Below are positions 1-64,000 of a DNA stretch of 64,000 bases, in pieces. The notes beneath the pieces are model-generated. The model worked only from the letters and a program-made list of their open reading frames with translations. It searched no databases and was not told the origin of the DNA. The DNA comes from Phytopythium helicoides. Taxonomy: Eukaryota > Oomycota > Peronosporomycetes > Pythiales > Pythiaceae. Each line of letters starts with the position of its first letter. The stretch's first letter is position 1. The position numbers were made by a program, and so were the translations under genes. Where the stretch lies: the NCBI GenBank assembly GCA_024867545.1, contig JANFNE010000037.1:602987-666986 (forward strand), given 5' to 3'.

Positions 1-2
1 TA

Positions 3-1092
3 GGTACTCCTGTAGCTGTTGCACAACTTGTTCTCTGGCCAACAAAACTTCGGCCGCACTACCAAGTATTCGAAGACCAGTTTGCGGACGTCTGGAGCGC
101 TGACAATTTTCTCCCAATTGCTTTTCTCCTGCTCGCGATTTGGATAGCGTTGCACCGATGTCGACTGGTGTACAACGAACCTCAACACATGGTTGCACTC
201 GCGTACTTTGTGTTGATGCTGCTGCCGATGAGTGGGCTCGTTCAACACGGTATTGTTTCGGGAGCCTGCGATCGCTACGCGCTGATGAGCACGGTTCCAG
301 TCGTTCCGTACATTGCCGCCTTCCTTTCCACTTGGATCTTTCAGTCTGGAGAAGATTCGAGCAAAGCTGAGGTAGTAGAAGGCAAGCATCCCGAGTCAGC
401 GAGACCAGCTGAAATCCAAGTACCACGTGCGAGTGGACAGAGCCAGTGGCCGCTAGTCGGCTTCGTGTCGCTCGTCATGGTGCTCGTCTCGACGCAGCTC
501 ATGCAACACTGGAGGACCGAGCTCGATCTTTACTCCTACGAGCTTCGGTACGTGTTTGATCCCGCTCTTGGATTCCTCTCACCGTCCCTGATAGATAACT
601 GCTGTTAGGATGGATCCGACGGACTGGCGCGAGATTGATGGTTTAGCGTTGACCATGAATAGTCTTGGCATGTGCGATCCAGACCGCCGTCCGTGCACCA
701 CACTGTGGGTCAAATCGCAAGTCAATGCACCGCTGACTGCTCTTAAGGCTCGACTCTACCGGCTTCGTACGCAAATCGCAGTAGATCCCAGCGAGGCGGT
801 GATCGCCTCTGCCTGCCTCGAGTTCGATTCGCTGGCCCTCACCTACTCTGACAACGCGCTGGCGCTCAACAACGCTGGCGTCTGTCGTATCCATCGCCAG
901 CAGTTCTCGGACGCAAGCTCACTTTTTTCTCGAGCGCTCGCGTTGCAAACGGTCAGCGACACGGACAGGGAGAAGATCGCGAGCAACGTGGCTCAACTGG
1001 ACCGATGGATGACGCAGATGGGCGTCGAGGACCTCGAGCAGCTCGACGGAGCAGCAAATTTCGCTGGCGAGGGGTTCATGATTTTGTACTGA
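3..1092 (+). CDS. TMTC-like TPR membrane protein, 3' part
   Basis: The reading frame is already open at position 3, so the 5' end lies outside the window. Exons are 3-547 and 609-1092. The 61-nt intron has donor GTACGT and acceptor TTAG, and the phase matches (two bases plus one complete an Arg codon). The first part holds a motif like LWPTKLRPHY followed by several hydrophobic helices and the segment GLVQHGIVSGACDRYAL, which is typical of the TMTC family (ER membrane proteins with C-terminal TPRs). The second exon contains one TPR-like unit around ALNNAGVCRIHRQQF. Animal TMTC proteins act in O-mannosylation of cadherin-type substrates; that role in an oomycete is only inferred. The family call rests on the loop motif and the helix-then-TPR order. 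An unrelated TPR membrane protein is possible. Confidence 0.6.
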
Positions 1093-1456
1093 TGGCAATT
1101 GCGCAACAGCTTCAACGCGGTCAAGCGCTGATAGCTACAGTCTCCGTCCGAAGCGGATCGGTATCCGGACGAGGCCACCTGTTCTCTGATTAGTCTTGCA
1201 TTCTGTATCGCCCACACTAAGTACGAGTCGTAGAAACTCGTCTGCCACACGAATAAGCCAACGCACTGAATTGCTTCAACTTGAGATCATCAAGAGGCGA
1301 GTCCATTGCTCTTGTCGCTTTGTCTAGCGAACATTGCCGCAGCGCATACTCAAATCAAGTGATGCTGCTCTGCCAGTTGCAGCTCAAAGCGAGTGTGCGC
1401 CTAGTTTCCTTCTTCCCGGTTCTCCTTCCTTCTCCTTCATTCGCGAATCCGCCACC

Positions 1457-3283
1457 ATGGCGGCAAAGCGAGCTGCCAAGACGAAGCGCAAGCGCAAGGC
1501 CAAGCGACAGCGAACGACGACGGCCACTGACGGGAGAGTGCTCGAGCTGCCATCCGAATGGTACAGGCGCGAGGTTGCCGAGGACCTCTGGATGCCAGGG
1601 ACGACTATGTTGGGTGAGGTCAAGCGACCCAAACAGCCCGAGCGCGTGACCAAGTCCACTCGAGTGCATGTTCCCGACTCGGCGAGTGCCATCGAGCCCT
1701 TGCTGACGTCCTGGATCGACGTCGTGAACTTCACGGACGTGCCACTGCCAGAGGAGTGGAAGACCGGCAACATCCAGGAGGCGTCGAGGCTCGCCCACGA
1801 GAAAGAAGTCCGAGCTGAACAGGAGCGAGCTACACATGCACCTCCGCAGCGACAGCCTCGGCGTCGGTCAGCAGCTCAGGAGAGGAAGGAGCCGATAAAC
1901 AGCGTGCTCAAGCTACGGCTGTACCCGACCGTCGATCAGAGAGCCAAGCTGGACCAGATGTTCGCGACGCACCGCGCCGTCTACAACAAGCTGGTGGCAA
2001 GATCGAGAGAGGACTGCGCTGCTCGTGCAAACCGGGAGACGCGAATGTCAGTGTACGCGCTGAGCAAGAAGCATCGAGCGATCTCGACCAAGTCAACGAT
2101 GGGCAAGTACTTCAGAAACAAGAAGGCGCTTCGACGACACATGGCGGTGTATAATGAAGTTCATGATGGTGCCTTTCGCGACTTCAAGAAGGCAGTCGAC
2201 GCGTCTTCCAAAGCGTACTGGGAGCTGCTCAAAAAAGGGAAAGATACTACATTTCCCGAGCTCAAGTTCAAGAGCAAATTCGCGCGGTCAGACTCCATCG
2301 AACTTCGAGCTTCCTCACTCAAGTCGGTCAGCACCGACGACAAGCACTACGTACAGTTCCACCCCCAATTCTTTCAGTTTGGTGATAGCCCAGGGATCCG
2401 AATTTGCGGTCAGTTGCCACAGCTCGCCCACTCGGTTCGCCTTCAGAGGCTACGTGATGGCAGGTACAACCTGTGCATCCCCCGGCTGCGCGAGTTTCCA
2501 CAAACGGAGTCTCGCCGCGTGTGCGCGGTTGACCCAGGGGTGCGCAAGTTTGCTACCATCTACGACCCTTCCGGCCGGACGCTGAGCATCAAGGACTCAA
2601 ACCTGGCGATCCAGAAGCGGTTCGAAGCGATTGACTTGATGAAGTCCAAGCTCGCACGCAAGATCAATGAATGCAAGCGGCACTGCGCCAGCACTCAACG
2701 GCGGCAGCGGAAGAAGCCGCGCGGCCGTGCGAAGACCAAGCAGCACCGGCAGCGGTACCGCCTGCGTCGCCACATTCGTTTTGCGAACCGACGCATTACC
2801 CGCATGGTAGCTGATGTGCAGCACAAGCTGGCGAGCTGGCTGGCCAGCAACTACGACGAGGTGCTACTGCCGGAGTTCAACACCAAAGATATGGCGGCCA
2901 AGTGGGAGAAGCGGCAGGCAGAGCGTAGTGGAGCTGCTGCACCGCCACCTGCTCGAATGCAGCTTCCAGATGCTGCGGTACGACCCGGAGCCAGAGTCCG
3001 ACGGCAGCGCAAGATCACCAAGCCAGTCGTGCGTGCCATGATGGCACAAAGCCACTACAAGTTCCGCAAGATTTTGGGGCAGAAGATGAGTCGCGCCGGC
3101 GGGCGCTTGATCATGTGTCACGAGGAGTACACGTCGAAGACGTGTTCATCGTGTGGCTGGCTGAAGGATAACCTGGGCGGCAGCGAGGTGTACCGGTGTG
3201 GCTCTTGCCACGTCGTCCTTGACAGGGACGTCAACGCTGCTAAGAACATCCTGCACAAGAACCTAGGGAAGCTGCGCGTATAG
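1457..3283 (+). CDS. TnpB/Fanzor-family RNA-guided nuclease homolog (intact)
   Basis: Single-exon gene of 608 aa. I start at 1457 because the ATG sits in a perfect GCCACCATGG context; the frame is open further upstream. The N-terminus is very basic (KRKRKAKRQR), like a nuclear localisation signal. After an N-terminal extension of about 145 residues the OrfB_IS605-type start LKLRLYPTVDQRAKLDQ appears. The split RuvC centre is complete: D359 (CAVDPGVRKFA), E473 (LLPEFNTK) and D591 (LDRDVNAAKN). The zinc ribbon C563-x2-C566...C581-x2-C584 lies between motifs II and III. The family comprises IS200/IS605/IS607 TnpB and eukaryotic Fanzor proteins, which are guided by an RNA from the element's 3' end. 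Motif spacing is TnpB-like, so Fanzor2 or a direct TnpB transfer fits best. No tnpA recombinase is seen beside it. Nuclease activity is inferred. Confidence 0.85.
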   Translation: MAAKRAAKTKRKRKAKRQRTTTATDGRVLELPSEWYRREVAEDLWMPGTTMLGEVKRPKQPERVTKSTRVHVPDSASAIEPLLTSWIDVVNFTDVPLPEEWKTGNIQEASRLAHEKEVRAEQERATHAPPQRQPRRRSAAQERKEPINSVLKLRLYPTVDQRAKLDQMFATHRAVYNKLVARSREDCAARANRETRMSVYALSKKHRAISTKSTMGKYFRNKKALRRHMAVYNEVHDGAFRDFKKAVDASSKAYWELLKKGKDTTFPELKFKSKFARSDSIELRASSLKSVSTDDKHYVQFHPQFFQFGDSPGIRICGQLPQLAHSVRLQRLRDGRYNLCIPRLREFPQTESRRVCAVDPGVRKFATIYDPSGRTLSIKDSNLAIQKRFEAIDLMKSKLARKINECKRHCASTQRRQRKKPRGRAKTKQHRQRYRLRRHIRFANRRITRMVADVQHKLASWLASNYDEVLLPEFNTKDMAAKWEKRQAERSGAAAPPPARMQLPDAAVRPGARVRRQRKITKPVVRAMMAQSHYKFRKILGQKMSRAGGRLIMCHEEYTSKTCSSCGWLKDNLGGSEVYRCGSCHVVLDRDVNAAKNILHKNLGKLRV

Positions 3284-3724
3284 TGATCGCAGCGACCAAA
3301 TCGGCATGCCTTTGCCGAGAGGAGACCTGTCTGAGTGGTTGTAGCTGGAGGTGTAGGTGCAGCTGTTTCAGGCGTTAAAGGCCCACACTGTAGGTGAAAA
3401 AACAGGGAGAACAACACAATTTTTACACGCACCCAATGGGCCGCGTGCGTCCGCGAGATGCTCGGCCGCGCGCATACACCCGCGAGGTGGTCCGCAGCGT
3501 CCGCGCGGCTGCGGACGTCCACAATCCGCACGGCCGCAGTGAGTCCACAGCGTCCACAGCGTCCGCAGCGTCCGCGTCCGCGTCCATATTGCGGGCCGCG
3601 AGAACTTTCGCGCGTGCTTCCCTTCTCCCGGCGGCCCATCCGCGTCCGCAGTGACGTCGGCGGCGACCACCTCAGCGCGTCTCTGGCTGCGCATTCCCAC
3701 TCCACGACTTGACTGCGGACGGAC
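3284..3724 (+). other. Intergenic, 3' flank of nuclease gene plus promoter of next gene
   Basis: No supported gene. The first ~100 bases follow the stop codon of the TnpB/Fanzor gene and would be the expected place for an omega-RNA 3' end, but no second copy is available to define it. From about 3440 the sequence becomes very GC-rich, with many GTCCGCAG-like words, and leads into the ATG at 3725. A long open frame on the minus strand here is a GC-bias artefact. Confidence 0.5.
3541..3588 (+). repeat. Imperfect tandem GTCC(A/G)CAGC repeat
   Basis: Roughly five units of GTCCACAGC/GTCCGCAGC, then GTCCGC hexamers, lie head to tail in the region upstream of the membrane-protein gene. The same word and its complement (GCGGAC) recur through 3440-4080 and again in the 5' part of the asparaginase gene near 6660-6760. 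It looks like replication-slippage repeat. Confidence 0.6.
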
Positions 3725-5322
3725 ATGCGGACCGACCTGTGGACGCTCATGCGCGCCGGCAGCGGCGGTGGCGGCGGCGGCGGACGAGTGGACAAGCCCC
3801 GTCCGCAGCAGTCCACAGCTGCGGACGACCCGGCCGCGCAGCCCAGCGCCGACTTCTCCGACACGCCGTCCTCGCCGTCCGTGGTGGACGAGCCGCTGCA
3901 CCTGCGGCCCGACTCGATCGCGTTCTCGGCCACGCCGGACAGTGGGCCGCTGCGGCGTCCGCGTGGCCCGCCGCCGCCTCCGCCTCCGCAGCTGTGGACG
4001 CCTCCGGATCTGCAGCCTATGGACGGTCCGCAGGTGTCGCCGCCTCCGGACCTCGCCGCGGACCGTCCGCAGCAGCGCATCTCGCTGCCGAGACGCTCGA
4101 TCCTCGCGCCAGAGAAGAAAGCGGACGACGAGGACGAAGATGAGGACGACGACGGCGTCCGCCACCAGCCCAAGCGCTCGCGCAGCCGCATCCTGGGCGA
4201 ACTGAGGCCCGTGGCAAGTCCCCGTGAGGCCGCAGCCATCTCTACGCCGCTCAGCGTGGCCGCGCGAGAGCCCGAGCTGTCTACGCCGCCTCTGTGGCTG
4301 CCGGACGAACCCGAGGACGCGTCTGATGACGCCGAGTACTTTTCACTCGACGACGACGCGAGGCGCCGAGCCTTCGATGTGTTCGCGTCTCGCCGCGTGC
4401 GGCTGCAGCGCAAGTGGGGCGCCGACCTGTGGCTCTACATGTACGTTGCGGACTTGAGTGGGGGAGGTGTGGACGAAATACTGAGTGGATGTATGTGGAC
4501 GCAGGAAGAACTCGCACCCGGTGCTGGGGCTGGGCATGGCGCACCGATGGCACCCGTACCGCTCTTCGGATCGCGCGCTCGTGCTACTCGTGGCAATCGG
4601 TACGTTTCGCACCCTCGACAGCCCAACGGTCTCGTTTTCGTGGTTTCTAACTCGACCTGCGTGGGATATCAGGTGTCGCCATGCTGCTCAGCGGCATTGT
4701 GGCGACGCGATCGTGCTGCACTGAAGTTGACGAACCCTCCGCAGTGTTTCCTCCACTGCCTCTCGCCTCGACGGCTTCGTCCAAGACCGTATCCGCGGCG
4801 ACGACTCTAGAGTGCCAGTGTGGCCTCGCACACACTTCCGCCCTCGTGGCTGTCGTCATCGCCGCCGTGATCCCGCTCACCATTTTGCTGCTCGAGCCGC
4901 TGGTCACGCTCTACCTCGATTCGAAGCTCTGTGGATGTATTGTTCGCAGTCGTCCCCGCCCCTCCCTCGGCTCTGGTCAAGGGTGCATTTCGTACCGCGT
5001 GGACGGATTGGCTGCGAAGCTCGGACGCGCTTTCCTGGTGCTGCTGCTTATTGCACTCTCATTCGCGATCGGTCTTGTGGCTTCTCGAGCGAACGATGAG
5101 CAGAGCGGTGGTCTTCATTCGGTGGTGGTCGAGTGGGTCGTCATGTGTGCTTCTGCGTTGGCTTTGGGTCTGCTCGGATTCTGCTCGATCGTGTGGTTCG
5201 CTATCTTCACCGTCCGCTGGACCCGCGAAGACATCGCAGCCAAGAAAAGCGGTGAACTGGGCGATGAGAGCGTGCTCGTGCACACGTGGACGGCGCCGAC
5301 CGACGTGAACTCGACCGTATAA
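3725..5322 (+). CDS. Four-helix membrane protein with long disordered N-terminus
   Basis: Exons 3725-4440, 4505-4599 and 4673-5322 total 1461 nt (486 aa). Both introns (64 and 73 nt) start GTACGT and the phases agree. An in-frame TGA lies just upstream of the 3725 ATG, which fixes the start. Residues 1 to ~210 are Pro/Ser/Asp-rich and low in complexity. Then comes a short conserved-looking block spanning the first splice site (LWLYMKNSHPVLGL...HPYRSSDRAL). Four hydrophobic segments follow: around LVLLVAIGVAMLLSGI, VAVVIAAVIPLTILLL, AFLVLLLIALSFAIGL and ALALGLLGFCSIVWF. The KNSHP-to-helix block faintly recalls the region after the GPS site of polycystin/REJ proteins, but no ectodomain is present. 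Function unknown. Confidence 0.65.
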
Positions 5323-5542
5323 GCAGCAAGCATTGAGAAAAAAAGTAGGATTATCGTTGTAGGTTATCAGTTGAAGGCGTTGAAGCATAGTCGTAGGGTA
5401 GGATCGTGTGAATAGCGGAGAAACAGTAGCAGGAAGAGAGTAGAGTAGCGTTGCAATGGATCCAACGATGGATCTGCAGGTAGGTCGCCGGTCGAACGAC
5501 AGTGGAAAAACACACGTAGAATTCAATTTGACCCCTTAATGT

Positions 5543-6784
5543 CTAGTGCGAGCCGAAGCGGACGACAGTCTGTCGGTGCTCGCGGGCTCGGCGGTGCACA
5601 TCCTCGCCCCGCGGGAGCGCGTCCACGAGGCTGAGCTCTCCGCGCAGGTCGGTCTCCATCTTCTCCTTGAGCGGCGATCCCTCAAAACCCTTGCCCATGA
5701 GGTACGCAAGCTTGGCGACGCACGCCTCGACCGTCATGTCGAAGCTCGTGATGACGCCCATCTCGAGCAGCGTCACGCCAGTAGCGTACGCGTCAAGCTG
5801 CGTACGACCACGAACGCACTGCGTGGTGACAACGACGGGGATGCCGGCCTTCACTGCCCGCTCGATGAGCTTGAGGAAGCTGTCCTTGCGCAGCGGGGCG
5901 TTGCCCGTGCCGTAGAGAGCGAAGACGAGCGCGCGGCCCTTAGTCTTAATCCCCTTGGCTTTCTGCGAGATGTGGCGCTCAATGTAAGCGTCAATGCAGT
6001 CGTCGTCGAAGCCCGGCACGAGGTGGAAGACGCAGATGTTGGTTGCGAGGTCGGTGAAGATGCTGAAGCGGCGACGCGGGTACGGCAGGATCAGCGCCTG
6101 GTCGACGGTGGTCTCGACGCCCGTGCGTGCGAGCACGGGGAAGTTGGGCGAGTGGAAGGCGTCCACGACCATGTTGGCGGTCTTGGTGGTACGGTTGCCG
6201 CGCAGCAGCTTGTCGTTCGAGTAGATGCAGACCTCCGGAATGGACAGCGTGGTGGCGCAGAGCACCGACATGATGAGGTTGCGGCGCGCGTCACTGTGCG
6301 GGAAGTGGAGCGGGATCATGGCGCCCGAGAGCACCACGGGCTTGCCCAGGTGCTCGAGCATGAAGCTGAGCGCCGAGGCCGTGTAGGCCATGGTGTCCGT
6401 GCCCTGCAGCACGACGAAGCCGTCGTAGTCCCAGTAGTGCTCCTCGATCTCGCGCGCGATGGTGGCCCAGTCGCTCGGCGCCATGTCGGACGAGTCGATC
6501 GGGTTCTCCCACTCGCTCACCGTCACCTCGGGCATGGTGTCGAACGCGAACTCGTCCATCTCGGCGATTTTCTTCTCCAGGAAGCCCGACGACGGGTGCA
6601 GCACGCCGTTGGCGTCGGGCACCATGCCGAACGTGCCGCCCGTGTAGATGATAAGGCAGCGCGGACGGCTGCGGGTGGACACCACGCTGGACACGTCCAC
6701 AGCTGCGGCCGCCACGTTGGACGCGTCCGCAACGATGGACACGTCCGCAGCGGACGAGGCAGACGGCGTGGACGGCTTGGCCAT
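5543..6784 (-). CDS. L-asparaginase, bacterial-type (type I)
   Basis: Single exon of 413 aa, starting in a CCATGG-like context. It hydrolyses L-asparagine to aspartate and ammonia. Both catalytic signatures are present: YTGGTFGM (nucleophile threonine about residue 51) and LQGTDTMAYTAS (GTDT at about 128-131). A further conserved segment is LSGAMIPLHFPHSDARRN. The total fits the two-domain type I enzyme plus an N-terminal extension of about 40 residues rich in Ala/Val/Ser. This extension is not a clear secretion signal, so a cytosolic location is likely. The extension's coding DNA shares the GTCCGCAG-type repeat words seen upstream of the neighbouring gene. A long open frame on the opposite strand is a shadow. 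Confidence 0.93.
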   Translation of the reverse strand: MAKPSTPSASSAADVSIVADASNVAAAAVDVSSVVSTRSRPRCLIIYTGGTFGMVPDANGVLHPSSGFLEKKIAEMDEFAFDTMPEVTVSEWENPIDSSDMAPSDWATIAREIEEHYWDYDGFVVLQGTDTMAYTASALSFMLEHLGKPVVLSGAMIPLHFPHSDARRNLIMSVLCATTLSIPEVCIYSNDKLLRGNRTTKTANMVVDAFHSPNFPVLARTGVETTVDQALILPYPRRRFSIFTDLATNICVFHLVPGFDDDCIDAYIERHISQKAKGIKTKGRALVFALYGTGNAPLRKDSFLKLIERAVKAGIPVVVTTQCVRGRTQLDAYATGVTLLEMGVITSFDMTVEACVAKLAYLMGKGFEGSPLKEKMETDLRGELSLVDALPRGEDVHRRAREHRQTVVRFGSH

Positions 6785-8699
6785 GGCGCGGGTGTATGGG
6801 GACGGCGGCGAAAGCGCGAGTGGCCGCGGTCGGCCGGCTGCGGACGCGGGGACCGAGTGGGGACGGCGAGCTGCGGACGCGCCGTGGACGGGCCACCACC
6901 AGAGACAGACCCAGCTGCTGGCCGCGCGGTCAGGATTTGAGCGGCCGCGTCACTTGCCGAGACTATCGACGCACGAGCAACACGCCGACAGCCGGAGTGA
7001 GCTGGCAAAACCTCAACGTTGCAGTCGCCTCGCAGCCATCCATGGAGCAGACGTCAGTATACGCGAGAGTATACGGTCTCAGCAGGGCTATACGCGCTTG
7101 AAGCTGGAAGGCGATTGCGCAATTGAGGACATCTCCTGTGGTCGTCGAGGAGGCATCACGTGCGGGTGACGGCACGGGAGGCATCGACTTGGGGGGGATC
7201 CGATCGGGAACTGATTCGATCGGGAGCTATCAGCAAGGCAAACCGACAAAGCACAAAAGTGTTCGTGTTGCACAACGATAGCTACACGAATGGTAGATGC
7301 ACGACACAAACTTTCGAGAGCCCGCGCAGATTGAACCCATGGAGCTGGGAGGTCTACATATGAACCACAACAGCAATACGAGCACCTACAAGACCGTGAC
7401 CTACGTACAGTGTGATGGCAATCCAATCCCCACCATGAAGATATCGTCTTCCTGCCCATGGTTGAAATCATCAAAATTCGAGATTCGGATACAAGAGAGC
7501 TTCTCCGCTTTCAGCTTCTCGGTTTCGCCAGCCAAACGGCGATTCCGTCTTCGAGGGAATATCTCAACTCGTATTTGCAAACTCAATCTAGCAATCCCCA
7601 ACGATCTCTCAATCAAGACAGAAGCGAACGTTTGTGCTTTCGCTCAGTGAGCACATCGCTCACTGCACCAACTTCTCAGCCAGCACACATCTTTTCAGCA
7701 AATGCCATCGCTAGAAAGCGGGCAAAGCACCAAACTGAAGTCTTGGATGGTGGGCAAAGTTTCTTCCGTTCTACTCCATAGACTCTAGACGAGGTGACCC
7801 CACTCATCCCCAGGTCAGTCTCGACTAAGAAACCGATCAATATTCAGAATCTTGAGAATATCCGCAAGGTCGAACATCTCTCGCGAAGCTTGTCTTTAGT
7901 CCGTACCGACACGAAAAAGTCTTGTTGCGGACTATCATCTGCAAAGGACCTCTAAAGATGTCATCCTCGCTTGAAGTGACTTGGTGGTCCACCACTCAGA
8001 ACTATCACGCTCAGGATGTCCGAGGTCTTCTTCTGAAGAAGCTCCGCGATAACATATTCATGCTATTCGAGCTTGCTTGTTCACCCAGCACAGCTCGCTG
8101 GATCAGCAAGCCTAATATACACGCGACCATAGGATAATAGCTTGCGGAATCTACAGAGTGCTGCGCATGAAGATTACACCGCAAAGACAGACTTCCCGAT
8201 GCCTACGTTGATGCGCAAATTCTGCTATGAGCGAGGGGTGTCGTGGCTACGAATATGTCGAGGTTTGAGCAGCAATCCCCCAAGACTGCCGTGCTTGGTG
8301 GCACAAATCTTCCAATATGCATGTTGAATCTGTGACCGTATCCGCACAGTCCGAGCTTGTTGATGTCAACAAGGTTTCCCTCGACATCTGTAGGTGATGC
8401 CACAGGAATATCTCAGAAGAAGCCACTTGGATTGCAGGAGAAGAACGCCAACAAATCGATCGCAGAAGCTCCATGAACGGTGGTTGACTCCAGGAGACTT
8501 GGCGCTCCGATAGCAAAGACGACAACAGGTGAAAAAGACTATCAGCAAGTGCACTCGATTTTCCCACTACGTAGCCCTCATTGAACGCTGCGTGTACCGC
8601 AATTGTAAGCACTCGCCAACGACTCGCGGGTATGGTCGTGAAAAACCCGGCATCCTTCGATAAAAGACGATGACTGGTAATGGAACCCAGTGAAAATGC
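6785..8699. other. Long intergenic region, no supported gene
   Basis: About 1.9 kb between the asparaginase start and the 3' side of the Fanzor-like element. From about 7200 it is less GC-rich than its surroundings. Only short open frames are present (the largest ~117 codons at 7297-7650) with no recognisable domain. The 6785-7150 part probably holds the asparaginase promoter. The rest may include the unmapped 3' portion of the Fanzor element or older decayed DNA. Confidence 0.5.
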
Positions 8700-8732
8700 A
8701 ACAATGCCTGAGTATACAGTGCTATCTGCGGG

Positions 8733-8796
8733 CAACACTGAGCGCACCAGCAGACATCTGGTGGTAACGCTGAGCGCACCTGCAGACACTTTGTGG
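8733..8796 (-). repeat. Two ~32-bp imperfect direct repeats downstream of the Fanzor-like ORF
   Basis: Two adjacent 32-bp units (8733-8764 and 8765-8796) share CTGAGCGCACC and GCAGACA cores with about six differences. A more degenerate third unit may precede them at 8701-8732. They lie 12-110 nt past the stop codon of the minus-strand Fanzor-like gene, which is where omega-RNA sequence of such elements is normally encoded. Whether they belong to a guide RNA is inference. Confidence 0.5.
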
Positions 8797-8807
8797 CCCC
8801 TGATGTA

Positions 8808-10787
8808 TTAAGTTGGCGCTCGACAGAAAACGGTAGGTCTTGGTTGACCACGGAGCATGTAGAAGAGAAGCATGAGCATGTTCTTCGAGGCGTTGACGTC
8901 GCGGTTCACAGTAGTACCAAAGCAGCCATTGGATCGACAATGGAGCACACTATAAACCTTGCACGTCCGCCATTCCTTGTTCGTGCTGTTCTTGACCTTG
9001 CAGAGGCGGAGACTGTACTGGTATTCTAGCTGCCGGTGGCAACGTGAGTGAAGCTTGCTGGTGCGAAACTCATCAATTGGTTGTACACGACAGTAGTTTC
9101 TCAATGTGTGCTCGACTCTCTTGACCGGCCCCGCGGGGCACTTCTTGATAAGTCCAGAGTAATCGGTATTGCTCCAATCTCCAAATCCAACCACCGTTCG
9201 CCTGCCTGCTTGCTGGGTCAGTCTCCGGCAGAGTTCATGTAGCTTCTTCTGCGCAAAGATGTACCGTCCAAAACGCAGGTTGCGGAATCCCTTCGCCCGT
9301 GAAAATCCTAGCAGATTTTCCATACGTGGAATAACGTATCGTGTGTACGTTTCCAGCAACTCGAGCGACGCGGTCTTCTTCGACGGCATCTGACGCTCGG
9401 CCGTCAAAATGTTGGGACGCCGCTCCTTCCAGCAAGCTATCTTCTGGTTGCTCTTGTGGTAGCGAGCATCCTCGTAGAACTCACGAGAAGAGCAGTGGAT
9501 AGTATCGCCGTCCTGATTGGTTGCTACAAACAGATCTCGTCTGCCAGGATCTAGGCCCCACATGACATCGTAGTCTTCTTCCCGAAGTGGGCGGTCTGTC
9601 GCCGGATGGGTTTTCCGCATGACGATGCTGACAGCCTTTCCGTCCGTCACGATCTCTCCTGCGAACTTCTTGTTGGCTGTTTCAAACTTCTCGATATTGA
9701 AGAGACTGTGCCACCAATCGTCTGCGACAGCATTCCAATCGTCACCTTGAGGAGGCACGCGAACACCAGCACGTAGAAGTAGGCTGCGGAGCGCCGTCTT
9801 GCACATCTTGAAGTGCGAGCACTTGAACCCATTCTTTGTCGGCAGGAGACTGAACGTGCGGACCTCTGAGATGTCCTGTCGATGCTGAAACCGGCGATTC
9901 CTCTCCTCAATGGCGGTCAGAATCATGTAGGTGAGAGGAAGCAATCTGTTAGCCTCGTCGGACAAGTAGCCGCTCTCGTTGCGCGGGATCTGCTCTCGCC
10001 AAGCCTGCACCTCGGTATCGTTGCCATTGTAGACAGGGTCCAGGATGCTCTTGATCATGACGTATGCCTCAGCACCATTCAAGTCATAGACCCGCTTGAT
10101 GTGACGGTGAAAGCGACGGTAGAAGTTGCGTACAATCGCGTTCTTGGTGTTACTGGCCATCATTTGGGCTGCGTTCTGCTGCCACCCAGCGGTAATCTGC
10201 CGGTTGCTTGCACGTCGAGCGTCCTCACCTCGCCAAGTGTTGTACAGCGTGACTGATTGCTGGAATGCAGGAGACCCGAGTGTGGAGTTGGCGTTGCAAA
10301 AACGCGATAGGCATCTGTAGAAGAAGACCTGGTTGAGTGGCTCCACTGCATCGCCCAGCTGACACATCCGCACGGCGTGGATGTTGGCGAGGACGTAAGC
10401 CTCCAGCACGGCCTGGTCCATATCCGCCAGCACGGACTCCCACGGCAAAGTCATGGCCTCGTCGCTCTTGCAAAACGCCTTGAGCGATGTCTTGACGCAC
10501 ACAAGCGAGGATTTGGCGTTAGCTGCGTCACGAGCTTCGACTTCGGCTCGTCGCCTCTTTGACTGACTCTTGCGTGGTTCTGCACTGCGCTTCTTCCTTT
10601 TAGACTTAGCACCGCCTGACGTCGGACCAGCTGCACGTGCTGTCTTGGACCGACCTCGACGAGTTGCGGAAGGAATTCTTCTCATTGTGGATCTGCGTAG
10701 CCCTGCGGGAGCTTGCCTGATCTTGGACCTGCCTCGCCGGGGACCTGGATCGCCCTCCGTGCCCGATAGAGCGCGCTTGTTTGCCAT
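8808..10787 (-). CDS. Fanzor-like nuclease (second, divergent lineage), full length
   Basis: Single exon of 659 aa, starting at GCCACCATGG. Residues 1-90 are Arg/Lys-rich with several possible NLS runs (KSKRKKRSAEP, KSQSKRRRAE). A long helical region precedes the nuclease core. RuvC-I is D413 (WGLDPGRRDLFVA) and RuvC-III is D630 (VNRDVNASKNM). At the RuvC-II strand (VVGFGDWSN) the expected Glu is a Gly near residue 536, while E573 in IDEFRTSK lies 37 residues on. That matches the rearranged active site I recall being reported for Fanzor proteins. The zinc finger is atypical: H580-x2-C583 and C617-x4-C622. It shares no obvious similarity with the 1457-3283 protein outside the RuvC/zinc core. 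A truncated relative lies at 56643-57907. Fanzor1 assignment and activity are inferred. Confidence 0.85.
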   Translation of the reverse strand: MANKRALSGTEGDPGPRRGRSKIRQAPAGLRRSTMRRIPSATRRGRSKTARAAGPTSGGAKSKRKKRSAEPRKSQSKRRRAEVEARDAANAKSSLVCVKTSLKAFCKSDEAMTLPWESVLADMDQAVLEAYVLANIHAVRMCQLGDAVEPLNQVFFYRCLSRFCNANSTLGSPAFQQSVTLYNTWRGEDARRASNRQITAGWQQNAAQMMASNTKNAIVRNFYRRFHRHIKRVYDLNGAEAYVMIKSILDPVYNGNDTEVQAWREQIPRNESGYLSDEANRLLPLTYMILTAIEERNRRFQHRQDISEVRTFSLLPTKNGFKCSHFKMCKTALRSLLLRAGVRVPPQGDDWNAVADDWWHSLFNIEKFETANKKFAGEIVTDGKAVSIVMRKTHPATDRPLREEDYDVMWGLDPGRRDLFVATNQDGDTIHCSSREFYEDARYHKSNQKIACWKERRPNILTAERQMPSKKTASLELLETYTRYVIPRMENLLGFSRAKGFRNLRFGRYIFAQKKLHELCRRLTQQAGRRTVVGFGDWSNTDYSGLIKKCPAGPVKRVEHTLRNYCRVQPIDEFRTSKLHSRCHRQLEYQYSLRLCKVKNSTNKEWRTCKVYSVLHCRSNGCFGTTVNRDVNASKNMLMLLFYMLRGQPRPTVFCRAPT

Positions 10788-11221
10788 GGTGGCAAATTAC
10801 ACTGTGAGTAGGGAGATCAGGGTCGGCAGCCGCTTTCGTTCGTTGCCGTTCGAGAGCGAGTGGGCGCTTGACAATTCAAAACATGCTATTGCCCATTTAC
10901 GTGTATGCAGGCAGAGCTGCAAAGGCCGCTTTACTAGCTTGCCGTGGCTCATGATGAAGCTCTGAAGATGCTTCTTATGGCATCTCCAACAAGCAATACG
11001 AACTGTCAATGCAGTGGTGTTGTCATCGCTGGGGGAGGGCATCGCGCAACCCGCTTGAAGCTGATGAACTGCGCTGCCAGCTTGTCAATTGGGCAGCACC
11101 GTAACGACAGGTTCAATTAGTTTCACGTTTTCCGGTTGAGTGAGAGTTTGCGCCGATCTTTGTGCTGAGAAGGGTGAATGTAGAAATGGAGGGGTTTGTG
11201 GCCATCTACCACAGCGCCAAT

Positions 11222-11236
11222 GCCGGGTTCCCCGGC
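11222..11236. other. Terminal hairpin of the Fanzor-like element
   Basis: GCCGGG-TTC-CCCGGC, a 6-bp perfect stem with a 3-base loop, 6 bp inside the element's 5' boundary. The second copy has the same stem with loop TAC at 58365-58379. The loop differs while the stem is kept. Confidence 0.6.
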
Positions 11237-11415
11237 CATTCATCACCAAGCAGCAACACGAAAGCAATGTGTTGTTATTGAAGTTTGGTCCGAATGATGG
11301 TCCGGCCACGCACGTGGATGAGGTTGCGTCGTGCGTCCGCGCCCGCCACAACCGAATCCGCCGGCTGGCCGCATCGTCCACAGTCGTCGCCAGCACTCGC
11401 ACTAGGAGATCTTCC

Positions 11416-12754
11416 ATGAGCTACGCCGACCCGTACGCGCAGGACGCGGACCGCCGACGCGCCGACCTCGCGCGCAAGCTCTCGCTGCTGTAGGTCTCAC
11501 TTGCGGCCAAACACCTTTGCGGATGTATGCGGACGTCTGATTCCGTCTTGCGGACCGCGCAGGCGCTCGCTGCTGCTTGAGCTGCAGGCCGACGCGCTGC
11601 TGCTGAGCTACTCGGCCAACGTCGCGTGGCTCACGAACGGCGCGCGCACGTACGTCAACATGGCGACCGAAGGTGAGCTCCAGCCCAAGTCGATCAGCGT
11701 CCACACGCCGTCCACAGTCCATTGACACTGCGTCCGCTCTGCAGGTGGCGTGGGCTCCATCTACGTAGACGCGAGCTCTGTACGCGTGCTCACGAATGAG
11801 ATCGAGGGCCACCGGCTGCTGAACGAGGAGCTCCGGGGACTTGAGCCGTCCTTTTCGGTCCACGAAGACCCGTGGCACGCACAGCGGCCACACCCGCAGG
11901 TCGCGAGTGAGATTGCGGCCGCTGCGACTGGAAATACCAGTCCCAAGGTGCTGGTGGATGCGTCGAGCGCGGAGCTCGCAGGTCGGCTCTCCCGCCTGCG
12001 TGTCAAGCTCAGTGACTACGAGATGGACGCGTTCCGGTCGCTCGGTGCCGAGTGCGGCCGCGTGATCGGCGAGGTGGCTCACAGCGTCAAGCCTGGCATG
12101 AGCGAGTGGGAGGCTGCGTCCGCACTGGCCGCTGGGCTGCTGGAGAAGGAAATCACGCCCGTAGTGCTGTTGGTGGCCGCGGACGAGCGTGCGGACGCCA
12201 TCCGCCACCCGCTGCCGACGCAGAAGCGTGTCAAGAACAAGCTCATGCTGGTGCTGTGTGGTCGCCGCCATGGTCTAGTGTGTTCGGCTACACGAATGGT
12301 GTACCTAACGAAGTCACCAGACGAGAAGATTCCTGAGGAGCTGCTGCGTCGCCATGACGCTGCGACCTACGTTGACGCCGTGGCGATCGCTGCGTCGCGG
12401 CACGTGGGAACGCCCGCGAACGAGGTGCTGAAGAAGATTCAGGACGCGTACGCGGTCAAGGGTTTCCCTGACGAGTGGACCAAGCACCACCAAGGTGGAT
12501 GCGCCGCCTTCCTTAGCCGCGAGTGGGTCGCCAACCCCACTCTCACGGACCGGGTCGTGGAAACTAGTATGGCGTTTGCGTGGAACCCATCAGTGGCTGG
12601 AACCAAGTCAGAAGACACGATTCTCGTGACGCAGCGGGGGGATGGCGCTGCTGAGGTGGAAGTGATCAGTCAAACTCCCGACTGGCCAATGCTTGAGCAC
12701 GAGGTTGATGGCCAAACGATCACTCGACCTGCCATCCTTCACCTGAAGTTCTAG
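11416..12754 (+). CDS. M24 (aminopeptidase P-like) fold protein lacking canonical metal ligands
   Basis: Exons 11416-11489, 11563-11672 and 11745-12754 total 1194 nt (397 aa); introns are 73 and 72 nt. The N-terminal part resembles a creatinase-type domain (SANVAWLTNGARTYV). The C-terminal part resembles the pita-bread M24 domain (LSDYEMDAFRSLGAE..., RHPLPTQKRVK, HHQGGCAAF, GTKSEDTILVT). The two Asp ligands expected in the strand pair (D...D of Xaa-Pro peptidases) are replaced within LVLCGRRHGLVCSATR. Only a His in HHQGG and the Glu of SEDTILVT could correspond to ligands. Loss of metal peptidase activity is therefore likely, although a related bacterial group carries the same RHP(L/I)PT and CARR motifs. 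No signal peptide. Confidence 0.75.
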
Positions 12755-13314
12755 AGGTGGTAGCGCGTAGAGCCGAACATTTCCTTCGATACACCTTCCA
12801 ATGAAAGGGAAATTTGACATGGTTCAAAAACGCTGTTGGAATGTTATGGAGCTACTTTCCTTCAGTCCGATAAACGAGGGAGTGAGCACCGCCGTCGAAC
12901 ACTCTCATTTTCGTGACTATTGAAACATCATGGCATAAGGTGATATTCGCGATAGCTTGCACCCCACATCTTCAAGAGCGCTGATACCACGATACAGCTC
13001 GTTCGTATGCCTCACCGTCTCCATCCCAATACTATCGTTGACAGTATATGAATCGCAAGCCTTCGGCGTGCAACCCTCCTGATGCGGATGAAGACAAGAC
13101 TCGTATTCGCTCATAAGCCATTCAAGTTTGCTACACGTGTTCGCCGTCATGTCGACATCCAAAACTCTAAGAATGGTTTGGCACACCTTCAGGGTTGCAA
13201 GATCAGAATGGAGAGCTAAAATATATTCACGAGTGTGTCGAATGTTCTGCAAATACCTTTTGTCCGCTTCGATCCCAAAGCCCATCTCGGAGTATTTCAG
13301 TGTACACTTCATCA
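12755..13314. other. Intergenic region between peptidase-like and DENN genes
   Basis: 560 bp without a supported gene. A 132-codon open frame on the minus strand (12917-13315) looks protein-like in composition but has no ATG at its upstream end and no recognisable motif, so it is not called. The right part presumably carries the promoter of the DENN gene. Confidence 0.45.
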
Positions 13315-16300
13315 ATGGCGGGCACGCAAACTCTTCGCATCAGCAGTGTCGATGAGCAGGATGACAGATCTGCACCACAGTCTCCGTCTTCGCTCACGGC
13401 CATTCGCTCGTCTGCTGTCTTTTCAGCCGCCAAGAAACTCGTGCAAGTTCGAGAGAATCTGACCGAGTTTCACAAGAAGGGTGGGATAGTTGGCTGGCTG
13501 CACGGAGATGAAACTGAGGTCCGGGTCACTGAAACAGTGAACGAAGAATCAAACAAACCGGATGAACCGGGTGATTCCTTTGCACTTGCCTACAGTCCGA
13601 AGCGACCGAGCAGAGAGGCGTTCGATCTGTCGCGTTGGCCATCATCGCCTGTTCCAGGAGACAAAGGAGCTCAAGGCTTTGACGACGGGTTGCATACACC
13701 ACCAAGTCCAAGATCTGCATCTACTTCTCCGGTTAAGGTTTGCACTCCCCCATCATCACCAATGTCAACACGACAGTCCTATTCGTCTTCGGTTATCGAG
13801 AGCCTATACGAAAAAGTACTCAAAGCGTCCAATTCGTCGAGTTCCAATTCCCCCAGACTTTCTCTCCAGCCAAGTCCACGCCGCAAGTCCGGACGGGTAG
13901 ACGTCCTTGTGAGCGGATTCGACGACTTTGTCGGTGCGGATGGCTCTCGTCGGTCTCGGGTAAGATACTTTTGTCAAAGTTCCGGCATTCTGCCCACTAA
14001 TTGCCCGACCTGGGAATGTTTAGTACTTTCGAGATCGCACGAGCAGTGACTCCAACATGCTACGGCGCTCTTCGTCAGCTCAATCATTTCCTAGTAGAGT
14101 ACGGGCTTGGACTTCCCTTCCCGAAGTTCCGCCAGTACCAACTCTGACACTTGACGACTGTCTCGGAGATCCAAAACTTGCAGCAGAGTTTGCTTGCGTG
14201 AGTTTGCCTGAAGACCGCGCACTCCTCGCCTTTTATTTCGCGCTCAATGAGTTTGTATGCACCCCAAGGTGTCAGCAGCGTCGGCCCGAACGCTTATTGA
14301 GGCGTTGAACGTACTGCGTGAGAGGACCAAGTCCCCAAATCTGACAACCCCGAGCTCACTCATTGGTGGAGGAGTAGGTCCACGTACAGCTGTAGCACTC
14401 ATGAGAATTCCATCCACCTCCGCTATCAACTTAAGCTCGCTCGATACAACAGATGCACCCCCAGCTGCTGTCTCGTTGTTGATTCGATCTGCGCACGCAG
14501 CAGTGTACGCAGTACTGGAAGTGGCGTTTGACCAGCACTTTCGCATCTCAACAGCTTACCAGCGAGCTCTAATTGATCGCCAAGCACGACTGAATTCAGT
14601 TGATCCCACAAAACTCTTTATTGATGCGCTTCTGGACGACGAGTGGGCTAGTTTTGTGCTGTGGACTTTCCAGTTCCGCCTTAAACGGCACCAACGACTC
14701 AGTTTCCTCATTGATGCGCAATTTCGACTTGAACGAGTGTTTTCCGCCTGTATGATTTCAAGTGGGGACCGCCAGCGCTTTGCGCCACTCGTGAAATACT
14801 TTAATGAAATTCATGACAAGTATTTAGCAACATCTGCTCCCGTGGCTTTGCCGTCCTCCTCATCGGAACCAGAGAGACTCCGAGTGTCTGCGGTTGCTCG
14901 GATCGTGCGTCTTGCAAGTGCTAATAGCGACAGTGACGAGGACTTTCGCGCTCGTCTTGTGGCGACTATGGAAGGTGTTCGAGCGCTTGCTAGAGCAGAA
15001 CGCAACATACTTGTTGTGTCTGAGCGCCTCACCGAGTTCTCCAGCAGCTCACTCTTTCGCGATTTTGTTGCGCTGCCAACAGCACCTAGAGGAGATATGG
15101 TGCGGTTACTTCGCACGGCTAATATCCCATTTCATCAGGCCCCCAAGGGAACTGACGATAGTCGTGATATGGTTGCTGGCGCAGCAAAGAAGAGAAGCGT
15201 AAGGGATTTGATCCACCGAGTGCTATTGTTCGAAGAGAGTCAAGGATCAACTTTAGAGTTCAAGCAGATTTTTCGATGCAGTAGCTCTTGCGACGATGTA
15301 ATGCAGACAGAAGACAGTACGCTGCTGCGAACAGTCGAGGGGTTTATTGTGCCAAGCGGAACAAATGATGTGAATGTTCGTGAGAAAGCCACATTGTTCC
15401 ACTTTGTAACTGGCACAGGGAAAGACACATTGTACGGGGCTGTCCTTCAGTTTTATGCTGATTCCATGACGCGAGGATTATGTGTGTTAGCACGAGCACC
15501 ACTGATTGAATCGCTCCGATGTTATTTGCTCTCGTTATGGCGCTCTATGGATGTAACCAAGCCAGTAGCATTCAGTGAGATCTCCACGAGCAGCATTAAC
15601 ACCGCGCTAGAGGCTGCTGAAAATGCTCTTAACGATTACCTGGCGACTCACTCACAATCAGAAGTTGAAGAAAACAGCTCGATATCGATGCCATTCCTAG
15701 ACACCAAAGTTGAGAAACTTTTTGTGTATCTACCACTCTCAACTATTCTCCGAACATTTGGGTGTCTTATAAGCGAGCGTAAGGTTCTGCTTGTGTCGGC
15801 GAGCCGATCAAAGCTCATCGAGTCGGGTGAAGCATTTCGCTCCTTGCTGTTTCCACTTCAGTGGCCGCACGTTTTTCGCACCTGTGCTACCTCTGGCACT
15901 GCACGAATTCCTACAGTGTCCCTCGCCTTTTCTATTTGGAATGCAGGCAAGTTCGGTGCAGCATTGCGAGCTACCGACTGATGTTGCAGTCGTGGATTTG
16001 GACTGCGGGGATATCACTAGCGACGATGTCCACACCAGTGACCCCGCTCTCACTGCTCTAGAGACCCAGCTGACCCAATTCTACCGCATTCGCGCATCCA
16101 CTCGCGATAATATCGATGGAAATCCAGTCGAGTTCCCAGAGACAGCCGCCAGACGCGTATTCGAGACCCACGTCAGGTCGCTCGTGTCAACGCTCGAGAC
16201 CACGGCATTCCGCTTCGAAACGACCGACAGCAGTCGCAGCAACGACAATAGCAGTCGAACTATGGTGGCTGTCATGGACACATCCTCCACATCAGGAGTC

Positions 16301-16381
16301 GCGACTTCTCCTCTCATGGAGGCGCTACGGCAGTCGCAGGCCTTCTCCGCTCACTTGTGTCGCCCCACGCCAGCTCTGTAG
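13315..16381 (+). CDS. RGS/DENN-domain protein with two apparent frameshifts
   Basis: Exon 1 is 13315-13959. A 64-nt intron (GTAAGA...TTTAG) leads to exon 2 at 14024. The first 240 residues are Ser/Pro-rich. RGS-like segments follow (LGDPKLAAEFACVSLPE... and LFIDALLDDEWASFVLW...). Next come a uDENN-like part (DLIHRVLLFEESQ, EGFIVPSG), the DENN core (LPLSTILRTFGCLISERKVLLVS) and dDENN (VLPLALHEFLQCPSPFLFG, VAVVDLDCGD). DENN proteins are Rab exchange factors. The frame must shift twice: near 14252-14268, and at 15872-15876, where a run of five T would read correctly as four (WPHVF to APVLP). The last ~390 bp are duplicated at 20771-21161. It is either a decaying gene or a sequence with consensus errors. 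Confidence 0.7.
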
Positions 16382-16680
16382 CCATCTATCTCATCCAGAG
16401 AGTGTAGCCATACTCCAAACCGCTACACTACGTGGCCCACACTCAATAGACAATACTGTATACGTCATGTCAAATTATCGCTGCCAGTCACGAGCATGTC
16501 CTTCCTGCTGTGCGAGTACTCGGCGTCGAGCTCCTCTGACGGCGACGCCAGCGCCAGCGAGTCGGAGGCGCGTGGGTCGTCGTCGTCGCGCTGTTCTCCG
16601 CGTTCAGCCGCTCCTGCGCGTTCGGTGGGTGTCGTTTTTGTCTCTGTGCGCGCTCTGGGGGCTGCGTTTCGAGCTGATAA
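15990..16680 (+). repeat. Segmental duplication, copy A (691 bp)
   Basis: Direct repeat of 20771-21459 with about a dozen differences by eye (~98% identity). It covers the C-terminal coding part of the DENN gene, the short intergenic stretch, and exon 1 plus the start of the intron of the small gene that is complete only in copy B (21275-21825). In copy A the small gene's exon 1 (16496-16624) is orphaned, since unrelated sequence follows 16680. Confidence 0.9.
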
Positions 16681-16908
16681 CGTTGCACTTCGTGCAGAAG
16701 CGAGAGCAAGAGTCTGGTTCAGAAGCAACGGGGGTTTCATGACGATAGGAACTGTGGAACCAGGCTTGGATACTTTGATATTTGCTTCACCAAAAAAATT
16801 CAGGAGATTTTTTGTTTTATCTGTTGATGTAGAAAGTTACAGCGTGGCGTTGTCATGATCATTGAAGCTCAGCCAAGAATGCGTTGTTTTGGAAAACTTG
16901 ACAGAGAA

Positions 16909-16925
16909 ACACACACACACACACA
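16909..16925 (+). repeat. (AC)n microsatellite
   Basis: About eight AC units in the short stretch downstream of the kinase stop codon. Confidence 0.85.
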
Positions 16926-16972
16926 TGTCGTATCGTTCATAGGAGCACCAACAGTGCCTAAACACAGTGCGC

Positions 16973-18763
16973 TTACGCGCTGGAGAACTCTTTCAAAACT
17001 TTCTGAAGCTTGAACAGCGCCTCGGGAGCCGTCGGACGACCACTTGGGTCTAAAGTCACACATGCTAGACCCAACTCCACAAGCTCTACGTGTGCTTGGT
17101 CGCTAAACTCGACACGAAGCTTCCCCGCTGCAACCATCTGCAAGATGGCTGCATCAGGTATCTTGCGGCCACTGTTGCTGTTGTCCTTCGCGTGCGAGTA
17201 CGGCAATGTGTGTACATCAAGCTCACTTAACATGACGCCGAACGAGAACATGTCCGCCTTGTCATCATATCTGTCGCCGATCATCACCTCTGGTGCCATC
17301 CACAGTGACGTGCCCACGCCAGCCGTCATCGTGCGGTCCACTCGCTCACGGGAGATGCCAAAGTCTGTCAGCTTCGCGTTGAGCTGGTGATCTAGCAGCA
17401 CATTCTTCGACTTGAGGTCGCGATGGATCACCGGAGGTGACAGCGAGTGGAGGTACGTGAGGGCGTGGGCGATGTGGTAAGCAATCTTGACCTTTTCCAC
17501 GTCAAAGCCTTTTGGGTATTTGGTTGACTCGTACTCTTTGAGCAGACCACGCAAATCCCCTCCAATCATGTACTCGGACAGCATACACAAGTCATTTCGG
17601 GACTCCCATGCCACACCGACAAATGCGACGACACTCGGATGGTCCAGCGAGGCCATCAGCTTGACTTCGGCTAAAAAGGCATTCACATGTTGAAGACTGC
17701 GTCGTGTTTCTGGGAGTAGCATCTTGACAGCAACGTCGTATCCATTGAACCTTCCCTTGTAGACCACACCGAACCCACCTCGATTGAGTAGCGCGCCGAC
17801 AACGACTTTGCGACGATCAACACGGGATCCAACGATTACTTCGTCCTCCCACAGCGCTGAAGCACCTTCAGTGCTACGATGTTGTTGGTCCACCCAGGTG
17901 GAGTTAGTAATTGTTGGACTCCTGCTTGGTTGCTCGTCATGATCGATCTTGGGTGGTACTTCATCCACGAATGGATCTCGATGTGAGGGCTCATTGTATC
18001 GTCGCTTGCGGCGGCAGTACCAGAAAAGAAGCCCAGAGATCAAGAGTACTGTGACAAAACTACTGACAACAATACCGATCAGAGCACCCAAGCTGAGACC
18101 CGTCGACGACGAGATGGTATCCGACGTGTAAAGCGAGTAGGACCAGTCACTGGAGGAAAAACAGGTCTTGTCGGCCATTTCTTGGGAGGTGGCGATGGTG
18201 GTGAAGACGACATCGGAACTGCACCTAGAGGTGTTCTGATACTGAACAGACTTGGCATCTCCATTGTCCAAGATTGTGGCAGTGTAGCTGTGTCCCGAGC
18301 GCGTCGCGAGGCAGTCCCCAGTCGCTACAAGAGCAAGAGTGCCAGCATAAGACCCGTCTCCACACCCACCACCAGTATAGTCATCTTCCGCAACAAACTT
18401 CTGTGAGCCGAATACCGCCAGAAGACTAGCTTCCTTGTCTTCCACACACCATTGTCTGTATCCCACGTGGATTGAGCCAATATAGCTGGGACCGCAAATC
18501 CCCTCGTCCGCAATGCAGGAGGCGTTTTCCATGACAGTCGCATAGTACGGAGTTCCCGAGCACTCCGTCGACTCAAAGATCGCAGTCACGAGGTAGGTGG
18601 TGGGCATCCCTCTAATGAGTGGAGACCCTGGCCAAAGAGCTTTGGTTGTGAGGACGCCAAATGACTTTTGAGTCGCCTGGCCAATTCGCTGAAGGTGGTT
18701 CTGGCTAGACTCTGTGCATTCGCAGGTACGTGGGGTGTGGCAATTTGGATCAAGCGACTTCAT
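16973..18763 (-). CDS. Receptor-like TKL-type protein kinase
   Basis: The frame runs from about 18814 to 16973 but has no ATG before 18763, so I start there (596 aa). A first exon with a signal peptide may be missing. The ectodomain (to about residue 225) is Cys-rich. One membrane helix follows (ALIGIVVSSFVTVLLISGLLF), then a basic stop-transfer CRRKRRY and a Ser/Thr juxtamembrane stretch. The kinase is complete: Gly loop LLNRGGFGVVYKG, VAVK lysine K347, HRDLKSKN with D449, DFG D467, and the APE motif in LWMAPEV. Receptor-like TKL kinases of this layout are common in oomycetes. Ligand and pathway are unknown. The gene lies, with the six-cysteine gene, between the two 690-bp direct repeats. 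Confidence 0.85.
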   Translation of the reverse strand: MKSLDPNCHTPRTCECTESSQNHLQRIGQATQKSFGVLTTKALWPGSPLIRGMPTTYLVTAIFESTECSGTPYYATVMENASCIADEGICGPSYIGSIHVGYRQWCVEDKEASLLAVFGSQKFVAEDDYTGGGCGDGSYAGTLALVATGDCLATRSGHSYTATILDNGDAKSVQYQNTSRCSSDVVFTTIATSQEMADKTCFSSSDWSYSLYTSDTISSSTGLSLGALIGIVVSSFVTVLLISGLLFWYCRRKRRYNEPSHRDPFVDEVPPKIDHDEQPSRSPTITNSTWVDQQHRSTEGASALWEDEVIVGSRVDRRKVVVGALLNRGGFGVVYKGRFNGYDVAVKMLLPETRRSLQHVNAFLAEVKLMASLDHPSVVAFVGVAWESRNDLCMLSEYMIGGDLRGLLKEYESTKYPKGFDVEKVKIAYHIAHALTYLHSLSPPVIHRDLKSKNVLLDHQLNAKLTDFGISRERVDRTMTAGVGTSLWMAPEVMIGDRYDDKADMFSFGVMLSELDVHTLPYSHAKDNSNSGRKIPDAAILQMVAAGKLRVEFSDQAHVELVELGLACVTLDPSGRPTAPEALFKLQKVLKEFSSA

Positions 18764-19703
18764 CTCGCAAATGATGTGCTGGAGTAAGGGTTCGGATAGT
18801 GCAGGGAGCGACAAGCATTGAGTGCAAGTTCAGCGCGCAGACTTTGCTGCCAGCATTCAGTTGATGCCCAAAGTGCTTCAACACGCATGTTGAAGCTTCG
18901 TGTAGCGAGATTAATTAGTTGGATTGCTACCCACCGGAGCGAATATTTCTTCTGCGAAATCAGTGGGTTGAATCATTCATCGTACAGAGACGCAACCAAG
19001 CATCTAGGTAGCATCTCCATAGGTCCCAGAGGACGCATCTAGACTTGGTGGTGGGCGTTTTACAAATGTGGACAGTGATGAGGTAACCAGATCGGGGGCG
19101 TGTGGTCGGTGCTTTCCAACTTGCACCATGGGATTTCTTTCACCCCATCTTTAAAGCTCTGACCTTGCATTGTAGTATTGCTGGATACTACTACCTACGT
19201 ATATGCAGCCAATTCAGAAGTCCAGTTGACACGCGCACCAACCCCTGTCGACAGTCGAATGGATTGAGGGCACGGTCTCAACCTCTGGTCCGAAGTTGAA
19301 TTAATTGAGCTGTAAGTATCGATCTGATCTCTTCCAGTGCAGGCGATCCTGAGAACATTATTGCCAGCATGCACGAGCGACGGAATGGGTTGGCGACTTG
19401 CCCCATGTGCGTGTGCACACATATGAACCAACCTCCTCACTTGAAATTGACTAATGCCGCGACAAAGAAGCTACGCATAGCCTTTCATGGGTTCAGCGAA
19501 CGCGTCGCATCTACTTAAACCTCGCTCACTCCTGAAGCGAAGTCCTCGCTGGAGCTCTTGTTGCGCTTTCGAATGCTAGGTGTGGCGCAAAATTGTCGTT
19601 CATCAAGGCTGATCGATGTGTACAAGCCTTGGGAACTGGCGAGAGATGCTCCCTATCTTACTCCACGCAGAATCTTTCAATGCACTCGGACGGGAAACTT
19701 TAG
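18764..19703. other. Intergenic region between divergent kinase and six-cysteine genes
   Basis: About 940 bp without a supported gene; only short frames are present. It should contain the promoters of the kinase (minus) and of the secreted protein (plus), and possibly an upstream kinase exon that I could not define. Confidence 0.5.
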
Positions 19704-19722
19704 ACTCATTCCAACTTTTCTC
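19704..19722 (+). promoter_or_regulatory. Oomycete INR-like initiator
   Basis: ACTCATTCCAACTTTTCTC lies about 45-60 nt upstream of the ATG at 19762. It resembles the oomycete initiator element (TCATTYY followed by a pyrimidine/T-rich tail), which sits at the transcription start of many Phytophthora genes. Function inferred from position and motif only. Confidence 0.5.
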
Positions 19723-19761
19723 GTCTTCCCAACAAGTCTAGCCCGCTCCTCCAAGACCACC

Positions 19762-20496
19762 ATGAAGCCAAGCGTCTTCCTGCTCGTTGGCGTGACAGCA
19801 TCCCTTGCTTCTCTCTCTTGTGCGCTGGACCCCCGCCTGCGACTGCACTCGTCTAAGCAATATAGTTCGGCGAGCTGTACTGCCTCAGAGGAAAGTGACA
19901 TTGTCGACTACATCAACGAGTACGATGTTTCCGACTGCGATACGCGTGAATGCACCAGTGAGTGCAGTGATGCTCTCTGGGAGCTTTACCTTCATCTGCC
20001 GGACTGCACTGCTTCAGATGGCACCAACTACAATGAAGCGGCGGCGAACGCGTGGGTCGCGTGTGGTACTACGCTGGCCAGTTCATCCTCATCTGTGGAG
20101 AGCAGCGGCACATCCAGCGATCAGTGCACGTCAAGCCAAGAGAGCACAGTCAACAGTGCGATCAGCAGTTACTATACGGGTGCATGCGACCAGGATGAAT
20201 GCTCCAGTGATTGCTTGAGGGATCTGAACAACCTCTGGTACGCGCTTCCTGTCTGCACGAGTTCCGATGGAGTGAACTACTTCGCGGTGGTCGACTCGTT
20301 GATCCGCAACTGCCCCACCACTACTACTCCCTCAACTACCTCTCCCACAACAACTACTCCCGGAACCAACTCCGGAAGCAACAGCGTTGTGACTCCAATT
20401 TCCCCTTCGGTCTCGCCGTCTTCCGGATCTGAGTGTGTCCACGTTACGGGGTCGTTGGCGGCGATGGCTTTTGCTGTTGGAGCAGTGCTATGGTAG
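19762..20496 (+). CDS. Secreted tandem six-cysteine protein, elicitin-like, probably GPI-anchored
   Basis: Single exon of 244 aa. A signal peptide (about residues 1-22, hydrophobic LLVGVTASLASLSCA) is followed by two copies of a six-cysteine domain. Both copies have exactly the same cysteine spacing: C-x19-C-x4-C-x3-C-x13-C-x18-C. They also share the C(T)(A/S)SDG(T/V)NY segment. A Ser-rich linker separates them. A Thr/Pro/Ser-rich stalk precedes a C-terminal hydrophobic tail (SLAAMAFAVGAVLW) consistent with GPI attachment. The spacing is not that of canonical elicitins (about 98 aa), so it belongs to a related or separate oomycete six-cysteine family. Likely cell-surface or wall; sterol binding is untested. 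Confidence 0.75.
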   Translation: MKPSVFLLVGVTASLASLSCALDPRLRLHSSKQYSSASCTASEESDIVDYINEYDVSDCDTRECTSECSDALWELYLHLPDCTASDGTNYNEAAANAWVACGTTLASSSSSVESSGTSSDQCTSSQESTVNSAISSYYTGACDQDECSSDCLRDLNNLWYALPVCTSSDGVNYFAVVDSLIRNCPTTTTPSTTSPTTTTPGTNSGSNSVVTPISPSVSPSSGSECVHVTGSLAAMAFAVGAVLW

Positions 20497-20770
20497 TGAA
20501 TCGGCGTGAGAGGTATGGATGACACGCCGGTGCGCGCAGTTCGACCGCTCCACAGCTCCACAAGTGAACATTTGCACTCGAAGTGATCATAGGAGAGTAA
20601 GCAATGTGCTAACTTCTCTTCATCAATTGCACGTGGTTCTTTCCCCCAAATGCTGACATTTCCCTCCTGTGAGGACGACAATGAAATCACTCGCTGTTGG
20701 TCTCTTGAGAGTGTGTATCAGTGTATTGGTTATAACTTCTGACTGATAGTCAACTAGACAAACGGCATCG

Positions 20771-21459
20771 TCGTGGATTTGGACTGCGGGGATATCACTG
20801 GTGACGATGTCCACACCAGTGACCCCGCTCTCACTGCTCTAGAGACCCAGCTGACCCAATTCTACCGAATTCGCGCATCCACTCGCGATAATATCGATGG
20901 AAATCCAGTCGAGTTCCAGAGACAGCTGCCAGACGCGTATTCGAGACCCACGTCAGGTCGCTCGTGTCAACGCTCGAGACCACGGCATTCCGCTTCGAAA
21001 CGACCGACAGCAGTCGCAGCAACGACAATAGCAGTCGAACTATGGTGGCTGTCATGGACACATCCTCCACATCAGGAGTCGCGACTTCCCCTCTCATGGA
21101 GGCGCTACGGCAGTCGCAGGCCTTCTCCGCTCACTTGTGTCGCCCCACGCGAGCTCTGTAGCCATCTATCTCATCCAGAGAGTGTAGCCATCTCCAAATC
21201 GCTACACTACGTGGCCCACACTCAATAGACAATACTGTACACGTCATGTCAAATTATCGCTGCCAGTCACGAACATGTCCTTCCTGCTGTGCGAGTACTC
21301 GGCGTCGAGCTCCTCTGACGGCGACGCCAGCGCCAGCGAGTCGGAGGCGCGTGGGTCGTCGTCGTCGCGCTGTTCTCCGCGTTCAGCCGCTCCTGCGCGT
21401 TCGGTGGGTGTCGTTTTTGTCTCTGTGCGCGCTCTGGGGGCTGCGCTTCGAGCTGACAA
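20771..21459 (+). repeat. Segmental duplication, copy B (689 bp), with DENN gene fragment
   Basis: Direct repeat of 15990-16680. Here the DENN-derived part (20771-21161) is a pseudogene fragment: it has no upstream DENN sequence and has lost one base in GAGTTCC(C)AGAG, which shifts the frame. The right part is functional context, because exon 1 of the small gene at 21275 continues into its intron and second exon. The parent of the left part is therefore copy A and of the right part copy B. Confidence 0.85.
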
Positions 21460-21825
21460 ACTTTGGGTTGGCAGGCGCTTTTGCCGTCTGCGGACGAGCT
21501 TTTCTCCTCCGGCGGCGCCAAGCGCGTGGTTCCCACCAGCAGTAAGCGCAAGCCCAGCGATTCGACGGCTGCTACGAGGAAGAGCGAGCAGGCGATCGAG
21601 GAGAGGACGGACGCGGTGGCCAAGCGGCAGCGAGCGAGCGAGGACGCCAAGTACAGGAACGCGGGGCCTACGAGCAAGCAGAAGCTGCCGTTCGCGCCGC
21701 CGCAGCTCAAGAGGCCCAACGTGTCGACGGAGGACAGAGCGGCGTGGAATACGGCCAAGACCATGGCGCTGCAGCAGCGGAGGCGAGAGCAGCAGGCTGA
21801 AGCGGAGGCAAAAGGCGCTGCATGA
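21275..21825 (+). CDS. Small, mostly disordered hypothetical protein
   Basis: Exons 21275-21403 and 21475-21825 total 480 nt (159 aa). The 71-nt intron starts GTGGGT and ends TTGGCAG, phase 0. The N-terminus (MSFLLCEYSASSSS) is followed by a Ser/Glu/Asp-rich stretch, then LPSADELFSS, a Lys-rich region and a conserved-looking C-terminus (LPFAPPQLKRPNVSTEDRAAW) leading into a Gln/Arg/Glu-rich helix. The LPSADxLF and PPQxxRPNVxTED blocks look like short conserved motifs of a small eukaryotic nuclear protein, but I do not recognise the family. Exon 1 is duplicated at 16496-16624. Confidence 0.6.
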
Positions 21826-22033
21826 CGACGAGACCTGTCGAGTCTTGCAGTTGTGAAGAGAAGAGGGTTTGAAGATGCTGCAGTTGGAAGCGTACCTGAT
21901 TGAAGTGCTGCAGTAGCTAGACTCGAGCTGAAAAGTGTCCTCTGGTCGTTTTTTTTTTTCATTCTCTCACATATAGTGCATGCTTGGATGGTCCCGACGT
22001 ATCTCCTCAGCGTGACGACAATGTTGACCAGCA

Positions 22034-22485
22034 CTAAAACAGCGGCGAAGCGATGTACGCGGATGGATCTACCACCGTCGCTGGTGCTACGGCTGGAGCG
22101 GCACTTGGATACTTGGCAACGCAGCTGGCGCCGCGATCCCGCGCCTGCTTCATGGCGAGGAGGCGGTCCTCAATGAGCTCAAGTTTCTTTTGCAGCCGCT
22201 CCACGCGCGCAGGAAAATCACGCAGGCGCTCGGCATACCCCACGAGCGAGCTCGAATCCGCCTTCTCCGCTTCTCGGAGACCTGGAGACCTGTGCGTCAG
22301 CTGAATCCCTCACGAGCAGCAAAACCGGCCGGCGCCTCACCCGCGATGAGCTTGTCCACCGTCGCCTGCAGCTGCGCCTGCGCGTCCAGCAGCTCGCCCA
22401 CGTAGCGCTCACACCTGTCGACCTTGGGCCACAGCGCCGCGAACATCCCGCGCGCCAGCGACGCTTCTCCCTCCGCCTCCGCCAT
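22034..22485 (-). CDS. Snapin-like coiled-coil protein (BLOC-1/BORC type)
   Basis: Exons 22485-22341 and 22281-22034 total 393 nt (130 aa). The 59-nt intron starts GTGAGG and phases agree. The start is the ATG of MAEAEGEASLARG, although the frame is open upstream. Two helices are predicted: one around LWPKVDRCERYVGELLDAQAQLQATVDKL and a second around YAERLRDFPARVERLQKKLELIEDRL. Length and the two-helix pattern fit snapin (about 136 aa), a subunit of BLOC-1 and BORC that act on lysosome-related organelle positioning. The C-terminal tail is Ala/Pro-rich. The assignment is by pattern and size, not by a diagnostic motif; another small coiled-coil protein is possible. Confidence 0.5.
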
Positions 22486-22862
22486 CTCCGCTTCCTGCCG
22501 CTTCTCCCTGCGCTGCTGACGCCTGTGGAGCCGCCCAGAGCTCGCGATTTCGGCTGAGAGCTGCGAGAAGCACGCGCTTCGCTCTCGACAGTGGCGGAGC
22601 GCGAGACGCAGAGCAGGAGGCGGGCGAGCGCAGCGCGCGGAGCCGATCGAGGCCCTCGAGCTACTGGAAGTGGCCGTTGATGCGTGTGCCAAGCGCAGCA
22701 GTCGGGCGCAGTAGAGCTGGATTGCCTTACCCACATACAAACCGGAATACTAGAGGGCCTCTGTTAAGAGCAGAAACGCAGCGCTCTAGCGCGACAGATT
22801 GCAGTTGCGCGCGTCACACATTTCCCACTGGTTGCCTTTCTCCATTGCTGGACTGGACTGGT

Positions 22863-24137
22863 ATGGCCAAGGGCGGCGGGTTCTACGCGGTGGCGGCGGG
22901 GCGGCGGCGCGGCGTGTTCGAGTCGTGGGCCGCGGCCGAGGCGCAGGTCAAGGGCTTCGCGGGCGCGCGCTTCAAAAAGTTCGCGACGCTGGCGCAGGCG
23001 CAGGCTTTCGTGGCGGGCGGCGGCTCCAGTTCCAGTTCCAGCGCCAGCGCCAGCTCCAGTTCCAGTTCCAGCGCGAGCCTCACGGGCGCCAAGCGCGAGC
23101 GCGAGGACGGAGGAGCGCAGCAGCAGCAGACGCAGAGGCAGCGCACGGGCGCGTTCTTCGCGGTCGTGGAAGGCCGGCAGCGCGGCGTGTACAATTTGTG
23201 GAGCGACGTGACGCGCCAGACGGAGGGCGTTGCACGGCCGGTGGTGCGCACATTCGACTCGCGGGAGGCGGCGCAAGCCTACGTTGACGGGTACGCGGCT
23301 GCGACCGGTGGAAATGGATCGAGTTCTCAGACCTTGGTGCCTCTGGATGACCGCAAGAGCGCGCCGACATCTCGATCAGCGCTGGGAGCGCTTCCAACGC
23401 TCAAGACTTCGGCCTCTGCAGCAGGTCCGCCTGGATCGACCATCGTTGTTGATGACGGAAAGGCGACGGGGCAGTTCTGGTATGCAGTCGCAAAGGGCAA
23501 GCAATCGGAGGTCTTTGCCACCTGGGCTGAGGCCAAGAAGCAGGTGGAAGGCATGTACAGCGCCAAGTTCAAGAAGTTTCCGACGCGGGAAGAGGCCGAA
23601 GCGTTCGTAAACAAGTATGCAGGAGCGACGAACAGAACTGCTACTGACCCAGACCCAATGGACACCAATACACTCGTTGCATTCTGCGACGGAAGCGCGC
23701 TCCAAAATGGCCAGCGCGGCTGCCATGCGGGCTACGCGTGCATCTTTCCGCATCGGCAGGAATGGAACGTGGTGCGGAAATTGGTCGAGAACCGCGCGAC
23801 AAACAATCGAGCCGAGTACTTTGCAGGTCTAGAGGCGATTAAGCGTGCCAACTTGGAAGACCCTAGCCAGTCGCAGGTGCTCTACATTTTCTCGGATAGT
23901 ATGCTACTAATCCGATCAATGACGGAGTGGGTGGAGGGATGGAAAGCCAAAGGATGGCGCAAAGCGGACGGGAATCCAGTTATGAACCAGGACATCCTCG
24001 AAGATCTATTACGACAGAAGGGCAAGCGGCGCGTGTTATGGCGACACGTCAAGGCTCATACCGGCGGGAAAGACTGGAAGTCCAAGTGGAACGACGTTGC
24101 CGATCGGTCGGCACGCGACGCTGCCAGCTCAGCCTAG
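22863..24137 (+). CDS. RNase H with three viroplasmin-type N-domains, catalytic site intact
   Basis: Single exon of 424 aa starting at MAKGGGFYAVAAG. Three RNase H1 N-terminal (caulimovirus viroplasmin-like) domains lie at about residues 5-50, 95-145 and 200-250. Each has the pattern (F/Y)YAV..G...G(V/I)(F/Y)..W...(F/Y)KKF...EA..(A/F)(F/Y)V. They are joined by Ser-rich linkers. The C-terminal RNase HI domain keeps every catalytic residue: D276 (FCDGS), E318 (NNRAEY), D345 (FSDS), H399 (VKAHTGG) and D414 (NDVADRSA). It should cleave RNA in RNA-DNA hybrids. No mitochondrial presequence is evident. Three further paralogs in the window (42271, 45209, 47027) have lost parts of this site, making this the likely active member. 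Confidence 0.9.
   Translation: MAKGGGFYAVAAGRRRGVFESWAAAEAQVKGFAGARFKKFATLAQAQAFVAGGGSSSSSSASASSSSSSSASLTGAKREREDGGAQQQQTQRQRTGAFFAVVEGRQRGVYNLWSDVTRQTEGVARPVVRTFDSREAAQAYVDGYAAATGGNGSSSQTLVPLDDRKSAPTSRSALGALPTLKTSASAAGPPGSTIVVDDGKATGQFWYAVAKGKQSEVFATWAEAKKQVEGMYSAKFKKFPTREEAEAFVNKYAGATNRTATDPDPMDTNTLVAFCDGSALQNGQRGCHAGYACIFPHRQEWNVVRKLVENRATNNRAEYFAGLEAIKRANLEDPSQSQVLYIFSDSMLLIRSMTEWVEGWKAKGWRKADGNPVMNQDILEDLLRQKGKRRVLWRHVKAHTGGKDWKSKWNDVADRSARDAASSA
23023..23072 (+). repeat. Hexanucleotide TCCAGT/GCCAGC repeat coding poly-Ser
   Basis: About eight imperfect hexamer units encode the Ser/Ala linker after the first viroplasmin domain of the RNase H gene. A separate Ser-codon run also occurs in the 45209-46681 paralog (about 45925-45960). 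Confidence 0.75.
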
Positions 24138-24322
24138 CAGACTGAAGAGGCGCAGTAGGCTGTAACAAGATGACAGGATCTTTGTTTCTGCAGTCATGGT
24201 TGTCAAGCGTCGCAAGTAGTCCCAAAAGACACTTGCTGCATGAGGATCTTTTAGAGAATTTGACAGGGATCCAGGATCCCCACAACTACATCGACCAAGA
24301 GAAACATAAGCTCGTGACACGT

Positions 24323-27300
24323 ATGGCTCTACGGAGACCAGGAGGAAAGGCCCAGAAACACAGCAGTGAACGTGATGACGACGAAAGCAGCGGGAGTTTC
24401 TACGCAGACGCACCTGTGGATATCGCGCCACGGGAGGTAGATCTATCGGGCGAAGCTGGTGCGTTCAGAAATATTGTGAATGAATGAACTGGTGCCTGAC
24501 ACGAGCGTATGGACAGATGATAAGATTCCGAACACGCTAGTGATTACAGTTCTTCGCGCACGTCACATCCCGTCCTCTGCATTGCGAATGACGCCCAGTT
24601 GCTATGTGAAGCTATCATCGATGGGTCGTGAGGCCAAGACAAGCGTCATGACACGCACGGATGAGCCTGTTTGGAACGAAACCTTCAGCTTTCCGCGCGA
24701 TCGACTGGGCGTCTCCCGTTACTTTGTCTGTGCGGGATCGATCGGGGATCAAGATGCGCTTCATCGGTCAGGTCCGCGTGTCAGCAGCAGAGCTGTCAAC
24801 TGCACCTGGAATGGCACGTCAGCGATGGCTACGATTACTGGACAAACACTGGGACAAAAAAGTGGGAGAAGCAGAGATCGAGCTCAGCATGGCATTAACA
24901 TACAGTAAGCGCCATGATCCTACTGTGCAACTCGAATCCGCTCTGAAAGAAGAGCGCGAAGAAGCAACCATCGGAATTATGGTCGACCAAGACGAAGAAA
25001 CTGAAGAAGAAGCGCTTGTGCGTATGCGAGAGCTCGAACGGCCGAGAGCGTGAGCGAAAAAGCGTTATGTACGCAAATCTGAAGCAAGGCGATTACCAAG
25101 TGCAAGTTCATATCATCGAGGCGCGAGATCTCAAGGGCGAAAACGTAAGTTCTGTGTTGAAGTGCGCTAATGTGATTCCTCCCTGACTAGTACTTGTTAT
25201 TGTCCTACCAGCTGAGCGGCACATCGGATCCATACTGTCTGGTTGAAGTACTAGGCACCAAGAAAAGGACTTCGACCAAAGATGATACACTTGGATGTGT
25301 TTTCGACGAGATCCTGTTCTTCAACTTCAAGAACATTGGCCGCGATGATCTGAAGCAAGCGTCAATCAATGTAAGTAGCGCCAATGCAGCCTCGCCACTG
25401 CATGCAGAAATGGCAAACCAATCGTTCTGGTCCCTACAGATTTCGGTATTTGACAGAGAGCGACTTCTCAAAGACAAACTCATCGGCACTTACCAACTTG
25501 ATTGCTTGTCTGTGTACTTTCGCGTACGTTGCCTCTTCTATATGTGGAACAGACTGATCCTAATTGCGCTGACGGTTTCTATTACCTGATCTTGTGGCTT
25601 ATTCCCTCAGCCAAATCATGAGATGTATCGCCAGTGGGTCGCTGTCCACGACCACATGAGCGCGAAAGATCGAGGTGTCCAAGGATTTCTGCTTATTACG
25701 GTTATAGTTATTGGTCCCGGTGACTCTTTCCTCGTTCATGATCGCGAGGCGGAAATTATGCAGGAAATGCTAGTATCTGCTGAAGCTCAAGCATCGATTG
25801 GCACTCCTGATGCCGGTCAATCTTTGGTGCTTTTGCCTCCATCTATAGACCTCAAACTCTACTTTTTGCTTGTCAAGGTGTTCAAGGCAGAAGACTTACC
25901 TGCAATGGACGAAGGCAACCTTTTGGGCTCTAGCGGCATTGATGCATATGTTCAAGTTGGGTTTGCAGCGAACACAGCTTGTAAATCGTCTGTAGTCACA
26001 GTCAAGGGCTCGACCAACCTCGCGCCAGAGTTTCTTGACGAGCTTTGGATTCCGGTCATGGTGCCAACTTTGTCCCGGAGTATTAACATTTCTGTGTGGG
26101 ATCGCGATCTTACGTCCCGCGACGAGCTTGTTGGTATCGCCACGTGGGATTACCATCAAGTGGTTTCGTCAACCTGCCCAGGTGGAATTATGTGTCCTTC
26201 TGAAAACATACCAGCATCTGAGAGTGACGATTCGACGAAGGATGATGGCCGACAGCAAGACCGGGTTGAGACGCGTTGGTTTAATTTGTATGGACCACCA
26301 TTGCGGCACGTTAACAAAAAGCGGGCACAAGCAATTATGCGGCATCCGGACTTTGGATCGACGTACCGTGGCCGCGTCTTGCTTTCTATGGAGTGCGTTG
26401 AATCCCCGTCTCCAAGCGAAGGCGAGAAATTTCATCTCAAGCGGATGAAAGAAACTTCGCTTAGCTCCTACGTCGAATGCTTCCCGAAAACTGTCAAATA
26501 CGCGCTTCGATGCGCATTGTATTGCGGAGTTGACATACCACAGTCTGTGGCTTTCTCTGTGTTGTCTGGACCAGTGAAAGTTCGTGTGACTGTAGCGATT
26601 GGCTCGTACAAGCTGAAGTTCGATCCAGAAATCGTTGCAAAAAGTGGTCTTGTGACGTGGGAAATATGTCTCGAAAGGTGGCCAATTGTTCTCCCTGCCG
26701 ATTTGACGCAAGTGCCTGATGTTATCATCACACTAAGTCGTCAGGTAGACAAGGACGAATTTGTGAGTTTGTCTTATGTACGTCTGAGCGCGACTGAGCT
26801 ATTCTCGAAAGGATTTTCGTCAGCGAAGCCACAGTGGATCGCTCTAAAAGAAGAAGAAGCCCGCCGACAAACCAAGTACGCTCTTGAGAAAAACCAGTCC
26901 CCTGGTTCAATTTTACTCCGACTCGGGTTTGGAAGAGAGGAAGTTGCAGCAAGACAACCGTGGGGAGACGACGCGACAGTATTTGCACCATTTCATGACA
27001 ATTTTGTGCACCGCGAGATTAGAGTACACGTGTTCCAAGTCCGCAAGCTTGAGTTGCCTGCTGGACGCACGCGCTTACCGAGTCCGTTCGTTTCTGTACG
27101 CTGCTGCTGGTCAGCAAAAGAAGACAGCACCGCAGTTCAAGACGCTTGATCCGCTATTCTATGAGACAATCGTGTTTATTGTTCGCACACCCGAAGACCT
27201 CGCATACTCACCAGATGTAGTCATTCAATTGCACGACGCGACAGTTTCGAGCTCTACAAACGCACCCAACGCTGTCATGGGTGAGTTGAGGATACCCATG

Positions 27301-30300
27301 ACAAAAGCGACAAAGTCAGGTTGCTAGTGCTCGAGCTCCCCGGCCAAGTTGGTATAAGCTGAATGCATTGCGTCGCCAGTCTACGAACTTCTTAGATGAA
27401 TTCAGAGGTGACGTGCTCATATCAGTGCAGTGCATTGATCACTCCAAGCCGATCGAGTTCTTGGGCTCTCCAGACTCTATTACCCCTGAATACCAAGAAT
27501 CAACCCTGGAAATTGCAGCGCTGGGAGTTCGTAAGCTCAAGGCTCTCAGTATGCTGGGCATTCAGCACCCACATCTTGAGTTCGAGCTCACTGGCGGAAT
27601 GTTCTCGGATGGCTCGAGTGTACGCAAGACAAAACCGAGTGTGTCATCCAACGGCAAAAATGCCAACTTCCTTGACTATATTGTCGCAAAGGCAAAGTTA
27701 CCGATGGACTCACTGTATGCTCCACAACTCGAGATCAAAGTGTGTGAGTACGCGATCGGTGGATTGAGAAAGAGTGTGATCGCTTCCTGTAAAGTAGACC
27801 TGTCAAACAAGCTCCCATGGAGCTCTGAATATGTCCCTGTGGCACAGCAAGCGTTTGAAAACCCGTCTATCACCATGACAGGAGCAATTAAGAGCATCGA
27901 AAAGAGCGCAGCAGCAAAGAAGTCTACGTTTGCTCGAGCTGAGCGTCTACTCAGTACAACTGCAGGAAGAAATAGCACTACAAAGAAGAGCGAGAAGCGC
28001 AACGAAGCACTCCCGACCAATGCTGGTGATATTCAAGATGATGAGCATGGAGTCGTTAGTGATGACGACATTGACGATTCGGCTGACAAAGTCCCAGATG
28101 ACAGCATAGATGAAAACGCAGATGATGGCTTAGGTGTGGGTGATCTAGATCTGACACACGGTGCTGCGCACTTCAAGAACAACATCAACCTTTACAGATT
28201 GTGTGAATTGACATCATGGACGACCCGGTGCTACAAGAAGAAGCGCAAAAGGGCTATGAGAGACAGTACCACGCTGGGAAAGCCGAGATAGTGTCATTTT
28301 CGAAGGGGATATCTGCAGGAAAACATCGAGCGGGTTCCGACGCGTTGGCTCTTGATGGCGTCAAGCCGCCGTCATATATGCAAGGACGTGATTGGTGGAT
28401 TAGCCACGAGTACGGAGGTGAAGAGCTGGAAAAATTTCTTAAGGTCAAAGCACTCGAGACGTATTCACTCCATCGATCTGTTTTGACCCGACCTTCGTTG
28501 CTCAAGTGGAAGCGAGTTCGAGTAGATTTGAAAGCAGGTGTTTTCAAGGGTCTTATCCGTGTGGCTGATAGACGCAAATCTAGAGAAGCCGACGGCAGCA
28601 ATGCAACTCTGCTTGATGTTGAGAGACTTCGTGAACCACAGGCTCTTGAGGTTCGGGTCTATGTTCTTCGTGCCAGTAACCTGCAGTCAAAAGACCTGAA
28701 CGGTTATTCCGATCCTTACTTGCGCTTGAAATTGGGCAAGGACGTTATCTCGGACCATGCAAATTACAAAAAGAAGACGTTGAACCCTGACTTTTTCAAA
28801 ATGTTTTCATTCAACGCAACATCTGCCGGGTCCATCACAGCTTGAGATAGCTGTGTGGGATCATGACATGTTTTCCCCAGACGATTTGATTGGTAAAACT
28901 ACGATTGATCTCGAGGACCGGTGGTTCCATCGCGACTGGCAGAAGATTGGCCAGGGTCATCCGAAGCTCGCAGAAGCAGGTGGGTGCCTTAAGCCGATTG
29001 AATATCGCCACCTGTACACGGATAAGCGGACTACTTCACAAGGATATATCCAGCTATGGGTTGACATTCTGACTGCACAACAGTCAGTACTGACACCGCC
29101 TGTCAGTATCGATCCACCGACTCCGCGCAAGTTTGAAGTGCGTATAATTATCTGGCGGGGGGAAAATATAGTTGACCAGGACCAAAGCGAGATAAACGAC
29201 TACTTTGTGAAAGTGTGGATGGAGGGCGGAAAATCTGAATCAACTGATGTGCACTGGCGATGCTCAAATGGCAAACCGTGTTGGAATTGGCGTTTGAAGC
29301 TTCCCGTCGAGTTTCCTTTGCGTACACCTGAATTTGGGCGACTGCATGTCCAACTCTGGGATAAAGATGTTCTCAAATGGAATGATTTGATCGGCGAAGC
29401 TCAGCTTGACTTATACAAATGGATTCGCCGTGCGTATGAAGCAAATCGAAGCGTCTCACCATTTTACGAGTTGCGAAGGCAGAGGAATGGTGCTTACGAT
29501 AAGTCAGCTACTGCTGAACATGCTGACGAAAGTGGTGAAAACGAAGCGGGAGACGCAGCAAACGCTGGGGACCTAGACCTAGGAGGCGTCGACGAAGACG
29601 ATGCCGCAGAAGACAGCGAGTCTGAAAAGGATCGAATCACTGGGATTTCTTCGTCTCCGCAGGAGAAAGACTCGCTTCTTGGCAGCAAAAAGAAAAGTGT
29701 TACATCGAAGAAACTAAGTTTTGCATCCAAGAAGCTAGGATTAATTCTGTCCAAGCCGTCTGCCGCTGACTTAAAGAGAACTCGAGAAGCCAAGGAAAAA
29801 GCAGAAGCGAAGGCAGCGCTCAACGGTTTCCTGGTAAGAGCTAAGTAATTATTGAGGTCTCTTAATCGATTTCGATTGTAACGATAAGTGTGGCTGGCAG
29901 GACTTTATGGGCCTTGGTGAGCTTCCAGAAGATGCCGAGTGGATCACAATTTACTACACTGACCGTGAGGCTGGTGCATCCATGGACATGGTAATGCATT
30001 ACGTTCAATGTCATATGCATGTATGAAATTTGACTTATCTTGGTTTCGTGTTTCAAGGGTCGCCTTGGTATCTCCGTGCAGATTGTGCCCGAACTGGAAG
30101 CTACTGCAAACCCAGTAGGCAAGGGCCAGGACTCACCAAACGCAAATCCATACCTGCCACCTCCCGTTGGACGTTTTCGAATCTCGGCAAACCCTCTGTC
30201 GATGCTAAAGGAGCTCGTTGGACCGAAGATGTGCCTTCGCCTGACGATTCTGTGCTGCTGTGCTGGCTGTGTATTATTTATCTCAGTTTTTGGCGCGACA

Positions 30301-30414
30301 ATCATGAGCACGTTGACGTACCTTCAGGCATTACAGAATTCGCGTAGTTCTTCGGAAGGCTGGATTCTACCTCCCAACGTGTCACTGCCATCGGATTATC
30401 AGTTCCCTCACTAA
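24323..30414 (+). CDS. Ferlin-like multi-C2 membrane protein, multiply frameshifted
   Basis: Large gene of about 1,900 codons with repeated C2 domains and a C-terminal membrane anchor. C2-type segments include SGTSDPYCLVEV, NGYSDPYLRLKLG, ISVFDRERLLKDKLIGTY and IAVWDHDMFSPDDLIG. The tail is GRFRISANPLSMLKELVGPK plus a helix (LTILCCCAGCVLFISVF), the ferlin hallmark. Clear introns: 25145-25211, 25371-25439, 25524-25610, 29834-29900, 29991-30057. The frame shifts near 24481 (a 4-bp tandem duplication GAAT/GAAT), 24707, 25042, 27100, 27315, 28205 and 28822. Each time the next frame continues the same domain. Five of the seven look like one extra base. Ferlins act in Ca2+-dependent membrane fusion. 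Start at 24323 is uncertain. Its 3' end is 10 bp from a convergent gene. Confidence 0.75.
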
Positions 30415-30423
30415 ACTCAAGCT

Positions 30424-32226
30424 CTAGTGCTGAGCAAAAAGACTCAAAAAGTCGTGGCCAAGTGACGTGTGCAGCGGTGGTGCAGTCCCTCCCAATCCAG
30501 ATCCTCCGTTGATACTAGCAACCGCGTTGGGGAGGCTAGCATGGACAATATTCCCATTGCTAGTTGCTACTGCGTCAGCAAGTGAGTAGTCGTCAAGTCG
30601 AAGATCTGTCATTTGCGTCGCAAATGCCATCAGGTCGTCTGATGGTTCATAGAGTGGCGTTTGAGCGATGGCTGTATCAGAATCCATATCTTCATAGTCT
30701 GGCACCGCGCGTTTGTACAGCGATGCACTGTTATTGCTGTTCTTGGATCGGACCATCCAATTCTGGCCTCCAGATTTCGAGGGATCGGCTGTTCTGGGAG
30801 GTTCTGTTTCTGACCATGGCATGCAAGCTTCATCCAGATCTTCCTCCCGGCCTTCGTATTCGACATCATCATCTAGACCCGGTTCACTTTGAGGAGATCC
30901 AGACAGTGTGACGACTGTCTCAAAGTTGTCAGGATCGTTGATCTGGTCGTCGGTTCCAAACCACTCAAGCGGACTAAGAGATACCAAGAGCGTTTTAGTA
31001 CCAACTAACCAACGGAGAATGAAAAACGAAATTGAATGAGCAACACGCACTTGAATGAGGGTTTGAGAGAACCGTGGGGCTTTTGGAGGACGACTGGCAC
31101 TGCTCAGTGTTGATGACTGCCGAACTGACTGGTTATTACCGAAGGAGGCAGCGCGGCGAGGTATACGAGCGTTGCATATTCCTCTAGAAAGACTTGTCGA
31201 CGATGTCGGCGGAGTAGAAGTGGTTGCAGGCGACAAAGGCGATGTGGATTCGGTAGTAATAATCTCGATGCGGAAAGGTGGAGGGATGCTTTCATCAACA
31301 TCAGCGAAGCCGTCTGTTTTTGGGTCGTGATGAGCCTGATTGCATGAAAAGCTGCCAAAGTCAATCGCAAACCTCCGCGATGGCATCGACGAATGACTGT
31401 CTACACTCGCACCAGTCGATTCTGTCATCGTTTTCGGAGTAGAAGACTCCGGTTTATTTGCTCGGTGTCGATTGGATGTATTGCCAGACTGACCTCGGCG
31501 GTTCGCCTTGGTCATGTAGCGCGATGGGGGCCGCTCGTTTTTAGTTGAGGCCACCACCTGATGAGCCAGAAATGCAACAGGTGTATCGCTCCCAGCTGCG
31601 TCATCATCATAAGCAAGTGTGCAATCCATCGGAGAGCAAAAAGCGTTCGCGTCAATCAAGTGCGTCGGAAACGCATGTCGTTGCCGGGAAGGCGGCCGAT
31701 CTTGGTGTGCAATGCTGCTCTTGTTGGGGCCAATCGGCTGCTCTCGATTATGACGTGCGCGTGAAGGCAATCCGGCTTGAGAGCTGGAGCGACGGTCTCC
31801 AGCAGCAGGTTCAGGTACCGTTGAGCGCCTTGTCCGGCTCCGGGATCGTCGACGACGCACGACAATTTCATCTTGATCAGGGTCAGCAATGTACTCTTCT
31901 TGAATGCGATCTTCGCCTTCGTCGTCGTTGTTATTGCTGTCTCGACGTCGTTCCACCTTAATGCCGGTAGAAGCTCCAGACCGACGCACTTTTGCTCCCC
32001 CAACTCCAAGTCTTCGACTCGAGGAGCTTGATCTTGATCGCGACCGACGCATACCGCTGGCTCGAGCTAAATCTTCGTCATTGGTGTGCTGTTCAACTAG
32101 AGGCGGCGTTGGAATTACTGGCGTTGTCTCTTGTGGTTGGGTTGTGCTTTCACCGGCAGATGGGCGCCGTCGGCGATTCTTGTGCGCAGACGTAGTGCCG
32201 ATGTCAGGTTTATCGGTAGTTGTCAT
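30424..32226 (-). CDS. Hypothetical Ser/Arg-rich disordered protein
   Basis: Continuous frame of 600 aa from an ATG at 32226. The first half is rich in Ser, Arg and Pro, with RS-type runs (RRSRSRSSSSSRR, RRRRSRSRTRR) that suggest nuclear or RNA-associated roles. The second half is acidic and ends with a short helical motif (LGHDFLSLFAQH). A 25-residue hydrophobic stretch about two-thirds along (around SISFFILRWLVGTKTLLVSLS) is out of character. Its DNA begins GTGCGTG and ends CTCTTAG, so it may be an unspliced intron, but the length (77 nt) does not keep frame. No known domain recognised. Confidence 0.55.
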   Translation of the reverse strand: MTTTDKPDIGTTSAHKNRRRRPSAGESTTQPQETTPVIPTPPLVEQHTNDEDLARASGMRRSRSRSSSSSRRLGVGGAKVRRSGASTGIKVERRRDSNNNDDEGEDRIQEEYIADPDQDEIVVRRRRSRSRTRRSTVPEPAAGDRRSSSQAGLPSRARHNREQPIGPNKSSIAHQDRPPSRQRHAFPTHLIDANAFCSPMDCTLAYDDDAAGSDTPVAFLAHQVVASTKNERPPSRYMTKANRRGQSGNTSNRHRANKPESSTPKTMTESTGASVDSHSSMPSRRFAIDFGSFSCNQAHHDPKTDGFADVDESIPPPFRIEIITTESTSPLSPATTSTPPTSSTSLSRGICNARIPRRAASFGNNQSVRQSSTLSSASRPPKAPRFSQTLIQVRVAHSISFFILRWLVGTKTLLVSLSPLEWFGTDDQINDPDNFETVVTLSGSPQSEPGLDDDVEYEGREEDLDEACMPWSETEPPRTADPSKSGGQNWMVRSKNSNNSASLYKRAVPDYEDMDSDTAIAQTPLYEPSDDLMAFATQMTDLRLDDYSLADAVATSNGNIVHASLPNAVASINGGSGLGGTAPPLHTSLGHDFLSLFAQH

Positions 32227-32362
32227 GGGGCTTTGTTACCTGGTTCTTTGAGCTATTGTCTTTGACTGGGGTCTTGAACGTGGATTCAAGCCCACTACGG
32301 AAACCATCTATTCTTGGCAAGCTCCAAGCCACACAAAGATAGGTGTATTGAAACTGTGGAGT

Positions 32363-33451
32363 CTAAGCGCACAATGTTGATGCGTGGATCGAATGCAGCA
32401 GGGCCACGTAGCACGCGAGGAAATCGGTGTATGAAACGCACGGCGCAGAAGGTGATGCTGGAAGAGAAGTCATCGCGACTCCGTTGACAGCCATCAGGCG
32501 AGTTAGAAGAGTACGAAGACTCGATACAGTCGCAAAGGGTGGAATTCCGTCTTCTCCTTGTTGCTGTTGGGGCTGCTGAAGGTTTTGGCGTTGAGATGGT
32601 AATGTCGCCTGCTTGACTAGCCATTCATCTTTGCTGTTTGAATCACCTACGTGAGTAGCGGCAATGATTCCACAAGATCTGGTCGGGTCACCTACCATAG
32701 CCTGACCACCGCCTTGGAGAGTCCGAGCAGAGACATTCGAAGCGGTGGTGACGCGTCTCGCAGAGCAAAGAGCTCGTAGGCGTCGTGAGCATCCGCCACT
32801 TGGTCCCCAAGCACGTCGATAAGGGCCACAACTTTGTCCATAGGAAGAGCTGGAGGTGGCAATGCGTTGCTATCACTGCACTGCTGCGTTCCCAAGTTTG
32901 TTTCTGCTACGTAGAAAATATGATGATAGTACACAAGTAAAGTGCAGTACCTTGACGACCACCCCAGAGGATGAAGTGAGCTTCTCATGATTTCCACCAT
33001 TCAGTGGCATGCGAACACTCGATACATGTGAAGGTGCGCTCGGGTCTACTCGTCCGCAACATGTTATTTCGATGCCGTTGGGTTCTGCAATTTTGGTATC
33101 AAAGCGCACCATGGATGCGGCGGCACCGCACCAGCAACAACTCCCCGCGCGCGATATGGCGCGTCTGTTGGCTATATCCCCATGTCAAATCCCCAACGAA
33201 CAACTCCTCTGTGCATCCACAACGTACGCAAACCGCTTGCAGAGGAACACGGCGACGCGCGGATCGCACAGCATGCGCACGACGCTCTCGGTCAGCTCTG
33301 TCTGCGCGCCGCCCCGCAGCTGGCGGCAACGGATCTCCTCTATCTCGCACGCAGCGTCGGCCGGCACATCCTTGAGCGACTGCACGAACTGTGCCACGGC
33401 GGCGCTGGACATGGGCACGCCGCCCACGAGCTCCAGCCGCACGGGCTCCAT
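32363..33451 (-). CDS. Hypothetical four-exon protein
   Basis: Exons 33451-33228, 33164-32998, 32906-32696 and 32633-32363 total 873 nt (290 aa). All phases agree, which supports the model. Introns 1 and 3 are typical (63 nt GTACGT; 62 nt GTAGGT). Intron 2 uses a weak GTGGAA donor and is less sure. The N-terminus MEPVRLELVGGVPM leads into a helical region with CRQLRGGAQTELTESVVRMLCDPRV. Exon 3 encodes an amphipathic stretch (MDKVVALIDVLGDQVADAHD). Exon 4 has a Gln-rich run, then FATVSSLRTLLTRLMAVNG. No family recognised. It is divergent from the gene at 33636 with only 184 bp between starts, so a shared promoter is likely. Confidence 0.55.
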
Positions 33452-33635
33452 TCCGCGTCTCTTCACCTTCCGACATGGCTACCCCCGACGATGGCTACAT
33501 ATGACCCAAGTTCTCTTGTGGGTCACTATATAGAGCGCTCCAGAGTGTCCGAGGCGCCTATTTTCGGCCCCTCCTCAATTTCACTTGCGCTCAGTATACC
33601 TCACGTCATTCGCGCTTCCGCTGCTCGCCCTCTGC

Positions 33636-35912
33636 ATGATGAGCGCGTCGGCGTCGGTGGAGCGCGGCGACGCGGCCCCAGCGCCCCCGCCGGCCGACCA
33701 CGCGCGCCCCCAGCACTCTCCGCGGCCTGAGCGACCCGCCGCGACCTCCGCGGGCTCCGAGCGGTCCCTGCAGCTCGCGCTGTCGGCGGTGAACGGCGAG
33801 ATCCCGTCGGCCGCCTGCGCGCTGAGCGAGAAGCTCAAGGACGAGGGCGAAGACCCGGCGGCGGGCGCGCTGCGCGGCGCTGAGCAAGCAGCAGCTGGTG
33901 GCGCGCGGCCGGCGGCTGCTGCGCGTCTACCAGCAGCAGAAGAAGGGCACGCGCGGCCAGAACGGCGCGGTGGCCGACTCGATCGCCTTGTCGGCCGCGA
34001 GCAGCGCGTTCAGCATCGCGCCGTCCACGGAAGTCGCGTCGGCGGCGTCGCTGCACGCTGCGGGGGCGAATGGAGACCATTGCTGGGCCGAGTTCATGCA
34101 GCTGCTGCAGCAGAACGCGCACACCCACGACGCCGTCGACGCGCAGCTGGCCGAGCTGTGGGCGATCGTGGCCGCGGACCCGAGGCTCGCGGACGCGCAT
34201 CCGACCATTGGGAGGGTTGACGACGCTGTGGGACGCCTCTTGCGCCAGAAGAAGGAGGCTGAGGTATGGCCGTGACCAAGTTTGCCGAGGCTCTAGGCTC
34301 GAGGGTGCTGCTCTCGGGCAAACTTGCGGACGACGCGGTGCAGTTTCTCGGCGGACAGTTGTGGGACCAGCTGCAACAAGCACAAGCCCTTGCGGACGAG
34401 CTCAAGACGCAAGTGAACACCCTCAAGCAGACGAGACCCGTTCGAGGGCGATCTAACACTGCGCAGCAGATGCCTTCAAATCACAGCGCAGATCAAGTGA
34501 CCGCACTGCAGCGTGAAGTCCATCAATTGAAAGCCGCCAAGCAGCTGGCTGAAAAACAGCTTGAAGAGAGCCGAGAAGCTATTGAGAGGCTCGAAGGGAG
34601 AGCTTGAGCAGCAGGAGAAGGCTGCAGCAGACAAGCGCACGCTGCTTCAACGCGCACTGGCTGTGAAGTCGCGACAGCTTGAACAACTTTGCGGAGATGT
34701 TGAGCTTCCAGCAGTCCATCGAGCGGTGGACTGACGAGGAAGGAATCACGTTTTTCCGCCGCAACGATCGCGCGTGCGCACCAGAACTCGAAGACCCGCG
34801 AGTGGACACAGTTGCGAAGCGCCTTGGGTTGGTGGCGCACCTCTCCAACACGTCACAAAGTCCTTTTGTCCCCTCGCCACGGATCCCACCTTCGTCGGGA
34901 ACTGTTGGCAGCAGATTCATCAATGAAGCGCTCGTTTTCGAGCCCACACGTCAATTCTGCGAGCGACGATTTGCTCTTGGCTGCTGAGAATTGCCATGTA
35001 CCGCCAGGACGACGGGCGAAAGCACAAGATCAACGACTTTGCAACGCCGTTGCCAGCTGGATGGGAAATGCGCGTGACTACTGCAGGGCGCCGTTTACTT
35101 TCTCAACAAGTACACCAACACGACTACGTGGACGGATCCACGCTCGGAGCTCGGCGACCAGTCTCCAACGAGCTCGAGTTCGACTCAGGGTGCTACAACT
35201 CGCAGTGGTTCTCGAGAACAATCTGTATCCTTGGTTGACACTCGGTCTTCGGCAGCCGGCAGTACGAGCTCTGTTGAGGTTTCTCAGCCTGAAGAAGGAG
35301 CGGTGGACTTTGACGTCGTTTTCCGCGAGCGGGGGCCGATTGGCATTCATTTCCAAGCAAATGTGCCAGATGAGGGAGCCACAGTGCGCAGTCTGCTGCC
35401 GGACATGGCAGGCGGCTGAATCTGGGCTTGTTGTGCCGTTCGACCGTCTCGTCGCTGTCAACAAGCACTCGGTCGAGGATGCTCCTTTCCGACACGTCAT
35501 GCTGCTCCTGCAAGGTGGGCTGCGTCCACTCACGCTCACATTCCGACGCGGCCCTCCCAACGGTGTGGGGCTTGCAGGAAGCCCTGGCGCAGCTTCATCA
35601 CATGAGCAAGCAGATAGTCACGAGGTGCTAGTGCCGCACCTAGATGAAGAAGTCGTGTGTGACGTGGCCCCAGAGCCGACGAGTCAGCCTGTGCGTGTTC
35701 CAACAACAGCCAACATGAGCCACCGGCATTCGTCAACCGCAAGCAGTGGCAGCAGCGCAACTGTCGCTCCAGCTACTGCTGGCAGCGCTGGTTCAGATGC
35801 TACAGACCGTGAAGAGGAAGACTTGACGGTGGCCGACCGCATCATCACCGGGGTCTTCTCGCTCTTCTGGACACCTCCACCCGAAGCCAGCAGCGACCTG
35901 CACACCGTTTAG
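33636..35912 (+). CDS. Coiled-coil, WW and PDZ-like protein, multiply frameshifted
   Basis: The start ATG at 33636 follows no clear upstream coding. Order of parts: Pro/Ala-rich N-terminus; helical region (LLRVYQQQKKG, AEFMQLLQQNAH); long coiled coil (QVTALQREVHQLKAAKQLAEKQLEE and on); WW domain (TPLPAGWEMRV... with the second half YTNTTTWTDP in another frame); then a PDZ-like domain (RGPIGIHFQ...VRSLLPDMAG / VVPFDRLVAVNKHSVED). Frame changes are needed near 33880, 34264, 34598 (extra G in GGG), 34685, about 34930, 35092 and 35417. WW and PDZ domains bind peptides, so a scaffold role is plausible but inferred. As with the ferlin gene, each shift continues a recognisable domain, so this was recently functional or is misread. 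Confidence 0.6.
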
Positions 35913-36084
35913 ATCCAGATGCAGTGAGGATAATGCGTGAAGGTATTTAATGCTTGCGGTTGGTGTTCATTGGCAAGGTGATGCCATGGCAAGGTGTTTG
36001 CCATCGCCAAGTCGTTGTCCATTTTTGATACAAACCCGGTCTTGTAATTGTTGGTCATAACGCCTGCAGTGTAAGCTGCTGACC

Positions 36085-38546
36085 ATGGCGGACGCTTCGC
36101 CCCCAGCTCTGAACGACGCGCAGCCGCAGGCGGTGCACGCGCCTGAGGGCGCCGAGCAGCAGCTGATGGCGGTGAACGAGGTCGAGAGCGGCGTGGAGGG
36201 GGCGACGGCGGACGCGCCGGTGGTGCTGGACGGCGAGAAGGAGGGGCGTGTGCCAGGCAGCGACGCCAAGGACGAGACGAGCCAGGAGGTCGGCGCAGAG
36301 GAAGACGACGACGTGGTCGAGGTCGAGGGCCCGGACGAGGCCTCGCGGAGGAAGGAGCAGGCGCTGGAGCGCGAGCTGCAGTGCGCGCTCTGCTGCGACC
36401 TGCTGTTCAAGGTGCGTGGCGCGGTGGTGCTGGTCTCAAGTTGGGGCTGACGGCTGCTTGCTGGTGTGGAGCAGCCCGTGTCGGTCTCGTGCGGCCACTC
36501 GTTCTGGTGCGTCTGACAAGGATCGCGAACGGAGGACAGAGTGATCAGGCTAACACATGGCTGCTGACAGCCGCGTCTGCTTGATGCGAGCGCTGCACTC
36601 CCGCCCGATAGACGAGGCGCAGTGCCCCACATGCCGCGCACAGATGCTGACGGCGCCGCCTAGCAGTATCCTGAGCATCAACGTGACGCTGTGGAACGTC
36701 ATTCAGATGGTATTGCCGTCGCACAGGCGGATACGCAGGGCCGACGCCAAAGATGAAGAGGAGGAATACGCGGCTGCAAATTGACCAAGCTGACGCCAAG
36801 TGGCGCATCACTCACTTACTCGCCGAGCAGACGAGTTCCATAATGAAGAGGAGGAGCAGAGCGATCATGTTGACTCTGAAGATGAAGGCGAAGAGGCCGA
36901 AACCAGGAGACAGCGAAGGATCTACCCAGAGATCAAAGTCGAGACTGTCGGTCGACGGGCGACTGACGCTCTCCCGAAATGTGATCATTGATACCACGGA
37001 CCATAATGAGGATGGGTACGCAAGTATGCGTGTGGCCCTGGCACTTGTCGAGTTCCCTAGTGTTCTGGAGCTGTACAACGAGCACCAGGAATGCTCGCTA
37101 GCTGTTGTCAAGCTTGAAGAGGATGAGGAGATGGCGGACGGTGGCGCGCCATTCTTTCTGGATGAAAATGGCGATGATGATTCGCTCGTGCTGCCCAACT
37201 ACTACAACGAAATCACACTGCAGGTCCACGACGAGTCGGTAAGCTATGTTGTTTCTCGACCCAAACGAGAAGGGACCTGTCTAACAGCACTTATCAGGGA
37301 AACTGTGTGATGGAGCGCACTCGCGGTGCAACTCGTGGCACAGTAACATTTCCAAACTTACGACTGGATGTTCCTGGAGGTACGAACAAGGTTAATTAAT
37401 GCTCGTGACGGAATATCTTCATCTGATCAGTTGGGGAATTTTGCAGGCACCTACACGTTCTCGTTCAAGGATGACTTGTATGGCGTGGAGCTGAGCGTCA
37501 CTACAGAGCTGCGAGAGCCACATGAAGAGCGTGATGCACCACTTCCTGAATATATTAGTTTGGTGAACGACGAGGCTGGAGATGGCTCGCAACGAGGTCG
37601 TCGACGTCGGCATCAAGATGAGGAAGATGAGGAGGAAGATGATGGCGATCACTCGGATGATTCGTTCATTGTTGACGATGAAGAAGAGTCAGGAGCGGTG
37701 GCTGCATTCTCGGACGATGATGCTGAGGGGGAAGGCATGTGGGAGTACAGTAGTGATGACGAAGAGCACGATGAGGACCGCGAGCGACGGCGAGTGGAGC
37801 GAAATCGTCGCAAGAGGGAACGTCGGCGTCAGCGAAGGGAACAGCAGAGGCGAGTTGTGGAGCTTGTAGACGACGGCGAAGAAGAGGAACACGAGCATGA
37901 CGAGCACGAGCCTGTTATCCCCCGTCGTAATCAAAGGCGCAATGCCAACCAAATTGTTGACAGTGAAGACGAGCATCACGACGAAGATCACAAAGAAGAG
38001 AACGAAGACGAGGGCGAGGTCGAGCGTCAAGAAAATGATGGCGACGACGTAGAAACTCGCCAGACCAATATGAAGCGTAGCGATCGGGAGGAGGATGAGG
38101 GTGAGGAGGAAGACCAAGGCGAGGAAGACGCTGTACACCGGCCGTTAAAGCGCGCGCGACCTGTGTTTGCGAGCGATGATAGCGAACACGATGACCATCC
38201 CAATGAGGACGGCGACGAGTACGAGCGTCGAGTCGAGCACGTCGACGAAGATTTCCAAGACGAGGATGGAGAGGCCCCGCACGATGTAACAGACTACGGG
38301 GAGGACCACGAGGATCATGAAGGGCAATTCAGCGATGACAATGATGGTCGGGTCGTTCATGCGGATGACTTTGAAGAAAATGACCCTCGCGAAGGTCAAA
38401 TCTACAACGAGGATGATTACGAAGAAGAACATGGCGTGCATCAAGACGAAATCGAGGACGAGTTTCCAGACGAGCCTGACGAATACATGGAGGACGACCA
38501 GTATGACGAGTATCGCGGCGACGAGGACGAGTTCTACGAGGAATAG
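36085..38546 (+). CDS. RING-finger protein with very acidic C-terminus
   Basis: Exons 36085-36411, 36475-36506, 36571 onward. The RING is only seen after splicing: CALCCDLLFK, PVSVSCGHSFC, RVCLMRAL, QCPTCR (C3HC4 type, E3 ubiquitin ligase signature). The middle part (36780-36970) needs frame changes, including an extra G in GGG near 36959. Later introns are about 37240-37298 and 37381-37445. They leave an 80-residue beta-rich segment (NVIIDTTDHNEDGYASMRVALALVEFP..., GTYTFSFKDDLYGVELSV). From about 37540 to 38546 the protein is a >300-residue Asp/Glu/His/Arg-rich tail, typical of nuclear chaperone-like or chromatin proteins. Substrate unknown. Confidence 0.7.
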
Positions 38547-38865
38547 AGCCACAAGAAAATGAAAACGGGACATGACCGCTTCAAGTTGAAGTGGTTATCT
38601 TCGTAACCTCCACGGTACGCAAAAGGTTACATGTTTATCCCGATTACGGAATCGCCGCAGCACAGCCAATCAGGCCCTGGAATCCTCATGGTCACCATGA
38701 TGGAGGCCGCGGCTGATGGGATGGCGCGTCCTACCCGCGCCTCCCGGTCCTCCTGGCGCCTCCCTCCGCTTCGACTGGCGCGTCCGCGAGACTGTGGCAG
38801 TCATTTCGCGACTCTCCCGGCCTCCGACAGCGCTCTACAAGCCGAGATCCGCGCCGGTTGCCGCC

Positions 38866-39762
38866 ATGTTCAAGCCGCGGTCGATCGCCAAGAGCTTCGT
38901 GGCGTACGAGGTGAGCGAGGGCGCGGGCGCGCGCGTGCACCGCTCCATCGGCTCGGCCAAGCTGCGCGACCTGGACCCGTTCCTGATGCTCGACGAGTTC
39001 GACGTGGGACTGCCCGGCGGCTTCCCCGACCACCCGCACCGCGGTTTCGAGACGGTCACGTACGTGCTGCCGTCGTCCCAGGGCCACATGCGCCACGAGG
39101 ACTTCATGGACAACAAGGGCGAGCTCAGAGCTGGAGATCTACAATGGATGACGCCAGGAAGAGGTATCATGCACGCTGAGATGCCCGCGAGTACGGAGCG
39201 CGCGCACGGACTGCAGCTGTGGGTGAACCTGCCAAAGGAAAAGAAGCTGATCACTCCACGGTACCAGGAGATCAAGCGTGAGCAGGTGCCGCACGCTTTC
39301 AACGACGACAAGTCAGTCGAGGCCATCGTGTTCGCTGGAGAGGTGTTTGGCAAGTCGGGACCCATCCAGACTGAGGCTCCCGTCACGTACGTCCACTTCA
39401 TCCTGCAGCCAGGAGCCAAGCTCGAGTACGCGCTGCCAGCGAGTCACAACGTGTTCGTGTACGGCATTTCTGGAAGCGGATTGTTTGGTGACAAGTCGAT
39501 TGAGCCACACGAGGCGTTCATCATGAGTCGAGATGGAGACGGTGTGGCTCTGAGTGCAGCTCCTGGCGATCAGCCGCTGGAGTTGATCGTGATCTCTGGT
39601 CAGCCACTTGAGGAGCCCGTGTTCCAGTATGGTCCGTTTGTGATGAGCTCCCGCGAGGAGATCCAGGACACGCTACGAGACTTTGACCTGCGCACCAATG
39701 GCTTTGAGGACGCCCACGGCTGGAGGTCGACGATCGGCCGTCAGCCCCGTCGGCGATATTAG
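38866..39762 (+). CDS. Pirin (cupin) 1
   Basis: Single exon of 298 aa from the ATG at 38866 (GCCGCCATG context). An upstream in-frame ATG at 38716 would add 50 residues. Pirins are two-domain cupins with one metal in the N-terminal barrel. The metal-binding pattern is present in DHPHRGFETVTYVL (two His), HMRHEDF and WMTPGRGIMHAE (His and Glu). The C-terminal domain (EEPVFQYGPFVMSSREEI) is the typical pirin end. Fungal, plant and animal pirins act as nuclear cofactors or quercetinases; the role here is unknown. A close paralog lies 8.4 kb away in the opposite orientation (48174-49091). Confidence 0.92.
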   Translation: MFKPRSIAKSFVAYEVSEGAGARVHRSIGSAKLRDLDPFLMLDEFDVGLPGGFPDHPHRGFETVTYVLPSSQGHMRHEDFMDNKGELRAGDLQWMTPGRGIMHAEMPASTERAHGLQLWVNLPKEKKLITPRYQEIKREQVPHAFNDDKSVEAIVFAGEVFGKSGPIQTEAPVTYVHFILQPGAKLEYALPASHNVFVYGISGSGLFGDKSIEPHEAFIMSRDGDGVALSAAPGDQPLELIVISGQPLEEPVFQYGPFVMSSREEIQDTLRDFDLRTNGFEDAHGWRSTIGRQPRRRY

Positions 39763-39981
39763 CCTTCAGTAGACATACAGCTCTAGTAGTTATGAGGTCG
39801 AGTCGATCATGCAGCCAACCAATTGAACAAACACCCTAGCACAAAAAAACTCTCATGGTGATGTGGGTTTCGTGCGTTTCTTGGCGCTTCAAGGTGGAGA
39901 AACGACCGACACTACAGCAGCGCGACTGTTTGCGGCGAGAGCGTCTTCTTCTCATTCCCGCTGTGAGATCGCGGTGCCAAG

Positions 39982-42089
39982 ATGGAAAACGTGGTGGAGA
40001 CAGAGCTGGGCCGCAGGGAGAGCGCAAGCCTGTTCCTGTTCAAGGAGCCCGACGAGACGCCCGCTGACCGGGAGGCATGGGCGGCTGAGCGCTTTGCTAA
40101 CCAGAAGCTGTGCGTTGCGTTGCTGTCGCCCTCTTCATGCTTTAGTAGTTAATGGTTAGACTGACAGTGATGGACAATTCACTCGCTGCAGTGCTGATGA
40201 GATGGCGGACGAGGAGCAGCAGCGCCGCGTTGACGAAGACCGTGACCGCGAGGTTTTGAGCTACTTCGAGATTGTGCAAGTTTATGCAGTGAGGGCTGAC
40301 TGAGTCGTGCAGGTCGAGATGGAGATTGTGCGGCAGATCAACGTCGAGTTCTCGATTGCAGCCGAGGAAGAGGAGAAGCAGCGTCGCGTGCATGAATACG
40401 AGGTCGCCAAGGTGCAGGAGCAGCTGTTGCGTGAGCGAAGCAAGAGTGAGGCTTTGGCTGCCATGGAAAACGAGCGGGCTCGTCGGATGTCCGAGCTAGC
40501 TCAAGAAGAACAGGCTGTCGAGAGGCAGCGTCGAGCTTCGCAAGATGCGGTACAGCGAGCTGTCGAGAATGAGCGTGTGCGTCGTTTGAGCCTGCCCGAG
40601 CACCTCGAGCGCGTTCCGAGTGCCAGGATGATCGAGACGGAGGTGTCCGAAACCTCGCCCACAAAGGAGATGAGTGAGATCCCTGTAGTGCCAGCCACAG
40701 ACTCCAAGTTGCTTGTAGACGAGCACTCCGAGTGGCGCTGCTTCATCGCGTCCGAGAACCCTGAAGTTGAACGGGACTGCCTCCGAGGTGGGCCTTGCAG
40801 ATTTTGATGCATGCATACTTCATCCGATTCTAACCGGGCTCGTACACACTATGGACAGCGCTGCGCATGAGTCTGGACGTGGAGCTGCATGACGAGCGTC
40901 GATCCAAGTATCGCGAACTTGTCGGTGACGTCCGGCTACTCCGTTTTTTGCGTGGACACAAGATGGACGTCGCGGTTGCTGCCACGCGGTACCGGGAGAT
41001 GCTAGCACTCCGTGACAAGCACGACCTCGACGCTATCCGCGACTCGATCGCTAGCAAGGGCTTGACGTTCGACTCGCTTCCGGGCTTCGACAAGATTGTG
41101 TACGTGCGAAAAAGAGAAGTGTGTTGAGGTTGTCAGGCGCTGATAGCTGCTGTTGTCGTAGTGCTCACCTGCCGTTCTACGCGGGCTACGACCTGTTCGA
41201 TGTGTCGAACGCCAATGTCTTCTACTTTGAGCTGACTGGCTTTGCCGACTTGCGCGGACTAATGGCCGGCGTGACGGACGAGGAGTGGCTCGCGTTCGTC
41301 CTTCACACTCTTGAGCACCGTGCCATGATTCTTGACGACTTGAGTCGCCAACGAGAGCAACTCGTCCGCACCATTATTGTGCGGGATTTGTCGAGCTTCT
41401 CCATCGCGCGGTTCACCCCCAAGCTGCTAGGTCGCCTTCGGCCGTTTGCCTCGATCGCGACCACTGCTTACCCCGAGAGCGTGAGTGAAGTGCTCATCCT
41501 GAATGCGCCATGGGCGTTCCAGAAGGTCTGGCGCGCAGTTAGAGCGTTGTTGCACGAGAACCAGCTACCCAAGTTCCAGATGGAAAGCACGAAAGCAAGC
41601 ACCAGACTCCTTGAGCTCGTGGGAGGCCGCGACAAACTCCCTCGCATGCTCGGCGGCAAGGCTACGGAGCCGCCCATCCCGCAGACGGGCTTCCTGGGCC
41701 GCGACAGCTACGTACTGCTCTGCGAAGGTGGCGCCACGCAGGCAGACATCCGCGCGGGTGACAACATGCAGCTACCGTTCCGCATGGCTGCGAACGACAC
41801 GATCTGCTGGGAGTTCGCGCTGCAGTCGCTGGACGTCGAGTTCGTCGTCAAGTTCCGCACGCAGGGCGTGGGCGGTGCCGAGGAGGTGGATAAAGTGGCG
41901 CCGACCCGCGCGGCAGCTGGCTCCGTGGTCGCCGGGTCTTTCACTGCCGCCGAGGACGGCACCGTCGTGCTCTCGTGGGACAACACGTACTCATGGACGC
42001 GTGGCAAGCGCGTGGCGTACAAGGCCAAGGTGGTCAAGTCAACGCACGACTTCTCCTCGCTCGACATCAGTGGGAACGACTGCGTCTAG
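39982..42089 (+). CDS. Sec14 (CRAL-TRIO) and GOLD domain protein
   Basis: Exons 39982-40109, 40192-40252, 40313-40787, 40859-41099 and 41162-42089 total 1833 nt (610 aa), all phases agreeing. The N-terminal third is a charged coiled coil (VEMEIVRQINVEFSIAAEEEEKQ...). A CRAL-TRIO N-terminal helix bundle follows (VRLLRFLRGHKMDVAVAATRY), then the lipid-binding domain (FADLRGLMAG..., ARFTPKLLGRLRPFAS, ESVSEVLILNAPWAFQKVWRAV, KLPRMLGG). The C-terminus is a GOLD-type beta domain (ANDTICWEFALQSLDVEFVVKF, VLSWDNTYSW). The layout resembles SEC14L/patellin proteins, which move phosphoinositides or other lipids between membranes. Cytosolic, membrane-associated role inferred. Confidence 0.88.
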
Positions 42090-42270
42090 TCGAGCCAATT
42101 GTAGCCATGTGAGGAGCTCACTTCAACATCCCTCTCAAACAGCCTATTTGGAACGTGTATAGTGCCACGCTGGCGTCATTCAAGGGATTCTCCTTCCTAA
42201 CCCATCAAACAGCATACTCCCCCTCGTCAGCAGCTCTCAACTGCCACTTGCCAATCCGCCACCTCCTCCG

Positions 42271-43338
42271 ATGCTCAAGCCGGCCGTCTACCGCCCGCGC
42301 CGCTTGCTGGGCGAAGCCAGCGACAGTGAGGGCGACACCTCGTCCACAGGCTCGTGGTCGACGCTGGATAGTGACGAGGATGGCGACGATGATCGCGTAG
42401 GCGTGTGGCACTACGCGGTGGCCGTGGGCCGCGCGCTTGGCATCTTCTCGGACTGGGCGGCGGTGCGGCGGCTTACGCGCGGCCACGCGGGCGCGCTGTT
42501 CAAGAAGTTCGCAGACCGAGAGGACGCCGAGCGCTTCCTGCACCTGCGCGGCGTGTACGAGTCGCTGGCGGAGGACGCGGACTGGTACTACGCGGTGGCG
42601 GTCGGCAGGCGCCCGGGCATCTACACGCACTTCTCGGACGCCAAGACGGAGACGAGCGGCTACCCACGCTTCCGCATGAAGAAGTTCGAGCGCTTCTGGC
42701 AGGCGGAGGCGTTCCTCAGCCGCTTCGGCATGGCGCTCATGACGCGCTGCGCGGTCGAGGACGAGCACGGACGACGCCACTGGGTCGCGCGAGAGCACTC
42801 GAGGCGGTCAGAGGATCCCAAGAGCCCCCGCTCGCTCGTCGCCTTCTGCCACGCCAGCGTCCTGCGCAACGGAGGCAACGACCCATGCGCAGCAGCTGCC
42901 TGCATCTTCCCCCACGCGCGCCACCGCGATCTCGTGGGGCCGCTGGTATCGCCGCCATTTGCCAGCAACCGCGCCGAACTGCTGGCCGCCGTCATGGCGC
43001 TCGAATTCGCCAACGAGCAGGACCCCGAGCAGCGCAGGACGCTGTTCGTGTTCACGCACAGCCAGCTGCTGGTGCGCACCATGCGGCGCTGGGTGTGGAT
43101 GTGGAGAGGCAACGGCTGGCTGACGGCCGCGGGTGACCCCATCAAGAACGAGGACGTGATCCAGCGGCTCGTGGACCTGCAGGGTGAGCGAGACGTGCAG
43201 TGGCGCCACGTGCTCGCGCGGCCTCGAGAGGTGCAGACCTGGGAGGCGCATTGGAGCGCGGAGGCTGACCATCAGGCCCACCGCACGGCTCGTGTGAGCG
43301 ACGAGATGCGCCGCAAGGTCGCTCGCATCAGCGAGTAG
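42271..43338 (+). CDS. Viroplasmin/RNase H-like paralog with lost catalytic residues
   Basis: Single exon of 355 aa. Two viroplasmin-type domains lie at about residues 47-95 (WHYAVAVGRALGIFSDW) and 107-155 (WYYAVAVGRRPGIYTHF). A C-terminal RNase HI-like domain follows. Compared with the intact paralog at 22863, the first Asp is His (H194, FCHAS), the third acidic residue is His (H263, FTHS) and the catalytic-loop His is Arg (R317). Glu E236 (NRAEL) and Asp D333 are kept. Two metal ligands are gone, so hybrid cleavage is unlikely; nucleic-acid binding could remain. The frame is clean over its full length, which argues against simple decay. Confidence 0.85.
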   Translation: MLKPAVYRPRRLLGEASDSEGDTSSTGSWSTLDSDEDGDDDRVGVWHYAVAVGRALGIFSDWAAVRRLTRGHAGALFKKFADREDAERFLHLRGVYESLAEDADWYYAVAVGRRPGIYTHFSDAKTETSGYPRFRMKKFERFWQAEAFLSRFGMALMTRCAVEDEHGRRHWVAREHSRRSEDPKSPRSLVAFCHASVLRNGGNDPCAAAACIFPHARHRDLVGPLVSPPFASNRAELLAAVMALEFANEQDPEQRRTLFVFTHSQLLVRTMRRWVWMWRGNGWLTAAGDPIKNEDVIQRLVDLQGERDVQWRHVLARPREVQTWEAHWSAEADHQAHRTARVSDEMRRKVARISE

Positions 43339-43564
43339 CGTGCTGGGATTTTTGAGGGCGCTGCCGCCTCTTTCTGTTGCTACCAACACGTTCCATCTAT
43401 CGCTTGCTGGATCTTCGCGTTGCATGACTCGAAGTGACCACCAGGATCTTCCTGCTTGAAACAAGAAGACGGGCCCGTGGCACGCGGTTCTCCGTTGGTG
43501 TCACTCGAACTTTTCCTCCCAGGCCCACTGGTCGTCGCTCCAATCTATTGTTCTTGCGGTTGCG

Positions 43565-45108
43565 ATGAAGACGCCACGAGCGATCTGTGGAACGCTGCTC
43601 GTCCAGACTCTCGGAGTTTTCTGGTAAGCGATCGATGTGGAGCATGTGGCCGTAATGAGTTCCGTTTAACTCCCCATGCGAGGAGCAGGCGAGCGACGAA
43701 GGTCGAGCTACGATATGTACCAATGGCGGTGAAGGTGGAGAAAGACCACGAGCGACATGTGCTTCTGGTTGCTATGCTGGTCATTGCACAAGGTCGCTTC
43801 ACGCAGAGTAGCATGCTAGGTCGTCGCTCTAGAGAAGGCGCCGCCGTTCTTCCACTCCAGCGGAATGGTGTCTCGCTGCGGCTTGTGACAGAATCGAAGG
43901 CAACTACATCGCCATTCACGTTTTCTCTTGAATGGGTGCGGTCCGCAACTGATCGTGAACCGGAGGCGACGACACAAATCTCATTCCGAGCAGAGAACGC
44001 GTGCGAGTACGCCCGGTGGAAGCAGAGCCTTGGTGTCGCAATTGCCATGCCATTGGTTGGCATCAAGCTACCAGCTCACAAAGCGTCAATGACTCTAGCT
44101 ATCGCTGTCGACACCTTAGACTGCGAGCCAGAGAAGACCGATGAAGACGAACGTCGATCCCCGCAGCTGATTGACGAGTTGATTCAGCGTGCAGACGCTT
44201 CCGTACTCAACCAGACAGATGCACTCGCCACCCGAGTGATTGGAGACCTCGTAGATGACTTGGAGGACTCTCACAGCGACACCAATGTGTCATTGGTGTG
44301 CAATGACCACGAGACACTTGAGGAACCAGACGACTCCGACGCTGAAAGTAACCAAGGCTATGATAGCGTTCACGCGCTGCAATCTGACGATTCAGATACC
44401 TTTGTCTCCGAGCGGGGCATGACGTCTGCGGTTGCGGCCGACCCTGGTCACGCTCAAGACCAACTCAGCAAAGTTGGCCCAGTCTATCTGAAGACCCCAA
44501 CTGCACTGCCAACCTTGAGAACCGCCAACAAGTTGTTCCCACTGGACCCAGCGACTCCAGCAGGTATTACGACCCGTGTGAATAACGCGGATACAGCCAA
44601 GGAATCGACCATGCAGTGCGTCCAGGAGCAGTCAGCGAAGTTTGCTGAAGATGATGACACAATTCCGACTGCCAGCATCTGCGTTGAAGCCATCGTCAAG
44701 CACTTTGAGGTGTGTTCATGGCCGTCAAGCAAGTTTCCTGGCGACTACACTACTCCCACTCGAGATTTGCGTCGACAACTTTCCCTGACTGTCTCGCACC
44801 ATGCTAAACGGCATTGCAAGAGCGCAAACTCGATGCCAAACACCTTGACCTCGAATTTGTTTGACAAATCCGACGGATATTCATGGTGTGTAGCTCCACC
44901 TTCGCTTCTGCAACGTGAGCGATGCGAGCGGATCCGCAAAGCCAACAATGAGGTGGAACGTCGAGTTCGAGCACTTGTGAAGACCCAGCCACTTGAAGAG
45001 GTGGCAGAGCCTTGCTGCTGGCCCGCACTGCTTCCACGGCTGATAGTCAACCCGTTGAGTCCCCCGCCGTCGTTACGATCTACTTTCGATGAGTTTTGCT
45101 GCCTTTAG
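43565..45108 (+). CDS. PH-like domain protein, hypothetical
   Basis: Exons 43565-43623 and 43689-45108 total 1479 nt (492 aa). The 65-nt intron (GTAAGC...GAGCAG) restores a smooth N-terminus, MKTPRAICGTLLVQTLGVFW, then RATKVELRYV. The first ~160 residues look like a degenerate pleckstrin-homology fold, ending with a helix of the type ENACEYARWKQSLGVAI. The rest is an acidic, Ser/Thr-rich region without known domains. The C-terminus contains a short helix (RCERIRKANNEVERRVRAL) and ends CCL. PH domains usually bind phosphoinositides; that is only inferred. The gene sits between RNase H-like paralogs and has no evident link to them. Confidence 0.55.
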
Positions 45109-45208
45109 AGATGCAACACCCAGAGACTCGCGTCTAGAGGCGTAGTTTTTCGTTGAGTTAGATAAATACACGCACAGCCTTCGTCCTCAGCTTCAAAACG
45201 ATCTTGAT

Positions 45209-46681
45209 TCACTCAGCAAACGCAACTGACGATAACGTCGATGCTCGTGATCGCCTATGGGTCCCCGTTGTCGAGCTTGCCACGCTCGGCAACTTTTGGC
45301 CCTCAGCAAGTCGGCGACGTGCAAGCTGATGTGCAAGTCCAAAGCGCCGAGTCATTTCGCGGTCCGAACTTCCCTGCCAACTTACGTGGCGGTTCTCGCC
45401 TGCTTTCAGGATACGCTGGAGCAGTGCTTTGAGGGGAACGGGTGCGCCATTTCCTTGGCGCCAGTCTCGGTCCACCCAAATGGGCACACGGTTTGTCATC
45501 ATGTTGACCAGCTCGATGTGGTCGGTGTAGATGAGCAATGGGTGCTCGCCCTTTGGGTCGTCGCGGTTTACTCGCTCGAGAGCATGAAGCGCCGCAAGAA
45601 GAATCGCGCATTCTCGAGTCCGTGGCTGGTCAAACAGCTCGTCGATTGTGTTCCACGTCTCCTTTGCGGGGAAGATGCAGGCGAAGCCAATACGCTGAGC
45701 CCCAACACCACCACCAGCAACGCTGAGGGTATCAGCATCACGAACAGCAACGCAATCCGCGACGCAAATGGCATCGTATCGAGCCAGCTCACTGCAACTT
45801 CGCCCAAGCTCAACACCATTCGCAACGACGGCTATTGTACCTGATGAAGCCCACGCACGAGCTGCTTGTGTTGCTGCTTCACGTGCCACTCCGCGCCACG
45901 TCGCCTCCCAGTTTGCTTGACTTGACGACGATACCGACGACGACGACGAAGAAGAACTAGACGAGCTCAATGGAGCCACTAGTCGCCAGATCACTTCTCG
46001 CTTGCCGATCTCTTCCAGCAGGCAGCTCAAGATGTCGCGGTTACCGACAGTCACGAGTTCTGGCTCAACCTGGTCGCTGCGACTACCAACACTTCCGCGC
46101 GTCCGTCGAAGATGCAGTTTTCGCCAGTCATTGCGGAGCCACAGGTGCACGGCTCCCGTCATCGCATGGACGAGGAACCTGCTGCCGGAAAACACGTACA
46201 GCACGCGGGTCTGCGCGGGGTCTTCAATGTTAGCTCGTCTCACAGCCGCCAGCGCGGCGAGGCACTCGGCTCGGTGTCTCGTCGGACTCGGCGTCTCGAG
46301 CACCGCAACCTGGTTCCACCTGTCGCAGTAGGGGAACACGCACGCGTACGCGGCTCTCGGTCGCTTTCCGCCGGCGCCGGAACTCAAGGCTGCTTTCGGG
46401 TGCGCGTTGACCACCGCCGAGTCGCAGAACGCCACGAGCGTCGAGCGCTGGCGCGGGTGCGGCGTCCTGGGCGGCGCGCGGCGCCTCACGTCCGCCACGG
46501 GGTCCACCACGAGCCTGACCGCTTGGCCCTGGTCGCGCACGAACGCCTCGGCCTCGCGGAAGGAGCGGAACTTTTTCATGCGGCCGCCGGGAAAGTACTG
46601 CGTCTCGGCGCGCGCCGCCCGCCAGCTCGAGTAGACGCCCGGCGCGCCGCCATGAGCCACAGCGTAGAACCACCAGGTCAT
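45209..46681 (-). CDS. Viroplasmin domain fused to two degenerate RNase H-like domains
   Basis: Single exon of 490 aa starting MTWWFYAVAHGG. One viroplasmin-type domain (residues 4-50) is followed by a first RNase H-like domain with FCDSA and RHRAEC kept but FSGS (Asp to Gly), WRLVAPL (loop His lost) and WRGVARE (last Asp lost). A poly-Ser linker follows. A second, more diverged RNase H-like copy then appears (RTRECAILLAALHAL, LLIYTDHIELV). The second copy keeps one Glu and one Asp but lacks the first catalytic Asp in a normal context. The tandem pseudo-RNase H layout is unusual. The open frame over 490 codons suggests it is maintained. Confidence 0.8.
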   Translation of the reverse strand: MTWWFYAVAHGGAPGVYSSWRAARAETQYFPGGRMKKFRSFREAEAFVRDQGQAVRLVVDPVADVRRRAPPRTPHPRQRSTLVAFCDSAVVNAHPKAALSSGAGGKRPRAAYACVFPYCDRWNQVAVLETPSPTRHRAECLAALAAVRRANIEDPAQTRVLYVFSGSRFLVHAMTGAVHLWLRNDWRKLHLRRTRGSVGSRSDQVEPELVTVGNRDILSCLLEEIGKREVIWRLVAPLSSSSSSSSSSSVSSSSQANWEATWRGVAREAATQAARAWASSGTIAVVANGVELGRSCSELARYDAICVADCVAVRDADTLSVAGGGVGAQRIGFACIFPAKETWNTIDELFDQPRTRECAILLAALHALERVNRDDPKGEHPLLIYTDHIELVNMMTNRVPIWVDRDWRQGNGAPVPLKALLQRILKAGENRHVSWQGSSDREMTRRFGLAHQLARRRLAEGQKLPSVASSTTGTHRRSRASTLSSVAFAE

Positions 46682-47026
46682 GGAGAGCGCGGAGCAGGCG
46701 GCAGGAGCGGAAGTGGAGGCGGCGAGGAGCTGCGGCGGCCTTTCTGGCTGCTAGTGATGGCTGACGGCGGACGCAATGGCGCGAAAGAAAAAAGCAACAG
46801 GACCATCACTCCGCAGGATCGGAGGATTGGATTCTGGCCAATGGGAGCGCGTTTTGGAGGAGGGGAGTGACGTCATTTGCGGAAATAAAATTTGTCAAAC
46901 AGCGTTTTGACCAATAGTGGAGTGCTAAGCAGCTACTTCAACAGAGACACGCAGGAGTGAGGTTGATTTTTGGACGAAATGCAAGGCGCACACGTGGCCG
47001 ACTTGGTCGTCACAACGAGCTCAAAC
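46682..47026. other. Intergenic region upstream of tandem RNase H-like gene
   Basis: 345 bp between the start of the 45209-46681 gene and the stop of the 47027-47926 gene, both minus strand. It contains CCAAT-type words (GGCCAATGGGAG near 46837, GACCAATAG near 46909) that may belong to the promoter of the 46681 start. Nothing else is supported. Confidence 0.45.
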
Positions 47027-47926
47027 TCAGGCTGCGGCTGGAGGACGAGAGGCTGCGAGCACTCTTTGAGCCAGACCTCGAGCTTTCTTCTCGGCAAAGT
47101 CACGCCAGTATCCTTCCCAGGTGTTGCAGGGAGTCTCTCTGCTGATGTGGTGCCACTCCACACTCCTCTCGCCTCTTGCTGAAAGCAGCCGTTCGATCAC
47201 GTCTTGGTTCTCGACTGGTCCTCCGTTAGACTTTCGCCACCCATTGCGAATCCATTTGTCCACCCACTCTGTCATGGTGTCCACAAGAAGCTTAGAACTT
47301 GTGTACACGATCAGCGGCTTCTGTTGCTCCTGATCTGACTCGTTCGCGCGCTCCAGTGCGTCTACCGCAGCCAGATATTCGGCACGGTTGTTAGTCGTTG
47401 CTTCTTCCAGCCATTGGACTGCATCGAGGTTGTGGTGATAGGGGAAAATGCACGCAATTACCCCCTTGGCTTCTGGAATGGTCGTATTCCCGGGTAGGCT
47501 TCCATCGCAGAAAACGACAAACTTGTCCTCGATTCCAGGTGGACCCTCTAAGGCTTGGCCGTCCAAGCCCTCGAACTTCGCGCCATCGACATCCAAGCCC
47601 TCGTTCACGCTCCCAATGTTCAAGTCACCGAGGGTCCCAATCAGGTCGTCCACATCACTCGAAGGTTGAGCGGAGTTGTTCGCAGCTCTCTCCGTAGCAC
47701 CAGTTGCTGATGCAATAGCGTCGGATTGAGGAGTATTGGAGACATAACGAATGCTGGGGTCCCCGTGTTCACGAACGAAGGCGACAGCTTCTTCACGAGT
47801 TTGGAACCCTTTGTAGTGTGCGCCGGGAAACCCATCGACCTGCACTTTGGTTTCATCCCACGACTCGTAAACACCTGGAGACTTTCCTCTCGCCACCGCG
47901 TAATAGTTCGGCTTCTTCTTAGCCAT
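47027..47926 (-). CDS. Viroplasmin/RNase H-like paralog, partly degenerate
   Basis: Single exon of 299 aa starting MAKKKPNYYAVARGK. One viroplasmin domain (YYAVARGKSPGVYESW...) is followed by an acidic linker and an RNase H-like domain. FCDGS and NNRAEY are intact, but the third acidic residue is Ser (YTSSKLL), the loop His is absent (WHHISRET) and the last Asp is Glu (RDFAEKKA). Two of four metal ligands remain. It is closest in layout to the intact gene at 22863 but shorter, with one N-domain instead of three. Probably an inactive or altered nuclease that can still bind RNA-DNA hybrids through the N-domain (inference). Confidence 0.85.
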   Translation of the reverse strand: MAKKKPNYYAVARGKSPGVYESWDETKVQVDGFPGAHYKGFQTREEAVAFVREHGDPSIRYVSNTPQSDAIASATGATERAANNSAQPSSDVDDLIGTLGDLNIGSVNEGLDVDGAKFEGLDGQALEGPPGIEDKFVVFCDGSLPGNTTIPEAKGVIACIFPYHHNLDAVQWLEEATTNNRAEYLAAVDALERANESDQEQQKPLIVYTSSKLLVDTMTEWVDKWIRNGWRKSNGGPVENQDVIERLLSARGERSVEWHHISRETPCNTWEGYWRDFAEKKARGLAQRVLAASRPPAAA

Positions 47927-48173
47927 TGTGCCTGGACGCGGTAGCTTTCACTCGACACTCTTGACTTCCGCTCGACTCGGCACTTCTGTGAATGAGCCAC
48001 CGTCGAGTAGCACGGTAGAACTGTCCGCCCAGTTGCTCTCTACAGGTAGAAGGCAGCTCCGTCTTTCGGACCGCCACGTCAAGGTGACTTCCCGCTTCAA
48101 CATACCACGTCAACGTGGACACTCACAGCACATTACAGCACTTTCTCCATATACATTCAAAGCAAATCCGCGT

Positions 48174-49091
48174 TCACTCCCTGCTCCCTTCCTCGCTGCC
48201 CACTACGGCACTTACCACCGACGTCCAATCTCCGATCGCCAGCCCTTCAGCAGCTTCGAACCCGTTTGTACACAACTCAAAGTCTCGTAGCGTACTCTGG
48301 ATCTCCTCTTGAGAGCTCATCACAAACGGACCATACTGGAACACGGGCTCCTCAAGTGGCTGACCAGAAATCACGATCAACTCCAGCGGCTGACGACAAG
48401 GAGCTGCACTCAGAGCCACACCGTCTCCATCTCGATCCATGATGAACGCCTCGTGCGGCTCAATCGACTTGTCACCAAACGATCCGCTTCCAGAAATACC
48501 GTACACGAACACGTTGTGGCTCGCTGGCAGCGCGTACTCGAGCTTGGCTCCTGGTTGCAGGATGAAGTGAACGTACGTGACGGGGGCCTCAGTCTGGATG
48601 GGTCCCGACTTGCCAAACACCTCGCCAGCGAATACGATGGCCTCGATGGACTTGTCGTCGTTGAAGGCGTGCGGCACCTGTTCACGCTTGATCTCCTGGT
48701 ACCGCGGGGTGATCAGCTTCTTGTCCTTTGGCAGGTTCACCCACAGCTGCAGTCCGTGCGCACGCTCCGCACTCGCAGGCATCTCAGCGTGCATGATGCC
48801 TCTTCCTGGGGTCATCCATTGTAGATCGCCAGCTCTGAGCTCGCCCTTGTTGTCCATGAAGTCCTCGTGGCGCATGTGGCCCTGGGACGACGGCAGCACG
48901 TACGTGACCGTCTCGAAACCGCGGTGCGGGTGGTCGGTGAATCCGCCGGGCAACCCGACGACGAACTCATCTATCCCGATGAACGGGTCCAGGCCACCTG
49001 CCTCGGCCAAGTTCGTCGGTCGGTTCACTAACGCGCCGAAGCCTCGTGTTGGCGACACAAAGCTCTTGGCGCTCGATCGCGACTTGAACAT
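48174..49091 (-). CDS. Pirin (cupin) 2
   Basis: Single exon of 305 aa from the first ATG (MFKSRSSAKSF); the frame extends upstream without an ATG. It is nearly identical to pirin 1 (38866-39762) from the metal-binding segment DHPHRGFETVTYVL to about EEPVFQYGPFVMSS. The first ~45 residues and the last ~25 differ. The metal-binding His and Glu residues are kept. Strong identity in the core with divergent ends suggests either recent duplication or gene conversion between inverted copies. Confidence 0.92.
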   Translation of the reverse strand: MFKSRSSAKSFVSPTRGFGALVNRPTNLAEAGGLDPFIGIDEFVVGLPGGFTDHPHRGFETVTYVLPSSQGHMRHEDFMDNKGELRAGDLQWMTPGRGIMHAEMPASAERAHGLQLWVNLPKDKKLITPRYQEIKREQVPHAFNDDKSIEAIVFAGEVFGKSGPIQTEAPVTYVHFILQPGAKLEYALPASHNVFVYGISGSGSFGDKSIEPHEAFIMDRDGDGVALSAAPCRQPLELIVISGQPLEEPVFQYGPFVMSSQEEIQSTLRDFELCTNGFEAAEGLAIGDWTSVVSAVVGSEEGSRE

Positions 49092-49478
49092 TGCGGTGGT
49101 GGAATGGCACGAGTGCTTCACGTTCGATGGGGGCTTGTGCAGGGTTAGGAAGGATGCAGAATGAACAAAGCTGGCGAGCTCCGAGGCTGCATCAATTGTG
49201 CGACTTCAAGTGCGTGTACTTGACGTGATCAGAGGCAGATAAACAAATCAAATCAAAGAGGCATCGCTGTGAGGGTTATACTTCATTTTTGTATGCAACA
49301 CGCCATGAGTGGCACGTCGCTCGATTACTACTATTTCATTGGCTGATATAGATTCGTAATCTTACTTTTAACGAATCAAACAACGCAACGGACATAATTA
49401 TCAATTCGTTCAGCTAGGACGGTATACACCTACACCAAAGCCCTCAACCCGCGAAAGGAAACCTCGCAAACCAAAGCG

Positions 49479-50050
49479 ATGGCGGCGACGAGTCGCCACG
49501 GAAATGTACGTGGCTGCAGCTCTCTGGTGACGGCTCTGGCGCCGATTGCAGAGTGGTAGAGCGCCTCTCCTCGCGATTGCGCGTCTTTTGGTGCCGGTCC
49601 GAGCGCGGGAGGCGCTCTACTCGCTCCGCTGTCGCCCTGTAAACGCCGGCATTGTGGTGCCAAACTAACGCCGCGCCGTGGTGACCATGATCGACGCAGG
49701 CGCGGCTGCCGCCCGAGGTGAACCGCATCCTGTACGTGCGCAACCTGCCGTTCAAGATCTCGTCGGAGGAGATGTACGACATCTTCGGCAAGTACGGCGC
49801 TATCCGACAGATCCGGCTGGGTGTCAACAACGACACGCGCGGCACGGCGTTCGTCGTGTACGAGGACATTTACGACGCCAAGAACGCCGTGGACCACCTC
49901 TCGGGATTCAACGTGGGCGGCCGCTACCTCATCGTTCTCTACTACCAGGTGAACCGCATGCAGGGCCGGAAACCTGGCGGCGCGGCCCCCGACTTTGAGA
50001 AGCAGAAGAAGGAGATCCAGGACCTCAAGCAGCAGTACGGTGTCGAGTAG
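49479..50050 (+). CDS. SF3B6: Splicing factor SF3B subunit 6 (p14/SF3b14a)
   Basis: Exons 49479-49505 and 49700-50050 (125 aa). The intron is 194 nt, longer than most in this window, with donor GTACGT. The junction reads MAATSRHGN then [18 protein letters not shown], which restores the conserved [11 protein letters not shown] start of p14. One RRM: RNP2 ILYVRNLPF and RNP1 [11 protein letters not shown], followed by [14 protein letters not shown] and RYLIVLYYQ. The C-terminal helix ends [10 protein letters not shown]. The protein contacts the branch-point adenosine in the U2 snRNP SF3b complex. Length matches orthologs (~125 aa). Confidence 0.93.
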
Positions 50051-50220
50051 AGCCACCTTTTTTGCCTACATGCATGCATCTCTCTCTCTCTTTCAACGCT
50101 TACGAGGCATCACGAGGCACAACGTTCATTTCGCACTCTGTTCAACACGCACGGCTGCTCTACAGTGCCCCTGGAGCCGCTGATTTCCTGGCTGCGCGCA
50201 CGCCTGGATTAGTAGGAGGT

Positions 50221-50976
50221 TTAAACAACGCCGGCCTCGTTCTTGAGCTTGTCGACGAGCTGGTCGACGTCCGACACCTTGATGCCGGCCTTGCGCGCCT
50301 CGGGGTCCTTGACCTCGACGACCTCGATGCGGGGCGTGAGGTCGACGCCGAGCGAGTCGGCAGCCAGCGTCTCAATCTTCTTCTTCTTGGCCTTCATGAT
50401 GTTGGGCAGCGTGGCGTAGCGCGGCTCGTTGAGACGCAGGTCGGCCGTAACGACCGCGGGCAGGCCGAGCTTGATGGTCTCAACGCCGGCGTCCGTCTCG
50501 CGCGTGACCGAGACGTCGCTGCCGTCGACGGCGACCTCCGAGGCGAACGTGCCCTGGCTCCAGTCGAGCAGGCCGGCGAGGATGGGGCCCGTCTGCGCGG
50601 CGTCGGCGTCGATCGACTGCTTGCCGCAGATGACGAGGTCGGGTGACTCCTTGGCCACAATCTCCTTGAGCAGCTTGGCGACGGCGAGCGGCTGCAGCTC
50701 CTGGTCCGTGCGCAGGTCCGTCTCAATGTGGATGCCGCGGTCGGCGCCCATGGCGAGCGCCGTGCGGATGGTCTCCTGGCTCTGCTTGGGACCGATGGAG
50801 ACGGCCACGATCTCCTTGGCCACCTTCTTCTCCTTGAGCCGGATGGCCTCCTCCACGGCGATCTCGCAGAACGGGTTCATGCTCATCTTGACGTTGTTGA
50901 GGTCCACGCCCGTGGGCGTCACGCGCACCTTGACGGCGTAGTCCACTACGCGCTTGACCGGCACCAGCACCTTCAT
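50221..50976 (-). CDS. ETFB: Electron transfer flavoprotein beta subunit
   Basis: Single exon of 251 aa. It starts [19 protein letters not shown] and contains the ETF-beta signatures [16 protein letters not shown], the nucleotide-binding segment [18 protein letters not shown] and [17 protein letters not shown]. With ETF-alpha it carries electrons from mitochondrial acyl-CoA dehydrogenases to ETF-ubiquinone oxidoreductase and binds AMP. Like many ETFB proteins it has no cleavable presequence. Length equals the family norm (~250 aa). Its upstream region is shared divergently with the homoserine acetyltransferase gene. Confidence 0.95.
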
Positions 50977-51481
50977 GTTGACCGACTGTGGGGAGGACGA
51001 GGGGGAGGCTGACGCGGAGCTTGGGGCCCTTGGATCGCGAACGTCGACTGCATATCCCTGCGGCCAGGCGCGTGCTTGAAAGGGGGAGGGGCTCCGTGCG
51101 CGCAGGAGCTATACGGCCGCTTCAACATGTTTTAAACACTTTTGCGCGCTCCCATTCGTTGAAATAGGTGTGTTTTATCCAAAGCGACGCACTACCATTG
51201 GTCTATAACAGTAGATTCCACGGCAGGTTCGCGCGTGTGCCCCACGTGCCCACATCATTTAGCCAGAACGTGAGTGCCAGTCGCACTCCTTCAATGTCAC
51301 TTCCCAACTATAACATTCACATTATGTCTATACTGAAACCAAGTCTTCCTCGCCGCCATGATGCTCCAGCCCCCCCTCTGGCAGCATCACCAACTGCGCA
51401 AGCAGAGTGGCGCCGGTGGAGGAGGAGTGGGGAGAAGCCGCGGCCCCGCACAAGCCAACGCACCGAAGAAGAAGCCGCGCC
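50977..51481. other. Divergent promoter region between ETF-beta and homoserine O-acetyltransferase
   Basis: About 500 bp with no supported gene. The two metabolic genes are transcribed away from each other. Pyrimidine-rich CATT words occur near 51150 and 51290-51325 and could be initiators, but none is a convincing match. Confidence 0.5.
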
Positions 51482-52660
51482 ATGAACCGCGCGCTGCGCC
51501 TGCTCGCTCCGCCGGCGGCCGCCGCGCGGCCCTCGCTCCTCCCGCGCCGCGCGCTGTCGACGTCCTCGTCGCCGCAGTTCATCGAGGACGAGTACCGCGA
51601 GGCGGCGCACGAGAGCGCCGTGTCCGGCGTGTTCGCGCTGCCGACGCCGCTGCAGCTCGAGAGCGGCGAGCAGCTGCCGGGCGCAGAGGTCGCGTACACG
51701 ACGTACGGCGCGCTCAACGCCGCGCGCGACAACGTCATCGTGCTCTGCCACGCGCTCACGGGGCACTCGCTCGCGCACCAGTACTGGAACGCCATGGTCA
51801 CGCCCGCGTGGACGGACAAGTACTTCGTCGTCTGCGCCAACATCCTCGGCTCCTGCTACGGCTCCACGGGCCCCACGTCCGTCGACCCGCGCACCGGAAG
51901 CCCCTACGGAGCAAGCTTCCCGCGCGTCACGCTGCGCGACGCCGTGGCGCTCCAGAAGCGCCTGCTGGTTGAGCACCTGGGCGTCAGCCAGGTGCAGGCC
52001 GTGGTCGGCGGCTCGCTCGGTGGCATGCAGACGCTCGAGTGGGCGTTCCAGGGACCAGAGTTCGTCAAGCGCTTCGTGGCTATCGCGTGCAACTCGCACC
52101 ACTCGGCGTGGCAGATTGGCATGAGCGAGCTCCAGCGTCAGGCCATCTACATGGATCCACTCTTCCGGAACGGAGACTACGACCCGGAGCGACCGCCGAC
52201 CCAGGGACTCTCGCTCGCGCGACAGATCGCCATGATGAGCTACCGCACGCACGCGGCGTACAAGGACAAATTCGGCCGCAAGCGCATGGCCGAGAGCGAA
52301 TCCGCCGACGATGACGACGCACCGTTCCTCGTGCAGAGCTACCTCGCGTACCAAGGCGATAAATTCTTGTCGCGCTTCGACGTCAACTCGTATCTGACGC
52401 TCATGAACATGATGGACACGCACGACGTCGGCCGTGGCCGTGGGGGCATCGCGAAGGCGCTTGCGTCGCTTACGCAGCCTGCGCTCGTCGTCGGTGTCGA
52501 GTCTGACGTGCTGTACCCGCTGTCGGAGCAGCGAGAGCTTGCCGAGCTGCTGCCGAACGCGCAGTTCGCCTCGCTCTCGTCTGAGCATGGCCACGACGGT
52601 TTTCTTCTCGGCCAGGACGAGATCAGTGACCTCACCACGCGTTTCCTGGCCGAGAGCTGA
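51482..52660 (+). CDS. Homoserine O-acetyltransferase
   Basis: Single exon of 392 aa from the ATG at 51482. The enzyme transfers acetyl from acetyl-CoA to L-homoserine in methionine synthesis (MetX/Met2 family, alpha/beta-hydrolase fold). Signatures: HALTGHSLA, NILGSCYGSTGP, the nucleophile elbow GGSLGGMQTLEW with S178, D342 in GVESDVLYP and H371 in SEHGHDGFL. The first ~28 residues (MNRALRLLAPPAAAARPSLL then PRRALSTSSS) are Arg/Ser/Ala-rich without acids, a good mitochondrial presequence. A long open frame on the opposite strand is a shadow of this gene. Confidence 0.95.
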   Translation: MNRALRLLAPPAAAARPSLLPRRALSTSSSPQFIEDEYREAAHESAVSGVFALPTPLQLESGEQLPGAEVAYTTYGALNAARDNVIVLCHALTGHSLAHQYWNAMVTPAWTDKYFVVCANILGSCYGSTGPTSVDPRTGSPYGASFPRVTLRDAVALQKRLLVEHLGVSQVQAVVGGSLGGMQTLEWAFQGPEFVKRFVAIACNSHHSAWQIGMSELQRQAIYMDPLFRNGDYDPERPPTQGLSLARQIAMMSYRTHAAYKDKFGRKRMAESESADDDDAPFLVQSYLAYQGDKFLSRFDVNSYLTLMNMMDTHDVGRGRGGIAKALASLTQPALVVGVESDVLYPLSEQRELAELLPNAQFASLSSEHGHDGFLLGQDEISDLTTRFLAES

Positions 52661-52931
52661 GCTGGTCAGGTCTCATGCGCACACCGCGCGTACAGATAGT
52701 CTGGTAGTGATTGCATGTTACATGTCTTGCATTTCCACGTCTCACCTCCCAACCAAGGCCCAGCTCTGGCTCCCGCGCTCCGGTATTCTCCGACAGCGCG
52801 CGGGTCTACGGCTGGGCTCACGATAATAACCCACCTTACTGAGTGAGGGACCTTCTCCCTCCATTCTCACCAAAACTTCTCTAGGTCTGTTTATTTCGAT
52901 ATCTGCGACTTCGACTTTTCTATTCACTTGT

Positions 52932-55878
52932 TCACTTGTACAGCAGCGATGATAGCTGCGAAACGCGCTTATTGGAATGCCGGAAGCGCGACGCAAGACG
53001 TTTGTTCAGCATCTTGAGCACTTCGACCGCTGTATGCGGTGCGCTCGCCTCTAGTTGCTGCATCGCAGCTGCGCTCAACCGCAGCACGATGCAGTCGGAC
53101 GTTGCGATGTATCGGTAAGTTTGCGCCGAGTCGCCAGCCGCCGACATGTTCGGGGTGATAACAGAGCCTGCTCCAATCTTGAGCAACCGCGACTTGGCAG
53201 TCGTGAACGGCGTCCAGCTCTGAGTTTCGGGAACCGCGAAAGACAGCCGGCGCGTAATCGACGCTCCAAGCGATTCCTCTTCTTCATTCTCCATCATAAA
53301 GTCAGAAGAAGATGGCGATGTTGAGGGCGTCGCAGAATCTGGCGCTACAATTCCAGGGATATTGCGTGTGTTTGAGAACTCCGAGTCGGACATGACGTTG
53401 ATGAAGCCGAAACACACAAAATACGTGTCTCGGTTGGTTCCAGGGGTGGTGAGCAGCACCGATCCTGTGGATAGGTTGACAATGTCGAGGTGTGCTGCGA
53501 GCGGAAGGAGCTTCGGGGTATCGATCCCACTTCCTTCATTGCTCGTGTCATGCATGAGCATAAAGTGTTCCCACAGATCAAGCTGACTCAGGTGCCGCCA
53601 CTCTTCGATCGATCCTGTCGCTTGCGTCTTGAGCTCATCCGGGAGCAGCTCGTTCTCACAAATCTCGAGCGTGACGTCCACGTCGCTGCTAAGCAAGTGA
53701 ACGCGTTGAGAGTAGTGGTTTTGTCGAAGAGCTAGCTCGATCGATGGCTTGAGTCCGCAAAAGTAGATGTCAAACATGTACCGATCCGCAAGAACGGATG
53801 CCTTTCGGAAGTTGAGCAAAGCCGTTGCATCAAAGCTCGGCACGAGGCCAAAGTCGATGACTACAAACTTGAGCTTTGGAAACTCGATTGATCGAACGCG
53901 CGTCTCAATACGCTCCAAAATGTTCACTGACGTCCCAAAGAATAGGTAGCCTTGAAGTCGTAGCACGAAAATGGCCGAGCCTTCTTCGTCGAGAAAACGC
54001 GTTTGTTCTGGTGTACGATCGACAGCACTGCGCGCGAGTGCTCCTGTCGTTTCATGATGGACACACCCGACTTCGTAGATTCGGTAGATCAGCTCAACCA
54101 TCGAGATCACTACACCCAGTCCCACACTCTCCAGCATCCCAATCACAAGGAAACTCGTAGTGATGAGCACGACAATACCCTTCTCAACTGGTTTGAGGAA
54201 ACTGAATGGAGCCACGAAGTAAGCCTCGATGAAGTGAAGCCCAACAGACAACAGCAAGCCTCCAAAAATGAACTTTGGCACGTATTGCAGCATACCGATA
54301 CCCTGCGACCAGAGCATGGCAATAAGCACTGCGCAAACAAGCGCAGGAACCTTTTCGTGTGCCTCGAATTGTTTCATGATGCCCATCGCGGAAAGATAAT
54401 GGCAGCCTCCGCAGCAACCCAGCACCCCGCTCGCCATATTCGCAAGTCCAATGACGCGCATCTCGTTGTCTGGGGAGATTTCGCGGCCGAACAGAGTTGA
54501 CAGAGAGGTCGTCGCCACGCTGTACTTGAGCGCACCAAGAATCACAAGCGAAACCATAAATCCCATGCATTCGTGGGTCAACGCGTGCCAATCGACGTGC
54601 TTCAGCTTGATGTGCGACCACGAGTACCATCTTGGCGTGTCTCGAACCACTTTCGCCTTCCAAGAGAACACCCAACCAGCAGCACCCTGGTCATGAACGT
54701 CCATGCCAGCGAACGACATGAAAAGCTGATATCCCAAAAGTGCGACGATAAGGAGGCACGGAAACGAAATGGCGACCGGGATTTTCAGGTGCTGACCAAA
54801 ACGAGCTAGTCCGGCAAATAGGATCGCTGGCCAGATGAGGAGCTGCTGCTTGATCGTAAAGAATTCAATAGTAAACGCTTTGCTGGACGCCATGTGGATG
54901 CCGTTGCGCATCAACTCGGCACCGATTCCCGATAGAAATCCGGCAATCACTGTGAAATTGCAGCGGATTAGATTCACGATGTCATGGCGAGATCGTCAGC
55001 CACGCCACGTACCAGGATACGGCATGTAGTTGGCAATCGATGTGACTCGAAACGAGCCCATGATGAAGAACACAGCGCCGAGAATTGCGGATGTTAGTGA
55101 CACCATGACAATAGTTGTCGGGAGAACCTTTTCGAGGTCCCCATCTAGATGGCTCGTGATTTTGTCTGCCATGGAAGACATGATTGGCGCGCTGCGGATA
55201 CCACGACGCTCACGGTAAGAATCAACTCAATTGAAGCAGCACCATAGCATCGTCCTGAACGTACACAAACACGTCCATAGCGCCAAGAGTCCACGGAGCC
55301 TGGCTGAACCAGGCGAGCACCACGCAAAGCACCGCCGTGCCGAGCAGATTCATGTCAATAAAGTCGGCAATGACAGTCGCAAGAGGCGTGCCGTGGCCCA
55401 CAATCACGCTCGCACACGAGACTGCAAGCGTTGAAGACAGCAAGAACGCAATGATGCCCGACGTCAAGTTGACCATGACCGTGAGCGTGACTCTCTTGGC
55501 TCGGTCAGCTCGCGACTCCGTCGGCTCCATCTCCACCGCGCGCGAGGTAACCGGGAAGAAGCTGCCGCTCGCCTGCGAGGGCAGCTTGCCTCCCGCCCCA
55601 TAGCTGTGCCGCGGGGTCCTCTTGATGGCCAGACCGCCGTACGACGTGGGTCCGCGCGAGTTCTGCCGCGGCAGCAGGCTCTCGCTCTGCCGGTGCGGAA
55701 AGTACGAGCCCTGGTAGCTGCTGACGCGGCGCATGAGCAGCGCCTGCTCCTGCTGCGGGTCGCGCGCCTGCGACATGGCGAGCGCCGAGCTCACATGCGC
55801 CCAGTTGCCGCCGTCGTGCGGGCTCAGCGGCTCCACGTCGAGCGCACCGCGCGCCAGCGGCAGCGCCGTCGACTCCAT
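52932..55878 (-). CDS. SulP-family transporter with STAS and cNMP-like C-terminal domain
   Basis: Exons 55878-55265, 55191-55013 and 54949-52932 total 2811 nt (936 aa). Both introns (73 and 63 nt) start GTACGT and the phases match. The second junction rebuilds the SulP motif NYMPYP/VIAGFLSGIG. A ~120-residue soluble N-terminus precedes about 10-12 membrane helices. A STAS domain follows (FVLRLQGYLFFGTSVNILERIE, VVIDFGLVPSFDATALLNF). The last ~250 residues contain a cyclic-nucleotide-binding-like beta fold (GTNRDTYFVCFGFINV, AGSVITPNMSA, ATSDCIVLRLSAAAMQQL). The layout recalls yeast Ygr125w/Vsb1-type SulP proteins more than plasma-membrane sulfate permeases. Substrate unknown (sulfate, other anions or basic amino acids). 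Confidence 0.88.
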
Positions 55879-56642
55879 CGCTGCGAGAAAGTGCGGCGAC
55901 TGCGCTCCGCCGCCTGCAGCTGCGGCCGTATACTTGCGGCGCGGTCGTCACGTACGCTCGAGGCGGCGAGAAGCCGAGTGGCGAGGGCAGAGAGTGAGCT
56001 GCGGCCGCGGGCGAAGGCCACTGGCGGCGCGAGTTGCTGGCGGTTTCTCCATCCCCCTGGCATACTCAACCCGAGTCATTTGCGACACGACGAAAGGAAC
56101 TGTGTGTGAACGGGATCAGACAGCCGTGGCTGGCTGAGCCTGGAATGGTCGAGTAGCCGATGGGGGCGGACCATCATGGCTGCGTCTATGCTGAAGCGCT
56201 GCTGCTCATCATTTCCATTGGCGTTGGCGTCGATGGGCAATGCCAATGGAGGGCGGAGCGGGCCAGTGGGCCTCGTTGAACTTGTAGCTGGAGCTATTGC
56301 CGATACACCCATCATGGCGAACAAAAGAAGCCGGAGAGCGCCTCGTCCTCATGGCGAGATTCGCCAAGGCAAGCGACGCAATCGAGAGGTCTCCGACGCA
56401 AACTACGCGTTACGTTCTTTGGTGCCGTCGACGAATCGCAGTTGAAGCTGCTCAGCTATCGCATCGAACTGACCAGGTGTGACGCCTGTGCGTGTGCATG
56501 GTTCGTAGACACACGGGATTGTGGCGGTAGCCTGCAGATCTTGGTGGAGATCGTGGAGATCCGTCGGCTCCGCGGAGGTCCATGCAGAAGCGACTGGTTT
56601 TCACTTTGTACTTTATTGCTAGTACTCGCCTTCGGCTCGCGG
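55879..56642. other. Intergenic, transporter promoter to truncated element
   Basis: No supported gene. The part next to 55879 should carry the promoter of the SulP gene. Short open frames (for example 56176-56445) have no recognisable domain. Similarity to the Fanzor-like element begins abruptly at 56643, so this stretch holds the deletion or insertion junction. Confidence 0.5.
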
Positions 56643-57907
56643 GCTACAAACAGATCTCGTCTGCCAGGATCTAGGCCCCACATGGCATCGTAGTCTTCTT
56701 CCCTAAGTGGGCGGTCTGTCGCCGGATGGGTTTTCCCCATGACAATGCTGACAGCCTTTCCGTCCGTCATGATCTCTCCTACGAACTTCTTGTTGGCTGT
56801 TTCAAACTTCTCGATTTTGAAGATACTGTGCCACCAATCGTCAGCGACAGCATTCCAATCGTCGCCTAGAAGAGGCACGCGAACACCAGCACGTAGAAGT
56901 AGGCTGCGGAGCGCCGTCTTGCACATCTTGAAGTGCGAGCACTTGAACCCATTCTTTGTCGGCAGGAGACTGAACGTGCGGACCTCTGGGATGTCCTGTC
57001 GATGCTGAAACCGGCGATTCCTCTCCTCAATGTCGGTCAGAATCATGTAGGTGAGAGGAAGCAATCTGTTAGCCTCGTCGGACAAGTAGCCGCTCTCGTT
57101 GCGCGGGATCTGCTCTCGCCAAGCCTGCACCTCGGTATCGTCGCCGTTGAAGACAGGGTCCAGGATGCTCTTGATCATGACGTAGGCCTCAGCACCGTTC
57201 ATGTCATAGACCCGCTTGATGTGACGGTGAAAGCGACGGTAGAAGTTGCGTACGATCGCTTTCTTGGTGTTAGTGGCCATCATTTGGGCTGCGTTCTGCT
57301 GCCACCCAGCGGTAATCTGCCAGTTGCTTGCACGTCGAGCATCCTCACCTCGCCAAGTGTTGTACAGCGTGACTGATTGCTGGAATGCAGGAGACCTGAG
57401 TGTGGAGTTGGCGTTGCAAACACACGATAGGCATCTGTAGAAGAAGGCCTGGTTGAGTGGCTCCACTGCATCGCCCAGCTGACACATCCGCACGGCGTGG
57501 ATGTTGGCGAGGACGTAAGCCTCCAGCACGGCCTGGTCCATATCCGCCAGCACGGACTCCCACGGCAAAGTCATGGCCTCATCGCTCTTGCAAAACGCCT
57601 TGAGCGACGTCTTGACGCACACAAGCGAGGATTTGGCGTTAGCTGCGTCACGAGCTTCGACTTCGGCTCGTCGCCTCTTTGACTGACTCTTGCGTGGTTC
57701 TGCACTGCGCTTCTTCCTTTTAGATCTAGCATCGCCTGACGTCGGATCAGCTGCACGTGTTGTCTTGGACCGACCTCGACGAGTTGCGGAAGCAGTTCTT
57801 CTCATTGTGGATCTGCGTAGCCCTGCGGAAGCTTGCCTGGTCTTGGACCTGCCTCGCCGGGGACCTGGATCGCCCTCCGTGCCCGATCGAGCGCGCTTGT
57901 TTGCCAT
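56643..57907 (-). pseudogene. 3'-truncated Fanzor-like gene (copy 2)
   Basis: The frame from 57907 matches the first ~417 residues of the 8808-10787 protein at roughly 95% identity, including the GCCACCATGG start context and the basic N-terminus. Similarity ends right after RuvC-I (WGLDPGRRDLFVA). The frame then runs ~65 codons into unrelated sequence to a stop at 56456. RuvC-II, the zinc finger and RuvC-III are missing, so it cannot be a nuclease. The 5' coding part has no frameshift or stop, which suggests recent truncation. Confidence 0.88.
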
Positions 57908-58385
57908 GGTGGCAAATTACACTGTGAGTAGGGAGATCAGGGTCGGCAGCCGCTTTCGTTCGTTGCCGTTCGAGAGCGAGTTGGTGCTTGCCAATTCAAA
58001 ACATGCTATTGTCTCATTATGCCCATTTACATGTATGCAGGCATAGCTGCAAAGGCCGCTTTACTAGCTTGCCGTGGCTCATGGTGGAACTCTGGAGATC
58101 CTTCCTATGGCATCTCCAACAAGCAATATGAAGTGTCCATGCAGTGCTGTTGTCATCGCTGGGGGAGGGCATCGCGCAACCCGCTTGAAGCTGATGAACT
58201 GCGCTGCCAGCTTGTCAATTGGGCAGTACCGTAACGACAGGTTTATTTAGTTTCACGTCTCCTTTTCTACCTTTTCCGGTTGAGTGGGTGTTCACATCGA
58301 TCGTTGTACTGAGAAGGATGAATGTAGAAATGGAGGTTTTGTGACCATCTACCACACAGCCAATGCCGGGTACCCCGGCCATTCA
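56643..58385 (-). mobile_element. Fanzor-like transposable element, copy 2 (3'-truncated)
   Basis: Matches 9523-11242 of copy 1, including ~475 bp of 5' flank and the terminal hairpin (58365-58379). Two small length differences lie in the flank (about 10 bp near 58010 and about 13 bp near 58257). The outer end is followed by sequence unlike copy 1, which places the element border at 58385. Confidence 0.85.
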
Positions 58386-58430
58386 ATGCAAACAGGAGCT
58401 GCTCGGCGAGCTACCTAGACGACGCGGAGC

Positions 58431-59075
58431 CTACGAGGACGTGACGCACATGGAGAAGAAGTCGTTGAAGGACTCGCACGTGAGGCCCGCGGCGCAGACG
58501 CCCTCGGTGTCCTCGGCGCCCGTGCACTCGCCGTAGAGCGGGATGCCCGGCAGGTACGGCGCGTCGGCGCACTCCTGGGCGCTGCCCTTGGTGCGGCAGT
58601 ACTTGCCCGGGTCGCAGGCGCCGGCCGTGCCGTTGGAAAGCTTGCAGCCTTCGGCGATGGCGCCGCGGTTGAGGCGGTACGCGTCCGGCGGCATGCAGTA
58701 GCAGTCCGTGTTGGCCGTGTCCATGCACAGGCAGGTGAAGTCAAAGAGGCACTTGGACGGCAGCGAGGTGTCCGTGGAGCTGCACTCGGCCCATGGCATG
58801 GTGGTCGAGTCGTCGATCTCATCCAGGAAGGCGTCACCGCGCGGCAGGCAGCGCTGCGTGCCCGTTCCGTCGTCCTGGCACTCGTACGCCGCGTCGGCGC
58901 ACAGCAGCACGGCACCGCCGTTCGGGCACGTCGCGTTCACCGCAATCACCTCGGTCTCCTGGAACTTGAGGTGCGCGCCGTGGTGGTGCGCGCGCACGTG
59001 GAGGCTCGATGCGTCCATGCCGGCGACGGCTGTGGCAGCAGCAGAGGCGACGGCAACCAGCGTGAGGAGCTTCAT
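58431..59075 (-). CDS. Secreted Cys-rich protein A
   Basis: Single exon of 214 aa. Signal peptide at residues 1-19 (MKLLTLVAVASAAATAVAG). The mature protein has about 18 cysteines in segments such as ECSSTDTSLPSKC, FTCLCMDTANTDCYCMPPDA, ACDPGKYCRTKG and CAAGLTCESF, resembling small EGF-like or WAP-like knots, but no known family is certain. No RxLR motif is seen near the cleavage site. It is paralogous to the divergently transcribed gene at 59327 (shared WAEC/WGFC, C-x(C)-x-C and GxYCxxxG blocks). Secreted Cys-rich proteins of oomycetes include wall proteins and apoplastic effectors; no role can be assigned. Confidence 0.8.
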   Translation of the reverse strand: MKLLTLVAVASAAATAVAGMDASSLHVRAHHHGAHLKFQETEVIAVNATCPNGGAVLLCADAAYECQDDGTGTQRCLPRGDAFLDEIDDSTTMPWAECSSTDTSLPSKCLFDFTCLCMDTANTDCYCMPPDAYRLNRGAIAEGCKLSNGTAGACDPGKYCRTKGSAQECADAPYLPGIPLYGECTGAEDTEGVCAAGLTCESFNDFFSMCVTSS

Positions 59076-59326
59076 GGCGCAGGTGGTTGGCTGTTCGAAC
59101 GGCTTGCTCGGTACGGCGCAGCTTGAGAAGTGACGACCAAGTGCAGCCGCCGATCGCGATCTTTTCCCTCTCCGGTCGCATTGAAGCGCCCCATACCGGC
59201 GATGCAGCAGTGTATAAACTATGGTATCCACAATCACCGTCGGATCCTGCCGGACAGAGGCGGAATCTGGCACCCACAGTAGCTGGGTGCCTCGCCAAAT
59301 TTGCTCCACAGCTGCGAGCGGTCGTC
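59076..59326. promoter_or_regulatory. Bidirectional promoter of the secreted paralog pair
   Basis: 251 bp between the ATG codons of two divergently transcribed, paralogous secreted proteins. TATA-like GTATAAAC near 59211-59218. No exact oomycete initiator was found. Shared regulation is inferred from the short distance. Confidence 0.5.
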
Positions 59327-59914
59327 ATGGAGTTCAAGCGCGCGACGCGGAGACAGGCGCTGGCGGCGCTGCTGCTGGCCGCGGCAGCTGCGCGCCCGGC
59401 GGTCGGCGCGTCCCTGCACGTGGCGGTGGCGCTCCGCACGGCGGTGGGAGCCACGAGCCCGACGGTCTTCACGCGCGTCGTGGAGGACGAGGCGTCGTGC
59501 GGCAGCTCGCCCAACGAGATCCCCATGTGCGCGTCCAGGGGCTTCGTGTGCCGCATGGAGCTCGGCCACGAGATGTTCGCCGTGGCGCCGTCGTGCCTGC
59601 CCTACGTCCCCGACGAGATGGTGGACGACCCGTTCGCGAGCGAGGCGGCGGCCGTGGCGCCCTGGGGCTTCTGCGACCCGCAGGTCGCCGCCGCTCCTGT
59701 GTGCCAGCGCCAGTTCAGCTGCGAATGTGCATCCGCCGACGCCGCGTGCCAGTGCGTGCCGCCCGACATGGTGCCGGACGCGAAGCGCCAGCCCAGCGGC
59801 CAGGACGGAGCGCTGCAGTGTGGAGACAGCGCGGGCGACTGCGACGAGGGCCAGTACTGCAAGTACGCGGTCGAGGGCGGCGTGCAGTGCGGCAAGAAGC
59901 CCTACTACTCATGA
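59327..59914 (+). CDS. Secreted Cys-rich protein B
   Basis: Single exon of 195 aa from MEFKRATRRQ. A signal-anchor-like hydrophobic run (LAALLLAAAAARPAVGA) gives a likely cleaved signal peptide. The mature protein has about 17 cysteines. The second half aligns with protein A: PWGFCDPQ, FSCECASADAACQCVPPDM, GDCDEGQYCKYAV, CGKKPYYS. Protein A extends further with a CAAGLTCESF block missing here. Function unknown; likely extracellular. Confidence 0.78.
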   Translation: MEFKRATRRQALAALLLAAAAARPAVGASLHVAVALRTAVGATSPTVFTRVVEDEASCGSSPNEIPMCASRGFVCRMELGHEMFAVAPSCLPYVPDEMVDDPFASEAAAVAPWGFCDPQVAAAPVCQRQFSCECASADAACQCVPPDMVPDAKRQPSGQDGALQCGDSAGDCDEGQYCKYAVEGGVQCGKKPYYS

Positions 59915-60207
59915 GCTCTGCGGCTCAGAGCGCCGTCGCCACCGTCGCCATCTTCATGTGCATGTCGACACACACTTTTATATGGAGTAATGTATGCATC
60001 CCTTCCTCGTCCTCGTCGACGCTGGTTGGACGGAAAATGGCCAATCAGAGAGTGCCAGGCCGGACACTCCGCCGCATGTGATTGGGCGAAACGTTTTAGA
60101 GTGTACCCATCCGCGAGAGGGGACAGGCTGCATTACATTCCGCTTCTTGCCTCGCGCCGCGCAGTTCGACTTCAGCTTTATCAACAGCAGCAGCAGCAGC
60201 AGTCGTG

Positions 60208-61347
60208 ATGGAGCTCCTGCTTGAGCGAGTGCACTCGGGAGTGCAGCGAATTCAGCAAAACGCCCACGTGCAGCGTATCCAGAAGAATGTGCACGCTCAT
60301 CTCCAGAACCTGGCGATGGCAGGGACGTCGCCTCGGCCGACTGGAGCTTCGTGGGCACTCGAGTCCATGTTCGTGCCTCAGCACTGGGACTCATCTCGCC
60401 AGCGAGCAGCTTCTGTGATAGCCCCGACACTGCGCTCTTCGGACTCTGAAGCCCAGACGGACGTGCTGACCGACATGGACGGAGTGTCGCTGCTAATCGC
60501 GTCCTTCCTTGACGGCGAGTCGCTCGCGGCGGTACAAGGTGTTAGTCGCGCATGGAGGGCTTTCATCTCGCAGTACAGGGAAGAGCTGTATGCGCAGCTA
60601 CTGCGCCCACGCGCCTGCGGCTTTCCGAACGTCATCTCATCGAGTTGTGCATTCAAGTCGTATCTGTTTTCTCTTCGCGACGCATTAGACATTGAGCTCC
60701 GACACACTATCGCAATCGAGCCTGTTGCCACAGCCCTCGAGCAGTACTGTGCGTCTGAGCCATCGGGCAGTGCCTTTGTCGCCATGTTCTGCGATCTCAT
60801 TGAGTTCCAAGATCCTACAATCGCCAAGTTTGTCGCCCACAAGCGTCAAAGTGCCCTTAGTATGGTGCTCGTGCGCACCCCTGACGATGTCCGTGCGTTC
60901 CGCAAGCGCTCGCATTTCGTAGGGCCGATCACGTTTGTGCCTATCGAAAACCCGCACTGGCCTCCATTTGAGCCCTATCAGCCTCTTGACGGCTGTCCAG
61001 GATTTCTCGGATATGCATACGACCACGCCACCATTGTCCCGGGTTATGAATCACTGCAGCAAACTGTCGTCAAGTCAATTCTGAAGGAACTTATGCTCTT
61101 CGACACGCAAGAGCACGCGACTGCTTATGGTCACAGCATTGGGGCAGCCCCCTTTGCTGCCATTGTGAGCGAAAACCCAGACGATGGGGCTGAGTACAAT
61201 CGCTGGGCAGCCACTGCGACTTTCTCGACGCCTTTGCGTCGCAAAATGCGGCATCTGACCTGCCCAGCAGCGAATCGACAAACTGAAAGATCGGATCGCG
61301 GCCGTCGATGGCTGCATTATGTCCCATGTAGACTAAAATTTAATTAG
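60208..61347 (+). CDS. F-box-like protein with possible SMC-hinge-like half
   Basis: Open frame of 379 aa from an ATG preceded by a (CAG)n run. The N-terminus is an amphipathic His/Gln-rich helix (VHSGVQRIQQNAHVQRIQKN). Residues ~90-130 look like an F-box (DGVSLLIASFLDGESLAAVQGVSRAWRAF). Residues ~215-320 (VLVRTPDDVRAFRKRS..., GPITFVPIE, CPGFLGYAYDHATIV, LMLFDTQEHATAY) resemble part of an SMC hinge. An alternative model splices 61165-61267 (GTGAGC...CCCAG, phase 0) and ends at 61336 with a coiled-coil tail QRIDKLKDRIAAVDG, more natural than the Arg-rich end of the unspliced frame. An SCF adaptor role is inferred. Confidence 0.6.
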   Translation: MELLLERVHSGVQRIQQNAHVQRIQKNVHAHLQNLAMAGTSPRPTGASWALESMFVPQHWDSSRQRAASVIAPTLRSSDSEAQTDVLTDMDGVSLLIASFLDGESLAAVQGVSRAWRAFISQYREELYAQLLRPRACGFPNVISSSCAFKSYLFSLRDALDIELRHTIAIEPVATALEQYCASEPSGSAFVAMFCDLIEFQDPTIAKFVAHKRQSALSMVLVRTPDDVRAFRKRSHFVGPITFVPIENPHWPPFEPYQPLDGCPGFLGYAYDHATIVPGYESLQQTVVKSILKELMLFDTQEHATAYGHSIGAAPFAAIVSENPDDGAEYNRWAATATFSTPLRRKMRHLTCPAANRQTERSDRGRRWLHYVPCRLKFN

Positions 61348-61440
61348 TTTCTCTGCTTGATCATCAAATGATAAATACATCATGGCTTACAACCCTTTTT
61401 TTCTATGTGGGTGGTGGTATGTACACGAGCCTTCAAGCGC

Positions 61441-63750
61441 TCACGAGATGCTGCACTGCTGATCAGCGCCGCAAAAAAGGAAGGAGCACGAACGGTCGAT
61501 GCGAAGGTCTTGCAGCAGCAGCTTGGTCGCCAGACGCCGTTCGGCATTGCTAGCGCTGCCAGTGCTCGCATTTTCAGCTTCGTCAGCCTCAATTTTATTC
61601 CCTTCCTGAATTCCACGGCGCCGACGAGGAGGCAGTGGCTGGCCGCGGCTCCTCTCGCTGCCACTCCGGTTAAGCGCACTGCCACGGTACCGCTGGAACG
61701 CCTTCGAGTCCGTATAATAGTGGCAGAGCACTGAGTCGACTTTGTCGACGTGAGCCTTGCTCATATATGTCTGAGCAGGAACTGTGCCCTTTGGATCGTT
61801 ATTCCCACGCATGGGATCGTCATCCTTGGGGTTGATCAGCGTGAGCTTGAGGTACCGACAGATTGGGTTACATCTGTGCGATCCCAAGAAGCGGGCGAAT
61901 CCGCGAACTGACAAATTGCCCTTGCCAAACTCCTTGCCACGCCGAGTGTGAATCTGCGGGTCGGTGTAGTGATCGCCCACGCCTTGGATATCGACAACAA
62001 GGATCTGCTCGCCAGAAGCCTCGTAGGTGAAGTGCGAGAATGCTTGAGGTGTGTTGCGCTCGAGTTCACTCACATAACCAAAATTGTTGTTGTGCTTATG
62101 GTACTCGCCGGCGATGAATGGCTCGACGCCGCAGATCGTTCCGTGGAGTGACAATCCTTCAGGAATATCGTCGTCACCACCATTTGTAGAGGCTGCTGGC
62201 GGGATAAGCTGCAGAATCCACGCCTCGAGGAACTCAACACGACGCGGAGGGTTGTACGAGTTGTACTGCTTGGCAAACTTGGCTGCGACGGCTTGCATCT
62301 CGACATCGCGAAAGTAGGTGTCCGGGTTCTCGTTTGGGTTGATGGCAACCTTGGCCACATACGAGTCGTAGGGTTGCCCTGGACCTTTGCTGGCACTTAA
62401 ATCCTGGAGGTGGAAGACCTGGCGAAGCCCACCTCGCGCAAAAGGCTGTGGGTCGATCTTGACTTGAATGCGTGATGATGTCCACTGTTACCAGGTGCGC
62501 ATCACGGAAGTTAGCGGGTTATGAGTTACGATTTTGTTGTGATGATGCGCAAAGCAATTACCTTGCAAGTAACGGAGTCGAAGACATGCTTGATGGCGTC
62601 CCGTGCTCGTAGCTGCGAAAAGTCTGGAGGCTCGTGGTAAATGATGGGTAGCTCAAGTTCCAGCAGGTCGGTTGTCTTCGAAATAGCTGCATGCATGGAT
62701 GAACAAACGATCAGTCAGAAATCTATCTCGAGGGCGATTGCTTCAGCAGGCACTTACTTGGCTCTGGAATAGATCCAGGCTCACCAACAAGCTGCACATG
62801 GCGATCCTTGTACTCTGTGACCGTGATGAACCCTTCTTGGAGCAGCAATTGCAGGTTGTGCAGTTTTTCGAGCTTCTCTCGCTCTTCTGCACTGGTCAGC
62901 GGTGCTGGCGCTGTGTCAATGTTGATGATGTCTCCTGCGTTCTCGGCATTGTCAAAGAAGAAACTTGGCTGCCGCAGTCATCTTCGCTGCTGTCACTATC
63001 CCCGACTCCCGCCTGCACTGGGAAAAGTTCTCCGCCGACGGCGAATATATTGCTCCGCCGAGTATGGCCAAGAAGATAATTGTCTGACCTTGTGCGCAGC
63101 CGCACCGGGGAGACTACTCCGGAAGGTGACGAGCAGGGCGACGACGCTCGTTCATCTCCACTGGCGGTCGGGCTCGGGTACTTGTTCAAGCTGAGGCTGC
63201 GCGTGATTCCCCCGCGCACGGCCGAGGCTTTGGCAGTGACCCATCTCCGAAGAGATACCGAGGACGTCGATGCCGCGTAGAGCCTGGACACTGGGCTGAG
63301 GAACCTTGGGTTGCTGCTCACCGAGCTCGATCCCGCGCTGGGTTTGGCCACGACGTCGGAGCTGAGGAAGCGCCGGCGCACGGGCCGCACGTCGGCGTTG
63401 GCCGCATTGTACGCGCATAGCAGCGGCTGGGGCGACATGTCGTTGGACGGCGCGGCGCCCTCACGCCTGGAACGGCGCTGGTAGCGGTGCAGGTGTCCGT
63501 GGTGGTGGTGCACGCTGCCGCTGAGCCGCGACGAGCTGGACGAAACGGAGGACGCGCGCGAGGACGAGGACGGCGAGAGCGCTGGCGCCACGGCCGGCGA
63601 GCGCGGCGGCGTCGCCTTGTCGCCAGGCGGAGACGGCGGCGGCGTCCACGCGTCGTCCGGCGCGTCGTCCGGCGCGTTCTCCGCGCTCAGGAGGCGCGCG
63701 CGCTCGCCGATCGCGGGCAGCGCACGCGCCAGCGTCTCGTCGCGCGTCAT
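61441..63750 (-). CDS. Alpha-kinase (EF2K/MHCK family)
   Basis: Exons 63750-63019, 62968-62758, 62686-62562 and 62484-61441 total 2112 nt (703 aa), all phases agreeing. Intron 1 (49 nt) uses a weak GTGCAG donor; introns 2 and 3 use GTAAGT and GTAATT. The first 245 residues are Ser/Pro/His-rich. Then a helix (REKLEKLHNLQLLLQEGFITVTEY) and the alpha-kinase domain: SSRIQVKIDPQPFARGGLRQVF, YVAKVAINPN, VEPFIAGEYHKHNNNFGYV, AFSHFTYEASGEQILVVDIQGVGD, YTDPQIHT, GKGNLSVRGFARFLGSHRCNPIC. The DxQG and GNLxxxG motifs and the HxCNxxC zinc site are intact. Substrate may be elongation factor 2 or another protein. The Arg-rich C-terminus has no known domain. Confidence 0.88.
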
Positions 63751-64000
63751 GCGGCGGGCGGGCGGCTGGGGGCGCGGATCCTTCTCGCGACGGCCGCCGG
63801 CCGAGCGAGGCGGGCAGGCGGGCGGTGCGCGTGTGGGCGAGCGGCGGGCGGTATTTTGAGCGCGGAATTTTGCGCGCCGGCCAATCAGCGCGCGCCATCG
63901 CGTCGCAGAATCAGAAAAGGTTGGCTTGCGAGCGCTCGGCTGGAGGGGGGATGCGCCGCGCGGCGTGGAGAACCGTACGGTATGCGCGTTGCGAGCGGCT
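63751..64000. other. Upstream region of the alpha-kinase gene
   Basis: Very GC-rich 250 bp to the window end; contains a CCAAT word (GGCCAATCAGCG near 63878) and no supported gene. Confidence 0.45.

Follow-up and report, generated by a model that had tools for sequence, protein, structure and literature searches.

Fanzor2 is a eukaryotic protein related to TnpB, with which bacteria cut DNA under RNA guidance. It was placed in IS607-like elements by Bao and Jurka 2013, and a table in that paper lists one Fanzor2 each in Phytophthora sojae, P. capsici and P. ramorum (PMC3627910). As stated in the same source, elements moved by a serine recombinase produce no target-site duplications (TSDs). Fanzor2 captured by transposons with terminal inverted repeats (TIRs) was described in an alga and in molluscs by Yoon et al. 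2023, in a paper whose text gives the Fanzor signature as DPG in RuvC-I together with, in place of the canonical glutamate, one that lies six residues before the zinc finger (PMC10711439). RNA-guided cleavage by Naegleria and Mercenaria Fanzor2 was reported by Saito et al. 2023 (PMC10432273). A literature search by title found no study dedicated to oomycete Fanzor2.

In this study, we analysed a stretch of 64,000 nucleotides from Phytopythium helicoides, hereafter the window (C32:602987-666986 in a 49.06-Mb assembly of 100 contigs), and identified the following gene and element:

1457..3283, plus strand: Fanzor2 open reading frame, 608 aa, with D359, E556 and D591 and the zinc ribbon C563/C566/C581/C584.
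1257..3395, plus strand: element body common to the paralogous copies, from alignment with those copies; the left edge is uncertain.

The frame is open for 608 codons from its ATG without an internal stop. The ATG lies in the start context GCCACCATGG, and the N-terminus is basic (MAAKRAAKTKRKRKAKRQR). A sequence-only reading of this DNA had described an uninterrupted 608-aa frame with an ideal start context and an NLS-like N-terminus, and we verified the frame from ATG to stop and found the context and the basic stretch as described. That reading also took the locus for a TnpB/Fanzor-type gene in an oomycete nuclear genome, which agrees with the profile matches. The Pfam scan returned Cas12f1-like_TNB (2e-19) and HTH_OrfB_IS605 (1.9e-8), with OrfB_IS605 below its family cut-off, and NCBIfam guided_TnpB scored 107.5 bits (cut-off 100). 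In both sequence and predicted-fold comparisons, the top solved relative was the mimivirus Fanzor2 (9b0l). In a midpoint-rooted tree of 53 chosen rows, the protein grouped with the Fanzor2/pro-Fanzor rows (support 100/97), apart from the Fanzor1 rows (100/100) and the canonical TnpB rows (91/86), which places it inside the Fanzor2 group and not outside the TnpB/Fanzor clade. Judged from profiles, fold and tree, 1457-3283 encodes a Fanzor2 of the TnpB/Fanzor clade, far beyond a chance match. Taken with the evidence below, the locus is very probably an intact Fanzor2 on a single-gene mobile element of about 2.1-2.3 kb without its own transposase.

To define the catalytic site, we aligned 13 proteins, the query and 12 of its 21 homologues. 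D359, E556, C563, C566, C581, C584, D589 and D591 were invariant in 13/13, including the four zinc-ribbon cysteines that had been noted from the letters alone. The RuvC-I motif is VDPG with D359, and the RuvC-III aspartate is D591 (RD). The triad first proposed, D359/E473/D591, was right in its two aspartates and wrong in its glutamate. Column 473 holds S in seven proteins, V in three, and E, Y and R in one each, so that E occurs in 1/13, and it adjoins the canonical RuvC-II position, residue 472, which is P in 12/13. E556 is the acid that is conserved. By strict counting, E557 is the residue that lies exactly six before C563, but E557 is E in 11/13 proteins, and E556 is the invariant one. On this alignment, the triad is D359-E556-D591 in the Fanzor arrangement, and the protein fits the Fanzor definition as worded in PMC10711439, because it has D359-P-G and E556. 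This corrects which glutamate should be mutated for activity testing.

A protein search of the genome for Fanzor2 gave 31 matches. By DNA similarity, the fetched matches sort into four families, a sorting that leaves out the weaker matches L18, L22, C11 and C33:

Family A: the window copy, L11, L10 and L14.
Family B: L12, L13 and L15.
Family C: L16a, L16b and L17.
Family D: L19, L20 and L21.

Stop-free frames of 608-715 aa are present in all four. Family A is spread over three contigs, with one copy split (L10) and one decayed (L14). A roughly 1.1-kb insertion splits L10 (C79); its short ends are inverted (TGTGGTAAAG / CTTTATCACA), and it has a target repeat of 4-5 bases. Family D (C21, C16) comprises three 715-aa open frames whose Fanzor2-like protein is very divergent (tree branch 1.53), and two of its copies lie about 106 kb apart on contig C16. 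L15 (C1:1936000-1945999) lies in a 9.6-kb near-perfect palindrome with a 99.4% inverted self-match and pieces of Fanzor1 and Fanzor2, which is either a genuine inverted duplication or an artefact of assembly.

Furthermore, comparison of the copies pointed to a candidate structured region behind the coding sequence:

3281..3395, plus strand: candidate omega-RNA scaffold, the 58-base conserved block 3281-3338 plus stems.
3301..3318, plus strand: hairpin P1, 6 bp (UCGGCA/UGCCGA) with GAGGAG behind it, seen in 10/10 examined copies from families A, B and C.
3326..3383, plus strand: stem P2, CCU-GUCUGAG ... UUCAGGC-GUUAA-AGG, present in 6/7 copies of families A and B.
3396..3415, plus strand: predicted guide region, the flank just past the element, from the description in PMC10711439 and provided that the scaffold reaches to about 3395.

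The block 3281-3338, which comprises 58 bases beginning at the stop codon, carries 0, 1 and 2 substitutions against L11, L10 and L14. The 5' leader, 1260-1456, differs from the same copies at 41/195, 48/195 and 58/182 positions (21-32%), and the remainder of the 3' region, 3339-3396, is divergent among the family A paralogues. The excess of conservation in the 3' block was significant against the leader (Fisher p 7.7e-6, 1.1e-5 and 1.4e-6 for L11, L10 and L14) and milder against the coding sequence (p 0.0068, 0.029 and 0.0005). This unequal constraint directly behind the stop codon matches the prediction for an omega-RNA.

In families A-C, which the P1 comparison covers (2/3 copies of family D were folded), P1 begins 19-26 bases past the start of the stop codon. 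It is followed by GGAG at once in B and C and two bases later in A. The search for P1 took the best stem immediately 5' of GGAG, without a shuffle control, and the L13 stretch started at the base preceding the stop codon. Its stems are UCGGCA/UGCCGA, UCGGCG/CGUCGA and UCGGAG/CUCCGA in the three families, with 2/6 pairs changed on both sides between families and one pair changed from G-C to G-U. Within the four-copy alignment of family A alone we found no compensatory pairs. The single-sequence fold of 3265-3396 was ordinary (z -1.4; 13/200 shuffles equally good), and an Rfam scan of the window gave no family at gathering thresholds. P2 was sought by its sequence frame, and L13 was counted with only four inner pairs. 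L14 keeps the 58-base block and is missing the 3' arm of P2; a trans-acting RNA from L14 was considered and is not claimed.

The omega-RNA description given in PMC10711439 leads one to expect a pseudoknot in which the P1 loop pairs with the 3' end of the element. By Watson-Crick counts, this pairing gave p about 0.04 in 3/3 copies of family C and p about 0.03 in 2/3 copies of family B, being absent in L13 (p 0.99), and three copies of family A gave p 0.09-0.52. The pairing is suggestive in B and C, weak in A, and weak overall in the nine copies tested. Taken together, the conserved block and P1, kept through compensatory changes in three families, make the region of about 3281-3395 a strong omega-RNA candidate. 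The candidate would extend from the stop codon to about 3395, which corrects the 3100-3450 first suggested for small-RNA mapping.

We propose that the 3' part of the transcript would act as the omega-RNA, which Fanzor2 would bind while taking the adjoining flank as guide. The guided nuclease would cut matching DNA beside a short motif, the TAM. As in TnpB elements, the empty donor allele could be cut after excision, by which the element would be kept or copied. Mobilisation, if still occurring, would have to rely on a recombinase or transposase encoded elsewhere.

The neighbouring genes had been read as a TMTC-like gene and a membrane-protein gene. This description gained no support, as Pfam gave no family on the four neighbouring frames tried (3-605 and 610-1089 upstream, 3725-4807 and 4681-5319 downstream). 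An asparaginase gene at 5543-6784 on the minus strand is certain by Pfam; its product is 77-79% identical to proteins of Globisporangium, Lagenidium, Pythium oligandrum and Phytophthora nicotianae, and two metagenome proteins are closer (93% and 85%). The matches to named species back the oomycete origin of the DNA and put the host in that group. We also found a second kind of Fanzor element, 5.3 kb from the Fanzor2 gene:

8603..11239, minus strand: Fanzor1 element with Helitron2-like ends, containing a Fanzor1 open reading frame at 8808-10787 (659 aa); separate from the Fanzor2 element.

The best solved relative of this frame is SpuFz1 (8gkh, 3.4e-10). The 5' terminus of the element carries a hairpin (ATGGCCGGGGTACCCGGCAT), which is matched by an asymmetric inverted repeat close to the 3' end, and these ends fit Helitron2 as described in PMC3627910. 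Allowing up to three mismatches, the end motifs occur 79 times (5') and 121 times (3') in the genome, against 0 for reversed-pattern controls. Among the 67 of 309 genomic Fanzor1 candidates that were scored, 25 are stop-free over at least 655/659 residues and 94-100% identical. The element looks like a high-copy, recently active family on these counts. Helitron_like_N has 33 matches in the genome, none of them identified as the autonomous partner of the Fanzor1 element. A second, shortened copy, 94% identical to the first 1.7 kb of the element, lies at 56643-58385 on the minus strand. Fanzor1 copies are found near Fanzor2 at three places (the window, C79 and C1), and a functional pairing of the two there was considered.

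To examine how the Fanzor2 elements move, we compared their boundaries and flanks. The right edge of the element body lies directly after a sequence ending in CTGTAGGT, and L11 and L10 (contig C79) reach about 110 bases further left than the window copy. It had been noted that no tnpA-type recombinase lies beside the gene, and the wider search bears this out: there is none next to the frame, and PF00239, the serine recombinase of IS607 TnpA, had no match in a six-frame search of the 49.06-Mb assembly, a search that found it in 10/14 control genomes. Direct repeats of 10-11 bp flank 3/12 Fanzor2 copies near the 3' boundary:

L12 (family B): repeat GGGTATTATC.
L16b (family C): repeat GTGAAGGGAAG.
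L17 (family C): repeat GTGTAACTGA.

None of 106 cross-family flank-pair controls reached 10 bp. In the other copies, the longest repeats were at most 7 bp (L11, L10, L13 and the three D copies), 8 bp (L14 and L16a) and 9 bp (window). Boundary positions were assigned manually, and a shift of five bases for L12 and L13 after the first pass left the repeat lengths unaffected. L16a and L16b count as one insertion because they are a local duplication with a common left flank; the extra left flank of L16a gave an 8-bp match only. For the window copy, the 9-bp TSD candidate GCCCACACT was rejected as control-level, 9 bp being reached in 3/106 control pairs. A wider left search, requiring at least seven bases at the right edge, gave no TSD for the window copy, L11 or L10. 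No convincing TIRs were found in families A-C, where the best inverted matches were 7-10 bases. In family D, the two ends of L21 match each other in inverted orientation over 78 bp at 91%.

These observations bear on a possible origin as an IS607-type element that was previously moved by a serine recombinase and has lost its TnpA. The association of Fanzor2 with IS607 elements is the classic one (PMC3627910), L11, L10 and the window copy are without convincing TIRs or TSDs, and a cyanobacterial pro-Fanzor is among the relatives in the tree. However, PF00239 had no match in this genome, while the search found it in 10/14 control genomes, and the 10-11 bp repeats at L12, L16b and L17 argue against such an origin for families B and C, without bearing directly on family A. 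We hold this history to be possible, though not probable. Equally tentative is a different picture, in which at least two of the four families, B and C, might spread by a mechanism that leaves 10-11 bp target-site duplications and involves no TIRs. Oomycete Fanzor2 might then have left the IS607 lifestyle, with the 3' end of the element fixed where the omega-RNA scaffold ends, a variable 5' end, and perhaps an enzyme acting in trans, for example that of one of the many Helitrons. Such one-ended behaviour would resemble that of the Helitron2-borne Fanzor1 as described. This non-IS607 reading rests on three insertions in B and C and is tied to those families, not to the window copy.

Whether the gene is maintained was assessed from substitution rates. 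Against L11, its 92% paralogue, the window copy has dN 0.042 and dS 0.262 (dN/dS 0.159). With the L10 insert left out, dN/dS was 0.205 for the window copy against L10 and 0.259 for L11 against L10; against the decayed L14 it was 0.395. Compared among paralogues, both the coding and the 3' noncoding sequence of the window Fanzor2 show purifying selection, and its earlier designation as a candidate active RNA-guided nuclease stands on this sequence evidence.

A frame that merely looks intact, with expression or mobility gone, would suit some features of the window copy: it is apparently shortened at its 5' end relative to L11 and L10, it is without a clear target-site duplication, and there has been no recent amplification within family A, because dS is 0.26 to the nearest paralogue found. 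Nevertheless, 608 stop-free codons at dN/dS values of 0.16 (L11) and 0.21 (L10) over that divergence speak against an old silent relic, as do the 0-2 changes in 58 noncoding bases, and we regard it as unlikely. That the host has kept the protein for a task of its own, with element status lost, would agree with the dN/dS of 0.16 against L11 and with a genome in which no serine recombinase was found, but it is improbable, since the four family A copies, which are spread over three contigs, include a split and a decayed one and have a common 3' RNA block, look like a mobile family, and a guide-RNA end in every copy would be unnecessary. An intact Fanzor2 on a mobile element without its own transposase is the reading we prefer.

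This locus can be compared with several known systems. The Fanzor2 of Acanthamoeba polyphaga mimivirus (TnpB-like L79; PDB 9b0l) is 21-23% identical to the P. helicoides protein in structural alignments; the oomycete protein differs in having a basic N-terminus and a genome in which no IS607 TnpA was found. The cyanobacterial pro-Fanzor of Anabaenopsis elenkinii (L117), the best match in the bacterial/archaeal genome collection (E 2e-32; 26% identity), also has DPG and the alternative glutamate, and it is bacterial. Among viral contigs, where 80 of 318 relatives were kept (a frame was obtained for 158/160 loci of the viral and bacterial/archaeal collections), one protein, L037 (IMGVR_UViG_3300035670_009930), has DPG and the alternative glutamate, the only one by eye among the 80 viral loci. 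The Fanzor1 of Spizellomyces punctatus (8gkh) is an RNA-guided RuvC nuclease of the same superfamily, and the Fanzor1 rows stand separate in the tree (100/100).

As in Fanzor2*, the Fanzor2 of non-IS607 transposons described in PMC10711439, TnpA is missing here, and target-site repeats are found at some copies of families B and C. Fanzor2* is reported there with terminal inverted repeats, whereas none is convincing in families A-C and the window copy is without a clear target-site repeat. If the repeat pattern holds, these copies can serve to study how Fanzor2 spreads in the absence of TnpA. Furthermore, because a single genome holds four Fanzor2 families alongside a high-copy Fanzor1 element, it can be tested what part Fanzor plays in element persistence.

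The P. citrophthora and Nothophytophthora database proteins P0002-P0005, P0008 and P0009 are 45-49% identical over 65-95% of the query, and P0002-P0005 fall in the same tree group as the window Fanzor2 (100/99). The P. helicoides Fanzor2 differs from those of Phytophthora in species and subfamily. The locus is less exceptional than first implied, because Phytophthora Fanzor2 has been in print since that listing (PMC3627910). It adds for oomycetes a Fanzor2 that is intact and maintained by selection, with an omega-RNA candidate whose limits are well defined, and is a good new example of a kind of system already known in this group.
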